A DNA stretch of 43,803 nt, taken from a virus. The stretch spans positions 1 to 43,803 of IMG/VR virus record IMGVR_UViG_3300010885_001577; one strand, given 5' to 3'. This document shows positions 1-43,803 of the stretch, piece by piece; position 1 is the stretch's first letter; every line of letters begins with the position of its first letter. Under the pieces are notes generated by a model that saw only the letters and a list, made by a program, of their open reading frames with translations, searched no databases and was not told where the DNA came from. The position numbers were made by a program, and so were the translations under genes.

Positions 1-1657
1 TACCCGTTGGAAGGGTTAAAGCTACTGCCGTTGCCGATGTGGACGTAATGATTTGAGTCAGCAAGTTGGCAATAGTCAATGTCCCCGTTGCAGTAACTGC
101 TGTCGGGGTTTGCTGGTTCATCAAAACAATGCCAAGTCCTTTGGGAACTAAGGACAGTTGAATGTCGGTGTCGGTTCCAACAATCGCAATTGATGGCGCA
201 GAACTAGTTGCCGCACCTTTAATTTGTATATAGTTTGTTTTAATTGAATCAAACTGTACCGCCGCTGTTCCTTTTGGATTTACGTTTAAGTTGATGTTTC
301 CATCGCTACCTTGTGCTGATACAGAAAGCCCAGTAGCAGAACCAGTTGCCGCACCCGTCACGTTAACGTAATTAACAGCAGAAGCTACGTTGGAAACACG
401 GAATTGCTCAAGACTAACAGACCCCATTGCACCAGAACGCACGGAAAAAATGTTTGAATTTGTGTTTATAAGGAATGGGTTTGATGTTCCACCAGTGCCA
501 ATGTTCGCCGTAGTTCCGTTTGTACGAACTTCAACCCAAGAAACTGGAGTTGCTGTGGCACTACCATCCGACACCCTAAATGCTTGACCACCCGGAGTAT
601 AAAAATCCAAGTTTGTTCCAAGCGTTTGAATTTTAGGTGTTCCCCCAACAGTAGCATAAGCAGCAGCAGTACCGCTTGAGAATGTAATTGTGGGTTGTTC
701 AACGTAGCCTGAGCCAGCGTTGGTGATAGAAAAGTTTGCAACACCCCAAGTTGCTGTAAATGTTGCCCCAGAACCACTACCAGTTACAGTTGAAGTTGAT
801 ATTGTTCCAGTTGGAACTGATGTATAAGAACCACCATTAGTAATAGTTGCTGTTGCAATAGCAGAGCCAGATAGTGTGGCAACAGTTAAAAGAACAGGCG
901 TAGTATTTGTGCCACCACTTAAATTTAAGGTATCTCCTACTGCATAACCAGAGCCACCAGAAACTACTGTTACAGTAAATGCCGCCAAAGTACAACTGAC
1001 AGTTGCTTGAACGCCACCAGCAGTTGTTGGTGCTGAAACAGTCATTGATGGTGGTGTAGTTGTATAACTACCGCTACCAGAAGCAGTCCTAGTAATTGCA
1101 GTAACAGTACCGCCATTGCTGATATTCACACCCTTAGAACCAGCCGCAAGGTCAATAGCGCCCGTACCTTTGGGTTGGATGGCTAGAGAGACATTGCCGT
1201 CACTTCCAAGTGATTGAAATTGAACAGCATTTCCTGTTGCTCCGCCAGTAATCTGTTCATAATTGGCAAAGCCAGAACCACCAATTAACGTTGTAAACGT
1301 ACCAGCCGCAGCCGTTGTGCCGCCAATAGCAGGAGGGTAAGCTAACGTATCAGTTGTTACTGCTACTTCAGATGGGTACGTAACAAAGACAGTAACACTA
1401 CCAGAGAACGTAACAGCACTTCCAGAGTTACTAGAAGAAAGAATAGTTGTGCGAGTAAGAGTAGGCCCGGTAGTTGAATACGTACCTATGCCTACTTCCC
1501 AGTTACCAGTGTTATCTGTTGCTGAGTAGTAAGTAGTGTTGCCGTTACCTACAACAGCAAAAGATTGAAATCCAGTAACAGAACCAGACAGAGTAAAGCT
1601 AACAGTAGTGTTAGCCGTACCTGTCTGTTGTACTCTATCTGCTAATACAAGAGCCAT
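1..1657 (-). CDS. Tail fibre protein, N-terminal part (runs off the left window edge)
   Basis: No stop codon occurs before the window edge, so this is the first ~552 codons of a longer protein. The start is ATG at 1657, preceded by TAAGGAG. The sequence is rich in Gly, Ser, Thr and Ala with almost no charge, as in trimeric beta-rich phage fibres. It has three related segments of about 40 residues centred on PKGTG-like turns (GSDGN..L...PKGTGA, GSDGN..L...PKGTAA, GTDTD..L...PKGLGI) and a middle stretch of SGGSGY/NAGSGY-type beta repeats. It probably makes part of the host-binding tail. The short open frame at the far right edge (43691-43803) continues it in frame if the molecule is circular. 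No receptor specificity can be read. Confidence 0.75.
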   Translation of the reverse strand, partial: MALVLADRVQQTGTANTTVSFTLSGSVTGFQSFAVVGNGNTTYYSATDNTGNWEVGIGTYSTTGPTLTRTTILSSSNSGSAVTFSGSVTVFVTYPSEVAVTTDTLAYPPAIGGTTAAAGTFTTLIGGSGFANYEQITGGATGNAVQFQSLGSDGNVSLAIQPKGTGAIDLAAGSKGVNISNGGTVTAITRTASGSGSYTTTPPSMTVSAPTTAGGVQATVSCTLAAFTVTVVSGGSGYAVGDTLNLSGGTNTTPVLLTVATLSGSAIATATITNGGSYTSVPTGTISTSTVTGSGSGATFTATWGVANFSITNAGSGYVEQPTITFSSGTAAAYATVGGTPKIQTLGTNLDFYTPGGQAFRVSDGSATATPVSWVEVRTNGTTANIGTGGTSNPFLINTNSNIFSVRSGAMGSVSLEQFRVSNVASAVNYVNVTGAATGSATGLSVSAQGSDGNINLNVNPKGTAAVQFDSIKTNYIQIKGAATSSAPSIAIVGTDTDIQLSLVPKGLGIVLMNQQTPTAVTATGTLTIANLLTQIITSTSATAVALTLPTG

Positions 1658-1671
1658 CTAAGACTCCTTAA

Positions 1672-2043
1672 TTAACTAAATTGAGTTTTAAACGTAAACT
1701 GAATAGAGTCGCCAGTACTCAAATTAATTGTTGAGAAGTCACCTTTGACAAACAAATTGCCAGAGCTTGCAGTAATCACATCAAACAAACCAGCGTTAGT
1801 AATAGCCAATGCACCACCAGCAGTAATCGTAGCAACAACTTGGTAGGTGTCGTTAGTTACAGAAGTAGTGACTTGAGAACTAGTACCAGCAGCACGAGGA
1901 GTAGCTTCAGTAAACAACGTAGTGTCTGCGGCAGCAGTAGTCCCTGTTCCAGTACCCCAAGCAGCATTAAGCGGTTCAGTACCCGAACCTTTGATGCGGT
2001 TTGTTACGATTGCTTTGCCAGAATTAACTAAGAGAGTAGCCAT
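1672..2043 (-). CDS. Small virion/fibre-associated protein (123 aa)
   Basis: This 123-residue protein starts with MATLLVNSGKAIVTNRIKG and continues as a Thr/Ala/Gly-rich beta-type sequence ending in QFTFKTQFS. Similar short proteins lie beside fibre genes in many environmental phages, where they are annotated as virion or tail proteins. The gene ends 14 nt before the large fibre gene starts and overlaps the preceding 53-aa gene by 16 nt, so it belongs to the same late message. There are no cysteines, membrane segments or catalytic motifs. The structural role is inferred from composition and position. Confidence 0.6.
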   Translation of the reverse strand: MATLLVNSGKAIVTNRIKGSGTEPLNAAWGTGTGTTAAADTTLFTEATPRAAGTSSQVTTSVTNDTYQVVATITAGGALAITNAGLFDVITASSGNLFVKGDFSTINLSTGDSIQFTFKTQFS

Positions 2044-2189
2044 TTTTTAATGCTCCAATAAATACGTTTGAGAGGGTTCTTGTGCCAATAGCTTACTACA
2101 CCAAGGTACTCTACAGTGCCATTCGCACGAGTAATAACAACACTAATCTGTGCTTCTTTGGCGTTACTAGGAACAATCATTTCTGCCAT
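2028..2189 (-). CDS. Small hypothetical protein (53 aa) in the fibre cluster
   Basis: A 53-codon frame starts at ATG 2189, preceded by AGGA, and fills the otherwise empty gap between the 77-aa and 123-aa genes. It begins MAEMIVPSNAKEAQISVV and ends in a basic, Trp-rich tail (YWHKNPLKRIYWSIKKWLLS). It starts 2 nt from the upstream stop and overlaps the next gene by 16 nt, typical of coupled phage genes. Function is unknown. The VPSN codons (GTT CCT AGT AAC) are one copy of the genome-wide 12-mer family described in the findings. Confidence 0.6.
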   Translation of the reverse strand: MAEMIVPSNAKEAQISVVITRANGTVEYLGVVSYWHKNPLKRIYWSIKKWLLS

Positions 2190-2190
2190 A

Positions 2191-2424
2191 TTACTTGTCC
2201 TGTTTGTTATCTAACTTATCAAAGATTTGTCTAACCATAGCTTTCAACTCATTAATGTCAGCTCGGTAGTCTTCTTTGTGTACAAAGTCTTTAAGCATAT
2301 CTTGCTTAATAGAAGCAAGAACATCTTCAGTTCTTTGAAGACGTTGCATTACTTGGTAGAAAACAAACATTGCAAGAAACCCAGCTATAGAAACAACAAG
2401 ATTAAATAGTTGTTGGTTATCCAT
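2191..2424 (-). CDS. Small single-TM protein with coiled coil (holin-like or virion membrane protein)
   Basis: The 77-residue protein has an N-terminal hydrophobic helix (about residues 8-26, LVVSIAGFLAMFVFYQV) followed by a charged, probably coiled-coil tail (residues 27-77, rich in K, D, E and Q). This layout resembles small holin-like proteins, but a better holin candidate sits in the lysis cassette at 27914-28408. The position among fibre genes also allows a virion membrane-interacting role. The start is ATG 2424. Real gene: high confidence; function: low. Confidence 0.6.
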   Translation of the reverse strand: MDNQQLFNLVVSIAGFLAMFVFYQVMQRLQRTEDVLASIKQDMLKDFVHKEDYRADINELKAMVRQIFDKLDNKQDK

Positions 2425-2435
2425 AGCTGAGTCCT

Positions 2436-2846
2436 TTACAAGTCTAAGCCTTGCTTAACACACTCTAGAACAACAGAGAACACTTGAATACCAGATGTGT
2501 AACCAGTAGTCTTGATCAAGATGTCGCCAGTTTTACCAGCTCCAGCATTGTTTACAAGACCACCAAAGTTCCAAAACGACATACGACCACGACCTGCTAG
2601 GGGCATGATAATAACGTCAGTAGTTGCGTCCCACCAGAGTTGTACTTCAAGCTGATCACTAATTGAGTAATCAATGTGGTCAATACGAATCTGTGTAGGA
2701 GTAGGGCCAAGACCACCTTGGTTACTAGATGCCGCACTAATAAAAGTGTTAAGGCTGTAGTCAGAGGTGTCTAGCACCCCTGCAACCTTAACAATAATAT
2801 TACGAGGCCCTTCCTCAAGGACTTGATACGTTACTGAGTTCGCCAT
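2436..2846 (-). CDS. Conserved phage structural protein (136 aa)
   Basis: The 136-residue protein begins MANSVTYQVLEEGPRNIIVKV and carries WWDATTD and RGRMSFWNFGG segments, followed by a beta-rich C-terminus. It resembles a conserved virion-associated family in environmental podoviruses that I cannot name. It lies between the 241-aa protein (12 nt away) and the 77-aa membrane protein in the continuous minus-strand late series. No enzymatic motif is visible. A virion role is inferred from context. Confidence 0.6.
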   Translation of the reverse strand: MANSVTYQVLEEGPRNIIVKVAGVLDTSDYSLNTFISAASSNQGGLGPTPTQIRIDHIDYSISDQLEVQLWWDATTDVIIMPLAGRGRMSFWNFGGLVNNAGAGKTGDILIKTTGYTSGIQVFSVVLECVKQGLDL

Positions 2847-2858
2847 AACGACCTCCTA

Positions 2859-3584
2859 TTAGCGTGTAACTTCTTGTGCAGCCAACACAAAGTCAGCAGT
2901 CAAAGTGTCAGTTGCAGTAGGGGTAATTTGAAACACAGGAGCCATCAAAACATTAGTCAAATTAGTTCCGCTAGAACCAATAGTAACAGAAGAGATGCGA
3001 GCATCTGGCCCCATGTCAGATGGGCCTGTACCAGAGAAGCAAACCAAGTCTGTGCCGTCGTAGTAAAAACCAACTTCAACAAACGTGTCAGCCACAGCAG
3101 TAGCAACACCAGTTACCAACGTAGTAGCAGTGCTACCAACAGTAGAAACCAAATTGATAGAAGTAGACGATGCAGCTTTAGCAAACCACAAGCCGTCAGT
3201 TGCACTAGAACCATTACGCAGACCAACGTAAAAAGAAACGCTGCCAGCTACAGCAGATGCTTTAAAACGGGTAACAAACCATGCACGGTTACCAGATACA
3301 AACTGAAAGAACTGTCCGTTTTTATAGGCAGCAGAAGCAGTAGTTGTACTACCGGGGGTCAAGACAGCCAAACCACCAACACCGCTAGTCAAAGCAAAAG
3401 TAGAGCTAGTACCAGTTACGGTGTAATCAGTACCAATCAAAGTGTTGAAATCGTTTGTGTAAGTAGAGCTGCCAAGAGCAGGGGTGCTACCAGTATGAAA
3501 CGGATCAGGAAAGGGGTATGAGAACAGGGGTTCGTTAGAGTAGGCAGTAGAGACACCACTATAGAAACGAGTAGGATTAGACAT
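2859..3584 (-). CDS. Virion structural protein, beta-sandwich-like (241 aa)
   Basis: The protein is 241 residues, poor in charge and rich in Thr, Ser, Gly and Val. The middle part (residues ~85-220: QFFQFVSGNRAWFVTRFKA, VSFYVGLRNGS, FVEVGFYYDGTDL) alternates hydrophobic and polar residues as in concanavalin-type jelly-roll folds. That pattern suits a capsid decoration or tail-surface protein. It lies two genes after the major capsid protein and just beyond a terminator hairpin, so its dose may differ from that of the capsid protein. The fold assignment is my inference; the virion role is likely. Confidence 0.55.
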   Translation of the reverse strand: MSNPTRFYSGVSTAYSNEPLFSYPFPDPFHTGSTPALGSSTYTNDFNTLIGTDYTVTGTSSTFALTSGVGGLAVLTPGSTTTASAAYKNGQFFQFVSGNRAWFVTRFKASAVAGSVSFYVGLRNGSSATDGLWFAKAASSTSINLVSTVGSTATTLVTGVATAVADTFVEVGFYYDGTDLVCFSGTGPSDMGPDARISSVTIGSSGTNLTNVLMAPVFQITPTATDTLTADFVLAAQEVTR

Positions 3585-3600
3585 AAAAATTCCTTTGACG

Positions 3601-3630
3601 TTGTTTAAAACAACGCCCAGTTAAGGGCGT
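3601..3630 (-). terminator. Possible intrinsic terminator between the 43-aa and 241-aa genes
   Basis: On the minus strand a 6-bp stem ACGCCC/GGGCGT (3625-3630 with 3613-3618) has a 6-nt loop and is followed by TGTTTTAAACAA. The stem is short and the T-run weak, so it may only attenuate transcription. It sits in the 68-nt gap between the lysine-rich small gene and the 241-aa structural gene. Confidence 0.45.
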
Positions 3631-3652
3631 CATCGGATATGTAGATTGTACG

Positions 3653-3784
3653 TTACATTTTCTTTTTAGACATAGGCTTTTTATCAGCCATTTTTTTAGC
3701 AGCAGGTTTTTTCTTTTCTTCGCCTTTAGCTTTAACCGACACTTCAGGGCGTTTACCCTTCATTTTAGACATCTCATAAGACAT
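3653..3784 (-). CDS. Lysine-rich small protein (43 aa) downstream of the major capsid gene
   Basis: A 43-codon frame starts at ATG 3784 behind GGAG (GGAGACTGCTATG) and stops at 3653. The product is MSYEMSKMKGKRPEV... followed by a Lys/Ala-rich tail ending SKKKM; about two-fifths of the residues are lysine. Small basic proteins of this kind occur in other phages as putative DNA- or head-associated proteins. It lies between two terminator-like hairpins. Function is unknown; the ribosome binding site and clean position support it as a real gene. Confidence 0.6.
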   Translation of the reverse strand: MSYEMSKMKGKRPEVSVKAKGEEKKKPAAKKMADKKPMSKKKM

Positions 3785-3800
3785 AGCAGTCTCCAAATCA

Positions 3801-3834
3801 AGTTAAAAAGAACCCCTCCTTTTTAGGGGAGGGG
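3801..3834 (-). terminator. Intrinsic terminator after the major capsid protein gene
   Basis: On the minus strand a 7-bp GC-rich stem (CCCCTCC/GGAGGGG, 3828-3834 with 3813-3819) with an 8-nt loop is followed by TTCTTTTTAACT. It lies just downstream of the capsid gene stop codon. A terminator at this position usually sets high capsid protein expression relative to the downstream genes. Confidence 0.75.
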
Positions 3835-3835
3835 C

Positions 3836-3851
3836 TTGTTACTAGTAACAA
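3836..3851. repeat. 16-bp perfect palindrome abutting the major capsid stop codon
   Basis: TTGTTACTAGTAACAA is a perfect palindrome placed exactly between the capsid gene stop codon (3852) and the terminator stem (3834). Its core GTTACTAGTAAC recurs at 10900, 33176 and 37983, and near-copies occur at many other sites. This copy is the only non-coding one, so codon choice cannot explain it. It could be a protein-binding operator or part of the terminator structure. Confidence 0.7.
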
Positions 3852-4772
3852 TTAGGGGCCGTTAACGCCCCACACAGCGCGAGGATCAGACCAGCCGAAC
3901 GAATAACGCTCGTAGCCTTTAGCCTTAGCATTCATGGTATCAAAATCATTGTCTTGATCAAACATGATAGCGTGACGCTCGTAGTACTTCATACCAGTAC
4001 CACCGGGAATGGTGTTACGGATAAACCAAGCGTGAGGGCTTGAGAAGTAGTGGTTCACCTTGAAGCCACCGGGCAGGTAGTTGCCAGACTTGATGACGTT
4101 GATGTCATTGTTGGCATTACCAGTTTGGTAGCTAGAGTGCAGAATACGTTGAGCATTAAACACTTCTTGGCGAGCAATGTGCAAGTCTTTAGGTTGGATA
4201 GCAACCAGCAAACCACGGTCGTTTTGCAGACCCATGATTGCAATCATTGCATCTTCCAAAGCAGCTTCGGACAAATCCACATCTACAGCAGGCTTGTTAG
4301 ACCAAGTACCACCAGTGGTATTTGGGTGATCCGTTGCACACAAAGCTTTACCATCACCACCAGTGTACGAGCTATTGAAAGCACGGTTGTACACGTTAGC
4401 AGCAACGTTTTCTTTGGTTTGACGGAAAGACATAGCCAAAGCAGCAGCACGCTTCTTGGAGATCTGTTCGTACAGGTTGTCGTCCATTTCTTCTTTAGTC
4501 ACGATATAGCCCATTGCGTATGCAACGTGCGTATAGCGAGTAACGAAGCCTTGAACTTCAGAGTCGTACTGAACGCCAGAGCCTTGCGACTTGACAGGCA
4601 CCAAACCAAAACCAGTCAACTGAACATCTTCTTCGTAGTTTTGAGTGGAAGTGTCTTTGTCAAACAGATCCACATACTCTTCAGGATGCTCGTTGTAGGT
4701 TTGTCCCCACCAAGCTTTAATGCCGGGCCATAGGGCCTTGGGGTGCGAACTAGTAGTGATAATTCCAGCCAT
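3852..4772 (-). CDS. Major capsid protein
   Basis: The 306-residue protein lies where a major capsid gene is expected: after the scaffold and head proteins and followed by a strong terminator. The sequence (VTRYTHVAYAMGYIVTKEEMDD near residues 75-100; LLVAIQPKDLHIARQEVF near 190; PGGFKVNHYF and FDTMNAKAKGYERYSFGWSDPRAVWG at the C-terminus) matches capsid proteins of environmental podoviruses that adopt the HK97 fold. The start is ATG 4772 behind AGGAG. There is no visible N-terminal cleavage motif. HK97 fold is inferred from family resemblance. Confidence 0.85.
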   Translation of the reverse strand: MAGIITTSSHPKALWPGIKAWWGQTYNEHPEEYVDLFDKDTSTQNYEEDVQLTGFGLVPVKSQGSGVQYDSEVQGFVTRYTHVAYAMGYIVTKEEMDDNLYEQISKKRAAALAMSFRQTKENVAANVYNRAFNSSYTGGDGKALCATDHPNTTGGTWSNKPAVDVDLSEAALEDAMIAIMGLQNDRGLLVAIQPKDLHIARQEVFNAQRILHSSYQTGNANNDINVIKSGNYLPGGFKVNHYFSSPHAWFIRNTIPGGTGMKYYERHAIMFDQDNDFDTMNAKAKGYERYSFGWSDPRAVWGVNGP

Positions 4773-4787
4773 TATCTATTCTCCTAA

Positions 4788-5390
4788 TTAGATGCCAGCA
4801 GTGCCAGTACCGGCGCTGTAGACATGGTTATTGATACGTACAAGCAACTTAGCATATTGACCGGGAGCATTGTCCACACGCTGAGCAAAGCCCAAGAGCT
4901 TCAAGTTAGCAGTGTTAGAGTCAGTCAAAGTAGCAGCAGTTGTAGTACCGGAATCACTGTAGTTGGTTGCACCAGCAGCAATCAAGAAGTTGGTATTGCG
5001 ACCAATATCAGTGACAGCAGTAGCAACGGTTTGACCATCTTGGATTTCAAATACGATGTTGGCGTCATCAGCAACCAAAGCGTACTGCACATTAGTAGAG
5101 CTAGGTTGAATGCTACGCACAGTCAGATCCAAGTTAGTAGCAACCAAGCTAACGCCGGGAGCAGCAACCAAGAAACCAACCACAACACCAATAATAGCCG
5201 AACCAGCAACGCCAATGGCGATACCAGCAAGACCGTTAACATCCGCGCTACCACTCAAGGTAACGGGATCACCAATGTACAGTGCAGAACTGCTCACAGG
5301 CACAGAGTACAACCGAGCTTGTCCCGTGTAGGGTGCTCCGTTGAGATAACTAACGGGTTTTAGGCCGTTAGGACGATTTACGTTTGCCAT
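4788..5390 (-). CDS. Head protein, probable capsid decoration protein (200 aa)
   Basis: The N-terminus MANVNRPNGLKPVSYLNGAPYTG is characteristic of a conserved phage head protein family found next to the major capsid gene. The rest is Gly/Ala/Val/Thr-rich beta sequence with a hydrophobic run near residues 50-85. The start is ATG 5390, preceded by AGGAG; the gene lies 15 nt upstream of the capsid gene in the same message. A role as a capsid-decorating or stabilising protein is inferred. Confidence 0.65.
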   Translation of the reverse strand: MANVNRPNGLKPVSYLNGAPYTGQARLYSVPVSSSALYIGDPVTLSGSADVNGLAGIAIGVAGSAIIGVVVGFLVAAPGVSLVATNLDLTVRSIQPSSTNVQYALVADDANIVFEIQDGQTVATAVTDIGRNTNFLIAAGATNYSDSGTTTAATLTDSNTANLKLLGFAQRVDNAPGQYAKLLVRINNHVYSAGTGTAGI

Positions 5391-5407
5391 AGGAAACTCC
5401 TAATAGA

Positions 5408-5911
5408 TTAAGTGAGTTTGATTCCACCTTGAGGTACATAGAAGCCAGAGTTTTCTCCGGTAATCTTGCCACCACGAATGGCTTCATCAATACGATTATT
5501 TTTTGCTTGAAGTTCGGCTTGATCTTCCTCGTACCATTCTTGCCGCTGCTTCATCAAGTATCCGTATTGCTCAGAGCCTTCTGCCCGAGGGTTTACAAGA
5601 AACCTGATTCTTTCTCCAAGGTCACCATTACGGCTAACCACATTCTCACTCACTCCACCAACTTCGTCGGGAGTTACAAACTCATAGCCACTATCTAGGG
5701 CAGTTTGAATTCGACCACCTACGTCAGTAAAGACATGCAGATGATAACCCGGAATTTGATGATGGACACTAAGTTTAGCTTCCGTCCCATTAAACACATT
5801 ACGGCGTCTACGGACAGCACCAGATGCCGAAGCAACCGGGGTTTCTTGTTGCACTTGTTGCGCCGCCATATTGCGGTCACGTTTTTCTTCGTAAGTTAAA
5901 GCGCGTGGCAT
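5408..5911 (-). CDS. Conserved head-cluster protein (167 aa)
   Basis: The product has a charged N-terminus (MPRALTYEEKRDRNMAAQQVQ), a short basic run RRRRN at about residue 35, and a middle segment with IPGYHLHVFTD and YEFVTPDEVGG. The C-terminal helix is Gln/Glu-rich (MKQRQEWYEEDQAELQAKNNRIDEA is the core region near residues 120-145). It occupies the slot between scaffold and decoration genes. I recognise it as a recurrent phage protein but not its function; a virion or assembly role is likely. Confidence 0.6.
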   Translation of the reverse strand: MPRALTYEEKRDRNMAAQQVQQETPVASASGAVRRRRNVFNGTEAKLSVHHQIPGYHLHVFTDVGGRIQTALDSGYEFVTPDEVGGVSENVVSRNGDLGERIRFLVNPRAEGSEQYGYLMKQRQEWYEEDQAELQAKNNRIDEAIRGGKITGENSGFYVPQGGIKLT

Positions 5912-5937
5912 AGTATATTCCTTTTTGTAAGTTTAAA

Positions 5938-6774
5938 TTAAGACCAATCGTAGTCAGCAAGAAATTGTTCACGGGTCAAAAGCTTTTGCTTTACAAACCG
6001 ATCACAAGCCGCCTTTGCATCTGTTGGCAGGTTGTCATAGCTTTGAGCATTGCTGCTGCTACGGCTAGTACGACCTGAACCAGATTCAACACGGTTAGTT
6101 GGAGAACCACGATTCTGTTTACCAAACTTATTGGGAAACTCCTCTTGCAACACCTCATCTAACTTATCTAGAAACGCTTGGCCTTGAAGACCCGGGAATT
6201 CCAATCGAAGGCTTTCACCAATGCCGTTTGCAACACTAGTCATGCGTCGATCAGTTCCAAACCATTTGTTTTCATCTAACCATGTTTGCAGGTTGGGGTC
6301 GGTAGGAATTTCAGTAGTCGGCGCAGGAGCAGTGTTACTAATAACATTCTGAGCAGCTTCTTTAGCTTCTTTTAGACTATCCTTGGCTTCATCTAGCGCA
6401 TCGTCTAGTGCATTAACTTTTTGACCGTCGCCATCAGTAATAGCTTGGGCACGACTCTCTTTAATTTGTTTAATCTGCGCTTCGTAATCATTTACTTTGC
6501 GCTCGTATGCTTCTCGTTGGAATGTTTTAAATTCCTCAGCAGCTTGTCGAAACTCTTTCAACTGCTCCTTTGTTTGATTTAAGTCCTTCATAAGATTTTC
6601 GTTATTCTTACGAAGAATAGGGAGAATCTCACGACCTCGTTTTACAAACGTATCAGCATCAACCCAATCTTGCTCGTTGCCACGAAAACGTTCTTTAGGA
6701 ACCCAGCCTTGCGACTCAGCTTCACGAACTACTTCTGGTGCTGTTTCATGTGAAACATTTTGTTCTTCACTCAT
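5938..6774 (-). CDS. Capsid scaffolding protein
   Basis: The 278-residue acidic protein is dominated by predicted helix and coiled coil (about residues 50-145, rich in K, E, Q and A). A Pro-rich linker (TAPAPTTEIPTDP) follows, then a smaller conserved domain (LQTWLDENKWFGTDRRMT) and a Ser/Gly/Arg-rich tail. N-terminal motif SQGWVPKERFRGNEQDWVDADTFVKRG is split by no gaps and is typical of podovirus scaffold proteins. It lies two genes upstream of the decoration protein and three before the capsid protein. The start is ATG 6774. Confidence 0.75.
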   Translation of the reverse strand: MSEEQNVSHETAPEVVREAESQGWVPKERFRGNEQDWVDADTFVKRGREILPILRKNNENLMKDLNQTKEQLKEFRQAAEEFKTFQREAYERKVNDYEAQIKQIKESRAQAITDGDGQKVNALDDALDEAKDSLKEAKEAAQNVISNTAPAPTTEIPTDPNLQTWLDENKWFGTDRRMTSVANGIGESLRLEFPGLQGQAFLDKLDEVLQEEFPNKFGKQNRGSPTNRVESGSGRTSRSSSNAQSYDNLPTDAKAACDRFVKQKLLTREQFLADYDWS

Positions 6775-6788
6775 ATCTTACTCCTAGA

Positions 6789-7136
6789 TTAATTTTTAGC
6801 CAAATACGGATCAACCAAATCTACATCAGCGTCAAGTGTGCCAGTGATGTCGTGGTCATTAACAATGCGGTAGTTGTGTCCGTCTTTACCACGGTAAAGC
6901 AAACCAGCGTACTTAGCAAAGATAACCTTATCACCCACAGCGCACCAAGGCTGTTCGTCCTCAAAGTAGCACCCGTCACCCATAGCAATTACTACCCCAG
7001 TAGTGTTAGCCATTTGTTCGCGCTCTTTGGTGGACTCAGTTGTCAAAATAATCCCGCCTTTAGAAACTTCTGCAATCTCTAGCGGTTTAATTAGGACACG
7101 GTTGCCTACCGGATTAATGCCTGCATCATTACTCAT
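6789..7136 (-). CDS. GroES-like co-chaperonin (Cpn10)
   Basis: The 115-residue product matches the GroES fold: VGNRVLIKPLEIAEVSKGGII at residues 10-30 is the first strand plus the start of the mobile loop. GVVIAMGDG (about 47-55), the pair VGDKVIFAKYAG (67-78) and YRIVNDHDITG follow, as in Cpn10. Length is close to that of bacterial GroES (about 97 aa). It sits directly upstream of the scaffold and so probably adapts host GroEL to fold the capsid protein, as gp31 does in T4. No GroEL is encoded here. Identity is strong by motif; dependence on host GroEL is inferred. Confidence 0.85.
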   Translation of the reverse strand: MSNDAGINPVGNRVLIKPLEIAEVSKGGIILTTESTKEREQMANTTGVVIAMGDGCYFEDEQPWCAVGDKVIFAKYAGLLYRGKDGHNYRIVNDHDITGTLDADVDLVDPYLAKN

Positions 7137-7147
7137 ATATCTATTCC

Positions 7148-7363
7148 TTACTCTTGTTGAAACATGTCTTCGTACTGAATGTCAAGGATGACAGCAATTA
7201 CTCGGCAACGGCCTTTAATTTCTGCATCATCTTCAAACGCACCCATTGCTAAACCTTCTTTGAGTTGTTCTCGGTCATCCCGAAGTTGCCTCATAAAACG
7301 TTTAGTTACTGGATGGTGTTTCCACTCTTCAAATGTTTCTAACGTTACTTTCTCAGATCCCAT
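7148..7363 (-). CDS. Small conserved head-cluster protein (71 aa)
   Basis: The 71-residue product (MGSEKVTLETFEEWKHHPV...YEDMFQQE) is helical and charged, with the core VTKRFMRQLRDDREQLKEG. Similar short proteins occur between portal and co-chaperonin or scaffold genes in environmental podoviruses. It lies 11 nt upstream of the co-chaperonin and 19 nt after the portal stop. No catalytic motif is seen. It may be a head assembly accessory; function is unproven. Confidence 0.6.
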   Translation of the reverse strand: MGSEKVTLETFEEWKHHPVTKRFMRQLRDDREQLKEGLAMGAFEDDAEIKGRCRVIAVILDIQYEDMFQQE

Positions 7364-7382
7364 TCTTACTCCTAGTTAAAGA

Positions 7383-9503
7383 TCATAGTGCGGGTTGCCC
7401 CATTCCTTGTTGCCCCATCCCACCCATACCGCCCATCATGTTTTGCATGTTAGGCATTTGAGGAGATTGTTGCTCTGGTTGATCTTTGGTCATAGACGCA
7501 AAGACTTTATTCATTGTTTCGATAGAGCCAATAATGCCCTCTCGACGTTCACGCTGCAAACCAATTTGCGTGTTAATCTCTTGCAGACGAAGCTTCTCAC
7601 CTTCGTGCAGCACACCAATTTTAAGAACTTCAGCTTCTGCTTCCAGCTTTTTAATTTTGGCTTGGTTAAGTTCTGCCTCACCCATAAGCTTAAGCAGACC
7701 CATCTTCATTTGCAGTTCCATGTCTGCATGTTTAGTCTGTTGCTTAAGCTGTTCAATTTGCAGCTTAGGATTAACAGGTGGAGGTACAGCATTAGGCCCT
7801 TTGGGATCTGGCAACACACGATCAATGTTGGGAATTTTCATAGCCTTCAAGAAGGTGTGTTCAACTTCATAGCGGTTGTACATACCCGGCGTAGACTGCA
7901 CACGCATAGCCAAAGCATTAGCTTGGTTCATACGTTGAGCATCAGAAGTAATGCTTGGGTCAGAGCTAGGCATAACGTCAGTTACTGGGCCTTCGTAATC
8001 TGTAGCCAAGATCAAACCATCATTAATGGCATCAGTTACATAAGACGTATTGTTAGAAATAAAGATTTGATTCAAACGATACAACTTGCGAAACTCTTGT
8101 TTAAGACTACGGTGAGTACGTTTGAAAATGCCGTTAAAAATCTTCATGCCTTGCTCAGCCATAGTACGGGTAGTCTCAGCAGGAGTATTCTGTCCGGGGT
8201 TTTGACCAGTCAGAATGTCTACAGAACCACCGATACGTTCTCCGTAGTTGATCAACAAGTTCAACAGGGTGAACAGAACCTGAGAGGGTTCACGTACTGG
8301 AAGAGGGACAATGCCTTTGCGGAGATCATCACCAGTTGTGTCCACATGCTTCCACTCCATAGGACGGAAACTAGACTCCCCACCACGAAGCTTGATACCA
8401 CGACTAAGGAAACCACCAGCAGTATTCGCCATAGTGCCAGCATCAACCAACTGGTTGACAATGGTATTAATTGACTCATTAAGAGGCCCAAGAAGAACGC
8501 CAAAGCCCAAGTCATAGAAACCGCCATCAGGAGAGGGAACAAAAGGATATTTAGTAAAGTACTGCTCAGCTTTAATGCTTAGAACAGTTTTGCCATCTTT
8601 GCCGTATTGAATGTCTTTCTCGGTGTAACGAGCAACAATACGAGCAACTTGTTTGTTGTCTCGACGAACATAAACAATGTACGGCTCAGCATAGCCGTCA
8701 TCATCAAAATCAATGTGGCAATGCTGCTCAAGGATTTCAATGGGGGTACTAGAGTCATTTGGCTCAGGAGGTTGAATGCCTTGAGCTTTGTCTTGAGCTT
8801 GTTGTAGGGTGTTACCCATTGCATAGCCAGACGAACCTTGTTGACGATCTTCAGAGACCTCATTCCACAAACCACGGGCTACACGCTCATAGATTTCATT
8901 GCGAGACATTTGCAACACATGGGTTACACGAGTTGCACTTTCAAGACTCTTAGTCCAGTAGTTAACTACTAGGTCTTTAGCCAACACGTTCTCAGAAACA
9001 TTGTGTTGTTTGATTGGATCGTAGTAGGTCTTTTTAAATGCACAACCAATGATGGGCTGTGTAATTAGAACCTTATCCATTTCAGATTCCCAGTCTTCAT
9101 CTTCTTCCAGAAGCTGGTAGCTCATGTGCTGCTCAACACGAGAAGCACGCATAGCACGCAGACCGTCTTTGTCATCACCAAGTACTCGGCACTTAACAGG
9201 ACGATCTCCGTCAATCAGGACAGGATAACTACGAGCATGGTATTGCAAAGCTGCAATAGTGATGAGGGGGAACTTGACGTTACTGGCATTAGGCCAAGGG
9301 AAGTTTTTAGTCTCAGCAACTTGCAAAGCCAATTTCAAAGAAGCTTCAGTACGCTTTTCCCAACCACTGCGAGAGATAAGATCATTGTCAAAGTCTCTAA
9401 CAACCTGAGTGCCAATTGCTGCCAAGTCCTCTTTGCACAATAGGGGAGCAATGTTGGCTTCATACATGAGGCCCTTGATGTCAAATTTGTCTTTGAGGTT
9501 CAT
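7383..9503 (-). CDS. Portal protein
   Basis: The ~706-residue protein forms the dodecameric DNA entry ring. The region WEKRTEASLKLALQVAETKNFPWPNASNVKFPLI (in two parts, residues ~50-85), the long helical core, INYGERIGGSVDILTGQNPGQNTPAE near residue 430 and the Glu/Lys/Gln-rich C-terminal helix are typical of P22-like portal proteins. A Met/Gly/Gln-rich tail (NMMGGMGGMGQQGMG) closes it. I chose ATG 9503, 4 nt after the terminase stop; an in-frame GTG at 9518 would add five residues and overlap terL. It is directly downstream of terL, as expected for a packaging module. Confidence 0.85.
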   Translation of the reverse strand: MNLKDKFDIKGLMYEANIAPLLCKEDLAAIGTQVVRDFDNDLISRSGWEKRTEASLKLALQVAETKNFPWPNASNVKFPLITIAALQYHARSYPVLIDGDRPVKCRVLGDDKDGLRAMRASRVEQHMSYQLLEEDEDWESEMDKVLITQPIIGCAFKKTYYDPIKQHNVSENVLAKDLVVNYWTKSLESATRVTHVLQMSRNEIYERVARGLWNEVSEDRQQGSSGYAMGNTLQQAQDKAQGIQPPEPNDSSTPIEILEQHCHIDFDDDGYAEPYIVYVRRDNKQVARIVARYTEKDIQYGKDGKTVLSIKAEQYFTKYPFVPSPDGGFYDLGFGVLLGPLNESINTIVNQLVDAGTMANTAGGFLSRGIKLRGGESSFRPMEWKHVDTTGDDLRKGIVPLPVREPSQVLFTLLNLLINYGERIGGSVDILTGQNPGQNTPAETTRTMAEQGMKIFNGIFKRTHRSLKQEFRKLYRLNQIFISNNTSYVTDAINDGLILATDYEGPVTDVMPSSDPSITSDAQRMNQANALAMRVQSTPGMYNRYEVEHTFLKAMKIPNIDRVLPDPKGPNAVPPPVNPKLQIEQLKQQTKHADMELQMKMGLLKLMGEAELNQAKIKKLEAEAEVLKIGVLHEGEKLRLQEINTQIGLQRERREGIIGSIETMNKVFASMTKDQPEQQSPQMPNMQNMMGGMGGMGQQGMGQPAL

Positions 9504-9507
9504 ATCT

Positions 9508-11022
9508 TTAATACCCACAAGTTACAGAACGTCCAGTAAACATTCCATTGTTTTCGGCTTTATAAGCCTCGTACTCTTCTTCCTCAAGTTCCTTTTCAGT
9601 TGGAGCTTCCCACATCCTATCGAGCATCAAGCCCAAGTAAGCCCAAGCATCTACTTGGTCATCATGCTTGTCTCTAGGAAACCGGATCAACTCATCTTCA
9701 AAGGCTTGATACCACTCAGCGTCCTTATCAAACTTACAGGCCCCACTTCTCATACGAGCTTGAATGCTCCTAGCACGAGTAAGTTTATCACCGCTTGGTT
9801 TTAGCAATACCGTGTTGATAAACTCACCCCGCTTTAGCATTGCCTCATTGAGATAGGGGCCAATAGCTTTCTGGATAGTACCTTGTTCAAGTCCAAAGAG
9901 TACGGGCTTATAAATCTTTTGTAGCATCAGGATTGTATCCACAATTTCTAAGGCGTCCATACGTTGTTTAATAACGTGTACGGCATACAGCCTTCCGTCT
10001 TCATCCATGCCACCAACAACAAAAGCTGAATAGTCAGCTCGTTGAGATTGGGACACAGCCAAGTCACAGGTAGCATAGTAGACAAGTTTCTTCTTCTTGT
10101 CTTCTGGTTTCATGGCTACAAAGTCTGTGGGTTTAAAGAAAGTATCAGTAACATCCATAGGGACGTTTAATACTTCTTGGGAGTACACATCTCCCAAACC
10201 TTGGCGAACAAAGTCATCTTTCATTAGCCTAAACTCTTCAGCAGACTTCATCTCGGGCCACAATAACTTTTTAAAGTCATCCGTGTGAGCACGGTACTTA
10301 ACTGACTTCCAAGGAAGCACATTGAGAGAATACTCCCGCAAATCTTCTTGAATAAAGCTTTTAACTCCTCTATGGCTAACCAACAGAGAAGAAGGCATTA
10401 AGTTATTAAGCAAACTATCTAAGTGCAAGATAGTTCCAACAATACGAATTTTGCCACTAGAAGAGATACAGGGAATTAATGCACCATAAAACCAACGTTT
10501 AAATTTCATACGTCGGTCTTTGTTCATAACAATCTCGTCGTTCTCCATGTCATCACCAATGACAAGATCAGGACGGAGGTTAGCCCACTTTAATCCACGA
10601 AGCTTTTGTTCTGAGCCTTTAGCTTGGATACGGAACGTGTAGCCATCCTCCATTTCCACAATGAGATCATCTTCGGTGTCTTTTGGAAACGACGATACTG
10701 CAAAGAGCGACCTAAGATCCTCGTTGTCGAGTAATTCTTTTTTGATGTCTCCAAGGAATTGGATAGCTTGCTTAACTGTGTCCGAGACAATAAGGACGTA
10801 TCTAGACTCTCTAAATAAGACCGAAGCAAGCGTGTACGCATGAGTGATTGCCGTGCTTTTAGCATGATACCGTGGAGCAGCTATAGCTACTTGTTTGCTG
10901 TTACTAGTAACAAGTTCCCACATTTCTTTGTGGAACTCAGGGGTAGGAACAGGTTTGTCAAAATTCTTACGCAGAACAGAATTAACAAAACCTTCCATTA
11001 CTGTGGCATTAAGCCTGCTCAA
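9508..11022 (-). CDS. terL: Terminase large subunit (TerL)
   Basis: The packaging motor of 504 residues has an N-terminal ATPase and a C-terminal nuclease. The Walker A-like loop is APRYHAKST (residues ~49-57) and Walker B is PDLVIGDDMEND (~151-162). The RNase H-like nuclease shows CDLAVSQSQRADYSAFVVGG (Asp ~320 and ~330) and the late Asp cluster DKHDDQVDAWAY near residue 470. The TTG at 11022 is preceded by AAGGG and overlaps terS by 14 nt; an in-frame ATG at 10998 has no clear ribosome site, so TTG is preferred but not certain. It carries one GTTACTAGTAAC motif (10900). Confidence 0.9.
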   Translation of the reverse strand: MSRLNATVMEGFVNSVLRKNFDKPVPTPEFHKEMWELVTSNSKQVAIAAPRYHAKSTAITHAYTLASVLFRESRYVLIVSDTVKQAIQFLGDIKKELLDNEDLRSLFAVSSFPKDTEDDLIVEMEDGYTFRIQAKGSEQKLRGLKWANLRPDLVIGDDMENDEIVMNKDRRMKFKRWFYGALIPCISSSGKIRIVGTILHLDSLLNNLMPSSLLVSHRGVKSFIQEDLREYSLNVLPWKSVKYRAHTDDFKKLLWPEMKSAEEFRLMKDDFVRQGLGDVYSQEVLNVPMDVTDTFFKPTDFVAMKPEDKKKKLVYYATCDLAVSQSQRADYSAFVVGGMDEDGRLYAVHVIKQRMDALEIVDTILMLQKIYKPVLFGLEQGTIQKAIGPYLNEAMLKRGEFINTVLLKPSGDKLTRARSIQARMRSGACKFDKDAEWYQAFEDELIRFPRDKHDDQVDAWAYLGLMLDRMWEAPTEKELEEEEYEAYKAENNGMFTGRSVTCGY

Positions 11023-11527
11023 CTATTTGCCCTTGTACATCAATAGTTTTCATAGAAGCAAACCGAGCAAACTCTTCACTGAGACGGAGCAAACGGTCAT
11101 CAATTGTTTTCTCAATCTGTTCTTTCTCAGGAGCTTGTCGAATCTTTTCTTGCTTGGTAAGCAGGTCAGTAGTAATCTTAAGAGCTACGTGAGCTTTGAC
11201 AGGCACTCGTGTGATCTTGCCAGTTTTCTGGTCAAACTGAGCATCACCCAAATCCAACCGATCTTCTACAGCTTTAAGAGCTTTGTCTACAACCCTTTTG
11301 AGGTTGGAGTCCATCTGCTGCACATCTTCAGTTTGTAGCTGAAGGGCAAACTCTTTAAACCAGTCAGAGGTCTTCCAGATCTTTAAGGTAGGTAAGGGTA
11401 TACCCGTAACAATAGCTGTCTCTGACAAATTGCCAAGCATCAGGTACGTACTGACAGCTTGAAGCTTTTGGTTCTGTGTCCAGACAGATTTTTTGTACCT
11501 ACGATCAGTAGATGTCTTTCTCTTCAT
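11009..11527 (-). CDS. terS: Terminase small subunit (TerS)
   Basis: The 172-residue protein has a basic N-terminus and a helix-turn-helix region (NLSETAIVTGIPLPTLKIW, residues ~34-52), suited to recognising packaging DNA. A helical oligomerisation part and a charged C-terminal tail follow. It lies immediately upstream of and overlaps terL, the usual order. No ATPase motif is present, as expected. Assignment rests on position, size and the HTH; sequence-level similarity among TerS proteins is low. Confidence 0.75.
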   Translation of the reverse strand: MKRKTSTDRRYKKSVWTQNQKLQAVSTYLMLGNLSETAIVTGIPLPTLKIWKTSDWFKEFALQLQTEDVQQMDSNLKRVVDKALKAVEDRLDLGDAQFDQKTGKITRVPVKAHVALKITTDLLTKQEKIRQAPEKEQIEKTIDDRLLRLSEEFARFASMKTIDVQGQIVEQA

Positions 11528-11530
11528 TGC

Positions 11531-11785
11531 TCAGCACTTCCATTTCTTCAAAGCTTTGTTGATACGAGAGTTGGGATCTTTAGCCTTCTCTGTACCAGTC
11601 AACTTCTTCTTCATACCACCCATACGGGCACAGAAGCTATCTTTACGACTACCACCTTCAGGTTGAGGTGCTTTGAGGTTATGACCTTCCTTCTTAGCAG
11701 AAGCACGACCTTTGGCATTCAATCCACCCGAAGGAGACTTGCCCTCTTTACGTTGCCATGCTGGACTCTTTTTACCTGTAGCCAT
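11531..11785 (-). CDS. DUF6321-like basic protein
   Basis: The 84-residue, strongly basic product contains SPAWQRKEGKSPSGGLNAKGRASAKKEGHNLKAP in two adjoining blocks, then SFCARMGGMKKKLTG and a C-terminal ALKKWKC. This pattern matches the small phage family I know as DUF6321, often found beside terminase genes. It is the first gene of the late block: start ATG 11785 behind AGGAG, about 20 nt downstream of a promoter candidate. Function is unknown; a DNA-associated packaging accessory is possible. Confidence 0.7.
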   Translation of the reverse strand: MATGKKSPAWQRKEGKSPSGGLNAKGRASAKKEGHNLKAPQPEGGSRKDSFCARMGGMKKKLTGTEKAKDPNSRINKALKKWKC

Positions 11786-11812
11786 GTGTGCTCCTATCAG
11801 TGAGTGGAGCGA

Positions 11813-11840
11813 ACTATATCATCCTTTTGTAAAAGCACAA
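11813..11840 (-). promoter_or_regulatory. Sigma70-like promoter candidate for the late/packaging block
   Basis: Read on the minus strand: TTGTGC (11840-11835), a 16-nt spacer, then TATAGT (11818-11813). Transcription would begin near 11806, giving a ~20-nt leader with AGGAG before the first late gene (start 11785). Matches to the host consensus are 4/6 and 5/6. No other comparable site lies upstream of this gene. Confidence 0.5.
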
Positions 11841-11863
11841 CACACTGGATAAACGATCAGTAG

Positions 11864-11891
11864 TTGTGTTCTTAAAAAGCTGGTGTACAAT
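11864..11891 (+). promoter_or_regulatory. Sigma70-like promoter candidate, rightward
   Basis: TTGTGT (11864-11869), a 16-nt spacer and TACAAT (11886-11891) fit a host sigma70 promoter facing the early genes. It is back-to-back with the leftward candidate, 24 nt away. The transcript would meet the terminator at 11960-11981 within about 85 nt, so it yields either a short RNA or an attenuated leader of the early block. Confidence 0.45.
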
Positions 11892-11897
11892 ATTTAT

Positions 11898-11981
11898 ATT
11901 CTTTTTCTTTTTTACCGTTTTTTCTTTTTCTGGTGCAGGTATAGAGTGTTAGTAATGTTAGAGCCGTAAGGCTCTTTTTTT
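11898..11981 (+). ncRNA. Candidate short RNA (about 85 nt) ending at a terminator
   Basis: No plus-strand gene lies to the left of the 11960-11981 terminator for more than 10 kb, so the terminator must serve a transcript begun within the control region. The 11864-11891 promoter candidate supplies one. The predicted RNA is pyrimidine-rich (CTTTTTC- and TTTTTT-type runs) and lacks a convincing open frame. The start position is inferred from promoter spacing. Confidence 0.35.
11960..11981 (+). terminator. Intrinsic terminator in the control region
   Basis: AGAGCC (11960-11965), a GTAA tetraloop, GGCTCT (11970-11975) and a run of seven T form a textbook rho-independent terminator on the plus strand. 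The minus strand has no matching T-run. It would stop or attenuate rightward transcription well before the first early gene at 12703. Confidence 0.75.
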
Positions 11982-12167
11982 ATGTCCATTCTGTTCTATG
12001 CGAGTCCCAGTAGGGACGAGCACCTCTAAGCACCTATCCCCCCTATCCGGTGTAACCCCCTCTTGTTTTAAAAACTTGTAGCAGCGTTACAAAGTGCCAT
12101 AAGTAAAAATTAAAAACAAAAACATTTCCCCCCCTCTACCCCTACTACTTAACAGGGTTATTGGTAA

Positions 12168-12182
12168 TGAGAATTATTCTCA
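12168..12182. promoter_or_regulatory. Fur-box-like operator
   Basis: TGAGAATTATTCTCA is a perfect 7-1-7 inverted repeat that differs from the classical Fur 7-1-7 consensus (TGATAATNATTATCA) by one symmetric change per arm. Many natural Fur sites carry the same GAGAAT half. It lies in the control region upstream of the early block. Binding by host Fur is inferred, not shown; a phage regulator could use the same palindrome. Confidence 0.45.
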
Positions 12183-12254
12183 TCTACTCACCACCTTATA
12201 TATCAACAACTTACATTACTTCCCCCCACTACAAACTAGTCACTGTTCTAACCA

Positions 12255-12283
12255 TTGTTTGATACGTCCAGAACGTCTTTAAA
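12255..12283 (+). promoter_or_regulatory. Weak rightward promoter candidate downstream of the Fur-like box
   Basis: TTGTTT (12255-12260) and TTTAAA (12278-12283) are 17 nt apart. Matches to consensus are only 3/6 and 4/6. It is listed because the early block needs a start beyond the 11960-11981 terminator; the true site may be elsewhere between 12180 and 12450. Confidence 0.25.
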
Positions 12284-12449
12284 CACCCTTTCCTGAAGCA
12301 ATCTGTTCGGTGTGTGTACCCACCTACATGCACACCCCTATCTCCCCTTTAAACAAACATATCTTCCGTCCATTGTCTTGCTCGGAAAGATTGTTGCGTT
12401 TACATCAAAATCGTTTGAAGCCAAGCTGACCTTCGGTAAGTTAGATCGC

Positions 12450-12690
12450 TGGATCCGCCCCCCCGCTTCTTGTTCGGGTTGCCACCGTTCGCTGCGCTCA
12501 CTAGCAGAAACCACGCCAGTCGCTGTCGTCCGCTTCGCTCCCTCGGCTTTGTGGCATGGCTCCGCGCGTTCCGCGCTCCGGGCTAACGCCTTTCTGCCTT
12601 GGCAATCGCTACGCGACTGCGCCCCTGCGGGGCTTGCCCTCACGCCCAGCTTCTGTGAGGGGGGCGGTTCCCTCTCACCTAACCAACCAA
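12450..12690. repeat. GC-rich hairpin island 1
   Basis: This ~240-bp block is far richer in G+C than its surroundings. It holds several hairpins with tiny loops: GCGCG-TTC-CGCGC, TCGC-TAC-GCGA, GCCCC-TGC-GGGGC, and a longer CCCTCAC/GTGAGGG stem with an 11-nt loop. It ends just before the ribosome site of the first early gene. Composition and structure match the islands at 14043-14172 and 23583-23633, which suggests one family of palindromic elements. Confidence 0.6.
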
Positions 12691-12702
12691 AGGAACCACA
12701 TC

Positions 12703-12939
12703 ATGGCTACTCAAAACGACTTCGACTTCAACGCTTTCAACAATCTTACGCAGCGCAAGCCTGCTGGCCTCCAGATCTTCTTGGCACAGCAGTTGCTTTC
12801 TAACGCACTCTGGAGCATGGAGAACTATGACAATCCTCGTCAAACCGAAGTACGCGATGCACTCAATGCAATCAAGACACTTCGTTCACAGATGAAAGCT
12901 GATGCAGCAGCTCGCAAGATCGGTGAAGCATCGTTTTAA
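12703..12939 (+). CDS. First early gene, small hypothetical protein (78 aa)
   Basis: The start is ATG 12703 behind AAAGGA; the longer upstream open frame lies in the GC island and is not credible. The product (MATQNDFDFNAFNNLTQRKP...KIGEASF) is mostly helical, with NPRQTEVRDALNAIKTLRSQM near residues 45-65. It is the first gene of the rightward block and is closed by its own terminator (12953-12990), so it is probably expressed strongly and early. I do not recognise a family. Confidence 0.7.
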   Translation: MATQNDFDFNAFNNLTQRKPAGLQIFLAQQLLSNALWSMENYDNPRQTEVRDALNAIKTLRSQMKADAAARKIGEASF

Positions 12940-12952
12940 CATTATTTCAACA

Positions 12953-12990
12953 AAGGTAGTAGTTAGCTCTACTACCTTATTTATTTTTTA
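12953..12990 (+). terminator. Intrinsic terminator after the first early gene
   Basis: A 10-bp stem AAGGTAGTAG/CTACTACCTT (12953-12962 with 12969-12978) with a 6-nt loop is followed by a T-rich run (ATTTATTTTTT). It lies in the 64-nt gap before the next gene and would separate the first early gene from the rest, or attenuate read-through. Confidence 0.75.
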
Positions 12991-13003
12991 ACTGGAGTAA
13001 CTT

Positions 13004-13201
13004 ATGACTCAATTAGATCTCGTTGATGAAATGTCGTGGGAAGACTGCGACAAAGTGGAGCTTATAGGTCTCGATGAGGCTGGTCTGGAGGAGCCTGCGT
13101 TGGAGACAGAATCTCATTTACACGGGAGAATGTTTCATTCAGGCATTCATGCTTACTTAGATTGGTTCTATGACGGAGAGTGGTCTGGATATACAGAGTA
13201 A
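13004..13201 (+). CDS. Small acidic hypothetical protein (65 aa)
   Basis: The start is ATG 13004 behind CTGGAG. The product is acidic (MTQLDLVDEMSWEDCDKVEL... with LDEAGLEEPALETE in the middle) and ends DWFYDGEWSGYTE, rich in aromatic residues. Acidic, Trp-containing early phage proteins often bind host enzymes or mimic DNA, but nothing here proves that. It is flanked by hairpins on both sides. Confidence 0.55.
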   Translation: MTQLDLVDEMSWEDCDKVELIGLDEAGLEEPALETESHLHGRMFHSGIHAYLDWFYDGEWSGYTE

Positions 13202-13209
13202 ATTATCTT

Positions 13210-13260
13210 AGTAAGTAATTAGCAATAGTTACTTACTGAGGCTATTTTGCCTATATGGAG
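13210..13260 (+). promoter_or_regulatory. Structured leader: two hairpins plus strong ribosome site
   Basis: A 9-bp stem AGTAAGTAA/TTACTTACT (13210-13218 with 13229-13237) is followed by AGGC/GCCT (13239-13252, 6-nt loop) and GGAG. There is no T-run, so it looks more like an mRNA processing or stability element than a terminator. The second hairpin plus GGAG recurs upstream of the gene at 14837. Confidence 0.45.
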
Positions 13261-13266
13261 TTTATT

Positions 13267-13404
13267 ATGAGACAACATTACGACATAACTAACGATGTTT
13301 ACTATCGTAAACAACATAACTCTCTTATACGAGAGATTATTGCATCACTCATATTAGCTGGTGCTATAGGTATACCCTTTGCAATATATTTCTGGAGAAT
13401 GTAG
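13267..13404 (+). CDS. Small single-TM protein (45 aa)
   Basis: A 45-codon frame starts at ATG 13267 behind TATGGAG and ends at 13404, one base before the next start. The first 20 residues are polar (MRQHYDITNDVYYRKQHNSL) and the remainder is a membrane helix (IIASLILAGAIGIPFAIYF). It probably sits in the inner membrane with its N-terminus in the cytoplasm. Function is unknown; early membrane proteins can affect superinfection or host physiology. Confidence 0.55.
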   Translation: MRQHYDITNDVYYRKQHNSLIREIIASLILAGAIGIPFAIYFWRM

Positions 13405-13405
13405 T

Positions 13406-13690
13406 ATGTTTCATTTAATATACCTTAATGACAATGCTGTACTACGTTCAGCTAATCACGGTGTATCTGCTATCGAATGGGAACATAACTGTAGACCATT
13501 GTTACTCACAGAACCAACTCTCTACTCTGCCACTAAATACGCTAAACATCTTGGCTTTAACTTACTGGATAGCAACGAGTGGAATGAGTTCATAAGCTCA
13601 TTAGATGAGCCTAGCAATGTTCCTAGTAACAATTTCATCAACTCTCGTCCACGACTTGACAAATGGGATGATCGTCGGGAAATTTACTGA
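13406..13690 (+). CDS. Hypothetical protein (94 aa)
   Basis: I chose ATG 13406, with GGAG 8 nt upstream, rather than the TTG at 13379, which lies inside the previous gene. The product begins MFHLIYLNDNAVLRSANHG and has no membrane segment or known motif. It contains VPSN encoded GTT CCT AGT AAC (13619-13630), one of the 12-mer family. Its stop overlaps the next start (TGATG), so the two are coupled. Confidence 0.55.
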   Translation: MFHLIYLNDNAVLRSANHGVSAIEWEHNCRPLLLTEPTLYSATKYAKHLGFNLLDSNEWNEFISSLDEPSNVPSNNFINSRPRLDKWDDRREIY

Positions 13691-13830
13691 TGTTTCACAT
13701 CACCAATTTTTTGAGACACATCGGTATGGCGACAGCCGTACTGATGTTGTTCTGTTACATGTGGGCAAGCACACCCCTTGTAGCTATCAAAATGTGCAAA
13801 TCAACTGTCATTGACAAGGTGTTCCAATGA
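13690..13830 (+). CDS. Small single-TM protein (46 aa)
   Basis: This 46-codon frame starts at ATG 13690 inside the previous stop codon and ends with ATGA overlap to the next gene. It has a hydrophobic helix (MATAVLMLFCYMWASTPLVAI, about residues 13-33) and a short basic tail. Double overlap with both neighbours supports a real coupled gene. No function can be assigned beyond a likely inner-membrane location. Confidence 0.5.
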   Translation: MFHITNFLRHIGMATAVLMLFCYMWASTPLVAIKMCKSTVIDKVFQ

Positions 13831-14042
13831 ACGAGAATTATCTTCCTATTTGTACTTGCTGCTACGCAGTACGTGTTGAACCACAACGTGCAAAGATGGC
13901 TAGACCAACTTGCATGGAATGTGGTGAGATGCTTGCACAACGTGTCAAGCACACCATCGCACCAATGAACAAAAGCAACTACATGCTCTTCACAGATCCA
14001 GAGATGCTCAAACAACTCAATCCCAAGCGTACAGCGTGCTAA
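13827..14042 (+). CDS. Small zinc-ribbon-like protein (71 aa)
   Basis: The 71-residue protein carries CTCC near residue 9 and CMEC near residue 29, a four-cysteine arrangement suited to binding one zinc ion (MNENYLPICTCCYAVRVEP / ARPTCMECGEMLA). It resembles short phage zinc-finger proteins that bind nucleic acid or host proteins, and the N-terminal half of DksA/TraR-type fingers only loosely. It overlaps the upstream gene by 4 nt and is followed by GC island 2. Metal binding is inferred. Confidence 0.6.
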   Translation: MNENYLPICTCCYAVRVEPQRAKMARPTCMECGEMLAQRVKHTIAPMNKSNYMLFTDPEMLKQLNPKRTAC

Positions 14043-14172
14043 CGCTCAGCCCTAGCATCCCGAGACGCCAGCCGCCAAGCGGTCTGGCATACGGGCTGCG
14101 GTGGGCTTCGCTTGACAATCTTTCCGGGCTTGCTCCCCGCCCTTAAGGGGGGCGGTGAGGCTGCGCCCTCTG
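14043..14172. repeat. GC-rich hairpin island 2
   Basis: This 130-bp intergenic block is strongly GC-rich. It contains a 9-bp stem with one bulge and a CAA loop (14067-14088), an outer stem CAGCCC/GGGCTG (14047-14052 with 14093-14098), and CCGCCC/GGGCGG (14137-14142 with 14150-14155). No open frame fits. It resembles islands 1 and 3 and may be an inserted palindromic element; it also leaves a long structured leader for the next genes. Confidence 0.6.
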
Positions 14173-14209
14173 TTGTTTTTTAACCACATCTTTATAGGAG
14201 ATCACTATT

Positions 14210-14338
14210 GTGGGCTTGTTTTACATAGAAACAAATGAATACGACGACGTTCTGGTTGAGCTAAATCCAGACGATACTCGTGACCTTTTCACCGAAGAAA
14301 ACGACAGCACTGTTAACCAACCAACTGGAGATCAATAA
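14210..14338 (+). CDS. Small acidic protein with GTG start (42 aa)
   Basis: The frame opens at GTG 14210 behind TATAGGAG and ends with TAATG overlap to the next gene. The 42-residue product is acidic, with clusters such as NEYDDVLVELNPDDTRDLF and TEENDS. The leader TTTATAGGAGATCAC is nearly repeated before the primase gene (18263-18277). Function is unknown; the overlap and ribosome site support translation. Confidence 0.5.
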   Translation: MGLFYIETNEYDDVLVELNPDDTRDLFTEENDSTVNQPTGDQ

Positions 14339-14769
14339 TGGGCTTAGACATGTATTTGCACGCAAAACGTTACTTGTGGGACGCAGACAAAGACACTAAA
14401 GACAAGATTGCAGAAGCTTTGCCTGAGATCAAAGCTGAAGTCAAAACAATCGTTGTTGAAGCTGCTTATTGGCGTAAAGCTAATGCCATTCACGGGTGGT
14501 TTGTAGACAAAGTACAAGAAGGTGTAGACGATTGTGGAGAGTACAACGTCACACTGAAGCAACTACAAGACCTTGTAGCTTTATGCAAGGAGGTTCTTAG
14601 TAACAAAGAAAAAGCTCTTGAACTATTACCACCAACTAAAGGTTTCTTTTTTGGAGCTTCTGAAATTGATGATTGGTACATGGAGAACTTGCAGCTTACT
14701 GTCAATCAAATTGAAGAATGTTTGAAGTGGCCTGCTGAGTGGGACTTCTACTACCACTCTTCTTGGTAA
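14338..14769 (+). CDS. Conserved phage protein, MGLDMYL family (143 aa)
   Basis: The N-terminus MGLDMYLHAKRY and the segments AAYWRKANAIHGWFVDKVQ (residues ~41-59), DDCGEYNVTLKQL (~63-75) and KGFFFGASEIDDWYMENL (~101-118) match a family common in phages and some bacteria, with no established function. The protein is soluble and mixed helical. It overlaps the upstream small gene by one base. VLSN is encoded by GTTCTTAGTAAC (14593-14604), another member of the 12-mer family. Confidence 0.75.
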   Translation: MGLDMYLHAKRYLWDADKDTKDKIAEALPEIKAEVKTIVVEAAYWRKANAIHGWFVDKVQEGVDDCGEYNVTLKQLQDLVALCKEVLSNKEKALELLPPTKGFFFGASEIDDWYMENLQLTVNQIEECLKWPAEWDFYYHSSW

Positions 14770-14783
14770 AGCACTTTTACATG

Positions 14784-14830
14784 GCCTTGTACCAACAGGG
14801 CTATGTGGAGGCAATTTCGCCTATTCTGGA
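14784..14830 (+). promoter_or_regulatory. Structured leader before the 149-aa gene
   Basis: A stem GCCTTGT/ACAGGGC (14784-14790 with 14795-14801, 4-nt loop) is followed by AGGC/GCCT (14809-14822, 6-nt loop) and CTGGAG. The second element and its spacing to GGAG repeat the leader at 13239-13260. It may be an RNA processing or translation-control element. Confidence 0.4.
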
Positions 14831-14836
14831 GCCACT

Positions 14837-15286
14837 ATGACTACCTCTGTCTTAGCGACTTTGTATGCAGCAGCAACTGAGAGCTTAGTCTCAGATGCGT
14901 CTGCTACGAGTACTTTTGAAAAGATGATTGCGGAAGCATTCACTCACGGAACTGTAGAGACTTTCACTAGAGACTTGATTGAGACTGAAAAACAGATCAA
15001 GAAAGAATTTGAAGTCAAGTCTATGCCCGGGCCTTGGAGGTCTGGTAAATCTGTGTTGTTGTCTGCTATGAAGCTAAACATCAAGCTTGTAGACACCAAT
15101 GGGAACTACTATGGCAAAACAGCTTTGCAAAACAAAATCAAGGCAATGAAACTGGAGACTAAAGATCCTGTTACCAGCATTGAATATGCTGACAAGATCA
15201 TCAAGCTTCTGATGAACACACCTGCTGAATTGGATGTAGGTTTGGTTTACCAAGCTGTTTCTGATTTTATTAAACATGCTGACTAA
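14837..15286 (+). CDS. Hypothetical protein upstream of the VWA/AAA+ pair (149 aa)
   Basis: The 149-residue product is helical, with a basic central region (SMPGPWRSGKSVLLSAMKL near residues 63-81). GPWRSGKS superficially resembles a P-loop but lacks the GxxxxGK[ST] spacing and a Walker B, so I do not call it an ATPase. It overlaps the CobT-like gene by 11 nt and is probably cotranslated with the VWA/AAA+ pair, possibly as its partner or substrate adaptor. Confidence 0.6.
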   Translation: MTTSVLATLYAAATESLVSDASATSTFEKMIAEAFTHGTVETFTRDLIETEKQIKKEFEVKSMPGPWRSGKSVLLSAMKLNIKLVDTNGNYYGKTALQNKIKAMKLETKDPVTSIEYADKIIKLLMNTPAELDVGLVYQAVSDFIKHAD

Positions 15287-17081
15287 AGCTATTGAAGTCA
15301 CAAAGTACATACGCGCCAGTGCAGGAAGGGCTGGCTTATCAGTACAGTTTGAGGACACTAATCAACCAAGGCACGACGGTAACACTATCTTCTTGCCAAA
15401 GATTACTATCTCAACTACTGAAAAACAACTCAAAGAGTTAATGACTTCGGTAGACCATGAGGTCGCACACGAACGTTTTAGCTCTTTTGATTTGTTGAAA
15501 GAGAAAAAACTTGATCCTTCTAGCGCACTGATGTTTGTGTGGAACTTCTTAGAAGACTCCCGCATTAACGCCATAGAAGCTAGAGAGTATCTAGGATTCC
15601 GATATAACTGGGATGAAACTTCATCTGGGATCATCAAGGCAATCTTAGAACGTAGCAACAAAATTGCAACGCCCACAGCGGCTCTAACGCGATCATTGCT
15701 GTGCTGGGAAGCTCCTATCACAGCACATCTCTTTCCGACGGTTGAGTCTGTCACTAGTCACTTTAAAGCAGATAAGAAAATCATAGATGTTCTTAATAAC
15801 TATTCTGATCGTCTTGTTGCTTGTCAGCAAGTTTTAGACAAACGACTTGGCACACAAGCTACTTATGACATAGCTTTGGACATTCTTAAAGATCTTGGCA
15901 TCAAGAACCCTGAAGAAATGCCGCCAGAAGCAAAAAGCAAAGCAGCTAAAAAGTCGTCTGAAACAGGTGAAGGCAAAACAGAAGAAACTACATCAACAGA
16001 AACAACTGATGATGAAGCTAATTCTGGAGAAGGTGAAAACAAAGAAAACAACGACGATGAATACAAAATTATTACGGTAAAACTTACCAAAGATGATTTG
16101 GACAAATTGTCGTTGACTATGCCTACAACTGGTAAGAAGATGGGCAAAGTTGGCATCAACCATGAACCAGTTGACTTGCACAGCATGGACAAGTGGGACA
16201 TGACAGACTATGAAAAATTCACTGTTGTTAACTACCCTAAAAATATTGGTAATGCTCATTACTTTAGAGAAACACCTGACTCGCGGGAGTTTGTGCGTCA
16301 GTACAACATTCGTGTAGGAGAAAACTTAGTTTCTCAAGAAAACTTTGCACAACAGGTACGTAGACTGATTCAAATCAGAGCTAGAGTTCAAACTCAATAC
16401 GGCACAAAGAAAGGCAAGCTAGATCAATCTAGGTTGTCTCGTATTTGTTTTAATGCACCCGGCTTTAACGAGCGTGTGTTCAAAACTCGTATTGAGAACA
16501 AAACTCTAGATGCTGCCATTTCAATTTTGGTTGACATGTCAGGCTCTATGAGTGGGTCTAAAGCGTATTACGCTCTTGCTTCTGCTTTGTTGATGAACGA
16601 AGTGTGTACTACGTTGCGTATCCCAGTTGAGATCGTTGGTTTTACTGACGAAAACATTAGTAGTGGTGGTGCATTACCAGTCATGTTTGTCTACAAAGCT
16701 TTTTCTGATTTGCATGTTAGCAATGATGTGTTGTTAGAAAACTTTGCAAAAAGCAGCAATTTCATGTGTGGCAATCCTGACGGTGAAAACATTCTGTGGG
16801 CTTACGAACGATTGCTTAAACGCAAAGAACGTAAACGTGTATTTGTTGTCATGTCTGACGGTGAACCAGCAGCATCTAAATCTTCTTATGGTCTAGAAGC
16901 TTTTACAAAGCGTGTGATCAAAGAAATCGAACAAGCCAAAAAAGTAGACATTTATGGTCTTGGCTTACAAAGCAACAGCGTTAAACACTACTACTCAGCA
17001 CATGACGTAGTAGATAAACCTGAGCAGATTCCGAGTAAGTTGTTATCCCTAATAGAAAAGAAAGTGATTGGATATGTCTAG
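15276..17081 (+). CDS. CobT-like VWA-domain protein with HEXXH motif
   Basis: The 601-residue protein has three parts. The N-terminal region contains DHEVAHERF (about residue 60), an HEXXH zinc-protease-like signature. A low-complexity acidic/Thr/Lys linker covers about residues 215-270. The C-terminal von Willebrand A domain has a MIDAS motif DMSGSMSGS near residue 420 and VVMSDGEP near 525. VWA proteins of this kind (CobT, and partners of MoxR ATPases) act with an AAA+ ring, which is encoded immediately downstream. It probably docks a metal-binding substrate onto the ATPase. The substrate is unknown; cobalt insertion is not implied because no corrin genes are present. Confidence 0.75.
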   Translation: MLTKAIEVTKYIRASAGRAGLSVQFEDTNQPRHDGNTIFLPKITISTTEKQLKELMTSVDHEVAHERFSSFDLLKEKKLDPSSALMFVWNFLEDSRINAIEAREYLGFRYNWDETSSGIIKAILERSNKIATPTAALTRSLLCWEAPITAHLFPTVESVTSHFKADKKIIDVLNNYSDRLVACQQVLDKRLGTQATYDIALDILKDLGIKNPEEMPPEAKSKAAKKSSETGEGKTEETTSTETTDDEANSGEGENKENNDDEYKIITVKLTKDDLDKLSLTMPTTGKKMGKVGINHEPVDLHSMDKWDMTDYEKFTVVNYPKNIGNAHYFRETPDSREFVRQYNIRVGENLVSQENFAQQVRRLIQIRARVQTQYGTKKGKLDQSRLSRICFNAPGFNERVFKTRIENKTLDAAISILVDMSGSMSGSKAYYALASALLMNEVCTTLRIPVEIVGFTDENISSGGALPVMFVYKAFSDLHVSNDVLLENFAKSSNFMCGNPDGENILWAYERLLKRKERKRVFVVMSDGEPAASKSSYGLEAFTKRVIKEIEQAKKVDIYGLGLQSNSVKHYYSAHDVVDKPEQIPSKLLSLIEKKVIGYV

Positions 17082-18216
17082 TACTGACAAAGTGGAGCAT
17101 CTTGTGAAAGAAGCACTTAAAGAAGCAATGGAGAAACGTAAATTGTCTACTACAGCGGTTCCTCCTGTAAAACCACCTGACCTCCTTATGGACATGCTTG
17201 GTAAAGAAGAAATGGTAAAGCCAATTACAGTAAGCAGTGATGCTCCCAAAGGCATTGTGTTAAAAGCAAATCAACAGTTGTTTTCAACTGTTACTAGTAC
17301 CACGGGCATGGATTGGAACTCAGACTTTCCAGTCACAGTGTTTGACAAATATGAGTGGGATGAACGTATTGCCTTGTTTATTCCAGAAGTTGATCCTGAG
17401 TATGTCATTGACACGGATCTGGCTATGAGCATCTTGCGTGCTTGGGAAATGAACGAAAAGGTACTTTGCTACGGCCCAACAGGTGCTGGCAAATCATCGT
17501 TGATTGAACAGTTGTGCGCTCGTACTTCTCGTCCTTTTGTCCGTATTAACTGCACAGGTGACATGGACTCGTCAATGATCTTTGGTCAACTGACTGCCAA
17601 AGATGGTTCTACACAATGGGTAGACGGTGCTGTTACCGAAGCTGTACGCTACGGTGCTGTGTTTGCTTGGGACGAATGGGACGTAACACCTCCCGAAATC
17701 TCAATGGGTTTGCAATGGCTCTTAGAAGACAACGGCAAGCTCTTTCTCAAAGAGATGCCGGGTAACACCAAAGATCGTCAGATCATTCCACACGAACACT
17801 TCAAACTTGTGGCTATCGGCAACACACAGGGTCAAGGCGACGATACAGGTTCACATGCAGGTACAAACGTACAAAACTCTGCTACGCTAGATCGCTTTGG
17901 TACTGCTGTATACATTGGGTATCTAGCACCTGAAGTAGAAGAAAAGATGATTCAAAACAAATGGTCATCAGTTATTACCAAGAAAGCAACCAAAGAGCTT
18001 GTTAAACTTGCTAATTTGGTTCGCCAAGGTTATACCAGTGGTCAGTTGAATTTGACTCTCTCACCTCGTTCATTGTTTAGCATCTGCAAAAAGCTTTCGT
18101 ATGGTTCATCTCTTACAAAAGCTTATCAGCTTGTGTATCTCAACAAGCTGAACGACACACAACGTAAAGTTGCAAACGAACTGTTTGTAAAAGTTTACGG
18201 CACATCTCACATCTAA
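17074..18216 (+). CDS. CobS/MoxR-like AAA+ ATPase
   Basis: The 380-residue protein has Walker A GPTGAGKSS (about residues 134-142) and Walker B VFAWDEWD (about 196-203), followed by a sensor-like VAIGNTQGQGDD region and a DRFG arginine-finger-like segment (about 270-273). This order matches the CobS/MoxR branch of AAA+ proteins. The start is ATG 17074, overlapping the VWA gene by 8 nt; TTG 17068 is possible. Cyanophages also carry cobS-like genes, but here the VWA partner is encoded directly upstream. It probably remodels a protein complex during infection. Confidence 0.8.
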   Translation: MSSTDKVEHLVKEALKEAMEKRKLSTTAVPPVKPPDLLMDMLGKEEMVKPITVSSDAPKGIVLKANQQLFSTVTSTTGMDWNSDFPVTVFDKYEWDERIALFIPEVDPEYVIDTDLAMSILRAWEMNEKVLCYGPTGAGKSSLIEQLCARTSRPFVRINCTGDMDSSMIFGQLTAKDGSTQWVDGAVTEAVRYGAVFAWDEWDVTPPEISMGLQWLLEDNGKLFLKEMPGNTKDRQIIPHEHFKLVAIGNTQGQGDDTGSHAGTNVQNSATLDRFGTAVYIGYLAPEVEEKMIQNKWSSVITKKATKELVKLANLVRQGYTSGQLNLTLSPRSLFSICKKLSYGSSLTKAYQLVYLNKLNDTQRKVANELFVKVYGTSHI

Positions 18217-18230
18217 AAATTCAAAAACTC

Positions 18231-18265
18231 AACAGCTCCACACGGGGCTGTTGCCTTTTGTGTTT
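18231..18265 (+). terminator. Hairpin/terminator after the AAA+ gene
   Basis: AACAGCTCC pairs with GGGGCTGTT (18231-18239 with 18244-18252) through nine pairs including one G-T, with an ACAC loop. GCCTTTTGTGTTT follows. The T-run is interrupted, so termination may be partial, attenuating transcription into the replication genes. Confidence 0.55.
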
Positions 18266-18277
18266 ATAGGAAATCAC

Positions 18278-19087
18278 ATGATTGATCGCACACTCATCAA
18301 AACAGTTGGATCTGCTGCCGTTAACATTGGAGACCAAATCCATGTTAACCACACAGGATGCCCTGCTGGTGAAGACAAAAAACGTAGGCTGTACGTCAAA
18401 CGTACTCCTACTGGTCTGGTTGCTTACTGCCATCATTGCAACGAAGCAGGCTTTGCTTCTGATCATGGGTCACGTTTATCTACATGGCTTACGCTCAAAG
18501 ATGAGTCAGTTTATGAGCTCAATAAACCGCCAATTTTAAAATGGATTGAGCCTACTGCATCATTGTGGTTGTATAAATACCACATCCTACCAAACAACAC
18601 ATGTTTTAACGGTGTGGTTGATCACCCAGACCAAGTTGCACTTACACTTTTCAACCCCAACGGAGACGTTATTGGCTGGCAAGTACGTAACCTCAAACCG
18701 GGAGCAACACCCAAATACATTACGACCTACAACAGAGAATTTGACAAAGGTGAAAGTTGTTGGTTTAAGTCTGCTGGAAATGCTTTGTTTATTACCGAAG
18801 ACTATCTCAGCGCATACCGCATCAACTCACAAACAGGCAACAGCTCTGTAGCGTTACTAAGAACAACACTCACAGACAGAACCTTACTCCAAATTTACGA
18901 CCTCAACTATGACCACGTTTTTATTTGGTTAGACCCCGATGAAGCAGGCATGAAAGGAGCAGCTAAAGTAGAGAAAGACCTAAAACACTTTCTTCCAACA
19001 ACCACCAACATCAAAGTAATTAACGTTGGCAAAGAGCCAAAAGAATGTTCAGCTACTGAACTTAACAAGATAATTTTGGAGCTTTAA
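18278..19087 (+). CDS. DNA primase (zinc + TOPRIM, T7 gp4 primase-like)
   Basis: The 269-residue protein begins at ATG 18278 behind AGGA (the upstream TTG 18251 lies in the terminator). An N-terminal zinc motif uses HTGC (about residues 26-29) and YCHHC (about 50-54). The TOPRIM fold follows, with FITEDYLSAYRI (Glu near 172) and IWLDPDEAGMKGA (Asp pair near 219). This corresponds to the primase half of T7 gp4. The helicase half is a separate gene starting on the last base of this stop codon, so the pair is translationally coupled and probably works as a complex at the fork. Confidence 0.8.
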   Translation: MIDRTLIKTVGSAAVNIGDQIHVNHTGCPAGEDKKRRLYVKRTPTGLVAYCHHCNEAGFASDHGSRLSTWLTLKDESVYELNKPPILKWIEPTASLWLYKYHILPNNTCFNGVVDHPDQVALTLFNPNGDVIGWQVRNLKPGATPKYITTYNREFDKGESCWFKSAGNALFITEDYLSAYRINSQTGNSSVALLRTTLTDRTLLQIYDLNYDHVFIWLDPDEAGMKGAAKVEKDLKHFLPTTTNIKVINVGKEPKECSATELNKIILEL

Positions 19088-20352
19088 TGGACTACGATGT
19101 CTTATTTCTTTGTGCTGAAAGCAAAGAAAATCTATACAAATACAGGCGACACATCAAACCACATGTGGTAGCCAAAGAAACAAACATCATCCTTGACGGG
19201 ATGGACAGGTACTACAAAACATTTCCATCGCTAACAACGTTTAACTGGGAATCGTTCTCTGCGTATCTTATTGCAGACCAAAGCAAACGTCTTACAGAAG
19301 ACTCGCTAGTCAAACTGCGTATCACACTGACCAAAGCAAAAAGCTACACACCACACGTAGCACACGAGGTAGTCATCAAGAGCGTCATAGAGCTTGATTA
19401 CTTGGCTCAGATTATGGAAGAGTGTGAGCGTGTTCGTGAAGGCGCTAGTGACCTAGAACACGTACACATCCTTGCAACTGATGCTCTCAAGAGCGTGGAG
19501 AGATTCATTGAAAAAGACGAATTGTTTGTATCTGCTGACTTATCTAGTATTGCAGATCGCATCAGTAGTACTGGTTATGAGTGGCGATTGGATGTCCTCA
19601 ATCGTTCTCTTGGGCCTTTGCGTAGTGGTAACTTTATTATTGTTGCAGCGCGTGTTGAGGTAGGTAAAACAACATTCCTTGCAAGCGAGGTCAGCTACAT
19701 AGCACAACAGTTGCCCAAAGAACGTCCTGTTGTGTGGGTCAACAACGAAGAAGAATCTTCTGTCGTGTTCTTTCGTATTGTTCAAGCTACGCTTGGTATG
19801 GAGTCTAAGCACATCATTGCTGATTCAGCTAAAGCTATGGCTGACTACACAGCTCTTATGAGTGGTGACAAAGACAAGATACGTGTTACTAAAGACACCA
19901 ACAATGTCCGTGACCTAGAGACTTTGTTTCGTGAAGTTAACCCGGGCATGATTATCTTTGATCAGCTCGACAAAGTTAGTGGCTTTGACAAAGGAGATGA
20001 ACGTGAAGACATCAAACTGGGTAAGATTTATAAATGGGCTAGGGAACTTGCCAGAACTTATGGCCCTGTCATTGCAGCTTCTCAGCTTAGTGCTACGGCT
20101 GTGGATCTTAAAGATCCTCCGTTTATCGGTTTGGATGCTCTCCGTGGAAGTAAGACGGACAAACCGGGTGAAGCAGACGTTGTTATCACTCTTGGAAAAT
20201 ACAAGGAGCCTAAAAGCCCAGAAGAAGAAATAATCCGCACTATCAATGTTCCTAAGAACAAATTGCCCGGTGGCGGGCCTAAGCACATGGAATCTGAACG
20301 TCATGGTCAGTTCCTTGTAACCATAGATCCAATCAGAGCAAGATTTGAATGA
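19087..20352 (+). CDS. Replicative DNA helicase (DnaB/T7 gp4 helicase-like)
   Basis: The 421-residue protein has a helical N-terminal part and a RecA-like core. Walker A is ARVEVGKTT (about residues 188-196) and Walker B is GMIIFDQLD (about 285-293). VVWVNNEEESSVVFFRIV corresponds to motif H1a and AASQLSATAVD to the H3 glutamine motif. The usual first Gly of the P-loop is Ala here, while GKTT is intact. It overlaps the primase gene by one base and the polymerase gene by four. It should unwind DNA as a hexamer on the lagging strand. Confidence 0.85.
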   Translation: MDYDVLFLCAESKENLYKYRRHIKPHVVAKETNIILDGMDRYYKTFPSLTTFNWESFSAYLIADQSKRLTEDSLVKLRITLTKAKSYTPHVAHEVVIKSVIELDYLAQIMEECERVREGASDLEHVHILATDALKSVERFIEKDELFVSADLSSIADRISSTGYEWRLDVLNRSLGPLRSGNFIIVAARVEVGKTTFLASEVSYIAQQLPKERPVVWVNNEEESSVVFFRIVQATLGMESKHIIADSAKAMADYTALMSGDKDKIRVTKDTNNVRDLETLFREVNPGMIIFDQLDKVSGFDKGDEREDIKLGKIYKWARELARTYGPVIAASQLSATAVDLKDPPFIGLDALRGSKTDKPGEADVVITLGKYKEPKSPEEEIIRTINVPKNKLPGGGPKHMESERHGQFLVTIDPIRARFE

Positions 20353-22280
20353 AACCTTTCTTTGTAGCTATAGACGTTGAGACAACACTCAACGGCAACG
20401 AAGACGTAGGGTCAGCACACCCTATGCACCCAGACAACAAAGTAGTGTTGTATGGGATACATCGGGGTCTAGGCCCTGCTGTAACAGACAATCCCAAAGA
20501 CTTTAAACGATCTGTAGCAGAAACAGTTGGTCTTAACTCCACCTATTGTGGCTGCAACATTTCGTTTGACTTGTTGTATTTGTATCGTGAGAGTCCTGCT
20601 CTCAAATCTGTGTTTCAAGAATCAAAGATTTGGGACATACAACTTGCTGAATACATCCTTACAGGACAACGCAGCAAATGGGCTAGTCTTGATGAGATGG
20701 CTGTTAAGTACGGCTTGCCAGTTAAAGATGAAAAGATCAAAGCTTACTTCCAAGCAGGTCTTGGGTCTGACAAGATTCCTCGTGAAGAACTGGAACCTTA
20801 TCTCAAACATGATCTGGAGATCACACAACGTATTGCTGAGTTGCAATACAACGAAGCATACGGCAATGGTCAACTAACACTCATCTACACACAGATGGAA
20901 GCACTACACGCAACCACTGAGATGATGTTTAATGGTCTTAAAATTGACGAAGACAGGCTGTCTAAATACACAGTAGAAGTTGTTGACCAATACGTTGAAG
21001 TTAAATTGAATCTAGAAGAACTTGTTGTTGGCAGCATAGATGACATCAACAGTCCTAAGCAATGGAGTCAGTTTTTCTTTGGTGGTAGTAAACGTATCAA
21101 AGTCAAAGAAGAAGTTGGTCTGTACAAGAATGGCAATCCCAAGTTCAAGCTTGTAGAAAAACTTGTTGAGATCTTGCCTGCTGTAAAGTACGTTCCTGAT
21201 CCAGAAAAAGTGTCAGCTAAAACTGGTCAGGTCAGTGTAGACGACTCCGTTCTTAGTAACATGCTCGACCACACGTTTGATCCTAAGATTCAAGCTGTAA
21301 TTAAAGAGTTGCTAAAGTACCGGGAGCTGTCAAAGCAACTGTCTACTTACGTGCAAGGCTTGTCTAAACATGTGATCAACGGATTTATTCACGGCAAGCT
21401 TAATCACACAGCAACTGTCACAGGTCGTCTGTCTTCTACCAGTCCTAATTTACAAAATATTAGTAATAACCCTATCAAACAAATCTTTGTTTCAAGGTAT
21501 GATGGCGGCCTTATTGTCGAAGTTGACTTCAACCAATTGGAGGTTGTAGCTCTTGCCCATGTGACTAAGGACAAGCAGCTCATAGCAGACATTGGTGGAG
21601 GTGCAGACATTCACTCAGAGCTATACAAAGACATGTTTGGCAGGTATCCAACTAAAGAAGAACGTAAGCCTTTTAAATCAAGGACGTTCCAACTTATCTA
21701 CGGTGCAGGTGCTAAAGCTATTAGCAAACAGGCTGGTTGCAGCCTTGACGAAGCTAAGAAGTTTATTGATGTCTTTTATGGTCGTTACCCACAAGTTGCA
21801 GACTGGCACACCTCTTTTGCTAAAAAGGTTGAGACTGATGCTTCCTATGATCTTGATAAAGATGGATTCCGGGAGAAGTTTAGGTCTTACACACTAAACA
21901 CTGAAACTGGACGCAAGTTTGTATTTACTGAGTACTACAACGAATCAAGTTGGTCTACTCGTACATACAACTTCAGCCCAACAGAACTTAAGAACTACCC
22001 GGTTCAAGGATTAGCTACGGGTGATATTGTCCCAATGATGTTGGGCATTATTTTTCGCAAGCTAAAGGATAGGGACGATGTGAAGATGGTTAACACTATT
22101 CACGACTCCCTAATGTTTGATGTCAAAGGCGATTCTGCCGCTAACTTTATATTGGAGATTACTGATGTTCTAAAAGAAACACACAAATATTTTGAAGAGA
22201 TATTTAAGAAGCCACTAGCACTGAAGCTCAATGCAGGCGCTAGTTATGGTTCCAATTGGTTTGATATGAAAGAAGTTTAA
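20349..22280 (+). CDS. Family A DNA polymerase with 3'-5' exonuclease (T7 gp5-like)
   Basis: The 643-residue protein has an N-terminal DEDD exonuclease: FVAIDVETTL (residues 5-14), GCNISFDLLYLY (about 64-75) and YLKHDLEIT (about 155). The polymerase domain shows motif A VEVDFNQLEVVALAH (about 392-406), motif B RTFQLIYGAG (about 443-452) and motif C VNTIHDSLMFDV (about 582-593). Motif C reads HDS instead of the usual HDE. Length is close to T7 polymerase (704 aa). It starts inside the helicase stop (ATGA). Host thioredoxin use cannot be judged. Confidence 0.9.
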   Translation: MKPFFVAIDVETTLNGNEDVGSAHPMHPDNKVVLYGIHRGLGPAVTDNPKDFKRSVAETVGLNSTYCGCNISFDLLYLYRESPALKSVFQESKIWDIQLAEYILTGQRSKWASLDEMAVKYGLPVKDEKIKAYFQAGLGSDKIPREELEPYLKHDLEITQRIAELQYNEAYGNGQLTLIYTQMEALHATTEMMFNGLKIDEDRLSKYTVEVVDQYVEVKLNLEELVVGSIDDINSPKQWSQFFFGGSKRIKVKEEVGLYKNGNPKFKLVEKLVEILPAVKYVPDPEKVSAKTGQVSVDDSVLSNMLDHTFDPKIQAVIKELLKYRELSKQLSTYVQGLSKHVINGFIHGKLNHTATVTGRLSSTSPNLQNISNNPIKQIFVSRYDGGLIVEVDFNQLEVVALAHVTKDKQLIADIGGGADIHSELYKDMFGRYPTKEERKPFKSRTFQLIYGAGAKAISKQAGCSLDEAKKFIDVFYGRYPQVADWHTSFAKKVETDASYDLDKDGFREKFRSYTLNTETGRKFVFTEYYNESSWSTRTYNFSPTELKNYPVQGLATGDIVPMMLGIIFRKLKDRDDVKMVNTIHDSLMFDVKGDSAANFILEITDVLKETHKYFEEIFKKPLALKLNAGASYGSNWFDMKEV

Positions 22281-22281
22281 G

Positions 22282-22809
22282 ATGACGATGATGTCTGGCG
22301 TTGTGGAAGCCGTATCCACTAAAGATGTAACTACTAAATTTGGCACTAAGCCAACCTACTCGTTTAAAGTAAACGGTACTTGGATTAAGTGCGGTTTCAA
22401 AAATCCTAACGTTGACGTTGGTTACACTGTTGACTTTGATGGTGTCACAGGTACGTATGGTGTAGAGACTAAAGCAGTCAACATCACTAGCCGTTCACCA
22501 GCACCTGTAGCAGCTCCTGCTGTTACTAGTATTGCAGGTGCTAAACCTGCTTACAGCAGCTACAAAGAAAAAGTGTTTCCTATCCCAGCTTTGCATGGTG
22601 ATCGTGCAATTATTCGTCAAAACGCACTAGCTCGTGCTACTGACTTGTACATTGCAGCTCGTGGTGCTAAGCCGTTTGACTTGGACAAAAGCAATCTTAG
22701 TTTGATTATTGAGTTTGCTCGTACCTTTGAGGCGTATACAGCAGGTGATTTAGACATGGCAGAAGCTATGAATGAAGCTGGTGCTGAAAACGAAGCAAAC
22801 TTGTTCTAA
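22282..22809 (+). CDS. Single-stranded DNA-binding protein-like (OB-fold, acidic C-terminal tail)
   Basis: The 175-residue product starts with a beta-rich region (GVVEAVSTKDVTTKFG, YSFKVNGTWIKCGF, VGYTVDFDGVTG; residues 5-60) compatible with an OB fold. A linker rich in Ala/Pro and a helical C-terminal half follow. It ends in an acidic tail finishing ENEANLF. A terminal Phe after acidic residues is the hallmark of the partner-binding tails of SSB and T7 gp2.5. It directly follows the polymerase. The function is inferred from these features and context. In-frame ATGs at 22288 and 22291 are alternative starts. Confidence 0.6.
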   Translation: MTMMSGVVEAVSTKDVTTKFGTKPTYSFKVNGTWIKCGFKNPNVDVGYTVDFDGVTGTYGVETKAVNITSRSPAPVAAPAVTSIAGAKPAYSSYKEKVFPIPALHGDRAIIRQNALARATDLYIAARGAKPFDLDKSNLSLIIEFARTFEAYTAGDLDMAEAMNEAGAENEANLF

Positions 22810-22817
22810 AATGTTTT

Positions 22818-22907
22818 GGGGGCTGTTAAGCCAGCAATCGAGGATGTCAACGTAGGAAGTTTTCTGGCTTTCTGTCCTACCTAGTTGAAGACCAAATCGA
22901 AGCCCCC
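22818..22907 (+). ncRNA. Candidate pseudoknotted structured RNA
   Basis: Three mutually consistent helices can be drawn. P1 is GGGGGCT (22818-22824) with AGCCCCC (22901-22907). P2 is TCAACGTAGGA (22847-22857) with TCCTAC (22875-22880) and GTTGA (22884-22888), broken by a 3-nt bulge. P3 is AAGCCAG (22828-22834) with CTGGCTT (22864-22870), the latter inside the P2 hairpin loop, making an H-type pseudoknot. It lies between the SSB-like gene and the exonuclease, whose ATG is 18 nt beyond P1 and has only a weak ribosome site. It may be a riboswitch-like or translation-control element. I do not recognise a known class. Confidence 0.5.
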
Positions 22908-22924
22908 TCTTTTAAAGATAACAA

Positions 22925-23671
22925 ATGAAAGCACTTATAGATGGCGACATTGTGGTTTATAGAGCCGCAGCGTCAGCAGAAGATGCAGAGCAATGGGTAG
23001 CCCTAGCTAGAGCAGACAAGCTTATGCAGGACATCCTAGAAGACACACAAGCAGACAGCTACAGTGTGTACCTCACAGGAGCAGGTAACTTTCGTAGAGA
23101 AATAGCACCTAGCTACAAAGCACACCGACCTGAATCTAGACCACAACACTGGCAAGCAGTCCGAGAGTTCCTAATAACACAACACAAAGCAGTGATGTGT
23201 GATGGGTTTGAAGCTGATGACCAGTTAGGCATAGAACAAGACAAACATGGTGGCTCTACAGTGATTTGTTCTATCGACAAAGATCTACTCCAGATCCCGG
23301 GCAAGCACTACAACTTTGTTAAGAAAATCTTTCGAACTGTTACACACGATGAAGGCATTAGGTTTTTGTACATGCAAAGTCTTATTGGAGATCGCAGTGA
23401 CAACATCATTGGTGTTCAGGGCTTAGGCCCCGTTAAAGCGGATAACGCTTTAAAAGGACTGCTTCCAGAAGAGTACTACGACAAGTGCAGAGCACTGTAC
23501 GATGACGACAAACGGTTCCACCTCAACATGCAATTGCTTTACATCTGGCAGAAGCCTAACGATATGTGGCAACCGCCAACAGCTCCGCGAAGCGGAGATC
23601 CCACAACACCCGGGTTGTTCCCCACGGAACAACACGGCAACACAACCACAAAACAGGAAGCGGCAACATGA
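22925..23671 (+). CDS. 5'-3' exonuclease (FEN/T7 gp6-like)
   Basis: The 248-residue protein has the PIN-like nuclease core: ALIDGDIVVYRAA (residues 3-15), CDGFEADDQLGIEQ (about 97-110) and ICSIDKDLLQIPG (about 118-130). The helix-three-turn-helix follows, GDRSDNIIGVQGLGPVKADNAL (in two parts, about 158-179). It would remove RNA primers and degrade host DNA. After about residue 215 the sequence becomes Pro/Thr/Gly-rich (QPPTAPRSGDPTTPG...), exactly where GC-rich hairpin island 3 lies, so the native C-terminus has probably been extended by that insertion. It overlaps the next gene by ATGA. Confidence 0.8.
   Translation: MKALIDGDIVVYRAAASAEDAEQWVALARADKLMQDILEDTQADSYSVYLTGAGNFRREIAPSYKAHRPESRPQHWQAVREFLITQHKAVMCDGFEADDQLGIEQDKHGGSTVICSIDKDLLQIPGKHYNFVKKIFRTVTHDEGIRFLYMQSLIGDRSDNIIGVQGLGPVKADNALKGLLPEEYYDKCRALYDDDKRFHLNMQLLYIWQKPNDMWQPPTAPRSGDPTTPGLFPTEQHGNTTTKQEAAT
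23583..23633. repeat. GC-rich hairpin island 3, inside the exonuclease C-terminus
   Basis: Two perfect hairpins sit inside coding sequence: CTCCGC-GAA-GCGGAG (23583-23597) and GTTGTTCC-CCAC-GGAACAAC (23614-23633). A further ACAAC/GTTGT pairing overlaps the second. The GC-rich composition and the 3-nt loop of the first recall islands 1 and 2. The reading frame is kept open through it. Confidence 0.65.
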
Positions 23672-23859
23672 AAAAGTACAACGTAAACATGCTGTATGAA
23701 GTTTGGATAGAACGTACTGTAGAAGCAGAAGATGAGATTGCAGCAGAAGCTGAAGCTTGGAAACAAATGCACTTGGAAGAAGGAAGTGATTGGCTTCACA
23801 ATGGAACTTGGAAAGATATTTATGTAACTGAACCCAAAACAACAGAGGAAACAACATGA
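23668..23859 (+). CDS. Small acidic hypothetical protein (63 aa)
   Basis: The start is ATG 23668, overlapping the exonuclease stop; the longer upstream frame lies in the GC island. The product (MKKYNVNMLYEVWIERTVEAEDE...TTEETT) has a beta-like first segment and an acidic helix. It resembles small phage proteins with a V.Y.V.I...AEDE pattern found near replication genes. ATGA couples it to the next gene. Function is unknown. Confidence 0.55.
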   Translation: MKKYNVNMLYEVWIERTVEAEDEIAAEAEAWKQMHLEEGSDWLHNGTWKDIYVTEPKTTEETT

Positions 23860-24056
23860 TTAAAGATCTAAACATGCAGCATTTATCTATGAAAGAGTAT
23901 GTCTGCATAGCTTTGCTTACAGAGTTTGCTACTAAAGATGGGACTTTAGAAATGCTTGCTATCAAAGATATTACTCCGCAACAGGTGATCCACACTTGTT
24001 TTGATTGGGCAGAAGTGTGGATGGAAGTTCGTGAGGAGCGTAATGCCAAGACCTAA
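23856..24056 (+). CDS. Small hypothetical protein (66 aa)
   Basis: The 66-residue helical product (MIKDLNMQHLSMKEYVCIA...VREERNAKT) overlaps both neighbours: 4 nt with the upstream gene and 14 nt with the resolvase gene. It contains DWAEVWMEV, but no recognised motif. The tight packing argues for translation. No function is assigned. Confidence 0.55.
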   Translation: MIKDLNMQHLSMKEYVCIALLTEFATKDGTLEMLAIKDITPQQVIHTCFDWAEVWMEVREERNAKT

Positions 24057-24444
24057 ACGACATAACCCAGCAGGCTACCGCAGTGGTTTGGAATCTAAAT
24101 TCCAAGCAGCTACAGCAGCCAAAGGCTGGACGTTAGGATACGAACAAGACAAAGTTAAGTACGTCATCCCAGCAAGCAACCACACCTACACACCAGACTT
24201 CACTGTTACTAAGAACGTCTACATAGAAACCAAGGGACTGTGGACAGGAGCTGATAGGAAAAAAGCTGTGTTGATTAAACAACAACATCCAGAGATTCAG
24301 ATCCTCTATGTGTTCCAACGTAATCAGGGGCTGTCTAAAAAAAGCAGCACTACATACCTAGATTGGTGTGCTAAGAATGGTCTAGATGCTTGTGTGTTTA
24401 CTAACACAGAGCACTGGTCTAACTACATTCTAAAGCATCTGTAA
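24043..24444 (+). CDS. Holliday-junction resolvase, T7 endonuclease I-like
   Basis: The start is ATG 24043 behind GAGGAG; the upstream TTG extension (24001) overlaps the previous gene and is not needed. The 133-residue protein follows T7 endonuclease I closely: GYRSGLESKF (catalytic Glu17), VIPASNHTYTPDF (Asp52) and YIETKGLW (Glu62 and Lys64), then DRKKAVLIKQQHPE and ILYVFQR. It cleaves branched DNA before packaging and contributes to host DNA breakdown. T7 enzyme is 149 aa. One GTTACTAAGAAC motif lies at 24205. Confidence 0.9.
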   Translation: MPRPKRHNPAGYRSGLESKFQAATAAKGWTLGYEQDKVKYVIPASNHTYTPDFTVTKNVYIETKGLWTGADRKKAVLIKQQHPEIQILYVFQRNQGLSKKSSTTYLDWCAKNGLDACVFTNTEHWSNYILKHL

Positions 24445-24451
24445 AAGCAAC

Positions 24452-24619
24452 ATGACTATCAAACAACCTAAACATAGCAAGTACTACCAGTCAACGGAAG
24501 AAAGACTTGCTAAGAAAGATTGGAGCAATCGGAAACAAACTAACAAGCAGAAGGTGTTGCTAGACGCTAAGCGTAAAGCACAACAGTACAAAGACTATTT
24601 AGACGAAGAGAGAAATTAA
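24452..24619 (+). CDS. Small basic hypothetical protein (55 aa)
   Basis: A 55-codon frame starts at ATG 24452, just after the resolvase, and ends directly at the next start (24620). The product (MTIKQPKHSKYYQSTEERL...KDYLDEERN) is rich in Lys, Gln and Glu and predicted helical. The leader AAAAGCAAC gives a weak ribosome site, so translation may depend on the upstream gene. Function is unknown. Confidence 0.5.
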   Translation: MTIKQPKHSKYYQSTEERLAKKDWSNRKQTNKQKVLLDAKRKAQQYKDYLDEERN

Positions 24620-24820
24620 ATGAAACTTTATAACGTTCCACGTAATAGCAAAATTTTGTTAAATGATGGTTTAGTTTTGAACTTTCACCATGTTGACGGA
24701 ATGTACAGTGTGTGTACAGATGACAACGGAGAAATTTTTCATATTAGATCAGTTGAAGAAGTTGAAATAGTAGAAGAAAACAATGAGAGTAAATCAAGAG
24801 CCGAGGATTGTAATGACTAA
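24620..24820 (+). CDS. Small hypothetical protein (66 aa)
   Basis: The 66-residue product (MKLYNVPRNSKILLNDGLV...) is beta-rich at first (LVLNFHHVDGMYSVCTDDNGE) and ends acidic (EEVEIVEENNESK). The small SH3-like barrel size is suggestive, but I cannot assign a family. It starts one base after the upstream stop and overlaps the following gene by 8 nt. Confidence 0.5.
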   Translation: MKLYNVPRNSKILLNDGLVLNFHHVDGMYSVCTDDNGEIFHIRSVEEVEIVEENNESKSRAEDCND

Positions 24821-25379
24821 AGACGAAGCATTGAATCTGGCGTTTGATGCGTTGTCGGATTTTGATTATGAAAAACGATTGACCGCCCTTACCGCCATCA
24901 AAGCAGCCCTAGCACAGCCAGCGCAGGGATGGAAGTTGCGCGAGGTTTACTTTGATGAACATGGAGAGCCGACCATGCACAAAGAACCAGCGCAGGAGCC
25001 TGACCGCCAAACATTGCAAGCAAATGGAACGCACCCAGCACCATGCGCCCGACACTGCGAAGCACAAGCCTTCAAGGTTGAGATACGGAATCTGAAGGCG
25101 CAGTTGGCACAGCCAGCACAGGAGCCTGAAAGCGAATGCAACTTTGAATCAGTATACCAGCGCGGCTATTTGGATGGCATAGGGCGTGACTGCCCCCACT
25201 GCAAAGACTATCGGGCTATGTACATCAAGGTGCGTGATGAGCTTGCAGCAGAGCAGCAAGTTACCCAGCGCCCGTGGGTAGGGTTGACGGATGAGGAACG
25301 CCGAGTATGTACGCAGTCGCCATTTACAGATGAAAACTACCGAGACCTTGAAGCCAAACTCAAGGAGAAGAACACATGA
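24813..25379 (+). CDS. Accessory phage protein with AQPAQEP repeats (188 aa)
   Basis: I chose ATG 24813 (MTKDEALNLAFDALSDFD) with GAGG upstream; ATG 24783 would add ten residues over the previous gene. The protein carries repeated AQPAQ/PAQEP segments (around residues 28, 58 and 102) and a Cys-containing segment (GRDCPHCKDY) near residue 129. Proteins with this MTKDEAL start and repeats are common in temperate phages of Betaproteobacteria. Base composition is more GC-rich than its neighbours, which suggests recent acquisition. Function unknown. Confidence 0.6.
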   Translation: MTKDEALNLAFDALSDFDYEKRLTALTAIKAALAQPAQGWKLREVYFDEHGEPTMHKEPAQEPDRQTLQANGTHPAPCARHCEAQAFKVEIRNLKAQLAQPAQEPESECNFESVYQRGYLDGIGRDCPHCKDYRAMYIKVRDELAAEQQVTQRPWVGLTDEERRVCTQSPFTDENYRDLEAKLKEKNT

Positions 25380-25585
25380 CTTTGGAGGAATTTTCTATGA
25401 AAGCGGGAGTATCCCTTGTTCCGTGCGATCCTGATTGGGGTGGACGCATTGCATATAAGACGGACGACCACCCGAACATGACTACCTGCGGGTTTAACAC
25501 TCGCAACGCAGCATACAAACATTGGCTTGAAGGTACGTTCGGAAAGCAAACCGCTAAGGCGGTATTTAAACTTTTGAAAAAATAA
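25376..25585 (+). CDS. Small hypothetical protein (69 aa)
   Basis: The start is ATG 25376 in an ATGA overlap with the previous gene. The 69-residue product (MTLEEFSMKAGVSLVPCDPDWGGRIAY...) resembles short accessory proteins carried by prophages. NTRNAAYKHWLEGTFG near the end may be a helix. Composition matches the upstream acquired gene. No function is assigned. Confidence 0.5.
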   Translation: MTLEEFSMKAGVSLVPCDPDWGGRIAYKTDDHPNMTTCGFNTRNAAYKHWLEGTFGKQTAKAVFKLLKK

Positions 25586-25617
25586 AAACACAAAGACGAT
25601 AACTTAGAGAAGAACAC

Positions 25618-25731
25618 ATGATTGACTGTAAGACCTGCCAGAAAACTACCTGCGCCAAACAAACGGCAAAGCAAAAAATTATTGTGTTGTTTTGCAGTGG
25701 ATACAAACTCAAGGGGCGCAATCATGGATAA
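25618..25731 (+). CDS. Tiny cysteine-rich protein (37 aa)
   Basis: A 37-codon frame begins at ATG 25618 behind AGAGAAGAAC and reads MIDCKTCQKTTCAKQTAKQ..., with a CxxC pair near residue 4, a third Cys at 12 and a fourth near 26. This would suit a small zinc site. It overlaps the next tiny frame by 8 nt. Translation is plausible but unproven. Confidence 0.35.
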   Translation: MIDCKTCQKTTCAKQTAKQKIIVLFCSGYKLKGRNHG

Positions 25732-25810
25732 AGATATTGATGCAAGCAAGGGCATCGGTTATATGCAGCCATACCCAAACTATGTTTGTAAAAAGGAAAC
25801 GAATGTATAG
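25724..25810 (+). CDS. Possible tiny protein (28 aa)
   Basis: A 28-codon frame from ATG 25724 reads MDKDIDASKGIGYMQPYPN and ends eight bases into the next gene. It overlaps both neighbours, a pattern seen for coupled phage genes. Its short length makes it uncertain; it may only carry the ribosome site (AAAGGAAAC) of the next gene. Confidence 0.25.
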   Translation: MDKDIDASKGIGYMQPYPNYVCKKETNV

Positions 25811-26063
25811 CTATAACAAACAAGTGCGTCAAGTACTACGGGATAACCCTGATGGCCTTAGAGTAGCTGAAATAGTAAAGCTAATAAATGCCCCAGAAAA
25901 CACTGTTAACAGGTTACTAAGAACAATGCCCGACACTTACATTGACCGATGGGTGTACCGTGGAACACAAAAGTATCTTAGTGCTGTCTGGTGCGTTGTT
26001 AATGTTCCAGAGAATTGCCCCAAACCAAAGGATATAGAAGATGATGCTTCCAATAGGGACTGA
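25803..26063 (+). CDS. Winged-helix DNA-binding protein (candidate regulator, 86 aa)
   Basis: The start is ATG 25803 behind AAAGGA. The 86-residue product has a helix-turn-helix core: RQVLRDNPDGLRVAEIVKL (about residues 8-26) and APENTVNRLLRTMPDTYID (about 29-47), followed by wing-like strands (RWVYRGTQKYLSAVWCVV). It resembles small winged-helix proteins of environmental phages. It is the best candidate for a phage-coded transcription regulator in this genome. A GTTACTAAGAAC motif lies within it (25913-25924). Target sites are unknown. Confidence 0.55.
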   Translation: MYSYNKQVRQVLRDNPDGLRVAEIVKLINAPENTVNRLLRTMPDTYIDRWVYRGTQKYLSAVWCVVNVPENCPKPKDIEDDASNRD

Positions 26064-26250
26064 ACTGAAAGTATGTAACGACATAGCTATGAGGCAAGCT
26101 AGAGGACTTGTAAAATATGGAACCACTGTGGCTGACAACCCACTAGTGCTACGGGAATGGTTACAACACGCTTATGAAGAGTGTTTAGACCAAGCAATTT
26201 ATCTACGACGAATTATGGAAGAAATAGATGGCCCAGAACAACTCACCTGA
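26041..26250 (+). CDS. MazG-like/DUF550-like small protein (69 aa)
   Basis: The 69-residue protein contains RQARGLVKYGTTVADNP (residues ~18-34) and REWLQHAYEECLDQAIYLRR (in two parts, ~38-57). The KYG..V.DNP...W..HA.EE..D pattern matches short phage proteins related to the helical dNTP pyrophosphohydrolase (MazG/DUF550) fold, with the EExxxD metal-site signature. It may trim nucleotide pools or just bind nucleotides. It overlaps both neighbours by about 23 nt. Confidence 0.55.
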   Translation: MMLPIGTELKVCNDIAMRQARGLVKYGTTVADNPLVLREWLQHAYEECLDQAIYLRRIMEEIDGPEQLT

Positions 26251-26410
26251 CTTTGCTACTTGGAGCAATAACAACCTAATTAACTTCGCAAAAGAAGCTA
26301 ATGATCGAATGAAAGAACAACAAGAAGCAATAGAGCACCTTAAAAAAGACCTCAACTTTGCTATGAAAGAGCTTAGAAAAGTTGCTTTTTTACAACATGA
26401 CTATGCGTAA
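26228..26410 (+). CDS. Small coiled-coil protein (60 aa)
   Basis: The 60-residue product (MAQNNSPDFATWSNNNLINFA...) is almost entirely helical after residue 12, with heptad-like spacing (MKEQQEAIEHLKKDLNFAM). It overlaps the MazG-like gene by 23 nt and could be its partner. No family is recognised. Confidence 0.5.
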   Translation: MAQNNSPDFATWSNNNLINFAKEANDRMKEQQEAIEHLKKDLNFAMKELRKVAFLQHDYA

Positions 26411-26433
26411 CACACCTAGTGTAAGATGTTTTT

Positions 26434-26460
26434 GCAGCAGTGGTTGCTGCGTTTAATTTT
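26434..26460 (+). terminator. Hairpin before the last early gene
   Basis: GCAGCA (26434-26439), loop GTGGT, TGCTGC (26445-26450) and GTTTAATTTT form a short terminator-like hairpin. It lies directly upstream of the GGAG ribosome site of the acidic protein gene. It may attenuate read-through or stabilise a processed message. Confidence 0.5.
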
Positions 26461-26470
26461 GGAGAACAAC

Positions 26471-26803
26471 ATGCTTTTTACCGTTACTGTAGATTTGAAT
26501 GAATTTGGTCACTTCCAATTCTCTACTCCCTCTTTGTTCCAACTTGCAGAAATTGCACAGATGCTTGGCAGCACTGAAGTTGAAGACGAAGAAGATGTGG
26601 TTGTCCCAGACGAAATTGCTCAATACTTTGAAGAAGGCGTAGAGTACGCTTACGACGAAGACGCTGAGTGCTTTTGCTGGTACGATGACGAGCATGATGC
26701 TTGGTACTGGCTGGACGAAGAGTCTGGTGAATGGCTCTTGGCTGAAGATGAAGACGAAGATGAAGACGAGTCTGAAGACGAAGACGAGGCTGAAGAAGCC
26801 TAA
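26471..26803 (+). CDS. Highly acidic Trp/Tyr-rich protein (110 aa), possible DNA mimic
   Basis: The start is ATG 26471 behind GGAG. The N-terminal half is beta-like (MLFTVTVDLNEFGHFQFS). Residues ~65-85 hold two aromatic repeats (CWYDDEHDAWYW and WLDEESGEW), and the final ~20 residues are nearly all Asp and Glu. Net charge is extremely negative. Such proteins in phages can mimic DNA and block restriction or host nucleases (for example T7 Ocr by principle, not by sequence). It is the last gene of the early block with its own leader hairpin. The mimic role is speculative. Confidence 0.6.
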   Translation: MLFTVTVDLNEFGHFQFSTPSLFQLAEIAQMLGSTEVEDEEDVVVPDEIAQYFEEGVEYAYDEDAECFCWYDDEHDAWYWLDEESGEWLLAEDEDEDEDESEDEDEAEEA

Positions 26804-26806
26804 TTT

Positions 26807-26849
26807 GGGTACGATCCTACCCAATACGGGGATGTTCTTAGCAACATCC
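26807..26849 (+). other. Tandem 3' hairpins after the last early gene
   Basis: GGGTA/TACCC (26807-26811 with 26818-26822) and GGATGTT/AACATCC (26830-26836 with 26843-26849) precede the terminator at 26876. Together they give the early message a three-hairpin 3' end, which could protect it from 3' exonucleases. Confidence 0.45.
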
Positions 26850-26875
26850 TTCTTCTGCCCTTACGGGAACAAAAG

Positions 26876-26906
26876 GCTGCTATATGTAATGTATAGCGGC
26901 TTTTTT
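26876..26906. terminator. Bidirectional terminator at the convergence point
   Basis: GCTGCTATA pairs with TATAGCGGC (26876-26884 with 26892-26900, one G-T pair) and is followed by six T on the plus strand. On the minus strand the stem is followed by TTTTGTT. It separates the rightward early block from the leftward late block, which ends 5 nt away. Confidence 0.8.
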
Positions 26907-26911
26907 GTTCT

Positions 26912-27865
26912 TTAGAGGCCACCTACATTAATCACTTCACCACGGAACTCAATCTGCCCATCGTCCCATTTGTGGACAAGTTCAGGCCAAAGCAGCTTAC
27001 CATCCTTGATTGTCAGTACGGCAAAACCGGAGCGATGGTTTAGTGGGCTACCTTCAGAGTAATCAAATTGGGGGCCATAAGGTTCTGCAAGAGTACCTGT
27101 GTCAACACCAAATCTATTGCCGTTGTAGTCTGCAAACGGTGTTACTTTAAGGCTATGTAGGTGTCCTGTAACAATAGATTTGCCTGCATTGACTGTATTG
27201 TTGTGGGCAGCATGGACACCACCTTTGTAGCGATGCTTGACAATAATGTCATTTGTTACCCAAACAGACATACAAAATGACCAATTCGTCAAGTGGTCTT
27301 CTAATCTAAAGCCGGGAGTCTGTACGTATTGGGGAGCATTAGCTGCTAGACGCATTTCAAACCTAGCGTCATGGTTGCCCATTGTGTACATGAGTTTAGC
27401 GTTGTGTCTACTGTTCTTAGTAACTTCTGCTATCTCACCAAGAGATTCTTTACAAGCGTTTAGTTCATCAATGACGCTGGGTGTACGAACCCAGCCCAAA
27501 GGAGGATGGCGAGAGATAGATGCACCATCAAAAGCGTCGCCATTGCAAATAACTGCTTTAGGTTGTAGCTTTTTAATTGCCCACAATAATCCCTGAAAAG
27601 CAGTAGTCCGTATCCCAGGCCAGAAATGAGCGTCAGAAAAAACAATAACTGTGCCATTCTCAATTCCTAATTCATGTTTGGGAGCAGGTGGTGACCACGT
27701 TTTAACTTCTTGGTGACTAGCTAGACTAACGTTGTATTTTTTTGCTAGATGATCTCTACGTCTATACACACCACGGACTTGTAGGCCAGTAACTGCTGCT
27801 AACTTAGCAGGAGATTTGTGGGTCTTCCAAAGTTCAATAAACTCTTGATCAGAAATAACAGCCAT
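26912..27865 (-). CDS. HTH-metallophosphoesterase fusion (calcineurin-like)
   Basis: I chose ATG 27865 behind AAGGAG. The 317-residue protein begins with a helix-turn-helix (SPAKLAAVTGLQVRGVYRRR, residues ~18-37), then the calcineurin-like metal-site series: VFSDAHFWPG (about 76-85), NGDAFDG (about 108-114), MGNHDARFE (about 160-168) and VTGHLHSLK (about 231-239). It should be a Mn/Zn-dependent phosphodiesterase or phosphatase, possibly acting on DNA or nucleotides given the HTH. It is the last gene of the late block. Substrate unknown. Confidence 0.8.
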   Translation of the reverse strand: MAVISDQEFIELWKTHKSPAKLAAVTGLQVRGVYRRRDHLAKKYNVSLASHQEVKTWSPPAPKHELGIENGTVIVFSDAHFWPGIRTTAFQGLLWAIKKLQPKAVICNGDAFDGASISRHPPLGWVRTPSVIDELNACKESLGEIAEVTKNSRHNAKLMYTMGNHDARFEMRLAANAPQYVQTPGFRLEDHLTNWSFCMSVWVTNDIIVKHRYKGGVHAAHNNTVNAGKSIVTGHLHSLKVTPFADYNGNRFGVDTGTLAEPYGPQFDYSEGSPLNHRSGFAVLTIKDGKLLWPELVHKWDDGQIEFRGEVINVGGL

Positions 27866-27913
27866 AGATAGCTCCTTATGTACAGACCCTAAACGTAACA
27901 CACTTTAGTTACA

Positions 27914-28408
27914 TTATTGTGTGGGTGTCGATTGATGAAGAAGGCTATCTTTATTTTGGCTAGAGGCACTAGAGCCAAAATAAAACCCTATGATGCCAGT
28001 CCAAGCTGTGCCAAGACTACCAAGCATGATGTCAATCTGTGGAGCATGTTGGATCTGACCGTACATTAAACCAAACAAGATCCCAAAGAAACCAACAGTT
28101 ACACCAATAGCCAAAGCCGGTGGAATAAAAGAACGAGTAACAGACTGCATATCACGAGCAGATTTACGATCATCGTTGGCTAACTTGGCAAAATCTAAAC
28201 CCATTTGTTGGGCTTGTTTTTTAAGTTCTAGTTCAGCAAGTTGTATAGCAGCAACTTGAGAAGCATCTAGTTTGCCGTTACTAATAACACTCTGCACTTC
28301 TTCAGGAGAACAACCAATAGCTTTGCTAACAGCAGACACAGCCATGCCAGCAAGAGGGCCACCAAGAGCCGTAGCAATAGTGGGAGCAATTTGTGCAAGC
28401 CAATCCAT
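27914..28408 (-). CDS. Holin (GTA_holin_3TM-like)
   Basis: The start is ATG 28408 behind GGAG; TTG 28423 overlaps the upstream gene. The 164-residue protein has MDWLAQIAPTIATALGGPLAG and AVSAVSKAIG at the N-terminus, a charged helical middle part, and two clear membrane helices (PALAIGVTVGFFGILFGLM and LGTAWTGIIGFYFG). This matches the three-TM holin family known from gene transfer agents and many phages. Together with the endolysin it would open the inner membrane at lysis. Confidence 0.75.
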   Translation of the reverse strand: MDWLAQIAPTIATALGGPLAGMAVSAVSKAIGCSPEEVQSVISNGKLDASQVAAIQLAELELKKQAQQMGLDFAKLANDDRKSARDMQSVTRSFIPPALAIGVTVGFFGILFGLMYGQIQHAPQIDIMLGSLGTAWTGIIGFYFGSSASSQNKDSLLHQSTPTQ

Positions 28409-28409
28409 G

Positions 28410-28880
28410 TTAGTTATCTCCAATAAAAGTTATTGTGAACCAAGCAGACAGTGTGATTATTAACGCAGCAAGAATAGTGACAAGGCCAATCGTAATGATT
28501 TGACCAATCTCTTTTTTACGTTTCTCTGCTTTCTTTTGTAAAGCAATTTCTTCTGCTTTACGTTTGGCAATTATGTCGTTACGTTCTTTAAGAACTGCAT
28601 ACCACACTGGAGCATTGCCAGACCATATCAACATCTCTTTGAGTTGATTCTCAGCATCGTTAAGCTCCTTTAAGTGCATCACAGTTTGTAATGCCTTAGA
28701 GGTATCTGACTGAGCAAAGCTTTTAGGTTGTGCGGCTACTTTGGCGATTTGATCTTTGCAATCAAAGAACTTCATCATATCGCCGACAATACCGTTTACA
28801 TCTTTGCCTGCCTGTATAACGGCTTTAGCCCCCGCTATTGCGGCTTGTGCTGTCGCAAATAACGTTATGGGGTCTAACAT
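28410..28880 (-). CDS. Lysis-cassette membrane protein (156 aa)
   Basis: The product has an Ala-rich N-terminal part, a long charged helix (KERNDIIAKRKAEEIALQKK near residues 98-117) and one membrane helix near the C-terminus (IITIGLVTILAALIITLSAW, about 128-147). It lies between endolysin and holin. The topology (C-terminal anchor) does not match a typical i-spanin, whose anchor is N-terminal. It could be a lysis regulator, antiholin or spanin-like protein; none can be proven. Confidence 0.6.
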   Translation of the reverse strand: MLDPITLFATAQAAIAGAKAVIQAGKDVNGIVGDMMKFFDCKDQIAKVAAQPKSFAQSDTSKALQTVMHLKELNDAENQLKEMLIWSGNAPVWYAVLKERNDIIAKRKAEEIALQKKAEKRKKEIGQIITIGLVTILAALIITLSAWFTITFIGDN

Positions 28881-28881
28881 G

Positions 28882-29325
28882 TTACGCCGTCAAAAACAAA
28901 GTTTGTTCGGCAACACGACGGTTATGAAGACCTGCGACGGAAACACCGCCAACTTTATCCCACCTAAGGAACTGCTCACTAGCTCCTTGTATGTCGCCAG
29001 CGTTCAATAGCTTAAGCAGGGTAGAGTTTTTAAAGGCGGTGACACCAACATTGTACGCAAAAATAACTAAAGCATCAAACTGATTTTGAGTAATGTCTCT
29101 AGTAACAGCAGCGTTAACACCTTTAACAGCAGTGCTTACGTCATTAATTAGCAGCTCTGTAGCTTTAGTAGCATCAATGATGTCACCATTGCCACCCACA
29201 CCATCACCGGGAACAATCAAATGACCATAACCAACAGTCATCTTGCCACCAGAGTCAGCATAAGGTTTAGCACGGAACCCTTCTAGGGCCTTAAGTTTTT
29301 CTACACCATTGTTAGAGAAGTTCAT
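28882..29325 (-). CDS. Endolysin, T4-type lysozyme (GH24)
   Basis: The 147-residue protein carries the GH24 catalytic triad in its usual spacing: ALEGFRAKPYADSGGKMTVGYGH is read in two parts, with Glu15, Asp24 and Thr30. A conserved QFDALVIFAYNVG and the C-terminal LHNRRVAEQTLF (RRxxE) follow. There is no signal peptide or SAR helix, so export should depend on the holin next door. It degrades peptidoglycan at the end of infection. Confidence 0.9.
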   Translation of the reverse strand: MNFSNNGVEKLKALEGFRAKPYADSGGKMTVGYGHLIVPGDGVGGNGDIIDATKATELLINDVSTAVKGVNAAVTRDITQNQFDALVIFAYNVGVTAFKNSTLLKLLNAGDIQGASEQFLRWDKVGGVSVAGLHNRRVAEQTLFLTA

Positions 29326-29337
29326 GTTGTTCCTTTG

Positions 29338-29727
29338 TTAAGCAACGCTAGTAATAATACCTTTTACAACAGTAACTGTAGTTCCTGTACCTGTTGTAAA
29401 TGAGCCAGTATATCCAACCGTATCAATAGTCACAGAACCTGTGCTACTGGATGTAGAAATGCGAGTGCTACCAGTTAAAGACGTAACACCTCCGTTAGAT
29501 ATGATGATGTCTCCAGTGGGCTTAGATACATTAATGCCCGTACCAGCAGCAACAGACGTTACCCCCAGATTGACACCAGTGATAGTGCCGCCTGTGATGT
29601 TTACGTTGTTAGAGTTTTGAGTAGCTAGATCTCCAAACACTTTGTTACTAAGTTTTTGAAACCATTCTCTCCAAACAAAACTTTCTCCAATTTTGTCTTG
29701 GGGAATAGGAGTTGTTAGTCTTTGCAT
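29338..29727 (-). CDS. Small fibre/spike-like protein (129 aa)
   Basis: I chose ATG 29727 (AAGGAG upstream). The N-terminus MQRLTTPIPQDKIGESFVWREWFQKL is read in two parts and resembles virion-attachment segments of small phage fibre proteins; the rest is Gly/Thr/Ser-rich with short repeats (NITGGTITG, GTGINVSKPTGDIIIS). It overlaps the PurD-like gene by 13 nt. A structural role is inferred; it could be a small tail spike or a fibre adaptor. Confidence 0.55.
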   Translation of the reverse strand: MQRLTTPIPQDKIGESFVWREWFQKLSNKVFGDLATQNSNNVNITGGTITGVNLGVTSVAAGTGINVSKPTGDIIISNGGVTSLTGSTRISTSSSTGSVTIDTVGYTGSFTTGTGTTVTVVKGIITSVA

Positions 29728-31055
29728 TCGCAATACTCCTTGTCTGAATAGCCCATCTTTTTAAGCTCTGGCAATTGTTTTTCTAACCTGCATCCAATGT
29801 CAATGCGATAGCCAATGCTGTTGGGGATGTTAATTTTCTTTTTCAGAGTCTTGTAGCACGCATCACGAGCGTCTTCAACAGTCTCACCAGTACCAGTAAC
29901 AATGCAGACGTAGTTGCCAGCAGTTACAAACTGCTCGTGTTTAAGTTTGACCTTGCCATCAACCATAGCAGGAGCTACACCGCGCTTGACGTAAGCAAGG
30001 TGGACGTTCTTAATAACATCCTCATCAGTCAAATCAAACATGGGATAGCCAGCATGTTCATCTTGAGGCACACCTTTGTTGTGTGGGTATGGGGGCATAG
30101 ACACCACTACACCACAGGCAATGTCTTTGCTAACTTTCAGTGTGTCTTTACCATCAAGCATGTCCAACATCCACTGAGCTGGATCACCTTTGTGCAAAGC
30201 TTGTTGGATCATAAACAAGGGCCAACCCGGGCGCATAGTGAACTCCAAAGGCCACGGAGTACCCTTGTCATCAATGATGCAGTTGACATCAATGTAACCA
30301 GTGTAGCGCAACCCATGCAGGTAACCTTCCAAGGGCTTAAGAACTTTGTCAGCCAATAACGAGTCTTCTACATAGTAAAGAATGGTTCCTTCTTCACCAG
30401 TAGAGACACCCAAATCACCAGCTAACAGCTTCTTGAACTCATGGTTAATACATAAATGCTTAGAGAAACCGCCAGTACCAAACCAACCACCGACAGCAAT
30501 TTCAATTCCCCCATGAAACTCCTGAAGAATAAAAGAGCCTTTGTACGCATTTGATTTCTTCCATTTCTGAAGCATAAACACCATGTCAGCAGGAGATTTA
30601 GACACGTAGCTTAAAGCCTTGTCACCATCACCCAAAGGCTTAGACACATACCGTTTGTTGTTCTTAATAACAAATGCAATCGCTTCATCGTAGCTCTTGA
30701 ACTCTGTAGATGGGATCACCGGGATACCAGCACGTTCAAAAACATCTGCACCATGTTGTCGGTCTTGTTCCCAACGATTAGTGTCAATGCTAGGCCCAAT
30801 GATAGGATAGCCTTTGTCTCGATAGCGTTCTAGTTGGTGAATGTACTTGGTGTTGTCTGTACAGAAGATTAGGTTAGCCCAGTTCATGTGAGCTTCCCAA
30901 TCATTGACACGGGTAATCAAACCACCATCACCAACTTGAGAACGAGTACCGTCAGGGTGGTTACGGATGTAGCATTTGACTATGTGACCATAAGCTTGGC
31001 AACGAAGAGCAAAGTCTAGGCACACACTGCCTGCGTCAATAATTAAAATGTTCAT
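29715..31055 (-). CDS. PurD-like ATP-grasp enzyme (phosphoribosylamine-glycine ligase-like)
   Basis: The 446-residue protein matches GARS/PurD in length (E. coli about 429) and order. An N-terminal Rossmann-like strand (MNILIIDAGSVCLDFALRC) is followed by an ATP-grasp domain (NKRYVSKPLGDGDKALSYV near residues 133-151; SFILQEFHGGIEIAVGGWF near 173-191; PLEFTMRPGWP near 270) and a C-terminal domain (VCIVTGTGETVEDARDACY). The metal-binding motif of PurD (xEFNxRFGDPE) is altered to LEFTMRPGWP, so substrate or activity may differ. It lies between structural and lysis genes. It may support purine synthesis or ligate another amine. Confidence 0.75.
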   Translation of the reverse strand: MNILIIDAGSVCLDFALRCQAYGHIVKCYIRNHPDGTRSQVGDGGLITRVNDWEAHMNWANLIFCTDNTKYIHQLERYRDKGYPIIGPSIDTNRWEQDRQHGADVFERAGIPVIPSTEFKSYDEAIAFVIKNNKRYVSKPLGDGDKALSYVSKSPADMVFMLQKWKKSNAYKGSFILQEFHGGIEIAVGGWFGTGGFSKHLCINHEFKKLLAGDLGVSTGEEGTILYYVEDSLLADKVLKPLEGYLHGLRYTGYIDVNCIIDDKGTPWPLEFTMRPGWPLFMIQQALHKGDPAQWMLDMLDGKDTLKVSKDIACGVVVSMPPYPHNKGVPQDEHAGYPMFDLTDEDVIKNVHLAYVKRGVAPAMVDGKVKLKHEQFVTAGNYVCIVTGTGETVEDARDACYKTLKKKINIPNSIGYRIDIGCRLEKQLPELKKMGYSDKEYCECKD

Positions 31056-34000
31056 TGCAGTTTAGCCTTTTTCTTTTCAAGATTTATTTTTTCACGTTCA
31101 AGACGTTTAGCTTCTTTAATGTGAGTTGGAGTTACTTGTTCTCTACCTGCTTCAATTTCTTTTTGGTGGTAGTTCCAAGCATTCTTTTCAGACCGTAATT
31201 TACGATCTTCTTTGTCTACTTTACGTTGCTCTGGAGTTTTGCCATATACAGGAAAACCTAGTGTACCCAATGCTGCACGTTTAAGACCTTCTCCGGGTGG
31301 AGCTGTATCCGCAGCTTGTATTTGAAAAGGTGTAGCAGATTGAGCAATAACTTTAGCACGACCAAGAGCTTCATCAATTTTAGGATTGCCAGTGTAATCT
31401 TCTGGAATAAGTTTTTGGGCTTGAGGACTAGCGTACTCCGTACCAGCCAAACCAACCCACAAAGCTTTAGGCACAAACCCTAACTTACTAGCAAGTGTTT
31501 TGTCTGGATCAGCAATCCAATGGTACGGTTCCATAGCGTGTTTCATAGCTTGCATAGACGTACCATCAGGCCATTCAATACGAGTTGGATCTTTGTTCTC
31601 CCAGCTAGGACGATTAGCTGTCATCAAGTTAATGCCGTTGATCAAAGTAAAGTAAGTCAACGCAGTCTTAAACTGATACAACCTAGCGTAGTCTGCTTTG
31701 GTTGTAGGAGTCATCATGCCTTTAACACCCTCTACAGGATGCCATTTTGTAGGGTTCAGTTCTTTAGGCAAAGCAGAAGTAAAAGCACGTAGCGTAGAAA
31801 TAGTCCAGTCAGGAGCAAACAAAGCTACTTGCAATCCACGCCGACCAGCAGGGCTGTACGCAGCCATAGCCATACGCTTAGCAAACTCATTGTTAGTTTG
31901 TGTTGCAATGTCAAACCAATTAAGACCACCAAAACTTTCGTTTACAAACCTAGCGATCTCTTGACGTTGTTTTGCTTCATCAAAAGGCTTGCCTTCTTTA
32001 GCAGCAGTCATACGAGCTTTATCAAGGTACGCATCAGCTACCATGATCTTGCCACCAGTATGCAAGTAGTCCCATGTGTACTTGTCAAACATGCCTAAAG
32101 TATATTTTTCAACAGTAGACAAAGATTTTTCAAGTACACGAGTTTTGGGGCCGTATTTACCAACCATAGAGTCAGCAAACTTACCAATAGATGTAAGCAT
32201 ACCTTGAGATACATCTTCAGGTACTTCTAACATTAAGCCAGCGTCTCTAATCCATTTGTCTACGTTGTCACCAACACCACCTTTGCGGTATTGATCTACA
32301 GCTTTAGAGATAGCAGATAACTGTAGTTCTTTACCAGTCACATCTTTAACAGCTTTCTCTACAGCAGGCAATACTAGTGCTTCTTTAATGGGAGTCCAAA
32401 TAGGAATGCCAGAACTAGACATAACTTCCATCATGGATTTAGCATGAAAGAAACTGCCTATAACGTTAAAACGTTTAGTAAGTTGAGACACAAACCCAAG
32501 AGCTTCCATAAGCTTTCCGGGAGGTGCATCAAATACAAACTTCAAAGCAGGAGCCATGTCAGGATGTACAGCCATGCCAGCAAACTGAGCACTGTCTATA
32601 GTCTTCCAGTTGTATGGAATTGGGTTGTCTTTGTTAACTTCACGAATCAAAGCCTCACCAGCAGGGTTACGGATCTGCATTAGGCTTTCTACAAGATTTT
32701 TGTTTTCAATTGCTTTCTCAACAGAAGAAGCATAGTCGTGATAGATCTCAGCAAGGTTATCCGTCTTAAGTTTAAAGCGGTAGTTCTCACCCTTCTCTTC
32801 TAACCAAGCATTCATCTTATTAAGATGGTCTACAAGGTCTTCACGAGTCTTTAGTACACGTTCTTTACCGTACTTAGTTGTAGTTTTGCTGCCATCACCT
32901 TTACCACCTGTACCAAACAAATCTTGGATTAGTTCTTGTAGAGCAGTAGGAGGTGCATCACCTTCAGACACAACGTTACGAGCTACGTAATCTTCATGCC
33001 AACCTTTAATGACACCCGCATCAAGAGCACGTTTACCAAGCTCATCCATAAGAGCACGGAATTTATCAGCAACTTGTTTTGCTTTACCAGTAAGCGTTAC
33101 ACCCTTATCAATGTCATACGTTAACTTGTTAAGGTCAACGTCTTTACCTGCCATGTCTAGCAAGTCTTTGGTGTTGTTACTAGTAACTCGCTCGTTAGCA
33201 GCTTTGTTACGCAGGTTAATGCCTGTGTACTTTTCAGTTTCAGAGATAGGCTCTAACCAAGTTTTTTGATACTCTTTGTAACCCTCAAAAAACTCAATGG
33301 CTTTAGTTTCACCGTGTTTTTCATAAATCTCTTGAGCAATTTCATCAAATTCTTGTTGGCTCTTAACGTCACGAGGATCAGTTTTAGTACGATCTACAGC
33401 AACACGAGATTCTCTAGAAGCACGAACAGCACGAGCTTCATCAGAAATAGCTACACCACTTTTAATTGGAGGAAGTTTTCCACCAGCAGCTTCGTGAGCA
33501 TCGTACAACGCAGTACCAACTCCTTTGCGCCTATGTTTTTCTCCCACTTGTATGTCTATAGGCCCACCGTCAGGCATGTATGTTAATCTTCCAAGTTCTT
33601 CACCAGCAGAATTTTTTGCCACTAAAGAAATTGGTTCCCCATATTGCATACGAACAATGTTAGAAAAAGCAGTTGGCGCAGGTGCAGTTTCTATAGATGC
33701 TTGTTCTCCGCCTTTTAAATTAACAATAGTTTGTTTTGGAGCTACAGGTTCGCCAGTAGCCTTAGCTTTTTTTTCAGCAATAGCTTTAAGAGCAGCTTTG
33801 TTAGTTTGGTTTTCATACTGAGCTTTAGTTTGACCTTCAGCAATAGGGGTCTTAGTATGCTCAGCTTCATGTTGAAGAACAAAGTCAGCCCATTCTTGAG
33901 CAGTTGTAAACGCATTCTCTGCAATAGGAAACACACCATCTACTTGAGGTTTAGTCCAAGCTTTGTCTAAGAACTGTTGATACGTATGCTCAGGGTTAAA

Positions 34001-35212
34001 ACCAATCTCATTAGTGTCTCGTTTGAACCGAGCACCTACAACACCACCATCAGTCTTACGTGTCATGCCCCTATCAATAACAACAGGAACACCTTCGACT
34101 GTTTCAGGTGTACGGAACAACTCAAAGTTCTTATCACCAGCCTCACGTAGGTCAGTAGTGTGCAACCCATCTTTTTGAGATGGTTTAGTTTGTTCGACTT
34201 GACCAAGATCAGCAGCACGGTTCCAAGCTTCTTTACGATTTAAGAAGTTACCGTTCTCATCAACAAAACCTTGTGTGTGAGTGTCAGCGGTTTCTGCTTT
34301 ACGCTTTTCATTGTGCTTGGGGCCATGCAACTCAATCTCACCAGTCTCGTTGTTTTTAAATGCAGCTTGAACAACTTTAGCTTGAGCATCTTTTTTAGCT
34401 TTGTTGGCTTTAAGGCCATCAAGAAAAGCTTTTTGTTCTTCAGGTGTTGAGTTAACTTTAGAAGGTGCTTCTGGAGGCAATGGCTTTTCATCAGCAGTGC
34501 TATGAAGACTGCTACGTATTTTGTTAGTAGCAGATTGACCTGCTTCAAATAGTTTTTTACCAGCAGGATTAAATCCAGGCATAGCTGCTCCAGCAGCAGC
34601 AGTAGCTGCAACTTTAACTGGATCAACTTTACCTTCACTGGCTAACTCAGATCCAGCTTCAATACCACCCATCAACGTAGCTGACACTCCACGTTGAACA
34701 ATAGGTTTAGTCAAAAGTTTTCCTGCAACTTCAGGAGCAGTCTTAGGAGACATGCCTGCAAGATTAGTCAGTGTTGCAGCAGCAAACGTTCCATACGGAC
34801 GTTGTTGTTTTTCTATTTGACGTTGCTTGTAGTCTTCTGGAGCAAATGCTTCGTGCATCCAATTAGTTACTTTTTGAGCAGCACCAGATGCAACAAATGC
34901 TGCACCTAAACCACCAGCAAGTTCTACAGCAGCCGCAGCAACGGGGCCAACAACAGGAACAGTAGCTATTGCTGCCGCAGGAGTAGCTACAGCAGCCATA
35001 CCAGCACCAAACCCTGCAAGACCAGCAGCAGCACTAGGCATTGTCTCAACAGCAGTACGACCAATGTTGTGCCAACGGCTACCAACTACAGGCTGTTTAC
35101 TCTCAGCAGCTTTAGCTGGGGCTATAGTCTCCCAGCCATCATCAGCAGGCTTAGCAGCAGGCGTAGCTGTGCTACTAGGAACAATAGTTTCCCATCCGTC
35201 ATTAGCTGCCAT
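31052..35212 (-). CDS. Large polyvalent internal virion/ejection protein (1386 aa)
   Basis: The protein starts with two DGWETI repeats (residues 5-10 and 25-30). A hydrophobic Ala/Gly stretch (about 55-115) may insert in membranes. HEAEH near residue 447 is an HEXXH metalloprotease-like site. A GNAT-like block, KHRRKGVGTALYDAHE, lies near residue 555. Long helical regions follow, up to a Lys/Glu-rich end. Such mosaics are typical of proteins packed in the head and injected with DNA. It overlaps the PurD-like gene by ATGA. Enzyme activities are suggested by motifs only. VTSN at 33176 is a 12-mer copy. Confidence 0.7.
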   Translation of the reverse strand: MAANDGWETIVPSSTATPAAKPADDGWETIAPAKAAESKQPVVGSRWHNIGRTAVETMPSAAAGLAGFGAGMAAVATPAAAIATVPVVGPVAAAAVELAGGLGAAFVASGAAQKVTNWMHEAFAPEDYKQRQIEKQQRPYGTFAAATLTNLAGMSPKTAPEVAGKLLTKPIVQRGVSATLMGGIEAGSELASEGKVDPVKVAATAAAGAAMPGFNPAGKKLFEAGQSATNKIRSSLHSTADEKPLPPEAPSKVNSTPEEQKAFLDGLKANKAKKDAQAKVVQAAFKNNETGEIELHGPKHNEKRKAETADTHTQGFVDENGNFLNRKEAWNRAADLGQVEQTKPSQKDGLHTTDLREAGDKNFELFRTPETVEGVPVVIDRGMTRKTDGGVVGARFKRDTNEIGFNPEHTYQQFLDKAWTKPQVDGVFPIAENAFTTAQEWADFVLQHEAEHTKTPIAEGQTKAQYENQTNKAALKAIAEKKAKATGEPVAPKQTIVNLKGGEQASIETAPAPTAFSNIVRMQYGEPISLVAKNSAGEELGRLTYMPDGGPIDIQVGEKHRRKGVGTALYDAHEAAGGKLPPIKSGVAISDEARAVRASRESRVAVDRTKTDPRDVKSQQEFDEIAQEIYEKHGETKAIEFFEGYKEYQKTWLEPISETEKYTGINLRNKAANERVTSNNTKDLLDMAGKDVDLNKLTYDIDKGVTLTGKAKQVADKFRALMDELGKRALDAGVIKGWHEDYVARNVVSEGDAPPTALQELIQDLFGTGGKGDGSKTTTKYGKERVLKTREDLVDHLNKMNAWLEEKGENYRFKLKTDNLAEIYHDYASSVEKAIENKNLVESLMQIRNPAGEALIREVNKDNPIPYNWKTIDSAQFAGMAVHPDMAPALKFVFDAPPGKLMEALGFVSQLTKRFNVIGSFFHAKSMMEVMSSSGIPIWTPIKEALVLPAVEKAVKDVTGKELQLSAISKAVDQYRKGGVGDNVDKWIRDAGLMLEVPEDVSQGMLTSIGKFADSMVGKYGPKTRVLEKSLSTVEKYTLGMFDKYTWDYLHTGGKIMVADAYLDKARMTAAKEGKPFDEAKQRQEIARFVNESFGGLNWFDIATQTNNEFAKRMAMAAYSPAGRRGLQVALFAPDWTISTLRAFTSALPKELNPTKWHPVEGVKGMMTPTTKADYARLYQFKTALTYFTLINGINLMTANRPSWENKDPTRIEWPDGTSMQAMKHAMEPYHWIADPDKTLASKLGFVPKALWVGLAGTEYASPQAQKLIPEDYTGNPKIDEALGRAKVIAQSATPFQIQAADTAPPGEGLKRAALGTLGFPVYGKTPEQRKVDKEDRKLRSEKNAWNYHQKEIEAGREQVTPTHIKEAKRLEREKINLEKKKAKLQ

Positions 35213-35214
35213 AG

Positions 35215-36549
35215 TTATTTAGCCTTACGTTGAATGGAACCATCAGGAGCTACACGGTAATCATACTTTGTTGGTTCGTACTTTTGACCACTAGCCTCAA
35301 CTTTAGATTGGAGATCAGAGTCAGCAGGTTTGTTACTAGGAACAGCAGGTTTAGCAGCGTCAGGTTTACGTCCCTTACCCATGCGTTCGTCTGGTTCTGT
35401 TCTAGTAGGAGCTAAAGTTTCTGCATGAACAGCAATGATGCCGAGCTCAGCTAGAACACGATTCTTAGCATCAGACTCAGGAAGACGTTTAGCAGCAGCA
35501 GCCAATTGATCATGTTGCTTTTTAACAACCTTAGCCATCTGAGCTTCAACACGAGTAATACCATCAGCCGTAGCTTGACTAGGTTTGTTAACCAAACGTT
35601 CTTGATCACTAGTAGCTTTAAGTTCTGCTAGTTGTTTGTTAAGCGGAGCCATTTCACGCAAAAAGTTGCTGTTAATAGAACGTTCGTTTTCTCCGTAGAG
35701 ACGGGTGATAGATGCGTCAAGCTTAGTAGTTTTAAGCGGATCTTCTTTATCACGCTTGTCTTTACGATCTTCGCCAAGAGTCTTAGCTTGCACTTTAGCA
35801 GCAGCATTAATCTTTGCTACAGTAGTTGCACGCTTAGTAACTTCTTTAGCAACTTTTTCAAGACCATCAATTTTTTGAGCTTGGATTTGAGCAGTACCAG
35901 TAAGAGTTTGTCCCAACAAGATGTCACGTTTTTCTTTAGGAGTAGCCTTATCCCAATTTGTTTGACCCACAGCTTTAACAGCAGAATCAATTGTTTCTTT
36001 TGGAAGCTGATTAAGAAACGGTTCAATGCGATCTTCAGGCATAGACCGCAAAGCAGCAGTAGCACGACCAAGGTTCTCAGCATTGAGATCTGAAGTACGC
36101 TTAGCTTCTTGAGCACCACGAGCTGCTTCTAAAGCAATGTTAGCTTCGTTTTTATTGAACTCAGTAATGTTGCCAGTAGCTTTAAGCATGGCTTGGTTAA
36201 GGATATGTCCTGCACCAGACCAATCTTTTTTAGCTACCGCATCTTTGTACTCTTGGCTTTCAACAGTAGAGTTAACAGCAGTCTTAACATCTGCTGTAGA
36301 GCTAAGATTGTTCTTAAGAACAGTGTTACGCAACTGAGACTCAGCCAACGATTGCTCTTCTTGTTGCAATTTAATAGCTGCTTCTTGACCAGCATATTGA
36401 GCTTTTAAACGATCTTGTTGAAGCTTAAGCTGTGTCTCTTCCGCAGCAGCAGCCGCTTGTTCTTTAACGTAAGGAGCAGCAGCCATGTTTTGCTGCATCT
36501 GTAGAGCAGCACTACTGCCTGCTGCCATGTCGGACATTAGGTATGCCAT
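35215..36549 (-). CDS. Internal virion protein, coiled-coil (444 aa)
   Basis: I chose ATG 36549 behind GGAG; the longer TTG start overlaps the upstream gene. The 444-residue protein is Ala/Gln/Lys/Glu-rich with long coiled-coil stretches (about residues 30-90, 220-275, 315-345). The tail becomes Pro/Lys-rich. It lies between two other internal virion protein candidates, as in T7 (gp14-gp15-gp16) by arrangement, not by sequence. It probably forms part of the inner core or ejectosome. GTTACTAGGAAC (35332) encodes VPSN here. Confidence 0.6.
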   Translation of the reverse strand: MAYLMSDMAAGSSAALQMQQNMAAAPYVKEQAAAAAEETQLKLQQDRLKAQYAGQEAAIKLQQEEQSLAESQLRNTVLKNNLSSTADVKTAVNSTVESQEYKDAVAKKDWSGAGHILNQAMLKATGNITEFNKNEANIALEAARGAQEAKRTSDLNAENLGRATAALRSMPEDRIEPFLNQLPKETIDSAVKAVGQTNWDKATPKEKRDILLGQTLTGTAQIQAQKIDGLEKVAKEVTKRATTVAKINAAAKVQAKTLGEDRKDKRDKEDPLKTTKLDASITRLYGENERSINSNFLREMAPLNKQLAELKATSDQERLVNKPSQATADGITRVEAQMAKVVKKQHDQLAAAAKRLPESDAKNRVLAELGIIAVHAETLAPTRTEPDERMGKGRKPDAAKPAVPSNKPADSDLQSKVEASGQKYEPTKYDYRVAPDGSIQRKAK

Positions 36550-36550
36550 G

Positions 36551-37876
36551 TTAAATGCTCCACTCCAACAAAGGATCAATGCTGCCTGAACTTAAACTAG
36601 GCATGTCTTGAGCTGCACCTGCTACCCAGCTAGGAGAATAGTTGCTGTAAGAAGTAACACCAGTGTTACCAAACATACCACTAAGTCCAGAGAACCCTTG
36701 ACCAATAGCACCAAGACCTTGCATAACGCCTTGTTGGTTTTGACTAGAAACAGTGTTGCCCAAAGCAGCAGCGTTGTAAGGACTTTGACCAACACCAGCA
36801 CCAGCAGCTAACTTGCTAAGGTAATCAGTCATAAAGCTATAGTAACCTTGTTGACCAGTTTTTTGTAAAGCTTGTTGTTCACCACCGGAATACAATTGAC
36901 CAGTAGCCGCAGCAGCTCGTTGAGATGCTTGTAAAGCAGGTTGCATAACACCAGTGTTGTACTGTGTGTATCCCGGCATAGCTTCAATGTTTGCAGAGCC
37001 TCCCGGAGCCATAGCACCAGCATACGTAGCAGCAAAACCCGGACGATATGGAGCAAATGGATCAGCAGAGCTTTGAGCAGCTTGAGCACTAGGCTGATTA
37101 AAAAGCGAATTGATACCACCAGCAATATTTAATATGCTAGGTAAATCACCTGCAAAACTACTAAAACTGTTTGTGTCTGCCATACCACCACCTCCTGTTG
37201 TTTCAAATGAAGAGTTAGCTCCAAACGAAGAACCTAAGTTTGCACCTAACCCTAATAAACCTGCTGCTCCAAAAAGAGTACCTAAATTAGACGGCGATGA
37301 TCCTGAAGAACTACCTGTAGTTACACTACTAGGATTAATAACATTGCCTGTTGGGTTAGCATTGTTACCGCTTATACCACCACTTAAAACATTAGGACTA
37401 CCAGACAATTTACTGCCAACATAGCCAGCTAATTTTAAAGGAAGAGGAGCAAATCCTTTAATTGCTGTTCCAATTAAATTACGCACTAAGTTCATGCGTG
37501 TAGCTTCTTCTTCGGGTGTAGCTCCACCTCCAGCAGCTCCACTAAAGTATTGGTCGCTAGTAACTCCTGCTCCACGTATGCCAAAGTTATAAGCTGATGA
37601 TCCAACATCAGGAGCAGTAGCTCTGTATATAGCTTCTTTTAATCCGGGATCATTAAAGTTGTAGGTAAAGTTAGGCCCAGCAGGAGCTTGAAACATCTTA
37701 GCGTAAGCTAAGTTTTGTTCAGGAGTTAGTTTTTGATAAGCAGTAGCGCCGTACTGCGACATCCCATCGTCACCGGGTCTACCAGTAGAGTATGAAGATG
37801 ACGGAGGCGAACTGTCAACCATGCCCCGGCTATCACCACCAGAACCTTCTCCGCTATATCCAAATCCATCTGGCAT
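36551..37876 (-). CDS. Gly/Ser/Ala-rich internal virion protein (441 aa)
   Basis: The 441-residue product is low in charge. It has a Gly/Ser-rich N-terminus (MPDGFGYSGEGSGGDSRGM), a hydrophobic middle (TAIKGFAPLPLKLAGYVG; NLGTLFGAAGLLGLGANLG) and a Gln/Ala/Gly-rich C-terminal half with QASQRAAAATGQLYSGG. The pattern suits T7 gp14-like ejection proteins that form a channel. It directly follows the tail-knob genes. Function is inferred from composition and order. Confidence 0.6.
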   Translation of the reverse strand: MPDGFGYSGEGSGGDSRGMVDSSPPSSSYSTGRPGDDGMSQYGATAYQKLTPEQNLAYAKMFQAPAGPNFTYNFNDPGLKEAIYRATAPDVGSSAYNFGIRGAGVTSDQYFSGAAGGGATPEEEATRMNLVRNLIGTAIKGFAPLPLKLAGYVGSKLSGSPNVLSGGISGNNANPTGNVINPSSVTTGSSSGSSPSNLGTLFGAAGLLGLGANLGSSFGANSSFETTGGGGMADTNSFSSFAGDLPSILNIAGGINSLFNQPSAQAAQSSADPFAPYRPGFAATYAGAMAPGGSANIEAMPGYTQYNTGVMQPALQASQRAAAATGQLYSGGEQQALQKTGQQGYYSFMTDYLSKLAAGAGVGQSPYNAAALGNTVSSQNQQGVMQGLGAIGQGFSGLSGMFGNTGVTSYSNYSPSWVAGAAQDMPSLSSGSIDPLLEWSI

Positions 37877-37889
37877 ATTATTTTCCTAG

Positions 37890-39782
37890 TTAGCGCCTGT
37901 AGCGTCCACCGCCAACACTTTGTTCTTGATCCATCTCACCTATTCTGAAATCTATTTCAGCAGCATCTAGGCGTAGTGGGCAGTTACTAGTAACAAGAAA
38001 CTCCCAAGCTCTACGACGATCAGCTCCACCCAAGTACAGTTGAGCACGACTAGCATTAAGATCTACAGCACGGAAATTAGACCACGATCTGTAGTCATCT
38101 CCGCTGTGGCGTACTTGCATAACACCAGCAACTTTATCTCCAATGATCTCTAGTCGTCCGTAGAACTTACGTTTAGTAGTTCCGTTGTCCATAATGTCTG
38201 TAACAGTACGGCAGTAAATAGGTTGTCCGTTGTCTTGATATGTATTGACATCAAAGTAATACAAAACTGCTACGTCATCGTCTAGTACATACGGCAAATT
38301 ATTTACTTCAGCATAGAAGCTGGGACGAAAATAAGACTCTACATAAGCACCGGGGCTTGGTTGATCATTAGAAGCTTGTGCGTACTGTGTCCATGTGTAC
38401 CACATCTTTTCATCTAGATCAAACACAAGAGTTTGATTTGTGTTATGCAGAGTAAGTACGTAAAGAGTGTGTCCATTAAACTTATAACAGAACGCAGTTA
38501 CTTTGCTCATGTCATCTGCTTCAAGATGTTTATCAACACTATCTGTAGAGATTTTAATGGGGCTTACACCGTCTAACAGATAGACACTACGACCATGAGT
38601 CTTAGTAGAACCAATCCACAGCACTGTGTTAGTAGTTGAAACAATGCTGTCTCCGTTAGCACAACCAATCTCGTTGGTGTAGCTTTGAGATACAGCTAAA
38701 GGAGATCCTGTAGCGTTAGCAGCATCGTAAAAGAATTGCATGCTGGACTTACCCATAGCTACAAGGTAGTTCAAATGTTTGACAATACCAACAAGAGTGT
38801 CGGTAGTCTGCTCAAACGTCAAATAGTTCAACGCATTCCAAGATGTTGGATCACCAAGATTAGAGTTGTATATACGGTTAGTACTTGTACCAATAAACAC
38901 GTAGTTGTCTAAGAACACAGCTCCAGATACATACGGGCCACTTGGGAATGCACACAAAGCAGGCGTTAAAACTCCACTAGAACCAAGATCAGTAAACGTA
39001 ATAGTGCCAGACACAGTAGCTGTGTTAGCTAAACTGAGTGTTACAGTTGTGCCAGCTACGTTAGTAACAACAGCATTAGCAGCAATCCCAGTGCCACTAG
39101 CATACATACCAGTGTATATACCAGTAGCACTAGACACTGTAATTGTGTACAGTGCAGCAGTACCTGTAGCTGTAGGAGTGGCGTTACTGGGTTTATTAAT
39201 AGTACAAGTAGGAGCAGAGCTAAGACCACTGCCCGGGTTTGTAATTGTTACTGCTGTGATGTTTCCACTTACAACTGTAGCGGTAGCAGCTACACCACCG
39301 CTAGAAAAACTAAGGGTAATTCCTGAGCTGTAACCTAAACCTGCGTTGTCAATGCTAATGCTAACTACTTTGTCGTTAGTAATAGCGCCAAACACTCCTG
39401 CTTTGCTGTACAAATACCCATTAACTTTGTTGTGCAAAAACAAGTAGTTGTCTAAAAATGTACGTACAAAATAACTTTGGCTAGTAGATGCAGATGTAGT
39501 TCCTACAGTTGTGATGGTAGCTGATGGAGGTGTAGTTTGATACACCGTGTTATTAATAACAGCAACTAGACCACCATTAAATGCAGTCATACCTTGTGAA
39601 GGCGTAACAGCAGGGGGCGTAATGTTTACAAACTTATTGGCGTAAACAAGACCGGGACGTTTAATAAATTCTCGTTTTTGATCTCGTGTTTCAAAAACAC
39701 AATTAGAAGAATACGAGTCTTTAGCAAACGTCCCATCTCGACTCTCAATAGGCTGGGTAAGAGGGATGCGTTCAGTAGCCAT
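37890..39782 (-). CDS. Tail-knob/packaged-DNA stabilisation protein (P22 gp10-like) with inserted beta domain
   Basis: The 630-residue protein resembles P22 gp10: the N-terminal YSSNCVFETRDQKREFIKRPG, later IYNSNLGDPTSWNAL, MGKSSMQFFYDAANATGSPLAVS and LLDGVSPIKISTDSVDKHL (each a separate segment) are typical of beta-propeller tail-knob proteins. Residues ~140-270 interrupt this fold with beta repeats (IDNAGLGYSSGITLSFSSGG) like those in the long tail fibre. It would close the portal exit and stabilise DNA. It follows the gp4-like gene, the P22 order. GTTACTAGTAAC at 37983 encodes VTSN. Confidence 0.75.
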   Translation of the reverse strand: MATERIPLTQPIESRDGTFAKDSYSSNCVFETRDQKREFIKRPGLVYANKFVNITPPAVTPSQGMTAFNGGLVAVINNTVYQTTPPSATITTVGTTSASTSQSYFVRTFLDNYLFLHNKVNGYLYSKAGVFGAITNDKVVSISIDNAGLGYSSGITLSFSSGGVAATATVVSGNITAVTITNPGSGLSSAPTCTINKPSNATPTATGTAALYTITVSSATGIYTGMYASGTGIAANAVVTNVAGTTVTLSLANTATVSGTITFTDLGSSGVLTPALCAFPSGPYVSGAVFLDNYVFIGTSTNRIYNSNLGDPTSWNALNYLTFEQTTDTLVGIVKHLNYLVAMGKSSMQFFYDAANATGSPLAVSQSYTNEIGCANGDSIVSTTNTVLWIGSTKTHGRSVYLLDGVSPIKISTDSVDKHLEADDMSKVTAFCYKFNGHTLYVLTLHNTNQTLVFDLDEKMWYTWTQYAQASNDQPSPGAYVESYFRPSFYAEVNNLPYVLDDDVAVLYYFDVNTYQDNGQPIYCRTVTDIMDNGTTKRKFYGRLEIIGDKVAGVMQVRHSGDDYRSWSNFRAVDLNASRAQLYLGGADRRRAWEFLVTSNCPLRLDAAEIDFRIGEMDQEQSVGGGRYRR

Positions 39783-39784
39783 GC

Positions 39785-40549
39785 TTAGCTCCGATAAGCA
39801 GTGTTGCCAGTAGAACGATAGTCCATAGTAAAAAATGTACTCGTAGCCTCAACATCCCAGTCAGACAATTTGTCTTTATACATAGCAGCACGTTGAGCAA
39901 TCTCAGTACGAGCGTTCATAGGAACACCATATTGCAGCGCCAACTCGTCAGCAAGGCTCCACACCAAACAGTTCATCCATTCATTAGGAAAGTCTGGTAC
40001 GTCAGAAGCTTTGTTCAAATCATTTAGAGGCATCTGCATTACAAGATGCAGTTCATAGTTAGTTTGAGCATTTACGTCTGGCGTAAGGTACACATACAAA
40101 ATACCGTTGAGAGCTTTGATGTCGTAAAAAATGGTGTTGGCAGTACCAGTAGATGCTTTAGAACCAAGTACGTTGTACTCTTGTTTGGACACCAACATTA
40201 GTGGTGTGTCTACAGGAGGAGTAGATTGGTTGTTACGATAGAACCCTTGAATACATTTAAGAGGTCTATCAGTAATAGCTACTGTAGGATACTGACTGTC
40301 GTACATCAAGTCTGAACTAGATCCACCAAGAATGTAGCTAGTCTTACCACTAGTAAGTGGCACAATAATTTCGGACACTTTCCACAGCTTAAGTCCCTCA
40401 ATGCTAAACTGTTTAATCAAAAGATTAAGAGTCATAGAAGCATTGCTTATAGCATTAGAGTCTGGATTGTCACCAACTTCAAGCACACCCAACTTACTCA
40501 AAGCTAATGCAATAATTTGATCACGAGTAACGGTGTACACAGAAGACAT
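39785..40549 (-). CDS. Head-tail adaptor (P22 gp4-like tail accessory factor)
   Basis: The 254-residue protein begins with a helical adaptor region (TRDQIIALALSKLGVLEVGD and ASMTLNLLIKQFSIEGLKLW) and then a beta domain ending WDVEATSTFFTMDYR. The first helix pair plus WMNCLVWSLADELALQYGVP is typical of P22 gp4-like adaptors that bind below the portal. It is 2 nt upstream of the gp10-like gene. Confidence 0.75.
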   Translation of the reverse strand: MSSVYTVTRDQIIALALSKLGVLEVGDNPDSNAISNASMTLNLLIKQFSIEGLKLWKVSEIIVPLTSGKTSYILGGSSSDLMYDSQYPTVAITDRPLKCIQGFYRNNQSTPPVDTPLMLVSKQEYNVLGSKASTGTANTIFYDIKALNGILYVYLTPDVNAQTNYELHLVMQMPLNDLNKASDVPDFPNEWMNCLVWSLADELALQYGVPMNARTEIAQRAAMYKDKLSDWDVEATSTFFTMDYRSTGNTAYRS

Positions 40550-40558
40550 AGTTGTCCT

Positions 40559-40798
40559 TTAAATTTTTGGATATTTGTCTTTTACCATTAAGCAGTCAGA
40601 AATGTATTTAGCAATCTGCGCTTGGTCGCCCTTGACTATGCCATCAATGTAGTCAGTAATGGGTGGGTATTCTGCACTACGCAACATTTTATAGGTAATT
40701 ACGTCGTTATTTTTAGCCGCTGTTATTTCCTCTGGGGTTAATTCAATAACCGTCATTTCATTAGTAACAACATTTATTTCTGTACGAGTGTTTGTCAT
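40559..40798 (-). CDS. Small tail-associated protein (79 aa)
   Basis: The 79-residue product contains a short N-terminal beta hairpin and the C-terminal segment YPPITDYIDGIVKGDQAQI... ending KDKYPKI. The YPxI.D..D...KGD...Y...C..VK.KYP pattern occurs in small proteins beside fibre genes of many phages (some called tail completion or fibre assembly-like). No structure is certain. It lies 3 nt from the upstream fibre gene. Confidence 0.6.
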   Translation of the reverse strand: MTNTRTEINVVTNEMTVIELTPEEITAAKNNDVITYKMLRSAEYPPITDYIDGIVKGDQAQIAKYISDCLMVKDKYPKI

Positions 40799-40801
40799 AT
40801 A

Positions 40802-41890
40802 TTAACTTTCATAAATAATATTAGCGTAACCGCTACCAGCAAAACTAGCGCTGCTAGTTAGACCAAACCTAACTCTATCCAAAGCACTTGTTAAAGAAAT
40901 TGTTGAGCTTGAAAGCGCAGCCAGTGGTGGTGAAGGATCAACAGTTGCTCCAATTAAAGACATAGTCCAATTATTAGTTCCAACAATATTTACAAGAACA
41001 ACTTGCCCACTCTTTGAATAAGTTGAAGTAGAATTATAAAAATACATTCCACTTGTAGTTGAGGAGCCAAGTGTTGATGTAGAGTCAATTTTTAAAGATG
41101 TTCCAACGTATCCTGTTGTTACGATACTGCCATTGCCTACTTGTATTGAAATAAAACAATTAACAGTGCTTGTTACATTTACAAAATTTATTGTAATTCT
41201 TTTACAAGTGCTTGGTATACCTGTAAAGTCTATTGCTGAACCACTAAGAATAACACCCCCGGTTGATGGGGCGGTAAGACCGGGTGCAGCAGCCCACACG
41301 GGCGCAGAAGAACCTTGGCTAGTAAGCACCTGTCCAGTAGTTCCTGCCGCCGTATAAGCGTGAGCAGTTCCAGTGCCGTATCCTGCGCCACCCGCAGTTG
41401 GGGTTGCAGTGGAATTAGTTCCACCATTAGCAGTTGGCAATGTACCAGTTACTCCGGTAGTTAAAGAAAGTCCTGTGGCATTAGCAAGACCTAAAGAAGA
41501 TGGAGTGCCAGTAGCGTTAGTTAAAACTAATGAGGCTGGAGTACCATAAGCATTAGCGCCAGTAAACGTATTAGCTTCATCAAGCTTAGCTAGGTCGTTA
41601 AGAGCAGCAGCTACCAAACGAAGTTCAACCTTATCACCAGCATTCCAAGCTACAGCAGACGTATTGTCTTGAGCACGAGTAATAGTAAAAGTGTCAGTAG
41701 ACCGAGCTGTAACTTTAACAATCTCTACCGTACCAGAGTTGTTAGCTAGAGTACACCAAAAGTATTGTGAGCCAGACAACGCTGGAAACAAAACTCCAGT
41801 GCCTGAAGCAACAGTCAAACTTGTTGCAACGCTAGTAATGCTGCTCAACAAAGTTGTTGCTGCATTATTTGTAAAGGACATATTTGCCAT
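40802..41890 (-). CDS. Tail fibre protein (362 aa)
   Basis: The protein starts MANMSFTNNAATTLLSSIT, continues with a conserved phage fibre head (FWCTLANNSGTVEIVKVTARS, ITRAQDNTSAVAW; residues ~44-82) and a Gly/Thr/Ala-rich shaft (GLSLTTGVTGTLPTANGG, TTGQVLTSQGSSAPVWAA). A distal beta domain (residues ~225-362) carries few charges. The GTLPxANGGT segment is typical of phage fibre shafts. It probably forms part of the host-recognition apparatus together with the longer fibre. Confidence 0.75.
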   Translation of the reverse strand: MANMSFTNNAATTLLSSITSVATSLTVASGTGVLFPALSGSQYFWCTLANNSGTVEIVKVTARSTDTFTITRAQDNTSAVAWNAGDKVELRLVAAALNDLAKLDEANTFTGANAYGTPASLVLTNATGTPSSLGLANATGLSLTTGVTGTLPTANGGTNSTATPTAGGAGYGTGTAHAYTAAGTTGQVLTSQGSSAPVWAAAPGLTAPSTGGVILSGSAIDFTGIPSTCKRITINFVNVTSTVNCFISIQVGNGSIVTTGYVGTSLKIDSTSTLGSSTTSGMYFYNSTSTYSKSGQVVLVNIVGTNNWTMSLIGATVDPSPPLAALSSSTISLTSALDRVRFGLTSSASFAGSGYANIIYES

Positions 41891-41895
41891 TGGAT

Positions 41896-42243
41896 TTATC
41901 CTACGGTAGTGGTGTTAAGGGGTTTGGCGTTAAGCTCCTTTTTAGAAGAAGCATAAACAATAACTCGTATGCTCAATGAAGCACCTGTTGTAGAAACAAG
42001 ATTCATTGCGTTAGTATAGTTAATGGGAATAAAACTATCTGAAGACTCTGGCCTAGTCCAGGGTGGAGCCATTATATCTGCAACACCGTGCACAAAGTCT
42101 TGTGGTTGTCGAGGTTCCCAATCTCCCTCACACACCATCAAGTTATCCCATCGCATGCGTAGTTCAGACGACTTGTATTGACGACCACACTGGTCGCAAA
42201 TAGCAAGCCACTGACCTTTAGCGTATGACGGCTTGTAAGACAT
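41896..42243 (-). CDS. Zinc-finger tail-cluster protein (115 aa)
   Basis: An N-terminal zinc site CDQC...VCEGDWEPRQPQDFV (Cys16, Cys19, and Cys near residue 38) and the following APPWTRPES motif match a conserved phage family found near fibre genes. Only three cysteines are evident, so His or Asp would complete a zinc site. The C-terminal half is beta-like. It shares one base with the upstream gene's stop. Confidence 0.65.
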   Translation of the reverse strand: MSYKPSYAKGQWLAICDQCGRQYKSSELRMRWDNLMVCEGDWEPRQPQDFVHGVADIMAPPWTRPESSDSFIPINYTNAMNLVSTTGASLSIRVIVYASSKKELNAKPLNTTTVG

Positions 42244-42557
42244 TACTGAGCTTGTTCAGGACTGTACACAGGGAGGTCACCAAGTGCTAACAATGTGTTA
42301 CCAGCAGATGTTGTCACTGTACACACAAGTCTGTACGTGACTCCGTTAACACCATTTTGTACTCTCTGTAATACCTTAGTGCCAACAATAGTAGACGATC
42401 CAGACAAAATACTAGATGGAGATGCGTCTGTTCCATTCATCACAATGACAGACACGCTAGAAGTAGAAAGAGTTTCTCCAGTAGCTAAGACTCCTACATA
42501 GTCAAAAGCTAGGGGTTTGCTTTCAGCAACTAGTTTATAAGAAAATATTTCAGCCAT
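42243..42557 (-). CDS. Small tail-cluster beta protein (104 aa)
   Basis: I chose ATG 42557 behind AGGA; TTG 42581 would lie inside the upstream gene. The 104-residue product (MAEIFSYKLVAESKPLAFDY...) reads like an Ig-like beta domain of the kind found in phage virion proteins (LSTSSVSVIVMNGTDASPS, GVTYRLVCTVTTSAGNTL). It overlaps the upstream gene by 8 nt. A virion role is inferred. Confidence 0.6.
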   Translation of the reverse strand: MAEIFSYKLVAESKPLAFDYVGVLATGETLSTSSVSVIVMNGTDASPSSILSGSSTIVGTKVLQRVQNGVNGVTYRLVCTVTTSAGNTLLALGDLPVYSPEQAQ

Positions 42558-43410
42558 TGACGTTATCCTGTTCTGAGGCAATTACGGTTGTTTTGCTTGG
42601 CCTAACTAGGAGTGTGGTGAATCCAGCAGCTTTCTGGACTACAACTTTTCTGGTGGGAACGTACACCAAGTCTCTAACGTCACCGACTATTTTGTAGATG
42701 TAGAGTAACACATGTGACGTAGCTGATGCTACTAGTAACACGTACTTTGTAAGTTGTGTAATCATAACACTAATTGACAACGACACAACAGCCAGTTGAA
42801 GTTTAGCTATTTTTTTCAGACTAGTAGTGTTTGCAACAGCCACTACTAGTGCTACTAGCCTAACTTTTTGAGCATTTAAAAAGATAGTTGTAGCCTGTGT
42901 TAAAGCTACAGTCTTAGCAACTAGCTTGCTTACAACTACAGATGAAGATACGTTTGTTACTACAGAAGTTTTGATTGCTTTAATAAATGTAACAACACTT
43001 GACACAACAGAAGCAACAGTTTTGTTTGCCTGTTTAACTATTGTTGCTGTAGAAATAGCAGCATTTGCTACTACAGTTTTTAAGTATTTAAACTTTATTA
43101 CAATAGTAGCAACAACAGTTTGAGTAACTGCTAAAACTTTAGAAAAAACATTGTTAGTACTAAGAGTAGAAGTGTTAGACACACCTGTAGTTGTAGTGTA
43201 CACAGGCGCATCATTGTTTACGGCAAGTTCATTTAGTGGCTTGCCATTTAAACCCCCAATAATTAAGTATTTGTTACCTAATGTAATGAGAGTTATTAGT
43301 GCCTTTTTAACAAGCGAAGTAGCAGATGTAGACGCTACAGTACAAACTACCGCAACTTGTTTATTAACTGTTGCAAAGGAAGTTTGAGAAAAAGAAGTAA
43401 GTCCAAACAC
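42550..43410 (-). CDS. Repetitive Val/Thr/Ala/Lys-rich structural protein (286 aa)
   Basis: The frame starts at GTG 43410 (MFGLTSFSQTSFAT), a start typical of phage tail-cluster proteins. Almost the whole length is alternating Val/Thr/Ala/Ser with regularly placed Lys and hydrophobic runs, such as TVALTQATTIFLNAQKVRL. There are no enzyme motifs and little acidic charge. This is unusual for a soluble protein and may form a beta-rich or membrane-contacting part of the tail. The ribosome site is weak. Confidence 0.55.
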   Translation of the reverse strand: MFGLTSFSQTSFATVNKQVAVVCTVASTSATSLVKKALITLITLGNKYLIIGGLNGKPLNELAVNNDAPVYTTTTGVSNTSTLSTNNVFSKVLAVTQTVVATIVIKFKYLKTVVANAAISTATIVKQANKTVASVVSSVVTFIKAIKTSVVTNVSSSVVVSKLVAKTVALTQATTIFLNAQKVRLVALVVAVANTTSLKKIAKLQLAVVSLSISVMITQLTKYVLLVASATSHVLLYIYKIVGDVRDLVYVPTRKVVVQKAAGFTTLLVRPSKTTVIASEQDNVNG

Positions 43411-43418
43411 ACAAATCT

Positions 43419-43688
43419 TTATACGTCAGTTGCGCCGTCAAATTCTGGCTTTTGCTTGATGATTGCATACAAAGCAGCGCGGTCAGCACCAGCAACGTAT
43501 TCATCACCAGCAATCTGCACCTTACCTGCGCTCAAAGGTTGTTTGCCAGCTTCACGGGCTTCTTGAGAAGCATAGCCGTAAAAAGTTACTTCTGTGCCAC
43601 GACCTTTGAAGTCTTCTTGTACTGCTCCAATGTTCCAGTATTGGGCGGGGATGCCGTAGTCGGTGTCGATAGATTTGATGAGTGCCAT
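43419..43688 (-). CDS. Small tail-cluster protein (89 aa)
   Basis: The 89-residue protein (MALIKSIDTDYGIPAQYWNIGAVQ...) belongs to a recurrent group of short phage proteins beside fibre genes. VTFYGYASQEAREAGKQPL and DEYVAGADRAALYAII are its recognisable parts. It starts 2 nt after the fibre gene stop at 43691. Function is unknown; a tail role is likely from context. Confidence 0.6.
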   Translation of the reverse strand: MALIKSIDTDYGIPAQYWNIGAVQEDFKGRGTEVTFYGYASQEAREAGKQPLSAGKVQIAGDEYVAGADRAALYAIIKQKPEFDGATDV

Positions 43689-43690
43689 GC

Positions 43691-43803
43691 TTATACCCTG
43701 TAAGAAACGAATGTGTTGGTTGCTGTTTTTCTGCTTCTAAATTTTCCAGATGTACCTACCGTAACAATTGCAGACCCCACGATTGTATGGCCCGTTCCCG
43801 CCA
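43691..43803 (-). CDS. C-terminal end of the tail fibre (partial, enters from the right edge)
   Basis: The frame is open from the window edge to a TAA at 43691 and reads AGTGHTIVGSAIVTVG..., ending NTFVSYRV. The GTGHTIVG...TSG.F..RKTA.NTFV.YR pattern is a typical phage fibre C-terminus. Joined to position 1 it continues the frame of the 1-1657 gene (...LTLPTG, then Met from the junction codon). It is therefore most likely the other end of the same gene. Confidence 0.7.
   Translation of the reverse strand, partial: AGTGHTIVGSAIVTVGTSGKFRSRKTATNTFVSYRV

Follow-up and report, generated by a model that had tools for sequence, protein, structure and literature searches.

The leader pseudoknot of phage T4 gene 32 is a 5' autoregulatory element of a single gene, T4-type phages also carry PeSL cassettes, which combine early promoters with plain stem-loops and occur many times per genome, and the THF riboswitch is a long hairpin whose apical loop pairs back to an internal junction. 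The STAXI motif is a pseudoknot RNA that lies near genes for ssDNA-binding protein and other DNA-handling proteins (PMC2864571), ToxI is likewise a pseudoknot, and the AbiF RNA RCd22 is active both in cis and in trans (PMC12373285).

Here we describe a structured RNA of about 90 bases, located between two genes at positions 22818-22907 of IMGVR_UViG_3300010885_001577, a 43.8-kb record of an uncultured freshwater virus that was analysed over its whole length of 43,803 nucleotides (hereafter the window). Comparison shows that this RNA belongs to a large phage RNA family, whose members are about 90 nt long and share conserved unpaired GUUA, AGGAUG, UUUU, UC and CCAAAU. Few pseudoknotted phage RNAs of such spread are known.

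Results

The window and the predicted fold

The window encodes a family A DNA polymerase, a DnaB-like helicase, a Toprim protein, endonuclease I, and portal and head genes, and ARAGORN found no tRNA in it. Its genome is podovirus-like and carries tandem genes for a CobT-like VWA protein and an AAA ATPase at 15276-18213. The gene that follows the RNA is indeed the exonuclease proposed in the first-pass annotation, and among its best cultured relatives is that of Methylophilales phage MEP401, classified in Zobellviridae. In contrast, the label "SSB-like" given to the upstream gene could not be confirmed, since a Pfam search of this ORF returned no match and PHROGs gave phrog_18140 alone. The features of the locus are as follows, all on the plus strand.

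22282-22809, +: upstream ORF of 175 aa, in phrog_18140, a PHROGs family without assigned function; its stop codon lies 8 nt 5' of P1
22784-22789, +: weak -35-like CTGAAA; at a spacing of 17 nt, it and TAAAAT together match 9 of 12 positions
22807-22812, +: -10-like TAAAAT, which shares bases with the upstream ORF's stop codon and ends 5 nt short of P1
22818-22824, +: 5' arm of P1, GGGGGCU, 7 bp with 22901-22907; two-sided changes in 7/7 pairs
22825-22835, +: J1/2 loop with conserved G-UUA...C; the closing pair G22825-C22835 encloses the pseudoknot strand
22828-22834, +: 5' strand of the pseudoknot, AAGCCAG, 7 bp with 22864-22870
22838-22841, +: 5' strand of P2, UCGA, with 22897-22900; the two middle pairs covary
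22841-22846, +: conserved AGGAUG of the P2/P2b internal loop; invariant in both alignments, partly imposed by the search patterns
22846-22848, +: 5' strand of P2b, GUC, with 22890-22892; in 46 sequences, the pairing holds in 100% of cells
22849-22857, +: 5' strand of P3, lower AAC and upper GUAGGA; 6/6 upper pairs covary
22860-22863, +: UUUU abutting the 3' strand of the pseudoknot on its 5' side; fixed loop form UUUU-[7 nt]-UC
22864-22870, +: 3' strand of the pseudoknot, CUGGCUU, in the P3 loop, pairing with 22828-22834
22875-22886, +: 3' strand of P3, UCCUAC, a 3-nt bulge and GUU; the pairing segments are 22875-22880 and 22884-22886
22890-22892, +: 3' strand of P2b, GAC, pairing with 22846-22848
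22892-22897, +: conserved CCAAAU on the 3' strand of the internal loop between P2 and P2b; the patterns used in the search impose it in part
22897-22900, +: 3' strand of P2, UCGA, pairing with 22838-22841 and running straight into the 3' arm of P1
22901-22907, +: 3' arm of P1, AGCCCCC, pairing with 22818-22824
22908-22913, +: pyrimidine tail UCUUUU after P1; the family consensus is roughly ACCUUUU
22925-23671, +: downstream ORF of 248 aa, a 5'-3' exonuclease

The predicted architecture is, almost certainly, P1-P2-P2b-P3, in which the apical loop of P3 pairs with the P1/P2 junction through the 7-bp pseudoknot. All three helices named in the first-pass annotation, namely P1, the pseudoknot and P3, are present in the window. 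Its 11-bp stem stands only in part: the upper pairs (GUAGGA 22852-22857 with UCCUAC 22875-22880) covary, but the lowest two, U22847-A22888 and C22848-G22887, are not conserved, being unpaired in 18 and 9 of 46 aligned elements and lacking any two-sided change. The 5' bases of these two pairs form P2b instead, whose columns 34/78 read U-A in 28 and G-C in 18 of the 46 sequences. P2, which the annotation had lacked, also covaries, and the 4-bp alternative pairing that it had suggested as a switch is not conserved, with 58% of cells paired, no better than shuffles. In some relatives (loci L043 and L033), the 3-nt bulge of P3 is replaced by a further hairpin. The U-rich loop strands by the pseudoknot, together with the A-rich internal loop, hint at base triples, although this is speculation.

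Comparative evidence for the fold

Folding of the window sequence by itself proves nothing, since the nested fold alone (-29.7 kcal/mol, z = -1.1) was equalled by 30 of 200 shuffles; it was the comparative evidence that was decisive for the reality of the pseudoknot. A search of viral contigs with the two flanking proteins as queries yielded some 85 loci that differ in their intergenic sequence, just over half of which hold the same RNA. A DNA pattern for the 5' core, together with a second pattern that forbade the pseudoknot strand of the window, afforded at least 201 elements after removal of false matches. Since the patterns partly fixed GUUA, AGGAUG and CCnAAU, and the element set was filtered for P1 and UUUU, the conservation of GUUA, AGGAUG, CCnAAU and UUUU is partly imposed, whereas the selection placed no condition on the pseudoknot pairing, on P2b or on P3. 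Among the matches listed, 200 of 201 elements form all seven pseudoknot pairs, with 18 different 7-nt strands, and mismatched combinations of strands between elements give full 7/7 pairing in only 9%. Two-sided changes occur in all P1 and upper P3 pairs and in most P2/P2b pairs of a gap-free alignment of 46 diverse elements. When other pseudoknot variants were included (64 elements), 96.1% of pair cells held, and two-sided changes appeared in 25 of 29 pairs, among them all but one of the 7 pseudoknot pairs. As controls, slid structures paired in 32-46% of cells, with covariation scores of 0.09-0.13 as against 0.76 for the unshifted structure, and none of 500 shuffles reached the observed pairing or covariation values. 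Thus, the covariation in related phages by which the first-pass annotation had proposed to judge its stems is present, and the loop-to-junction pseudoknot of H-type order, closed by the outer stem, is kept by compensatory change.

Outside the pseudoknot, the inner six pairs of P1 are conserved at 99-100% in 173 elements, the seventh at 75% and the eighth at 40%. The closing pair G22825-C22835 is GC in 63 and AU in one of the 64 aligned sequences, and the UUA of the J1/2 loop is invariant, as the search patterns partly impose. The apical loop has the form UUUU-[7 nt]-UC in 198 of 201 elements among the matches listed, UUUU being itself a selection condition.

These changes bear on the reading that the fold is chance complementarity, or a coding sequence with a pseudoknot for stop-codon read-through. 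The nested fold that is no better than shuffles is compatible with it, as is a spacing from stop codon to pseudoknot like that of read-through signals; however, the covariation already refutes it, and we regard its probability as negligible. As to read-through itself, the frame offsets after the stop codon differ among elements (77/39/36), and the most frequent frame runs open through the whole element in only 1 of 201 among the matches listed. Two other candidates were rejected. An integron attC site does not fit, for P1 reads GTT...AAC in one class and the order in attC is opposite; neither does a tRNA-like element with a 7-bp P1 and an NCC tail, for the CC is correctly placed in only 60 of 173 elements and the tail is mostly NCCT.

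Distribution and copy number

Nearly all copies of the element are in IMG/VR contigs, from uncultured, mostly lake, phages. Two bacterial MAG contigs, one of them from a Rhodoferax MAG, also carry it, and when 369 bacterial genomes from the same class as this MAG were searched, its contig alone matched. BLAST with five element variants against cultured phages, and with one against plasmids, returned short chance hits or none, and the element was absent from the exonuclease-region stretches of two cultured relatives, MEP401 and an Alcaligenes phage, and from that of an uncultured genome from Manatee Spring. Of 32 whole records searched with a first family model, 27 hold one copy with a convincing score and five hold none, the latter being close relatives of the window. 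A second model found one strong copy in each of 32 records, two of which were also in the first set. In all, 58 of 59 element-bearing records have a single copy and the remaining record has a weak second match, copy number being a lower bound because many records are fragments. Record G421, which already has one strong copy, gave a further weak hit with the family model (20 bits, E 0.001) at 1591-1665 on the minus strand.

Genomic neighbourhood and promoters

The element adjoins genes for exonuclease, PolA, Enc34-type ssDNA-binding protein, methyltransferase, portal, endolysin, the Sf6-type small subunit of terminase and the large terminase subunit, and in some phages it lies by the DNA polymerase gene, behind a 209-aa gene. 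It usually starts 3-9 nt past a stop codon, and in 152 of 183 elements a sense ORF ends no more than 45 nt upstream, with a mode of 5-6 nt. However, the element is antisense to both neighbours at L192/L202 and at L359/L364/L384/L388, and copies that lie at the 3' end of one endolysin family run in either direction (L478, L548), indicating that its orientation is not tied to one neighbour.

These placements bear on whether the element is a riboswitch or otherwise controls the downstream gene, the exonuclease in the window, in cis. In its favour, the start of the exonuclease gene lies about 17-18 nt past P1 with a weak ribosome site, as the first-pass annotation had noted. However, members of the family precede unrelated genes, some of which run in the opposite direction, and a consistent same-orientation downstream gene was looked for across the family and not found. 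Since the neighbours are unrelated and some elements are antisense to both, control of the exonuclease gene does not hold as a general role, and such a regulator is highly improbable.

Matches to a -10 box peak 5-6 nt before P1 (16 of 125, with 0-2 at other offsets), and a -10 hexamer stands 4-7 nt before P1 in 8 of 17 elements without a sense gene ending upstream versus 11 of 98 elsewhere (Fisher p = 0.0013). Another structured RNA precedes several of the other elements that lack an upstream ORF. The TAAAAT of the window, which overlaps a stop codon, may be a chance match. Most members of the window's own family have no convincing promoter, and among five loci scanned, a full sigma-70-like promoter that ends at the element is present in L155 alone. 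Over all elements pooled, no -10 or -35 signal was found; since the -10 signal is confined to a subset, a general promoter before all elements was rejected.

Plain terminators in the slot of the element

In the window's family, sisters without the element hold a plain intrinsic terminator in its slot, with a stem that resembles P1 of the relatives. Such pairs of terminator and element are L030/L036 versus L079/L033, L114 versus L008, and L049 versus L183; L030 reads AGGGGGCG-loop-CGCTCCCATTTTTTTT where L079, an adjacent tree tip, reads AGGGGGCT-[core]-AGCCCCCGCCTTTTT. On the tree of this family, the element must have been gained or lost about 10 times. Insertion into a terminator loop as a universal rule was rejected: it fits the window's family and fails at the endolysin slot.

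The sisters' terminators keep a cis role at the 3' end of the upstream gene as the main rival. P1 and its pyrimidine tail would then be the terminator of that gene or a hairpin that stabilises its end, while the pseudoknotted core in the loop of this hairpin would tune termination, processing or 3'-5' decay, and the module might possibly sense ribosomes at the stop codon, which lies 5-6 nt upstream. The terminators with similar stems are the best evidence for this role, and the sense ORFs that end just upstream of most elements and the UCUUUU after P1 in the window agree with it. However, UUUU lies within 16 nt past the first 6 bp of P1 in only 53 of 169 distinct elements, a terminator needs neither a conserved core nor a limit of one per genome, and the antisense placements and the elements' own -10 boxes are left unexplained. 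We consider this role unlikely, if still a serious competitor.

Other structured RNAs near the element

Further structured RNAs were seen around the element. An uncatalogued P1-closed RNA, type B (P1-GAAAGCGGATGCTG...CAGACGCAGCGAGTA-P1'-ACC), is present in L275, L279, L312, L317, L333, L335, L338 and L339 (about 2640-2780) and, probably as a variant, in L081; the loci L333 and L081 gave no match in Rfam. It occupies the intergenic slots of the pseudoknot RNA and sometimes stands in tandem before it (directly upstream in L233, L410 and L326). A type C RNA, AGGGGCTGAACAGGGTGAGGGACGTTATCTCCC.AGCCG.TAGTAAGCCCCGCC, fills the slot after the gene of about 209 aa in L276 and L307. A hairpin module, ACACGCATGGGGATTG...CAGTCCCCAGCCGTGTTGG, sits in long noncoding regions of L152, L163, L178, L204, L219, L182 and others, sometimes in two copies and often fused to the 5' side of P1 of the pseudoknot RNA, and the hairpins GGGTTAGCGCC and CACTGCTTTATGTG also recur there. 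Short hairpins containing GCAGTTGCC lie just upstream of the element in L024, L028, L046, L135, L142, L170, L232 and L240. In L219, the pseudoknot RNA is followed about 170 nt downstream by a Betaproteobacteria-1 RNA (RF02932, 91 bits), at 4146-4263 on the minus strand.

Discussion

Of the readings considered, we lean slightly towards a stand-alone phage RNA, normally one per genome. The comparisons established its structure, its spread, its usual single copy and its variable neighbourhood and orientation, and we infer that it would act in trans. The single copy, the unrelated neighbours, the antisense cases and the -10 boxes favour such an RNA over a riboswitch. It would be made either as a read-through product of the gene that stops just upstream, or from its own promoter with the first base of P1 as the start, and the conserved core would then bind a host or phage protein or a ribosome component, for example as a decoy or regulator. 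However, promoters are unconvincing in most of the window's family, and both the tight spacing to the stop codon and the plain terminators that replace the element in sisters fit a cis role at least equally.

A more specific and rather unlikely version of the stand-alone RNA would be a new class, catalytic or a decoy for a factor of host defence or translation, that many unrelated freshwater phages have in a single copy and that changes places at the ends of genes with at least two further types of structured RNA, likewise uncatalogued. A new self-cleaving ribozyme would share the arbitrary closing stem, the covarying helices, the pseudoknot, the conserved unpaired bases and the varied phage contexts, and this architecture and gene-independent spread resemble the way in which small ribozymes were found, with no Rfam class matching. 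However, the same architecture suits aptamers or protein-binding RNAs equally, and a ribozyme appears improbable. The strong conservation of the core across unrelated phages implies a common partner in the infected cell, and with a consensus and a covariance model at hand, this partner could be sought by pull-down or deletion.

Comparison with known systems

Searches of Rfam 15 at gathering and at permissive E-value thresholds gave no family match, only chance hits or none, in agreement with the earlier statement that no named class has this layout. The family is thus absent from Rfam; the 2017 list of 224 motifs lay outside the comparison, and a description outside Rfam is not fully excluded.

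Like the leader of T4 gene 32, the phage element is a phage pseudoknot linked to a DNA-replication gene, but the former is the 5' leader of one gene, while the latter follows the stop codons of many. With the PeSL cassettes it shares being a small intergenic cassette with stem-loops, shuffled among phage genomes; those are plain stem-loops in many copies, whereas the phage element has a pseudoknotted core and usually occurs once per genome. It also shares with the THF riboswitch the pairing of an apical loop to an internal junction, but differs in the junction strand, the sequence and the gene context, and has no Rfam match.

The STAXI, AbiF and ToxI RNAs are nearest in flavour, and the phage element belongs to none of these classes by the features compared. 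ToxI and other type III antitoxin RNAs and RCd22, which bind one protein, are structured RNAs of mobile elements like the phage element, but they are built of repeated 33-50-nt motifs beside a toxin gene, whereas the phage element is a single copy (PMC12373285). With one copy and no Rfam match, it does not group with the type III antitoxin or AbiF RNAs, and no partner toxin was found among the scanned neighbours, whose genes are for replication, packaging or lysis or are of unassigned function. As for STAXI, the phage element shows no tandem repeats and no match to the Rfam model. Both are pseudoknot RNAs adjoining DNA-handling genes; however, STAXI is a pseudoknot in two to three tandem repeats, while the phage element is single and larger, with four stacked helices (PMC2864571).
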